DNA of 21,103 bases, from assembly GCA_026770585.1 (NCBI GenBank), contig MU646303.1, positions 805,361-826,463 on the forward strand, written 5' to 3'. This DNA comes from Baffinella frigidus. Lineage: Eukaryota; Cryptophyceae; Cryptomonadales; Baffinellaceae. The notes under the pieces were generated by a model. The model searched no databases. It was not told the origin of the DNA and saw only the letters and a program-made list of their open reading frames with translations. Made by a program: the position numbers and the translations under genes. Below, piece after piece: positions 1 to 21,103 of the stretch; position 1 is the stretch's first letter, and each line of letters begins with the position of its first letter.

Positions 1-17
1 GGGGGGGGGGGGGGGGG
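1..17. repeat. poly-G run at window edge
   Basis: Seventeen consecutive G at the first base of the window. Similar G/C homopolymers occur elsewhere (about 310-320, 13655-13680, 20981-20994). It may be real low-complexity DNA or a contig-end artefact. Confidence 0.9.
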
Positions 18-65
18 TAGAGGGCAGCGTTGGAGCTGCGCGGGTGGTGTGATCATGTGGAATCA

Positions 66-281
66 ATGAATGTATATCCCTTAAGTGGTGGACGGGCGAT
101 TGATCGCCTTCACTCGCCCTAGGCAGGTCCTAGGGCCCTACCGTAGGGCGTATGAACCTGCTCGCCACTTACGGGATGCCCCTCGCGTGGCCAGACAGTC
201 AGATTTGACTGCCAAGAGGTCCTAGGCAGGTCCTGGGGCCCTACGGTAGGGCGTATGAGCCTACTGGCCACTGAAGGGATG
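66..281. repeat. palindrome-rich repeat module, two copies
   Basis: A 36-bp block beginning CCTAGGCAGGTCCT and ending GTAGGGCGTAT lies at 118-153 and again at 221-256, 103 bp apart. It is made of short palindromes (CCTAGG, AGGGCCCT, CCTACSGTAGG). Around it, the motif ATCCCTTAAGTGG at about 69-81 recurs inverted as CCACTTACGGGAT (about 163-175) and CCACTGAAGGGAT (about 268-280), so each block sits between inverted copies. A third copy of the block is at 11997-12032. No coding potential is seen. Confidence 0.75.
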
Positions 282-402
282 TAAAGGGGTGTCTTGCGCA
301 TAAGAAACCGCCCCCCCCCCAGGACCGCCCTAGGACTCTAGGCATGGTCCTCCTGTAGGATCCTAAGGGGGGGCGGTTTCTCATGAGCGAGGTACCAACA
401 AC
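282..402. mobile_element. inverted-repeat element (MITE-like), diverged copy
   Basis: The left arm at 282-312 ends in GCATAAGAAACCGCC. The right arm starting at 372 reads GGCGGTTTCTCATGAGCGAG. The arms are those of the perfect 118-bp element at 12092-12209, here with several mismatches in the left arm and the distal right arm lost. The interior has the same CCTAGG/TAGGATCC palindromes. It is non-autonomous with no reading frame; its relation to a transposase family is unknown. Confidence 0.75.
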
Positions 403-467
403 CTAAGCACTGGTACGCTCGATACCACCAACACCCAGCCACACACACGTTCATGTGCATGATATCA

Positions 468-473
468 TTTATT
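468..473 (-). promoter_or_regulatory. poly(A) signal for RWP-RK gene
   Basis: AATAAA on the minus strand, about 50 nt past the stop codon at 523-525, in the context CTTGAATAAATGATATC. Placement fits a canonical cleavage/polyadenylation hexamer. Confidence 0.5.
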
Positions 474-522
474 CAAGTTCGTTGTGCAATAGGCTCCTCG
501 CGCCCAGCGTCTGCAGAGGTGA

Positions 523-1398
523 TCAGCCCTCGAGGTCCAAGCCCTCGACGACCGCCTCGAGCTCGGAGAGGTGGCGCGCGGCCTTGGCCTGCGTCGCGCA
601 GCCCGAGGAGAGCGAGTCCAGGTAGTCCATCACCGCGTCGACGACGTGCGTGTTCTGGCCGTTCGATGCGGGGGTGGCGGCGGCGGCCATGGAGGAGGAG
701 GAGGAGGAGAAGGAGGAGAAGGAGGAAAAGGACGGGCTGGGAAGGTTGACGTAGCAAGGAGGCATCATGGACGGCAGCGCAGGGGGCTGAGGAGAGGCAT
801 GGTAGGAAGAGACGACGGCGACACCGAGCCCCGGAGAAGAAGTAAAGCGATGGGGCGTCTCTTGGAATGATGAGGGCGCGGAGGAGCCCCGGGAGAACGT
901 CGTGGGCGCATCCCCCTCCCAGCCGCTACCCAGAAGCGGGCGCCGGTAGGGCCACCCTTTGAGCCCGGCGCGGCGACACACTTTTTTGAACGTGGTAGAG
1001 CAAAGACCCAGCATCTGCGCCGCCTTCTCGCGCGGGAGATGCGTCATGTTGTCGAGGATCGAGCGGTCCACAAACACAGCCCGGCTTCGCGGCGCGCCCT
1101 TAGCACAGGCTCCTGTGTCCTCCTCGTTGGAGCACGAGACAGCCCGTGAAAGGCGCCCGGTGGTTGCCCACGCCGCAGAGGCGGGTTTTTCAAAGAGATC
1201 ATCCGTGCTGGACGGATCGTTGAACATCGACGAGTCTTCGTCGAGCCAGTTGGATTCTGCCATCGTGATCTCGCTGGTGTCCGATACGGTGGGCGACCGT
1301 CCGTGTTGTCCGCGCGTGTTGCCTTTGTCGAGTGAGCCTGGCGTGCTGAGGTTGCTGGCTTGCACGGAGGTGTCGGGAGAGTCAAGAGTGCGTGTCAC
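523..1398 (-). CDS. RWP-RK domain transcription factor
   Basis: A single open frame of 291 residues. Residues about 109-153 form an RWP-RK DNA-binding domain: RSILDNMTHLPREKAAQMLG, then a helix with CSTTFKKVCRRAGL, then the signature KGWPYRR (canonical RWPYRK, with the first R replaced by G). Plant and algal RWP-RK proteins (NLP/RKD/MID class) act in the nucleus on nitrogen-response and gamete genes. This one has no visible PB1 or GAF region and is RKD-sized. The flanks are low complexity, and residues 222-236 are nearly all Ser/Phe, encoded by a GGA/GAA microsatellite. A C-terminal acidic-hydrophobic helix (about 250-287) could mediate dimerisation. The start is the first ATG of the frame, with a second Met at residue 46. 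A poly(A) hexamer follows the stop. The family call is firm; the biological role is not inferable. Confidence 0.88.
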   Translation of the reverse strand: MTRTLDSPDTSVQASNLSTPGSLDKGNTRGQHGRSPTVSDTSEITMAESNWLDEDSSMFNDPSSTDDLFEKPASAAWATTGRLSRAVSCSNEEDTGACAKGAPRSRAVFVDRSILDNMTHLPREKAAQMLGLCSTTFKKVCRRAGLKGWPYRRPLLGSGWEGDAPTTFSRGSSAPSSFQETPHRFTSSPGLGVAVVSSYHASPQPPALPSMMPPCYVNLPSPSFSSFSSFSSSSSSMAAAATPASNGQNTHVVDAVMDYLDSLSSGCATQAKAARHLSELEAVVEGLDLEG

Positions 1399-2250
1399 AA
1401 AAGGAGTGGGGTGATGATGAGAAGCGAGCTGAAACGAATTTGATAATAATTAGTAAGGAGCTCTCGAGGGGTTTTGCGGGGTGCAAAAGGGGTTTTGCGG
1501 GGTGTTGCCTGTTCCATCACGAATCTGTGGTAAAGTGGAGTATGGTGGCCCTCGATCAGATAGATGGACTTTTAAGGTGGCCAGGTCTGAGCTGAACCGT
1601 TGCGAACTCAAAGACGAAAATCCTCAGAATATTCGAGAACCAAAAAAAATGCAGTTTACTACGAGCCTCTGGTCATGAATCAATCGTGTGTCGTGACCCG
1701 TGATCGCTCGAAATGACGAAACGGTCTGTTCGGAATGTTCGGAACCGTGTTCCTCCTCATTCGCACCTGGTGTGTACACAATCATAAGAACCAAGGGGTA
1801 TTTTTAGAAAAAATACCCCTTGTATTGATAAGAACAAACAATTAATGAAATCCTGATAGTAAGTTTCATTTTTTCAAACATAGATGGACGGTTGACCACC
1901 ACCTGGGGAGATCATGTTTATTTTGAATTTCCAGGTGCAAAAGAAATCCAGTTTACTACAAGCCACCTAGTGATACGTGCCGGCACGGGTCAGGGGGATT
2001 ATCGGGGGATAATTTTTAAAACATAGATGGACGGGTTTTTTTTCCCGCATGACCTTCCAGAACATTCCAGATCAACTGATCCACCCTGGAGGGGACTTGC
2101 GGCCAATCCCGAATAACCCTTTATCGCAAAAGTTGACAGGATTTGTACCACTAAAATACTTATAAGACCGTTTTGTACCAGATCCATTCATCACGGGGGA
2201 CTGAGGGCTCATTCCTTTTCAAGGGGAGTTGACTTAAGAATGCTGCCTCC
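1399..2250. other. AT-rich gene-free spacer with short duplications
   Basis: No credible coding frame. It contains a near-identical 20-mer (AATGCAGTTTACTACGAGCC at 1648-1667, two mismatches to 1945-1964) and a 15-mer AACATAGATGGACGG at 1877-1891 and 2020-2034. A small hairpin ATTATC-GGGG-GATAAT lies at 1998-2013. Base composition is clearly more AT-rich than the flanking genes. Confidence 0.7.
1792..1822. repeat. perfect 14-bp hairpin
   Basis: CAAGGGGTATTTTT at 1792-1805 and its exact complement at 1809-1822, with loop AGA. It lies about 390 bp upstream of the RWP-RK start, so it could be a promoter structure or the remnant of a foldback element. Confidence 0.85.
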
Positions 2251-2272
2251 AGGGTGGCAAAGATTTCCGACT

Positions 2273-2288
2273 GTTTTCCCCAAAAGTC
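2273..2288 (+). repeat. 16-bp repeat, left end of retroelement
   Basis: GTTTTCCCCAAAAGTC, identical and in the same orientation at 7000-7015. With flanking GACT it is quasi-palindromic (GACT-G-TTTT-CCCC-AAAA-GTC). It may be part of the terminal or internal repeats of the YR element. Confidence 0.6.
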
Positions 2289-2467
2289 GTTTTCCGACTG
2301 GTCTCGCTGTCAACTTTCGACCCTAAATGTTGACACGCTGCGGCAAGCTAGCGGCTGCGAGCGTGAGACACGGAGCAGGATACGCTGTAGCTGGCCCGCT
2401 CTGCACTTCGGACCCCGGCACATAGGGTTGCCCCATCCGTCCCGAGGGCCGCCGTGGAGGCGCGCCC

Positions 2468-2473
2468 TTTATT
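2468..2473 (-). promoter_or_regulatory. poly(A) signal for recombinase gene
   Basis: AATAAA on the minus strand, about 75 nt past the recombinase stop, inside the element. Confidence 0.5.
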
Positions 2474-2548
2474 AAATGGAACAGATAGAGCAACCGCTCA
2501 AATCCCCTTTGATTGCCATCCCCATCCCTTGAGCAGGGGATCCCTGGC

Positions 2549-4108
2549 TCAGGGGATGTGGATGGCGGCGACGGCGACTGCGGCGTAGTAGAACTCTTGG
2601 GCGGAGTACATCGGTGAAGTACTCCGGAGTTCTTGCCCGTCCTCGAACTCCCCGAAGAAGAGGCGCGCGGCTTGCGCGGAGGACGGCGAAAGTGGCGGCG
2701 GCGCTGCTTGAGGTGCGATCGCCGTGTGGAACTCCCGAAGCCCGTGAGCGTGCTTGCGGAGTGCGACCTCGTCGTCGATGTAGCGGCGGAAGCCCTTGTC
2801 GCTGCGCCAGCGTCCTTGGACCTTGGCAAAACGTTCGGCCAAGCCGCAGCGTATGGTTTCTGAGACTAACCCGCGACGAGGCGAGTGCGTGGCGATGGTG
2901 CTTGGATCGAGGCCGAGCGCCGACGCCCACTGCTTGAGGCGGTTGTTGTACGCGTTGTAGGCCGTAGAAGCTTGCGCGGGGTTGAGGCCCCAGCTGTGGT
3001 GCGAGCCCGCGCGAGACTCCCGCTCTCCTGGCGCCGGGAAGACGTGTCCTGAAGCCGTCGTGGTCCAGAGCATGACGAGAGGAACTTCGGAGAGTCGTAG
3101 GTCTCCTTGCTCGTCGCGCCAGGGAGCGTAGTTGGCGCGCTCTTGGTCGGAGAGCGCGTCCCAGGTAGAGAAGACGGTCACGATGTAGCGATTGATGAGC
3201 GCGTCAGCCGACCACGGGTCTTGGGAAGGCAGAATCGCTGACCACTGGCCCTCGGCGTAGGCGTCCGTCTTGGAGCTGCAGAGGAAGATCCTGATCATCT
3301 CGTCGGAACGGAGGAGATCTCCCAGCCTGATGCCTTTCAGGTCGTCCCACCGTAGCGCCCCTTCAAAGGAGAGCGCCATCAGCACTAGGTGGGAGAGGCA
3401 CTGCGGAGAGGCGTCGCTGCCCCCGAAGAGACACACTGCCTCGCGCACGTGCTCGCTGTAGATTGGAGCCTTGGACTGGTTCTTAAAGCCAAGCTCGCGC
3501 AACCCTGCCTCGTGCATGATCCGTGGAACCAAGTGTTCGTACGGATCGGGTTCGTTTGCGAGCGACGCTGCAAATTTGAGGGCGCTACGCGTGTTGCAGA
3601 GAGAAGAGGCGGTGAAGCCCCCGGCCTCTAGACGCAGGATTTCGTGTGCTAGGAAGTCTGCTAGCTGCCACTCGTTGATTGGGAAAGGCGTGATGCCCAG
3701 CTGTTCGCAGTTGCGCACCCAACGCCTGCACGTGTGGGCATAGGAATCTAGCGTGGAAGACTTGCGGTAGCTCTGAGCTGCGCGCAGGACCAGTGCTTGG
3801 AGGCTCATCTCTGAGACCCCTGCAGGTTGCTCGCGCTGGTACAGGCGAGTGAGGGAGCTGGTGATCAGCTCGAGGCCTACTGCTGTGACGGCCTTATCGG
3901 GGCGGTCATCGGTCCTCCTCTCTTCCCGAAGACGCTGTGACGCGATCTTCAGGGATTCTAGGTCCGACCCCCCCGCAGGGAGGGGTGCGTGTGTGTGTGG
4001 AGGGGGGGCGCTAAGGCCTTGACGCGCCGCGGGTGCGTTCGTAGTGACTCTTGGTGGCAGCAACTTGCTGCGAAACAGAATGCTTCGCTCCCTCAGCGAG
4101 AGCGGCAT
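2549..4108 (-). CDS. tyrosine recombinase of DIRS-type element
   Basis: 519 residues. It catalyses strand cleavage and joining to integrate the circular cDNA of the element. The N-terminal half (about 105-215) is a helical core-binding region (SYRKSSTLDSYAHTCRRW). The catalytic half has Arg253 in EGALRWDDLKGI, Lys280 in SSKTD, His408-x-x-Arg411 in HSPRRG, Trp434 in GRWRSD (the usual second His/Trp position) and nucleophile Tyr443 in FRRYID, spaced as in DIRS/Crypton-type enzymes. All catalytic positions are present and the frame is uninterrupted, so the enzyme could be active. The first in-frame Met at 4108 gives a Pro-rich leader of about 50 residues; translation might start later. It lies 341 nt downstream of the RT gene, whereas RT and YR frames overlap in some DIRS elements. 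The tail (about 465-519) is low complexity. Confidence 0.88.
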   Translation of the reverse strand: MPLSLRERSILFRSKLLPPRVTTNAPAARQGLSAPPPHTHAPLPAGGSDLESLKIASQRLREERRTDDRPDKAVTAVGLELITSSLTRLYQREQPAGVSEMSLQALVLRAAQSYRKSSTLDSYAHTCRRWVRNCEQLGITPFPINEWQLADFLAHEILRLEAGGFTASSLCNTRSALKFAASLANEPDPYEHLVPRIMHEAGLRELGFKNQSKAPIYSEHVREAVCLFGGSDASPQCLSHLVLMALSFEGALRWDDLKGIRLGDLLRSDEMIRIFLCSSKTDAYAEGQWSAILPSQDPWSADALINRYIVTVFSTWDALSDQERANYAPWRDEQGDLRLSEVPLVMLWTTTASGHVFPAPGERESRAGSHHSWGLNPAQASTAYNAYNNRLKQWASALGLDPSTIATHSPRRGLVSETIRCGLAERFAKVQGRWRSDKGFRRYIDDEVALRKHAHGLREFHTAIAPQAAPPPLSPSSAQAARLFFGEFEDGQELRSTSPMYSAQEFYYAAVAVAAIHIP

Positions 4109-4449
4109 CTGCGCACGCGAGCGTTGTGAGCACTTGGAACCTGGTGCGCACGCTTAGCTCGGTGCGAACTTGCTTGGGAGTTTTGCAGTCAACAACTTCT
4201 AGCTGGGCGCGCAGACTTTTCTCGCGCGTGTTTCAAGCAAGCAGTGCTTTCAACCAAACTGAGGCAGAGCTAGCACTCATCCGTGCTACGAATCCGTTGT
4301 GCCTGCCTATCGTTGTCCACGGACATTGTTGCACAAGAAACAATCGGTCTTTGGACATTTGTTCTTGTCCTCGGGACAGGGGCATGGATGCTCTGACTGG
4401 GTTCGCAATTAACGAAACCATGTTTTTGTGAGGCGTGAGAGTTCAAAAT
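4109..4449 (-). other. spacer between RT and recombinase genes
   Basis: 341 nt inside the retroelement. Only a 62-codon minus-strand frame (4233-4421) of no recognised family is present. An imperfect foldback (ACAAGAAACAA near 4330 against TTGTTCTTGT near 4358) is visible. How the second gene is expressed (internal promoter, reinitiation, splicing) is not apparent. AATAAA at 4449-4454 overlaps the RT stop codon. Confidence 0.55.
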
Positions 4450-6678
4450 TTATTCAAAGTTGATTTGTAGGGCAAGGAGGTTTCCTCGCGGGAGATGCTT
4501 AGCCATTTCTTCCGCTGACTCAGCGTAGCTGCTCGGGTACGCGAGCAGTGACCGCGCGTCTCCTAGTGGGAGCACGCTCTGCACGAAGGGTGCTGGGCCG
4601 TGGTTTGTTCCTTTAGGGAATAACTTCGGCCACCAGACCGCGCCGCTCCAGTCTAAAATGACCAAGGTGCCTCTTGCTCGAAACTTCGCCATGTGCTCCA
4701 GCACTAGAGGGACGAGGGCGGGGGGGGGAAACGCGTAGTTGTTTTCCCCCCCCCAAGGCACCGAAAAAGAGTCACACCACTCGTTTCCCACATCGAACCA
4801 CGCTGAATTAAAGCGTGCGAGCTGGGTTGACTCTGAGGACGCGAACCGGTCTATCGTGTGCGGTCCTAGCTCCTTCTCTAGGTAGAGGAAGGTGGGCCGG
4901 TGGAGGCAATAGTCGTATTGCCCCCAGAACCCTAGTTCCTTAGCGTGCGAGAGCCAATCTGCGCGCACGTTTTCCTCTCGCGGGACCCACTTGGGTACCA
5001 TGGTCGCTCCTACGGACTGAAGGTCGTCCAGGAGTGCTATCGCTAAGCGGTGGATCTCAGGTTTGCGAGATCCGCCAAACACTCTGTCTGCGAACCGCGG
5101 GATGGTGCCCCCCAGGCACATCACGCAGGCCTGATTGTCGAACTGCAGCTGAACCGAGAGACCTCGGATCAACAGGCGGAAGACGGAAATGAGCTCGCGC
5201 GCAGCCCACATCTCTCTCAACGTGAAGGACCCCTGGATGAGGTCCGCCGGGAAGGAACCGGTAAACTCCAAACCCTCCATGCCCTGACGCGTGGCACACG
5301 CTAGGGTGAACCCCGGAGGAGCGTTCTGGAGGAGGTTTGCGACCAGCGCGGTGCTGTTCCCGGCGGGAGGAGCCCGAATCCACCCTCCATAGCCGGCAGC
5401 GCCGGCGTCTGTTGCCATGAGCCCGTCGATGGGGATGTCCGGGTGGACTGCCGCGATGTCGCGCCCATCTATCCGTTCGAGGTGTTGGAGCCACCAGCGG
5501 AGTTCGGCGCACGCCTCGGGCGACACGGTCACGATGCGGTCCCAGAGCCTCTTGTCTCGGGGGTCGTCCTCGGGGAAACGCAGCCTCTCGTTCTGTGCCG
5601 CGTAGCAGAAGCGCGTGCGGACCCGCACGTCCGGCCCCAAGCTGATCGTTGATGCTTGCAGGAGGCCGGTGACGCGAGCGACGGCCCGAGCGGTGACGCG
5701 CGGCCGCTGGAGCTCTAAGATGGGCTTGATGGCGGCGAAGATCGCCTCCTTCCTCTTCGGAGAGGTGCGGAACTTCCCGGACGTGAAATCAACCACTGTG
5801 CCTAGGGCTAGGAGCCGCGGCACTGGTTCTGACTCTCCGTGAGTCTTGCTGTGCTGGATTACGAAACCTAGCCGCTCTAAGTGGTAGATTACGAATCGCA
5901 CGTGCGTGCGAGCTTGCTTGGCAGAGCTCGCCGCGCCCGTGGTGTCGTCCATAAATTGAACTAGGTTGAGGCCGTGGTGGGCTCTCCAGTACTTAGTGAC
6001 TACCTTAAGGATTTTTGTGAGAAGGAAAGGAGCGACGCTTAATCCGAATGGGCAGGCGTTGAATTGGTAAAAGCAACCCTCCCATTCGATTCCTAGGAAC
6101 TGGCGGGAATCCTCATGGATTTCTATGTGATAATAGGCCGATTTTAAATCGACCGAGTATCCGTGGGAGGCGCCCGCGAAAACGGTCCTCCCCTCCTTGT
6201 CCAGGCTCTCGAACTTAAATTTGTAAGCCGAGAGATGCTTGTTCAACGGCCTACAGTTGAAAATGAGACGCCGTTTGGGGCCCTGAACGACGACCCCAAG
6301 CGCCATGACGCAGTACAGCGCTGCCTCTGGCACTTGCGACAGGACGCCCATCTCGATGGCGTCCCTGATCGACTCTGACACGAAGCTGGCGTGCTCCGTG
6401 CAGGATGGCTGGTTGGGACGCCTACACCTTTGTGGGGGGCCGTACGGGAATTGGAGGCGGTAACCTCCTTTCCCCACTACGGAGAGCACCAACTTGTCAT
6501 CGGTGATAGCTTGCCAGTTCTCGAACCGCAAGCCTAGTCTGCCTAGCATGTAAGGTAGTGCTGGCGCGTCGGCCGCCAGCGCTGCCTTGCCTGAGGGTTC
6601 GGCGCCTAGGCGCTCGAAGCGCTCATCGTCAGGGGTGTACCCTGGGTGCTCTCCCCCCGCGGACCCATCGTGCGCCAT
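4450..6678 (-). CDS. reverse transcriptase-RNase H of DIRS-type element
   Basis: 742 residues. Reverse transcriptase occupies about 100-300: basic motif KRRLIFNCRPLNKHL (135-149), motif A YSVDLKSAYYHI with Asp177, motif B CPFGLSVAPFLL (209-220), and motif C FMDD (242-245, in place of YxDD), followed by the LGF/LGTVVDF thumb region. RNase H follows at about 415-580 with the full acidic set Asp424 (ATDAGAAGYGGW), Glu489 (TLREMWA), Asp514 (QFDNQA) and Asp574 (ENVRADWLS). The C-terminal extension, IDRFASS, NNYAFPPPALVPLVL and LVILDWSGAVWWPKLF, is typical of DIRS-like polyproteins. It copies element RNA and degrades the hybrid. The frame is open and the catalytic residues intact. No protease or integrase is present, as expected for YR elements. 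The N-terminal 90 residues match nothing I know and may be a reduced gag remnant. Confidence 0.9.
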   Translation of the reverse strand: MAHDGSAGGEHPGYTPDDERFERLGAEPSGKAALAADAPALPYMLGRLGLRFENWQAITDDKLVLSVVGKGGYRLQFPYGPPQRCRRPNQPSCTEHASFVSESIRDAIEMGVLSQVPEAALYCVMALGVVVQGPKRRLIFNCRPLNKHLSAYKFKFESLDKEGRTVFAGASHGYSVDLKSAYYHIEIHEDSRQFLGIEWEGCFYQFNACPFGLSVAPFLLTKILKVVTKYWRAHHGLNLVQFMDDTTGAASSAKQARTHVRFVIYHLERLGFVIQHSKTHGESEPVPRLLALGTVVDFTSGKFRTSPKRKEAIFAAIKPILELQRPRVTARAVARVTGLLQASTISLGPDVRVRTRFCYAAQNERLRFPEDDPRDKRLWDRIVTVSPEACAELRWWLQHLERIDGRDIAAVHPDIPIDGLMATDAGAAGYGGWIRAPPAGNSTALVANLLQNAPPGFTLACATRQGMEGLEFTGSFPADLIQGSFTLREMWAARELISVFRLLIRGLSVQLQFDNQACVMCLGGTIPRFADRVFGGSRKPEIHRLAIALLDDLQSVGATMVPKWVPREENVRADWLSHAKELGFWGQYDYCLHRPTFLYLEKELGPHTIDRFASSESTQLARFNSAWFDVGNEWCDSFSVPWGGENNYAFPPPALVPLVLEHMAKFRARGTLVILDWSGAVWWPKLFPKGTNHGPAPFVQSVLPLGDARSLLAYPSSYAESAEEMAKHLPRGNLLALQINFE

Positions 6679-6999
6679 GCCACGATTTCGCCTGCCGGTA
6701 GGGCCGCGGCGTCAGCAACGCTGACTGAACCTCCAGCGGGTGGGAGGGTGGGAGCTGGTAGGGGATGCTGTGCCGGAGAAAGGTGAGGTTCTCGGATGAG
6801 GACCTCGGAAAACTTTCCTCGGCTTTGAGCCCAAATTTGGGCGCCAACTGGATTTGCCCGTCCCTTCTGGGACTACCAAATCAGTTAACGCCAACGTTCT
6901 CTTGTTTTTTGAATTTTCAAAAAAGGGAGAGCCGTTGGCTCGGACACTTTTGACCTAAAGTGGCCACCAAGACCGACCAATTCTCAAGAGAATTGCGCA
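6679..6999. other. upstream region of retroelement
   Basis: Leader side of the minus-strand element. It holds a 14-bp perfect palindrome GCCCAAATTTGGGC at 6829-6842 and short overlapping frames without recognisable domains. No gag-like gene or zinc knuckle is visible. Confidence 0.5.
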
Positions 7000-7015
7000 G
7001 TTTTCCCCAAAAGTC
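7000..7015 (+). repeat. 16-bp repeat, right end of retroelement
   Basis: Exact direct copy of 2273-2288 (GTTTTCCCCAAAAGTC), just beyond the RT leader. It is the proposed outer limit of the YR element or part of its split repeats. Confidence 0.6.
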
Positions 7016-7096
7016 CACGATTTCCAAGAGGAGAAAAATGGAGGCCGGGTCCGCTGCGGACCTGTGGCCTTCGCCGGGTCCCCAGGAGGCGGACCG

Positions 7097-7360
7097 GGCA
7101 CCACGCCACACCGTTGGGAAGGTCTTGGCGTGCGCTACCGCAATATATCGACGGGTAGCGCGGCGTCGGTGTGCACCCCGCGTACGGCCTTGGGGACACT
7201 CGGACCGTTACACATGATGTTGGCGGCGGACCCCTGGCCCGCGTCGAGCCCTTCAAGGGCGCGCGGCAGCACACTCCACAACGCTGGGAAGGTTGCGACA
7301 TGCACTACGCGAATGGATCATGCGCCGACGGCGTGCCACCCGCGTCCCACGCAGAGACAC
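7097..7360. repeat. diverged tandem duplication, about 170 bp
   Basis: Segments around CACACCGTTGGGAAGGT (about 7107) and CACAACGCTGGGAAGGT (about 7276) align. Downstream matches follow (GTGCGCTACCGCAATA with ATGCACTACGCGAATG; GTGTGCACCCCGCG with GCGTGCCACCCGCG). No stable coding frame is shared. Confidence 0.55.
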
Positions 7361-8240
7361 TTCCCTTCCCGGCCCAAAATATTGCTGCGCACCTGCGAAG
7401 AGCCGCGTGCTGCTGCTGCCTGATGAACGCGACTGCACGATGAATGCTGCTGCGTGCTGCCCGCGTTCGCGAATCTCCAATGCGGGAGCGCTCTGCCCTG
7501 CCCACCCCCTGCTCACCACACGCCCAATCTCCACCTTGGCAGGCACTCGCGGCATCCTCCTCAACACACGACACCTGCAACACGTACGTGCAAGACTCTC
7601 GCAGTACTTCAAGCTCCCGCCATATCAAATCAAACTCAAATCAACATGAAATCAACATCAAACTCAAATCCCCAACTCGGACAACTCCCTACACCCCACA
7701 CCCCACACACGAGGAGGGAGGGGGGGGGGGTGAAGACGCTGTGACGTGGCCTACGGCCACGCGCACCACCCCCACTGTGGGGCACCACCCGGGCCCCTCA
7801 GCGTTGGTCGCCAAGGTGCCGCCCTGATGCGGAGCGTGGGTCTCGCTCAGGTTGCCCTTGGGAGGATGAGGAGCCTTTGGCCTCATGCGAGGCCTAGGCG
7901 TCACTTGCGGAGCCCCTCCACTGGCCCAAAAGAGGAGTGTGGGGGTAGCTACCGAAGTGATAGTAGAGGGGTCCCACGAGTTATGCGCTCCCAAGGGGTT
8001 GCTCGTGGGACATGGGGGAAGGGGGGGTAGACAGGAGATGGGTTGTATGCACAGCCTGTCTTGTTCTGTTCCTCATGATCATGACGACTACGATGAGATG
8101 AAGGGGGTTTGCCAAGTAAGGGTTGCACAGAATTGTCTGGGCGAAACCTGCTATAGCTCCAGGACCAGCCCCCGCGGCCGTGCTCACCATGACGTTTCGG
8201 TCCACCAGGACGTGGGGACGTGTGTGCTGCTGTACGACGT
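7361..8240. other. gene-free stretch, nothing recognised
   Basis: Several overlapping frames on both strands, none with domain signatures or consistent codon bias. It includes a C/A-rich segment (about 7620-7735) with repeated AAATCAAACTC-like words and a G homopolymer near 7722-7731. Confidence 0.55.
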
Positions 8241-8247
8241 TCATTAA

Positions 8248-8273
8248 AGCTCCATAAGCTCCATAAGCTCCAT
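8248..8273 (+). repeat. CTCCATAAG short tandem repeat
   Basis: Three head-to-tail copies of CTCCATAAG (last one degenerate). The same word recurs as CTCCATAACCTCCATAAG at 8748-8774, flanking the probable exon between them. Confidence 0.75.
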
Positions 8274-8278
8274 GTTCC

Positions 8279-8722
8279 ATGGACATGCAAAGCCTCATGC
8301 TCGGCCTCGGCGGCAGCAGGGGCGGACGCCCGCGGACCCCTCAAATCTGTCGAGCAGCGCCGGGGAGAGATCTTCGCCCGCCAGGCGGGCGAGATCTTCG
8401 CTCCGCCCTGGTGCTCATCAGCCTCTGCGGGTCCGCGCTGCGTCTCACGGGCAAGCACTGGGACCGTGCCATGACCGCTGTGCAGCGGCGTGGCATGGCG
8501 GCGCGCGAAGCCGCGGACATCGAGGAGGAGCGCGCCGCCCAGCTGGCGCCTGCGCTCCCCATCGTCGTCAACGCCTACATGTACCCCGTGGCGTATTCAG
8601 CTCGTTCTAGTGGCCGAGATGTTCTTTCTCCACCCACCCTCTGGGTGGTTCTGGGCTGCTGGAGCCCTCACGTCTCGTCCCACCTGTCCACCTGGCGTAC
8701 AGCGGTCGTGTTTAACAATTAA
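8279..8722 (+). CDS. probable exon(s) of unknown protein
   Basis: The open frame spans the interval, but only about 8400-8590 looks coding. There the third codon positions are almost all G or C, unlike the flanks. It encodes a hydrophobic stretch (LVLISLCGSALRL), then a charged helix (HWDRAMTAVQRRGMAAREAA, then DIEEERAAQLAP), then IVVNAYMYPV. A possible donor GTGGCG follows the codons for MYP near 8589. The 5' part carries a direct repeat GAGATCTTCGC (8367-8377, 8391-8401) around a GC-rich palindrome, so the true start is unclear. I do not recognise a family. A membrane-anchored or coiled-coil protein is one reading, and a decayed gene fragment is equally possible. Confidence 0.3.
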   Translation: MDMQSLMLGLGGSRGGRPRTPQICRAAPGRDLRPPGGRDLRSALVLISLCGSALRLTGKHWDRAMTAVQRRGMAAREAADIEEERAAQLAPALPIVVNAYMYPVAYSARSSGRDVLSPPTLWVVLGCWSPHVSSHLSTWRTAVVFNN

Positions 8723-8747
8723 GTAAACCTTGTCCCCCCCCTGTTTT

Positions 8748-8774
8748 CCTCCATAACCTCCATAAGCTCCATAA
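8748..8774 (+). repeat. CTCCATAA repeat, second site
   Basis: CTCCATAACCTCCATAAG followed by CTCCATAAC, the same family as 8248-8273. Confidence 0.65.
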
Positions 8775-8825
8775 CGGCTGCCTTTTCCCTCCGCTAACCC
8801 GTCACACTTTGGAAGACCGCTCGGC

Positions 8826-9020
8826 GGGGACTGACGCGCGTGGGTGTTGACGCGCGTGGGTGCTGACGTGTGTGACGTACGTGGGTGATAACGGGGTTGG
8901 GTCTTGACGCGCCTGAGTGCTGTTACGCGTGAATGCTAATGCGGGTAAGCGCTGTTGCGGTGCTAACGCGGGTGGACTGAAGCGGGAGGATGCTAACGCG
9001 GGTGGGTGCTAACGCTTGTC
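8826..9020 (+). repeat. degenerate minisatellite, GCTAACGCGGGTGGGT-like
   Basis: About ten diverged units of 15-18 bp reading GACGCGCGTGGGTGTT, GCTGACGTGTGTGACG, GCTAACGCGGGTGG and so on. The 5' units are better conserved. A related array lies at 11131-11245. Confidence 0.7.
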
Positions 9021-9271
9021 TTGGCAATTTGCTGATGTTGTTTCTGACGCTTGGATTGCTCTGAATTTTGCTGACTTCCGTTGGTTATATCCCAACAATA
9101 CCACATTTGTCTCCTTTCGTCTTTGGTGTCTGACCTTGCCCTCCCGTGGTTTCCACACCCCCGCAGTCCCTCTCACCTTGTGGGGTATCCGTGGCTGGAG
9201 CGTTTATACTTCAAGCATGGGATACCATGAGCCTCATGAAGGCTGACTTGGGTTTCGGTGTGTGTGCGAGA

Positions 9272-10170
9272 CTGTGCCTTTTTGGTCTAACTCAAACACC
9301 CCGCAAAAAACTCGCCCTGTATCCCCTCTTCACGAGCCTTTGCACTGGAGAGCTAAACGCGACCCGAAAGCGAAAAGGCTTTCTCTGCAGTCCTTTCTAC
9401 GGAAGGGCGTGTCGTTGGCATACGTTGGGAGAAATTAAAACCTAAGGGGCCTAAAGGATTTGGGTTTGATGAGGGTACCCTTTGGCCGGTTAATTAAAAC
9501 CTAAAGGACCTAAACCTAAAGGACCTAAAGGATCTGCCGCGATCCTCTGCACTACTGGGAGGCCTGAATGTGATCCGAAAGAAAGCATAGCTTTTCTGCA
9601 GAACAAGTTCCGGTGTCCGTCCATGGTGGGAGTTAAAAGAACCTAACGGACCTAAAAAAAATGGCGTGCGCGAGCATACGTAGGGAACTCGCGTCGAGGG
9701 GATCTGTGCCTTTTGGGTCTAACTCAAACACCCCAACCAGTCTCAATCCCCTCTTTACGAGCCTCTGCACTGGAGAGCTCAACGCGATCCGAAAGCAGAA
9801 TTGCTATCTCTGCAGATCCTTTCTACGGAAGGGCGTGTCGTTGGGCTATGTTGGGCAAAATTCAAACCTAAAGGACCTAAAGGACAAAAACGATCAGCGG
9901 ACTTCGAAGGGAGTTTGAATAAAAGACCCAGGATCCTACGGTAGGCAACCCATAGGGGCACTGGAGGGTTCCTACGGATGAGGTAAAAGTAAAGGCAAGC
10001 CGTCGTCAGGGGCCTTTCAAGGCGAGGCAAGCCACTAAAGTGAATTTTGCTGGGGCGTCCAGTTCCTGCCTTTGTAGGATCCTACACGGGAGGGGGGCTT
10101 GATGTGATCTGAAAGGAAGCATGGCCTTTCTACAGAACCAGTTCTGGTGTCCGCCTATGAAAGGACCTAA
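9272..10170 (+). repeat. four-copy diverged repeat with CCTAAAGGA tails
   Basis: Copies start near 9272, 9544, 9704 and 10080. Copies 1 and 3 share CTAACTCAAACACCCC, CACTGGAGAGCT, TTTCTACGGAAGGGCGTGTC. Copies 2 and 4 share GGTGTCCG and GAAAG(A/G)AAGCAT. All share TGATCYGAAAG-like and CTGCAG-like cores. Each unit ends in degenerate AACCTAAAGGACCTAAAGGA strings (about 9438-9460, 9491-9533, 9637-9658, 9867-9883, 10158-10170). A palindrome CCTACGGTAGG (9935-9945) lies between copies 3 and 4. Open frames here are short and not conserved between copies, so I treat this as non-coding repeat. Confidence 0.7.
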
Positions 10171-10550
10171 TTGTCTGCTGCGGGGAGCTTGTGCTTGTCA
10201 AGCTACTGTCAAGGGCTGCATGCCCAGCAGAGCTCGAGCCTGGCCCCCTCTCACTGCAGCTCGGCTTGACAACGTCAAGGAGCGTCAGGAACGCTCAGAG
10301 CTCAGCTGAGAAAGGCAGAGGACTCCACAAAGATGAAAAATCTAGAGAAGCAGCGACGAAAGGAAAAGCAGTTCAACGGATCAGGCCTCAACGATCAGCA
10401 GTCAAAAGGATGGCATTGTACTTGCATAAACCTGATGGGAATTCTACCTAGGAAATAGATGCGGAAATCCTCAGGTTGTGAGTACTCCAGCACCAAACGA
10501 GACCACCTCCTTGACAGTGTTGTCGAAAATGTGGGACCCCCATTCCTGAA
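10171..10550. other. gene-free stretch, nothing recognised
   Basis: A 86-codon frame at 10191-10451 shows no domain and unremarkable codon usage. No structure is visible beyond a short GACAACGTC palindrome. Confidence 0.5.
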
Positions 10551-10554
10551 CTGT

Positions 10555-11040
10555 CAAAACCACAACCCCTGAACCCTGAACCTCAAACCCTAAACCCTAA
10601 ACCCTAAACCTTAAACCCCTACACCGTACAATATAAACCTTAAACCTTAACCACTAAACACTAAACCTTAAAACAAAACTCTAAAAAGCCAACCTTTCAA
10701 CAATGATTGCTCAAAACCCAAAATGAACCTCAAACTCTAAACCCTGAACCTCAAACCCTAAATCCAAACCCTTAAACCCTAAACCCTAAACCCTAAACCC
10801 TAAACCCTAAACCCTAAACCCTAAACCCTAAACCCTAAACTCCAAACTCCAAACCTCAACCCCTCAGATCCTAAACCCTAAACCCAAAATTCTAAACCCT
10901 ACACCCAAACCCCTAAACCTTAAATCCTAAACCCTAAACTCTGTCAACTCCAAACCGTCTACGCAAAACGCTCAACGCCAAATGCTCTACGCGTTACCCT
11001 CTACCGTAAATTCTAAACCCTGAACCGAAAACCCCAAACC
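10555..11040 (+). repeat. interstitial telomere-like array (CCCTAAA)
   Basis: About 0.5 kb of degenerate heptamers (CCCTAAA, CCCTGAA, CCTTAAA, CCTCAAA). Its core at 10777-10839 is nine perfect CCCTAAA units. The heptamer is the Arabidopsis-type telomere repeat (C-rich strand here). Decay increases away from the core. It could be a healed break, an insertion of telomeric DNA, or a large intron of the kind seen at 13983-14159, but no flanking exon is recognised. Confidence 0.92.
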
Positions 11041-11130
11041 CTTCAAAAACGCTCGATCTGATTGATCTGGGGTCTCTGCAAGGTGAGTCTCATGAGGTCT
11101 GAAAATGGACGATTTGTCTTTCTGTGAGTG

Positions 11131-11245
11131 TTGGTGGGGTGGGCTGACACGTATGGCGGGCTGACGCGTGTCTTGAGCGGACGCATGTGGTGGGCTGACA
11201 CGTGTGGTGAACTGACGCGTGCTGACTCGTGTCGTGGACTAGCGT
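11131..11245 (+). repeat. minisatellite, GGGCTGACACGTGTGGT-like
   Basis: Six or so units of about 17 bp (GGGCTGACACGTATGG, GGGCTGACGCGTGTC, GGGCTGACACGTGTGG, AACTGACGCGTG). It shares the GCTGACGCGTG core with the array at 8826-9020. Confidence 0.7.
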
Positions 11246-11890
11246 GTCCCAACTGGCTTGAGGGAGAGCGCTGGGTCTCGACAGCTTTTTTGTCTAAGAT
11301 CCTAATAAACTGTCGGAAAATTGCAAAGGGAAATGCAGATACACCCGTATCAATTAACACCTCTCTGGATTCAAACAGGAAAAGGCATACTGCCTGATTT
11401 TTGGTGCTTGCGTGGGGGGGGGGCGGAGAAAGGGGACTCGGTCGCATCCCATTGGGTCGAGTCGGGGAGCTCATTTGAGGATTGTTCCCATCCCCTCAAG
11501 AGTGAGGTGGGCGTGGCCGTCGATGTGAGTGTATGCAAAGCACCAGGGCACCAAAGGTACTCTGGTTCCTGGCCTCAAACCTCTCCCTTCACAGAGCCGA
11601 AGGCGGGACATGTGATCAATGAGCGGTGCTGTTATTCTCCCCGCACAACCCTTCCTGCACTCAGCCCGACACCTGGAAACGCGCTCGCACACACACCAAA
11701 CCCAATTCAGCCTTTAATTAAGGACGAGCTTTCCACCGTAGCACCTTGTGATGCTCAGTGCTCCCCTGGGGGAGCAACTCCTGGACGTGACTGTGTGGAC
11801 GTGCCCTGTGTAAAGTCACTCCGGCCATCCTACATGGGGTAACATCCCCAGAAGTAACTCGCGTTGGAAGGAGGGGACGCAGACTGTTGG
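11246..11890. other. gene-free stretch with an unsupported open frame
   Basis: A 173-codon plus-strand frame (11321-11842) has no domain, mixed third-position composition and a G homopolymer (11415-11423). I would not call it a gene. Confidence 0.45.
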
Positions 11891-11996
11891 GTACAGGGGT
11901 ACCTCGCTTAGCCCTTAACTGGTGAGGGTCCAGGACGAGCCCGCCTCGGGGGTATCCCTTAAGTGGCGAGAGGGTCTTAAAGGACCCCCTACAGGT

Positions 11997-12032
11997 CCTA
12001 GGCAGGTCCTAGGGCCCTACGGTAGGGCGTAT
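11997..12032 (+). repeat. palindrome module, third copy
   Basis: Same 36-bp block as 118-153 and 221-256, one or two differences, including the palindrome CCTACGGTAGG (12016-12026). The motif ATCCCTTAAGTGG precedes it (11953-11966), as in the first copy. Confidence 0.85.
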
Positions 12033-12091
12033 CCCAGGCCGGATACCCATGTGTGGGCCTGTGGGCCCAAACAAACACGGGGGTTGCGGTG

Positions 12092-12209
12092 TACAGGGGT
12101 ACCTCGCTCATAAGAAACCGCCACCCACCTAGGACCATAGGGCCCTAGGCATAGGCCTACTGTAGGGCCCTAGAGGGGGGCGGTTTCTTATGAGCGAGGT
12201 ACCCCTGTA
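12092..12209. mobile_element. 118-bp MITE-like element with perfect 31-bp inverted ends
   Basis: The left arm starts TACAGGGGTACCTCGCTCAT and the right arm is its exact complement ending CCCCTGTA (12179-12209). The interior of about 56 bp is a string of palindromes (CCTAGG, GGGCCC). The terminal TA on each side could be a TA target duplication of a Tc1/mariner-like element. A related arm start ACAGGGGTACCTCGCT occurs alone at 11893-11908. A diverged second copy is at 282-402. Non-coding and non-autonomous. Confidence 0.88.
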
Positions 12210-12306
12210 TCGCAAGCAGTAGCTCACGCGTCCATATCTTCATCGATGGCTGTCTTCCCGGTGGTCACGCGGTAGTTCACAAGCCCCTGGTGTAGGGTTT
12301 AGGGTT

Positions 12307-12493
12307 CACACGGATGTCTGGGTTACAAGAACACGGGCCGTAAGAACCCGCACCGGATGTAGGGCCTGCATGTTCTTAATTTGGTGCCAGGGGATTGACT
12401 AAATCTCACGTTGAGTGAGACCAAATCTCACGTTTAGTGAGACACCGACCGAGGCTCGACCAAAGGTGTTCTTGTACCCCGGATATCCCTGTG
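12307..12493. mobile_element. 187-bp element with 28-bp imperfect inverted ends
   Basis: CACACGGATGTCTGGGTTAC... on the left matches the complement of the right end (GTGTTCTTGTACCCCGGATA...CTGTG) at 24 of 28 positions. The flanks on both sides are telomere-like (GTAGGGTTTAGGGTT left, GGTTAAGGGTTAAGGG right), so the element appears to lie inside a TTTAGGG-type array. Confidence 0.65.
12401..12444 (+). repeat. 22-bp tandem pair with internal palindromes
   Basis: AAATCTCACGTTGAGTGAGA plus CC, then nearly the same again. Each unit contains TCTCAC...GTGAGA, a 6-bp inverted pair around five bases. It lies within the 187-bp element. Confidence 0.8.
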
Positions 12494-12600
12494 TTTTTTT
12501 TGGTTAAGGGTTAAGGGTTAAGGGTTTAGGGTTTAGAGTTAAGGGTTCAGTGTTTAGGGTTTAGGGTTCAGGGGTTAGGGGTGAGGGGTTAGGGTTAATA
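12494..12600 (+). repeat. telomere-like array, G-rich strand
   Basis: GGTTAAGGG, GGTTTAGGG, GGTTCAGGG and related heptamers in tandem. A short piece (12290-12306) lies on the other side of the 187-bp element. Confidence 0.85.
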
Positions 12601-12685
12601 AATTGTTTTCTCGGAGAAGGTCCGGGGCAGCAACTAGACACCATAAGAGAACCACATCAGGGTGATGAGGCATGTGGTAAACCCC

Positions 12686-12720
12686 CCTGCAGACTCAAGG
12701 CGGAGCCTTAAGTCTGCAGG
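12686..12720. repeat. 16-bp hairpin
   Basis: CCTGCAGACTCAAGGC (12686-12701), loop GGA, then GCCTTAAGTCTGCAGG; one mismatch. It is followed by AAATCAACTTTTG, reminiscent of the hairpin elements at 13743 and 20472. Confidence 0.8.
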
Positions 12721-12770
12721 AAATCAACTTTTGCAATCGTTCGATTTGGTTCACTTCTGGTGGCTGGTGG

Positions 12771-13415
12771 ATGAAGAGCTGCTGGGGGCTGAAGTTTCCT
12801 CTGAAGCCACTTAACAGCCACCGAGGTCTTCACGGATGCAGTCCATCTAAACGATTTGTACAAGAATCTTATCCATTGCTAAGGATTCCAACAGGAATTT
12901 CCCCCGAGAATTCGGAGGAAATTATCTTGCAATCAATTATGTTTTTGAGAGAAACGCGCTGCAGGATTCGGGGAGAGGGAAAAGGGCTGAGGAGGGCCCG
13001 ACGCTGGAAGTGCTGCACGGGGCCGAGAAACACGGGGAGGGAAAGGGCCGAGACCGCAGGATTGTTCAAGCCCCCGATGAAGAATGGCGCGCGATTCCCG
13101 AGGACCTTTCGTGCGCACGCTTCCAACGGCCCCCGCACTGGCTGGCACATCTGCACCCAGTTCGACGGCGATGATACCGCGACGCACCTGCCCGTGGGCG
13201 AGACGCCGGTCAGGGAGCTGTCTGAAGACACGCGTTGCCCTTGGAGCCCTTTTCCCCTGAGGCGGGCCCGTTCAGGACCCCGTCCTCACAAGCTGCCATG
13301 GCTACATGGTGAGCGAGGATTGCACAGGGTGGGGGAGCAGGGGGAGGCTAGGGGAGGCAGCGTGCGGTCAGGGCCAGCGGCGGGGCACGGGATCTCATCT
13401 CCAGAAACGATGTAA
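12771..13415 (+). CDS. tandem gene unit 1, unknown protein
   Basis: An open frame of 214 codons. Its 3' half (from about 13104) is a unit repeated in tandem at 13445-13738 in the same frame. The shared protein reads HASNGPRTGWHICTQFDGDD, then TATHLPVGETPVREL, then PWLHGERGLHRVG, ending GISSPETM and a stop. In the GDDTATHLPV part the two copies differ only at third codon positions (13172, 13175, 13178), all silent. Unit 1 alone has a 75-bp in-frame insertion (13221-13295) flanked by AGCTG. The first 110 codons are not repeated and look less coding. Splicing is possible (GTGAGC at 13309; acceptor CACCCAG at 13160). I do not recognise the family. Confidence 0.4.
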   Translation: MKSCWGLKFPLKPLNSHRGLHGCSPSKRFVQESYPLLRIPTGISPENSEEIILQSIMFLRETRCRIRGEGKGLRRARRWKCCTGPRNTGRERAETAGLFKPPMKNGARFPRTFRAHASNGPRTGWHICTQFDGDDTATHLPVGETPVRELSEDTRCPWSPFPLRRARSGPRPHKLPWLHGERGLHRVGEQGEARGGSVRSGPAAGHGISSPETM

Positions 13416-13782
13416 AACTACTGTTTTCTAAAGTTAATTATCCCTTGAAAACAAGCCACGCTTCCAACGGCCCCCGCACTGGCTGGCACATCTGCACCCA
13501 GTTCGACGGCGACGACACAGCGACGCACCTGCCCGTTACCTTCATTAGTCAACCATTGAGGCTCATCACCTGTCCGACCGAGGCTCACACCGTGGGCGAG
13601 ACGCCGGTCAGGGAGCTGCCATGGCTACATGGTGAGCGAGGCTTGCACAGGGTGGGGGGGGAGGGGGGGGGGGGGGGAGGCAGCTTGCGGTCCAGGTCAG
13701 CGGCGGGGCAGGGGATCTCATCTCCGGAAACGATGTAAAAATACTGTTTTCTAAAGTTGATCATCCCTTGAAAACACGCCAC
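13116..13782 (+). repeat. 341-bp tandem duplication
   Basis: Unit 1 starts at 13116, unit 2 at 13457 (both CACGCTTCCAACGGCC). Each runs through the conserved coding part, a G-rich tract, GGGATCTCATCTCC, and ends in ACTGTTTTCTAAAGTT...CCCTTGAAAACA. They differ by a 75-bp insertion in unit 1 and a 57-bp insertion in unit 2, both multiples of three. Confidence 0.88.
13445..13738 (+). CDS. tandem gene unit 2, unknown protein
   Basis: 97-codon frame, the second copy of the unit in 13116-13415. It has a 57-bp in-frame insertion (13537-13593, flanked by CCGT) between LPV and GETPVREL, and lacks the 75-bp insertion of unit 1. The G-rich tract is longer in pure G but keeps the same codon count, giving a Gly run in place of EQGEARGG. 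Both units end in GISSPETM-stop. Retained frame despite indels argues for coding, but the lack of a recognised family and the short length keep confidence low. Confidence 0.35.
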   Translation: MKTSHASNGPRTGWHICTQFDGDDTATHLPVTFISQPLRLITCPTEAHTVGETPVRELPWLHGERGLHRVGGEGGGGGGSLRSRSAAGQGISSPETM

Positions 13783-13854
13783 TTTTGGCATATTTTGGGT
13801 CTGACACGCCAAAAGTGGCGTGTTTTCAAGGGAGAATCAACTTTAGAAAACAGT
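13743..13854. mobile_element. 112-bp foldback element
   Basis: ACTGTTTTCTAAAGTTGATC... at 13743-13789 pairs with 13808-13854 at 45 of 47 positions, with an 18-base loop. A single-arm copy ends the preceding duplication unit (13421-13454). The core TTTCTAAAGTTGA is shared with the large hairpin at 20472. The element provides the last codons and the stop of the minus-strand CX9C gene. Confidence 0.88.
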
Positions 13855-14093
13855 GTTTTGATATCGATTCCGGAGGTAAGGACGGGGCGGCGCACTTGAC
13901 GAAGGAGCTGAGCTGGCTGTCGCACTCCATCTCGACTTCCTGGAAAGCCCCCACCAGGTTCCTGTTCGCGCACTCTCGCACGCTGGTTTGGGGTTTGGGG
14001 TTTGGGGTTTTGGTGTTTGGTGTTTGGGGTTTGGGGTTTGGGGTTTGGGGTTTGGGGTTTTGTGTTTGGTGTTTGGTGTTTAGGGTTCAGGGA

Positions 14094-14139
<46 letters not shown>

Positions 14140-14305
14140 GGTCTCTTGGGGGGTTGAACCTGTTCTCCAGCTCCCCGCACAGCTGCTTGGAGCAGCGGTC
14201 CGGAGACGAGACAGGGTGTGTGCAGTTGCACGCCATGAACTCGAGGATCGGCCCAGAGCACGCCTCCGCCATCGCGCCCTCGGACGTCAGTTCCTTGGAC
14301 GCCAT
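13826..14305 (-). CDS. small CX9C (CHCH-like) protein, two exons
   Basis: Exon 1 is 14305-14160 (48 codons plus 2 nt) and exon 2 is 13982-13826; the intron is 13983-14159, GT-AG, phase 2. The 100-residue product has Cys16-x9-Cys26 (CSGPILEFMAC), Cys43-x9-Cys53 (CGELENSVREC) and Cys69-x9-Cys79 (CDSQLSSFVKC). The middle CX9C exists only after splicing, which strongly supports the exon join. Twin CX9C proteins are imported into the mitochondrial intermembrane space and oxidised by Mia40/Erv1. They serve in respiratory complex assembly or as subunits, e.g. complex I NDUFA8 or COX factors. EFMAC recalls NDUFA8-like proteins, but the match is too weak to name it. The start is the ATG at 14305; a longer in-frame Met lies at 14380. 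The last 15 or so residues and the TGA fall in a foldback element, so the C-terminus may be secondarily altered. Confidence 0.72.
13983..14159 (-). repeat. telomere-like array forming the CX9C gene intron
   Basis: On the coding (minus) strand the intron starts GTTCAACCCCCC and passes through CCCTCAA units, then CCCTAAA/CCAAACA and CCCCAAA units, ending CCCCAAACCAG before exon 2. Almost the entire 177-nt intron is degenerate telomere-like heptamer. Confidence 0.75.
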
Positions 14306-14503
14306 CCTGGAAGGAACGTGCTTGTGCAAGTGCGACAGCTGGGTGCTGCGGTAGGGTTGAGTTAGCTGGTAACTTGTCACGGTATCAGCTGAGTGCTGGT
14401 ATACGAGTTATCAGATATGTCAGATCTCAGCTAATATCACTGGGCAACCCCACCCTCACCCTCTAAAACGGAACCCCCGCCCAAACCACCAACTCCAAAC
14501 CAG
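14306..14503. other. intergenic, upstream of CX9C gene
   Basis: Short region with repeated ATCAG/GATATGTCAGATCTCAGC words and a C-rich stretch ending CCAAACCAG at 14503, which resembles the intron 3' ends seen elsewhere. Confidence 0.4.
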
Positions 14504-14649
14504 GCAAGATCCAGCACCAAGAAGAACACCTGAGATCGCATGCATGCCAGCCTTCCAGCACAACCCCGCTCCCAGGACAGTCCAAGACAGATCCGGTGAC
14601 AATTATCAGGTGGTGGGCAACCCCCTCATCACCGTCGAACGACAGCCGA
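14504..14649 (+). CDS. candidate internal exon, unknown protein
   Basis: Bounded by an acceptor in the context CTCCAAACCAG (the same AAACCAG end as four supported introns) and a consensus donor GTAAGT at 14650. It is open throughout in one frame, with residues such as SGDNYQVVGNPLITVERQP near its end. The frame remains open past the donor to 14852. No partner exons or family are recognised, so this is suggestive only. Confidence 0.3.
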
Positions 14650-14652
14650 GTA

Positions 14653-15019
14653 AGTACGCCCACCGGGCCCCCCCCAAAAAAGCAGCAGACGGGAAACACC
14701 ACGGCACGTATGCAGGCCGCCCACCGCCCCTAGCAAAGAGTGCACCCACACAGTTCTCATGCGAACCATTCCACGGTGTGCGGCACCTCCAGATCCCGGA
14801 AGCCGCTGAATTCCCACGCACAGACGCACCCAGCGGAAATCAGCGGAGATGAACGCACAAAGCGCCGGTGCAGGAAGATTGGCAGGCGCCGAGCACAGGG
14901 AACACACCTGGGAGCACGCCGGACCGAAGGCACGCAGCAGCCGCTTTAGGAACAATACCCTGCCGACACAGCAGCCCCCCGTGTCCACTCCCAACCCCTG
15001 CGGTTCCGCGTTTCTTGGT
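14653..15019. other. GC-rich stretch without a supported gene
   Basis: Overlapping frames on both strands (the longest on the minus strand, 14629-15102) lack domain or codon support. Contains C7/A6 homopolymers near 14669-14682. Confidence 0.4.
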
Positions 15020-15054
15020 GCTTGGGAGTGGTCACGTGACCGCTTGGGAGTGGT
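15020..15054 (+). promoter_or_regulatory. G-box palindrome between direct repeats
   Basis: The 12-bp palindrome GGTCACGTGACC (15030-15041), containing CACGTG, sits between two identical 13-mers GCTTGGGAGTGGT (15020-15032 and 15042-15054). It lies about 80 bp upstream of the start codon at 15135. CACGTG is a bHLH/bZIP target in plants and many eukaryotes; its use here is inferred from position. Confidence 0.45.
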
Positions 15055-15134
15055 ACCTTTCGGGCCGTAGCCGGAGCTGCTGGGGGGGTTGTCTTCATTC
15101 ATCTCGCCAGCCTCGGAGTTGATCCTCTTGAGGG

Positions 15135-15943
15135 ATGGACCTTCAAGGATGGATCTTACAGGCGACGGCCGCGCTCGCCAAGACCCAGGGCAAGGAGGGG
15201 ATCGACGCTGCGCTCCCGGAGTATCTCACCCCAGGTGTGTGATCTCGGTAGGGTCCGTGGTCGTTTTCTTCTGCTCACTGGGGGGACGGGCGGTGGCCAG
15301 GGTGATAGGGGCTGGCTTCGCCTCGGGCAGCATTAACAGTGCAGCTCTCTCCCCCTCTCTCTCGCTCTCTATCTCTCTCTCTCTCTCTCTGTGCTCGAGC
15401 ATCGCTATACGACACAAGTAGTTCCTGGCGCCAATTGGTGCAGGACCAGCCCGGCGACAATTGGCACCCGGAGGTGATGAGACCGGCCTTCGGCTGGTTC
15501 CAGATGAGGCCATGCTGCACCGGTCCTGCAGGACCAGCGTGGATTCACCAGCTCTCTGCTGGGTGCGTCGATGGTATCTGATCAGCCTGAGAGGAACGGC
15601 AGGCCATGAGTAGAAATACAGCTCAAAAAATCCCCTTGATCCTTGGGTAGGCACGTCATCGCAGCTCTACAGCGCAGCGGCGGCGTCAGCGTCCTCGCCG
15701 GACCCAGCTCCGGAAGAGACGCTCAAAGCCGCGGCGCAGCTGGCGCTGGCCGCATTGGAATGGCGCCGGGAGAGCAGGTACGCGCAGCCGGAGATGCTGC
15801 AGGCGGCGCAGCTCAAGTGCGCGGAGGAGTGCGGGCTGCTCTACCTGAGCCCGGTGCGCGCGACAGACGGGCGCTGCGTGGTCTACGGGCGAGCACGGCA
15901 GGATCCGTGGGACCCGGAGAGCGGGGAGACGCTGGCGCTGATG
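15135..15943 (+). CDS. CRAL-TRIO-like protein, first two exons (3' end unresolved)
   Basis: Exon 1 is 15135-15234: an ATG right after an in-frame TGA, encoding MDLQGWILQATAALAKTQGK and ending PEYLTP. Exon 2 is 15651-15943; the intron 15235-15650 is GTGTGT...GGTAG, phase 1, and the frame continues across the join. Exon 2 reads APEETLKAAAQLALAALEWR, then CAEECGLLYLSPVRATDGRC, then VVYGRARQDPWDP, ending LALM before donor GTACGT. Third positions are strongly G/C. The pattern helix-EWRRE, then YLSP, then DGRxVVYxRxRxDPW, resembles the start of a CRAL-TRIO (Sec14-like lipid-binding) domain. It stops before the lipid-pocket core, which must lie in later exons. A possible acceptor CACCAG at 16046 follows, but no convincing exon 3 is seen, so the gene may be truncated. 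Exon calls are good; the family is moderate. Confidence 0.55.
15344..15391 (+). repeat. TC microsatellite in intron 1
   Basis: CTCTCTCCCCCTCTCTCTCG then (TC)n, inside the first intron of the CRAL-TRIO-like gene. Confidence 0.9.
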
Positions 15944-16046
15944 GTACGTCTTTAGGGCTTAGGGTTTCGGGTTCGGGGCTTCGGGGTTTAGGGGTTTAGG
16001 GTTTCGGGTTCGCCCTGCCCACGCGGCGTGTGCTCCCTCCCACCAG
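15944..16046 (+). repeat. telomere-like sequence at start of an intron
   Basis: Directly after donor GTACGT come TTTAGGG, CTTAGGG, TTTCGGG, TTCGGGG and TTTAGGGG units to about 16012, then ordinary sequence to CTCCCACCAG at 16046. Here the telomere-like motif is in the G-rich orientation relative to the transcript, unlike the other introns. Confidence 0.6.
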
Positions 16047-16384
16047 CAATCCTTGGCAGCTTTTACCGGGTCCTTGCACGATCCGGGAATGATTTTTTTT
16101 AAAAAAAATATTCGTTGGACCCTACGGTAGGAAACGCTAGGGACCTCGAATTGCTGACGGGAGATACCGAAGAGATCTCATCGGGTTAGCTGAAAATCAC
16201 CACAGCACCCGACCCTGTTATAAGCTGCTACGGGTTGCTGGTGGTCGTGCAGCATGCTGATTGCCCCCGGACCTTCTGGCACACGTCTTGTACCAGGGAG
16301 GAAGCGTCGAATAATCGACGCTGTCACTCCGAGGACCTCATCAGCCTGGACAGAGAGCTGGCCTTCAGCCGGGGGCGTGCGCTT
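16047..16384. other. gene-free stretch
   Basis: Holds an 8T-8A palindrome (16093-16108), the palindrome CCTACGGTAGG (16121-16131) and no credible frame beyond a possible short exon after 16046. Confidence 0.45.
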
Positions 16385-16520
16385 CCCATTTGAATTGCTG
16401 ACATTGCTGATATCCTTTCCCATTTGAATTGCTGATATTGCTGATATCCTATCCCATTTGAATTGCTGATATTGCTGATATCCTATCCCATTTGAATTGC
16501 TGATATTGCTGATATCCTAT
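16385..16520 (+). repeat. 34-bp minisatellite, four copies
   Basis: CCCATTTGAATTGCTGATAT plus TGCTGATATCCTAT repeated head to tail from 16385, 16419, 16453 and 16487. The first unit has GACATT for GATATT and ends CCTTT. No spacers, hence not a CRISPR. Confidence 0.95.
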
Positions 16521-16528
16521 GTAACAGC

Positions 16529-16578
16529 CCTGAGATTCTGATGGTGGGAGTGTCTGGCAGGTGCGAGTGGCAGAGCAG
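16529..16578 (+). repeat. direct repeat flanking MITE, copy 1
   Basis: TGATGGTGGGAGTGTCTGGC... (40 nt from 16539) matches 16893-16932 at 38 of 40 positions, both preceded by CCTGAGAT. The 207-bp hairpin element lies between the two copies. Confidence 0.85.
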
Positions 16579-16608
16579 ATAAATCCGGCCACCTGACCCA
16601 CTAGCACG

Positions 16609-16815
16609 TAGAGCCAATCTGGTAGGACTTGGCCAGAGCGAACTTCGAACTAGCGATATTGCGAACTTCTAGATGGACTCTTTTGGACATGTAGTGTTTT
16701 AAATTCAAATTTTGCAGTATAAATCGGTGTTTACTAATAATTACGGTCCATCTAGAAGTTCGCAATCTCGCTAGTTCGAAGTTCGCTCTGGCCAAGTCCT
16801 ATTAGATTGGCTCTA
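16609..16815. mobile_element. 207-bp MITE-like hairpin element
   Basis: TAGAGCCAATCTGGTAGGAC... (16609-16677) pairs with 16747-16815 at 66 of 69 positions. The interior is about 69 bp and AT-rich. Outermost TA dinucleotides could be target-site copies, as in Tc1/mariner-derived MITEs. No reading frame and no transposase in the window with these ends. Confidence 0.88.
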
Positions 16816-16883
16816 ATGCATCCGCTGATTAAAAAAGGCTACATGTACAGGGGAGCCTACCACTAGACGGGGGAGGCTACCTT

Positions 16884-16932
16884 CCTGAGATGTGATGGTG
16901 GGAGTGTGTGGCAGGTGCGTGTGGCAGAGCAG
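16884..16932 (+). repeat. direct repeat flanking MITE, copy 2
   Basis: Partner of 16529-16578, followed by GAGGGTGGCGAGTGGCGAG and the microsatellite. Confidence 0.85.
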
Positions 16933-16976
16933 GCGAGGGTGGCGAGTGGCGAGGCTGTCGGGCCCGCCTTGCAGGT

Positions 16977-17006
16977 GCGAGCGAGCGAGCGAGCGAGCGA
17001 GCGAGC

Positions 17007-17042
<36 letters not shown>

Positions 17043-17158
17043 CAAAGCGAGCGAGGGAGAGCACGAGAGCGAGAGCGAGGGAGAGCGAGCGAGCGAGCGA
17101 GCGAGCGAGAGAGAGAGAGAGATCGAGAGAAAGCGAGCGAGCGAGCGAGCGAGAGACA
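16977..17158 (+). repeat. compound microsatellite (GCGA, GT, GA)
   Basis: (GCGA)n, (GT)n, (GA)n, then mixed GAGC/GAGA and (GCGA)n again. It produces open frames of alternating Arg/Glu/Ser on both strands that are artefacts. The sequence TTGCAGGTGCGAGC at its start is echoed by TTGCAGGTGCACCG at 17209, perhaps duplicated splice-donor contexts. Confidence 0.92.
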
Positions 17159-17267
17159 TGTAGTTTGGGGTTTAGGGGGATATGAGCTAGAGGGGCTCGC
17201 AGATCGCCTTGCAGGTGCACCGACGCAAGAAAACCATCTCCCTCACCCAGCAGCTCTAATTTCTGCG

Positions 17268-17352
17268 AACCCTACACCCTGAACCCTGAACCCTAGCCGC
17301 TACACCCTACACCCTGCACCCTACACCCTACACCCTACACCCCACACCCCAA
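17268..17352 (+). repeat. telomere-like array (CCCTACA variant)
   Basis: CCCTACA and CCCTGAA heptamers in tandem, C-rich on the plus strand. Could be an intron of the plus-strand gene region, but flanking exons are not identified. Confidence 0.8.
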
Positions 17353-17525
17353 CCGGCACCAGAGCAGTAGAGCTTCGTACCGCAAACATAAAAGGCCGGC
17401 GTGTGACTGCACCGCATCGCTCGTCGCTCCAGCCAGCCTCCGCCCGTGCCACTTTACATCCTTTCGGTCCTTGAGGTTTTTCGAGCTCCCAACACAGGCG
17501 GACACTGGAACTGGTTTTGTAGAAA
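17353..17525. other. unassigned sequence
   Basis: No supported frame. CAGCCTCCGCCCGTGCCAC (17434-17452) recurs with two changes at 17705-17723. Confidence 0.4.
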
Positions 17526-17587
17526 GGCCATGCTTCCTTTCGGATCACATCACGCCCCCCTGGCCATGCTTCCTTTCGGATCACATC
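17526..17587 (+). repeat. 26-bp direct repeat, two copies
   Basis: GGCCATGCTTCCTTTCGGAT plus CACATC at 17526-17551 and 17562-17587, a 36-bp period. Confidence 0.92.
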
Positions 17588-17622
17588 GGGGCCCCATTTA
17601 CAGAGGATCGCGGCAGAAACCG

Positions 17623-18018
17623 GCAGTCGTTCTCAAACCACTCACAGCACCCCATCATCCTCATCCACCTGAAACACTTGATCAGGTTGCCGTAGTGCTC
17701 GAACCAGCCTCCGTCCGTGTCACGTTCCAGCATGCACCCCATCATCCTAATCCATGATCTGAAACACTTGAGCAGGAGGCGGTGGTTCTCGGCCTAACTG
17801 GGTGCCAAAGGACACGTATCGAGATCTGCCTCCAGCCTCAGGCTGGAGGCGGAGACTGGAGGGCGGAGACTGGCTGGAGCCCTGCCACTTAACAGCAGGC
17901 GTGCACCCCATGATCCAATCATCTAACCCCCGACCTGGAACACTTGAACAGGTGGCCGTGGTGCTGGACCGAACCGGGTCCCACGAGACACACACCGAGC
18001 TGAGTCGGGTTGGCTGAT
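17623..18018 (+). repeat. tandem exon-like cassettes (VAVVLxxTG)
   Basis: Degenerate copies of the exon at 18197-18284 begin after ...CAG at 17686 (VAVVLEPA), 17776 (EAVVLGLTGCQRTRIEI) and 17952 (VAVVLDRTGSHETHTELS). A trace lies at 17623. Each is preceded by an intron-like segment with CACCCCATCATCC-like and GAAACACTTGANCAG-like words. The 17686 copy diverges after eight codons. The 17952 copy has an in-frame TGA about 20 codons in unless spliced. At 17829-17849 a perfect palindrome CCTCCAGCCT-C-AGGCTGGAGG interrupts the 17776 copy. Confidence 0.6.
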
Positions 18019-18196
18019 GGCGTGCACACTCATCACGCGATACACACACCTCTTCACGTCATCAACACACTGCTCGCCTCGGTACAATTCTCACGTTGCC
18101 GCACTGGGTTCCTGGTACACTTCCGTCAACTTCCGAGCGGAAACCAGCCTGGGCGCACCAACCCCCCACCCTCATCTAACCCACGATCCGAAGCAG

Positions 18197-19084
18197 GTGG
18201 CTGTAGTGCTGGACCTGACAGGGTGCCACCATACGCACATCGAGATCTCGACCGCCATGTCGCACCTCGCCGCGGGCTTTCCTGGTTTTCGAAACCCGAA
18301 ACCCGAAACCCCGAACCCGAAACCGAAATTCGAAACCCGAACCCGAAACCGAAATTCGAAACCCGAACACCGAAACCCGAAACCCTACACCCTAAACCTC
18401 ACACCCTTCACCCTACACCCTACACTCCACACCCTACACCCTACACCCTGCACCCAAAACTTTCAACTCTAACCCATAAAACCCAAACACTAAACCCTAA
18501 ACCCCAAACACCAAACTCGAAACCAGGCCTCCTCAGCTCACTCACGCTCCTCAACGTCCCGCCGCAGCTCGAGACCACGGTCACGCACACCCTCAACCCT
18601 CAACCCTAAACCCGAAACCCCAAACACTAAACCCTGCACCCAAAACCCTGAACCCTAAACCCGGAACTCTGAACCCTGAACCCTAAACCCTGAACCCTAA
18701 ACCCTAGATCCGAAACCCTAAACCAGGTCACGGACCTTCTACTGCTATCGTCACCCGTGGCGCGCGAACGCGTAAACCCCACACCCTAAACCCTGAACCC
18801 CACACCCTAAACCCTTAGCGCCAAACGCCAAACGCCAAACACCAAACCCCAAACACCAAACCCCAAACCCCAAACCCCAACCCCCACACCCCACACCCCA
18901 CACCCCAAACCCCAAACCCAAAACCCGAAACCCCAAACCCCAAACCCCGAACCCCAAACCTGAAACCCCAAACCAGGTACGCTGGTGGCCGCTGGGTGCT
19001 GAAATTCCCGCGGAGGCAACGGCTCATCTTCTGGAGCAGGTTTCACTTTGGAACATGTTTCATTCTAATGAATTTGGTCAGTGA
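18197..19084 (+). CDS. unknown protein, four exons with telomere-like introns
   Basis: Exons are 18197-18284, 18527-18579, 18727-18771 and 18977-19084 (stop TGA). Introns are all GT...AAACCAG and their removal leaves one open frame: VAVVLDLTGCHHTHIEISTA, MSHLAAGFPG, LLSSLTLLNVPPQLETT, VTDLLLLSSPVARER, VRWWPLGAEIPAEATAHLLE, QVSLW. The 97 residues are Leu-rich and helix-prone. I recognise no family. The 5' start is not found: the first listed exon begins at an acceptor, and upstream copies of it at 17686-18018 may be alternative or dead exons. The last exon may instead end at a donor GTTTCA after LLEQ. A second copy of AEATAHLL at 19247-19270 differs only by silent changes, which supports coding. 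In-frame joining at three introns makes chance unlikely, but expression is unproven. Confidence 0.5.
18285..18526 (+). repeat. telomere-like intron A
   Basis: Starts GTTTTCGAAACCCGAAACCC, continues with CCCGAAA, CCCTACA and CCCTAAA heptamers and ends CTCGAAACCAG. 242 nt, phase 1. Confidence 0.65.
18580..18726 (+). repeat. telomere-like intron B with junction duplication
   Basis: Starts GTCACGCACACCC, continues with CCCTCAA, CCCTAAA, CCCTGAA heptamers and ends CTAAACCAG. The next exon begins GTCACG, identical to the first six intron bases (with the preceding G, seven bases match). 147 nt, phase 0. Confidence 0.7.
18772..18976 (+). repeat. telomere-like intron C
   Basis: Starts GTAAACCCCACACCC, continues with CCCTAAA then CCCCAAA/CCCCACA heptamers and ends CCCAAACCAG. 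GTA occurs at both junctions. 205 nt, phase 0. Confidence 0.7.
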
Positions 19085-19683
19085 AAATTGCTTCACAAAT
19101 GCTTTGCTATCACTAGGATGATCATTATCTCCGCGGAGGCAGTTTTCCGCACGAGAATGCTAGAGGGACCTTTTCAAAAGTAGGTTGTAACATTTGTGTA
19201 GTAACTTTCGTGAGATTGGTCACGTACCGCTGCAATTTCGGCCCACGCGGAGGCAACCGCGCATCTTCTTATCAACTCGAGGCCAGAAATGTGACCATTT
19301 TTGAAAAGGGATTTCTTTACACGTGAAGGGTGGTGTGGTAATTTTAAAGGGTGTGTAGTAGTTTGTGACATACATAGTTGTGTTTAGTTACATATCTGCT
19401 CGAATTCGATCGGATACGTGGCCAAACCCGCCCGTGACTGGTACAAATGTTAGTAACCCCACATTTGAAATACTCCCTCTTCCAGCCTCGAGCGGTCACC
19501 CAGGATCATGTCTGATTTTAATGTTTTGGGGCAACGAAAAGTACTGCACGAACGCTTTACTTTTTCTAGGATGATCTTTGTGTGCTGTGAATTTCATTGC
19601 CGAAATAATTCACATCAAACATGTCCCCGGCGCAGATGTCTCTCTAGGAGTAAAGCGCACGCATCTTCAGGAGACACAATAAT
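19085..19683. other. AT-richer stretch with diverged duplications
   Basis: The segment 19065-19130 (CACAAATGCTTTGC...CTAGGATGATCATT) is echoed at 19520-19586 (CACGAACGCTTTAC...CTAGGATGATCTTT). AEATAHLL-encoding sequence is repeated at 19247-19270. CCTTTTCAAAA (19170) and TTTTTGAAAAGG (19299) form an imperfect inverted pair. No complete gene is seen. Confidence 0.5.
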
Positions 19684-19780
19684 CATTTGAATTAACCATG
19701 TCCCCGGGATAATTTGAATTAATCATGTCCCCATAATTTGAATAAATCATGTCCCCTTAATTTGAAATAATCATGTCCCC
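19684..19780 (+). repeat. 24-bp AT-rich minisatellite, four copies
   Basis: AATTTGAATTAATCATGTCC plus CC repeated four times with small changes, spaced by ATA/TTA. An isolated AAACATGTCCCCGG lies at 19618. Confidence 0.9.
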
Positions 19781-19888
19781 GGAGCAGTTCGGGAGTGCGG
19801 CGCTGGAGGAAGCTGCGTTTGGGGGGGGGCGGGTGCCTCGCTCGCTGATCGAGAAGGGTTGTCGGTCCGCTGCGCCCTCTTTCTCCCT

Positions 19889-19894
19889 CCCGCC

Positions 19895-19941
<47 letters not shown>

Positions 19942-20113
19942 TCTTTCTCTCTCTCTCTCTCTCTCTGAATCTCTGAATCTCTCTCTTTTGCTCTCTCTCT
20001 AACTCCCTATCTCTCTCCCGCGCTCTTTCTCTCTCATAATCTTTCTCTGTCTCTCTGTCTCTCTCGCTCTCTCTCTCGCGCTCTCTCTGCGATCTCGCTG
20101 TCTCTCTCTGCAC
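19889..20113 (+). repeat. CT microsatellite region
   Basis: Long (CT)n with CG-rich interruptions. Open frames through it (Ser/Leu or Arg/Glu) are artefacts. Confidence 0.95.
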
Positions 20114-20157
20114 TGAACAGCCTTCAGATTCAGAGGGGGGGGGCGTCTGGCGTGTCA

Positions 20158-20262
20158 CCCTAGACCCTCGACCCACGACCCTGGACCCACGACCCTGGAC
20201 CCTAGACCCTAGACCCTAGACCCTAGACCCTAGACCCTAGACCCTAGACCCCAGACCCTACC
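20158..20262 (+). repeat. CCCTAGA heptamer array
   Basis: At least eight uninterrupted CCCTAGA units (about 20199-20250), preceded by CCCTGGA/CCCACGA variants. It is a one-base variant of the CCCTAAA telomere heptamer homogenised over the block. Confidence 0.9.
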
Positions 20263-20471
20263 CTCAAGGACGTTGCGTGCAGTGCTCTGGCCCAGAGAGA
20301 TGCCCCTGTGTCAACACAATCTCCCGGGATTAGCTACTGAGACACGGGGAGGTTGGTTGTCTTTCCTGAACCGCCTGCCGGCTTCGTTGCGTCTCCCTGG
20401 GAATACACTGCTAGGGCGACGTTTTTGTATTAGTCAACTCAAGGCGAAAATCCAAGTACGCCGAACGTCCA
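20263..20471. other. unassigned sequence before the long hairpin
   Basis: A 78-codon frame (20273-20509) without recognisable domain. Nothing else seen. Confidence 0.4.
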
Positions 20472-20791
20472 TCTCGTTTCTAAAGTTGACAGATTTGTGG
20501 GGGTGTTGACTTTCACAAAATCTCCGGAGTCGCAGTGGAATACATGGTGGCCATGTTGGTTTCGATGCGCAGTAACCGCACTTCCCTCTCTCTTTGCGCA
20601 GGGCCGCTCACGCGACGGCTGTCATTGCTCGCATGGATGCGGTAACCACCCTGCTCTCTGCGGGATAGAGGATACAGAGGTAGAGGCAGCAGGGTGGTTA
20701 CCGCATCCATGCGAGCACTGATAGCCGTCGTGTGAGCGGAGATTTTGTGAAAGTCAACACCCCCACAAATCTGTCAACTTTAGAAACGAGA
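20472..20791. mobile_element. long two-part hairpin with one-sided 80-bp insertion
   Basis: Outer arms 20472-20526 and 20737-20791 are perfect complements over 55 bp. Inner arms 20607-20655 and 20688-20736 match at 46 of 49. The right arm is continuous, but the left arm is split by 80 bp (20527-20606) flanked by CCG on both sides and ending in a pyrimidine tract plus GCAG. The 32-nt loop, minus a 7-bp duplication, is repeated inverted at 20815-20838. Core word TTTCTAAAGTTGA links it to the 13743 element. It may be a foldback transposon or a hairpin-RNA source. Confidence 0.85.
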
Positions 20792-20814
20792 AACACGTGC
20801 GTGTACTTCGATTT

Positions 20815-20838
20815 CCTCCACCTCTGTATCCCGCAGAG
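20815..20838. repeat. inverted copy of the hairpin loop
   Basis: CCTCCACCTCTGTATCCCGC plus AGAG is the complement of loop 20656-20686 at 23 of 24 positions, after ignoring AGAGGAT (20667-20673) in the loop. Confidence 0.75.
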
Positions 20839-21103
20839 GCTCCTTCCTACCTCTATATCAGTCTACTCGGTCTCGCCACTTTGGTGGGACCGGGCTCATT
20901 TCCGCTCAAAAATTGACCGGGGTGTACAACAACCCTCCGGGCAGGGTGATTGCCCCCGTCTCGCTGCGAATACAGCCTGCCCCCCCCCCCCCCCTGTGGT
21001 AGTGACTGGCGACTCCGTATCAGAAGCTTGCATGCCCGTCCCCCCCACCCCCCCAAACCCCACACCCCAAACTCCAAGCTTCCAAACCCAACCCCCCAAC
21101 CCC
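20839..21103. other. C-rich tail of window
   Basis: No gene. It contains a C homopolymer (20981-20994), a C-rich tract at 21039-21056 and, to the window end, CCCCAAAC/CCCCACA telomere-like words that may be the start of another array or intron. Confidence 0.55.

Follow-up and report, generated by a model that had tools for sequence, protein, structure and literature searches.

Gene A, candidate gene B and their repeat arrays

The window, meaning the whole 21,103-nucleotide stretch of Baffinella frigidus DNA that was analysed, contains gene A on the minus strand, candidate gene B on the plus strand and further arrays of degenerate heptamers. CCCTAAA, or TTTAGGG on the opposite strand, is a telomere repeat unit. 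Arrays were called with a 7-state repeat HMM, accompanied by TRF for three arrays of the window, and in all array fractions N was read as G and excluded from the denominators.

The structure of gene A follows from P0001, an MMETSP transcript-derived protein whose match to the window spans four exons and is identical at 142/142 residues:

14160..14305, minus strand: exon 1, ATG at 14305; residues 1-48 of P0001 at 100%
13983..14159, minus strand: intron A1, 177 nt, 90% array in the C-rich sense, GTTCAACC...AAACCAG; missing from P0001
13896..13982, minus strand: exon 2; P0001 at 100%
13188..13895, minus strand: intron A2, 708 nt, array fraction 0; placed by P0001
13055..13187, minus strand: exon 3; P0001 at 100%
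12287..13054, minus strand: intron A3, 768 nt, 16% array, ending in CCCTAAACCCTACACCAG; placed by P0001
12227..12286, minus strand: exon 4, the final residues ahead of the stop; P0001 at 100%

Since the protein matches all four exons, the array at 13983-14159 must be spliced out. P0002 is likewise gap-free across the position of A1, in a record that may or may not be unspliced genomic DNA. The later intron A3 also has the repeat at its end, and A2 contains a copy, 72 nt long, of the beginning of exon 3. The spliced product of gene A yielded only sub-threshold hits in Pfam, to DUF3535 (19.7 bits, cut-off 26.2) and CX9C (11.4 bits, cut-off 26.4).

The candidate introns of gene B are delimited by GT...AAACCAG and the reading frame:

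18285..18526, plus strand: candidate intron B1, 242 nt, 98% array
18580..18726, plus strand: candidate intron B2, 147 nt, 94% array
18772..18976, plus strand: candidate intron B3, 205 nt, 100% array

The spliced product of gene B found no match at E<=10 either among 113 candidates in a protein search or in Pfam. Four further arrays lie in the window:

10557..11042, plus strand: at 486 nt the longest array, without an assigned gene (HMM, TRF)
17268..17352, plus strand: array without an assigned gene (HMM, TRF)
20157..20267, plus strand: CCCTAGA-type array with 9 internal AG, without an assigned gene (HMM, TRF)
15951..16010, minus strand: array directly after GTACGT (HMM)

Judged from its letters, the GTACGT before the last of these could be a plus-strand donor, in which case this array would be an exception in the G-rich sense.

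An earlier note had described A1, B1, B2 and B3 as introns consisting almost wholly of CCCTAAA-like heptamers in the transcript sense. Its reading of the letters is accurate, as each of the four begins with GT and ends in AAACCAG, the HMM assigns 90, 98, 94 and 100% of their respective lengths to the array, and the frame stays open once they are cut out, with phases 2, 1, 0 and 0 by direct reading. Counting both strands, the window holds eight copies of AAACCAG, and four of the eight are the ends of these arrays, which is not chance. The intron status claimed for all four stands for A1, by virtue of P0001, but not for the three plus-strand stretches, which have no protein support.

Introns of six genes

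A set of 33 introns was assembled from gene A (3), CCT-alpha (16), a dynein (5) and the CCT genes delta (4), gamma (3) and zeta (2), leaving out the three of gene B. They are labelled A for gene A, D for dynein, T for CCT-alpha, and delta, gamma and zeta for the CCT genes. The dynein matches lie on three scaffolds, of which C65 was modelled and C86 and C23 were left out; all four chaperonin loci were modelled, delta, gamma and zeta in part only. Short arrays without an assigned gene also lie downstream of the modelled part of zeta.

Exact exon joining, the mark of spliceosomal introns, was found throughout, for 19 introns by transcript-derived protein and for 14 by alignment to solved proteins. 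For CCT-alpha the transcript-derived protein matches 520/520 residues across 16 introns, 15 of which carry arrays, and dynein, CCT delta, gamma and zeta are gap-free at every junction against solved proteins. A CCCTAAA-sense array is present in 27/33 introns and makes up at least half of the intron in 17/33. It is often nearly the entire intron, reaching at least 90% of the length in 10/33, in keeping with the earlier note. An array in the opposite, G-rich orientation was seen in a single intron of the 33, T3, and the array of D4 (44%) is a borderline case composed of a GAACCAG-type repeat. Arrays are dispensable for introns, because six of the 33 (A2, T9, delta4, gamma2, zeta1 and zeta2) have none. 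The five genes outside the window were picked by protein family and not by repeat, and four of them have array-bearing introns; 25 of the 30 introns sampled from housekeeping genes carry the repeat, almost always in one orientation. The proposal that splicing removes degenerate telomere-type arrays as introns is thus borne out on both strands and in housekeeping genes.

It is very improbable that the arrays were put between exons by the assembler or that the genes are dead. Such an artefact would fit the state of the assembly, in which 15 of 20 sampled 10-kb stretches are all N and three more are 78-96% N, as well as the presence of N inside two array introns (D1 and T13) and the lack of protein support for gene B. 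It is contradicted by the two transcript-derived proteins that agree with the spliced exons at every one of 142 and 520 residues, by the gap-free junctions of conserved proteins in the four further genes, and by most array introns being free of N. For gene A and CCT-alpha the 100% transcript-protein matches refute the dead-gene reading outright.

Splice sites and array ends

The donors of the 33 introns are GT in 31 and GC in two and the acceptor is AG in all 33, a regularity that is partly built in by placing the junctions under a GT/GC-AG rule. The intron ends in CAG in 31/33 cases, and the next exonic base is G in 31/33. The idea that a shared AAACCAG end marks a family of introns did not survive the larger set, as the exact motif recurs in only three introns (A1, D3 and delta2), the others ending in AACGCAG, CGGGCAG, TAAACAG, CCCTAG and more. 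Over the 33 introns it is the CAG|G acceptor that is general and not exact AAACCAG. Genome-wide, AACCCTAAACCAG is followed by G in 1,009 of 1,412 occurrences (71%), as at a CAG|G acceptor, this being a raw proportion without a matched control. These counts support in part the suggestion that such sequence needs only a terminal CAG to act as acceptor. CTNAY, a candidate branch-point motif, appears in the last 50 nt of some introns only. Overall, the array introns are missing from transcript-derived proteins. Their donors are GT or, in a few cases, GC, their acceptors are mostly CAG|G, and it is almost exclusively the C-rich strand of the repeat that appears in the transcript.

Orientation of the arrays

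The C-rich array should be silent to the spliceosome up to the first CAG, because its unit contains neither GT nor AG. The reversed array, TTTAGGG, would offer one AG and one GT per unit, and selection would therefore keep one orientation. Among A-to-G changes inside arrays, 63 fall on position 5 of the unit, where they are harmless, and the AG-making changes at positions 6 and 7 are rarer (11 and 8). The dinucleotide totals, drawn from 3,090 dinucleotides of the introns of A and dynein, the last seven of CCT-alpha, three of delta and two of gamma, are 28 AG against 24.6 expected and eight GT against 9.1 expected. Selection is not proven by them, since both totals equal the expectation from position frequencies. 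The evidence for selection against internal AG and GT is thus suggestive by substitution class, though not by observed and expected totals.

Origin of the array introns

The origin of new introns is a long-standing open question, and the presence of a telomere-type repeat in 25/30 housekeeping-gene introns, almost always in one orientation, suggests that introns have a further source or filler. It is considered likely that many ordinary spliceosomal introns have a body made in large part or wholly of a degenerate telomere-type repeat, CCCTAAA and its variants as read in the transcript, that selection keeps the orientation of this repeat and that it enters at chromosome breaks. Entry, the less certain step, would occur when telomeric DNA is added to or captured at breaks. 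Some arrays probably landed in exons and became new introns, drawing a donor from a G beside TAAACCC and an acceptor from CC plus AG at the target, and the remaining arrays were probably inserted into pre-existing introns. Telomerase primed by a 3' terminus ...CTGG, or else end capture, may place CCCTAAACC beside an exonic AG and so provide an acceptor at birth, and the insertion would be harmless in one orientation only, the C-rich strand being splice-silent. That a major share of this lineage's new introns arose by telomere-repeat addition or capture at breaks within genes is put forward tentatively, at odds of roughly one in three.

In primates, rodents and horse, double-strand breaks have taken up interstitial telomeric sequences, which resemble the arrays studied here in being telomere-type repeats inside chromosomes for which entry via break repair is proposed (PMC7215372). 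The arrays lie as tandem telomere-type repeats between coding exons, with unique flanks, at the loci of six genes, and three perfect units have 53,120 overlapping matches in the genome. They differ in being intron bodies with a strand bias, splicing not being a subject of the covered parts of that work (PMC7215372).

There is nearly an even chance that the introns are old and that telomere-type repeats merely landed or expanded inside them, as filler and not as a source of introns. Repeats would lie inside introns simply because the genome is full of them, as the 53,120 matches indicate, and because introns tolerate them. It also accords with this reading that the array is a single block within a longer intron in A3, D2, T1, T3, T7, delta1 and delta2, and that the window has arrays without an assigned gene. 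Against it, in ten introns (D1, D3, D5, T4, T6, T10, T12, T13, T16 and gamma1) no more than 10 nt separate the array from either splice site, which exceeds the expectation from passive filling. Furthermore P0008, from a relative at 90% identity, is gap-free over the 13 CCT-alpha junctions after intron 3, and the introns would be missing there if its record is unspliced genomic DNA.

Transposon-like introners are the best-known mass sources of new introns, and are said to be the subject of work by Huff et al. 2016 and Roy et al. 2023. A mobile element with a telomere-like body, whose target-site duplication supplies one splice site, is an improbable origin for the array introns. Direct repeats between the intron start and the next exon start were noticed by eye in A2 (8/10), in B2 (8/10), whose initial GTCACG recurs where the next exon begins, and in T6 of the test-list numbering (7/10), and among 15 confirmed introns the duplication at positions 3-6 had p=0.0038. 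On nine held-out introns the signal was gone (p=0.61) and the target-site duplication model failed; with all 24 pooled, positions 3-6 had p=0.025 and longer spans had 0.13-0.15. Moreover A2, one of the duplication cases, has no array, and visual inspection of the introns that were read showed neither a shared element beyond the repeat nor terminal inverted repeats.

Relation to known introns

Introners are transposon-derived introns that, as here, occur in many genes and are made up of repeated sequence which begins close to the donor and runs up to the acceptor (PMC9860276). The introns described here differ in their heptamer-array body and in the lack of target duplication on held-out introns. 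According to the parts covered, the large introner survey removed low-complexity families and would miss telomere-array introns for that reason (PMC9860276), and no description of such introns was found in the open-licence PubMed Central literature, the scope searched. Simple-repeat masking ahead of gene prediction could similarly hide real introns in this genome.

Yeast telomeric Y' elements also link introns to telomere-proximal DNA, with the difference that the Y' intron sits in a subtelomeric repeat family, a telomere-repeat body not being stated in the covered parts of that source (PMC6726248). A further parallel is offered by Amorphochlora amoebiformis, whose lineage-specific introns carry [AT]n simple repeats and sit at AG|GN sites; like those reported here, they are new protist introns with a simple repeat inside and AG|G sites (PMC12730881). 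In that species, as far as the covered parts report, the repeats are AT and concern half of the introns from a small group of ribosomal protein genes (PMC12730881), whereas here the repeats are telomere-type heptamers in one orientation.

Four arrays in the window and gene A

The earlier note held that four degenerate arrays of CCCTAAA-type heptamers, in two genes on opposite strands, are spliceosomal introns. Inspection of the sequence bears out their description, as all four (A1 of the minus-strand gene A; B1, B2 and B3 of the plus-strand candidate gene B) begin with GT, end in AAACCAG and leave an open frame once excised. A cyclic 7-state HMM of CCCTAAA, which allows substitutions and indels, assigns 90, 98, 94 and 100% of their respective lengths to the repeat. 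A search of 5.8 billion proteins with the gene A product, spliced according to the rule of that note, returned two matches, P0001 and P0002. P0001 is the ORF of an MMETSP transcript from the same organism as the window's or a nearly identical one, and its 142 residues all map onto the window, spread across four exons. P0002 stems from a 1,735-base contig of either genomic or transcript origin and is 91% identical across 69 residues with no gap at the A1 site.

Introns of gene A
13983-14159, minus strand: intron A1; missing from the transcript-derived protein, as P0001 matches the spliced exons at 142/142 residues
13188-13895, minus strand: intron A2; defined by P0001, no array
12287-13054, minus strand: intron A3; defined by P0001, array present, terminal CCCTAAACCCTACACCAG

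The intron reading thus stands for A1 through transcript-derived P0001, while the three introns of gene B are a prediction. Their arrays share the pattern of the other array introns; the spliced product found no relatives at E<=10 among 113 candidates in a protein search and no match in Pfam. Elsewhere in the window, a 34-bp tandem repeat occupies 16384-16520 in four copies that are 98% alike.

Array introns in genes chosen by protein family

Further genes were taken from the gapped assembly that holds the window (382 Mb, 1,364 contigs) by protein family and never by repeat, using DHC_N2 (dynein heavy chain) and Cpn60_TCP1 (chaperonin); models were built for one of three dynein scaffolds and for each of the four chaperonin places. 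That of dynein is a fragment of 850 aa with five introns; its residues 2-849 align with the dynein 1-beta heavy chain 8glv_Co, which we take to be a Chlamydomonas protein, with gaps but none at the junctions. CCT-alpha was assembled out of three overlapping loci into 520 codons and 17 exons; its C-terminal 267 residues align with T-complex protein 1 alpha (9fqr_IZ) across seven junctions, all gap-free, and the transcript-derived P0003 matches it at 520/520 residues and thereby supports all 16 introns. The nearest protein with a named source (81%) presumably belongs to Hemiselmis, so the organism of the window is probably a cryptophyte. The CCT delta, gamma and zeta fragments contribute four, three and two introns respectively, again with junctions gap-free in alignment. 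Locus L027 (2000-9500, minus strand) holds many arrays, chiefly in one orientation, among repeated decayed exon-like pieces.

The resulting set of 33 introns omits the three candidates of gene B. An array in the C-rich (CCCTAAA) transcript sense is present in 27/33 introns (25/30 without gene A), makes up at least half of the intron in 17/33 (16/30 without gene A) and at least 90% in 10/33; six introns are array-free. Arrays account for 4,598 of 12,313 intron bases, and in 10 introns they reach to 10 nt or less from either splice site. The G-rich (TTTAGGG) sense occurs in a single intron, CCT-alpha intron 3, which carries a C-rich array too. Donors are 31 GT and 2 GC, the latter in dynein intron D4 (scaffold C65, L011:1018-1161) and CCT-alpha intron 16 (scaffold C94:461640-461818); acceptors are 31 CAG and 2 TAG, with exact AAACCAG termini in 3/33. 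The downstream exon starts with G in 31/33 and the upstream exon ends in AG in 16/33.

Splicing and strand bias

Arrays are excised and their orientation is strand-biased. CCCTAAA contains neither GT nor AG, so that a perfect sense array is free of cryptic sites, and an array of the reverse unit TTTAGGG has one of each per unit; the bias would then arise from cryptic AG and GT in the reverse orientation. Substitution classes agree with selection against changes that create splice sites, as A to G changes that create AG number 11 at position 6 and 8 at position 7, against 63 for the harmless change at position 5. Such selection is not proven, since AG and GT totals in arrays equal the expectation from position frequencies and the makers of arrays could prefer some variants. 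A candidate exception to the strand rule lies at 15643-16010 (plus strand) of the window, where an exon-like open frame is followed by GTACGT and then an array in G-rich sense.

Genome-wide, three consecutive perfect units give 53,120 overlapping matches on both strands, against 27 with the reversed pattern. The sequence AACCCTAAACCAG occurs 1,412 times, with G as the next base in 1,009 (71%, versus ~28% by base composition; the sites are non-independent, which makes the p-value of this comparison nominal), and AACCCTAAACCA precedes A, C or T at 5,578 sites. Read by eye, 99 listed sites of the latter kind comprise 78 CCAT, 12 CCAC and 9 CCAA. CCAT is a natural unit variant, and its dominance at the listed sites means that CCAG is not the commonest continuation; from this small sample, CCAG is roughly two to three times commoner than CCAC or CCAA.

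Origin of the array introns

Three origins were weighed, namely that telomeric DNA went into exons, that it filled old introns, or that the introns spread by introner transposition. Target duplication, which bears on introner transposition, appeared convincing in a few cases and reached p=0.0038 in the first 15, but p=0.61 in nine added later, and is therefore not claimed. P0008, a relative's CCT-alpha with 90% identity (eight members on seven contigs, the longest 113 kb), is gap-free across the 13 junctions downstream of intron 3 and begins with 21 unrelated residues directly ahead of exon 4 that resemble intron read-through. If the record is unspliced genomic DNA, the relative is without 13 of the introns and may have just one. 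A scan of prokaryote contigs found no relative.

By best local match, 10/33 introns score higher against their own flanking exon than against flanks of other genes. Seven of the copies are strong (score 33 or more), and in all seven the copied part reaches the exon edge, as far as the splice site.

Strong local matches to exon edges
13457-13528 of the window: decayed exon-edge copy in intron A2
CCT-alpha introns T2, T5, T7 and T14 (scaffold C94): decayed exon-edge copies
CCT delta intron 4 and CCT gamma intron 2: decayed exon-edge copies

These copies, a separate lead, may come from break-repair duplications or from tandem duplication of splice sites.

Known kinds and other features of the window

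Interstitial telomeric sequences inserted at breaks are already described, as are introners and introns with simple repeats. Nothing in the open-licence literature searched describes telomere-type arrays as a frequent intron body. An introner survey removed low-complexity families (PMC9860276). The window also carries, on the minus strand, an ORF with an RWP-RK domain (PF02042) at 523-1398 and, at 2549-6678, a reverse transcriptase ORF (PF00078) adjoining a 519-aa ORF without Pfam match, a pair reminiscent of a DIRS-like, tyrosine-recombinase retroelement.
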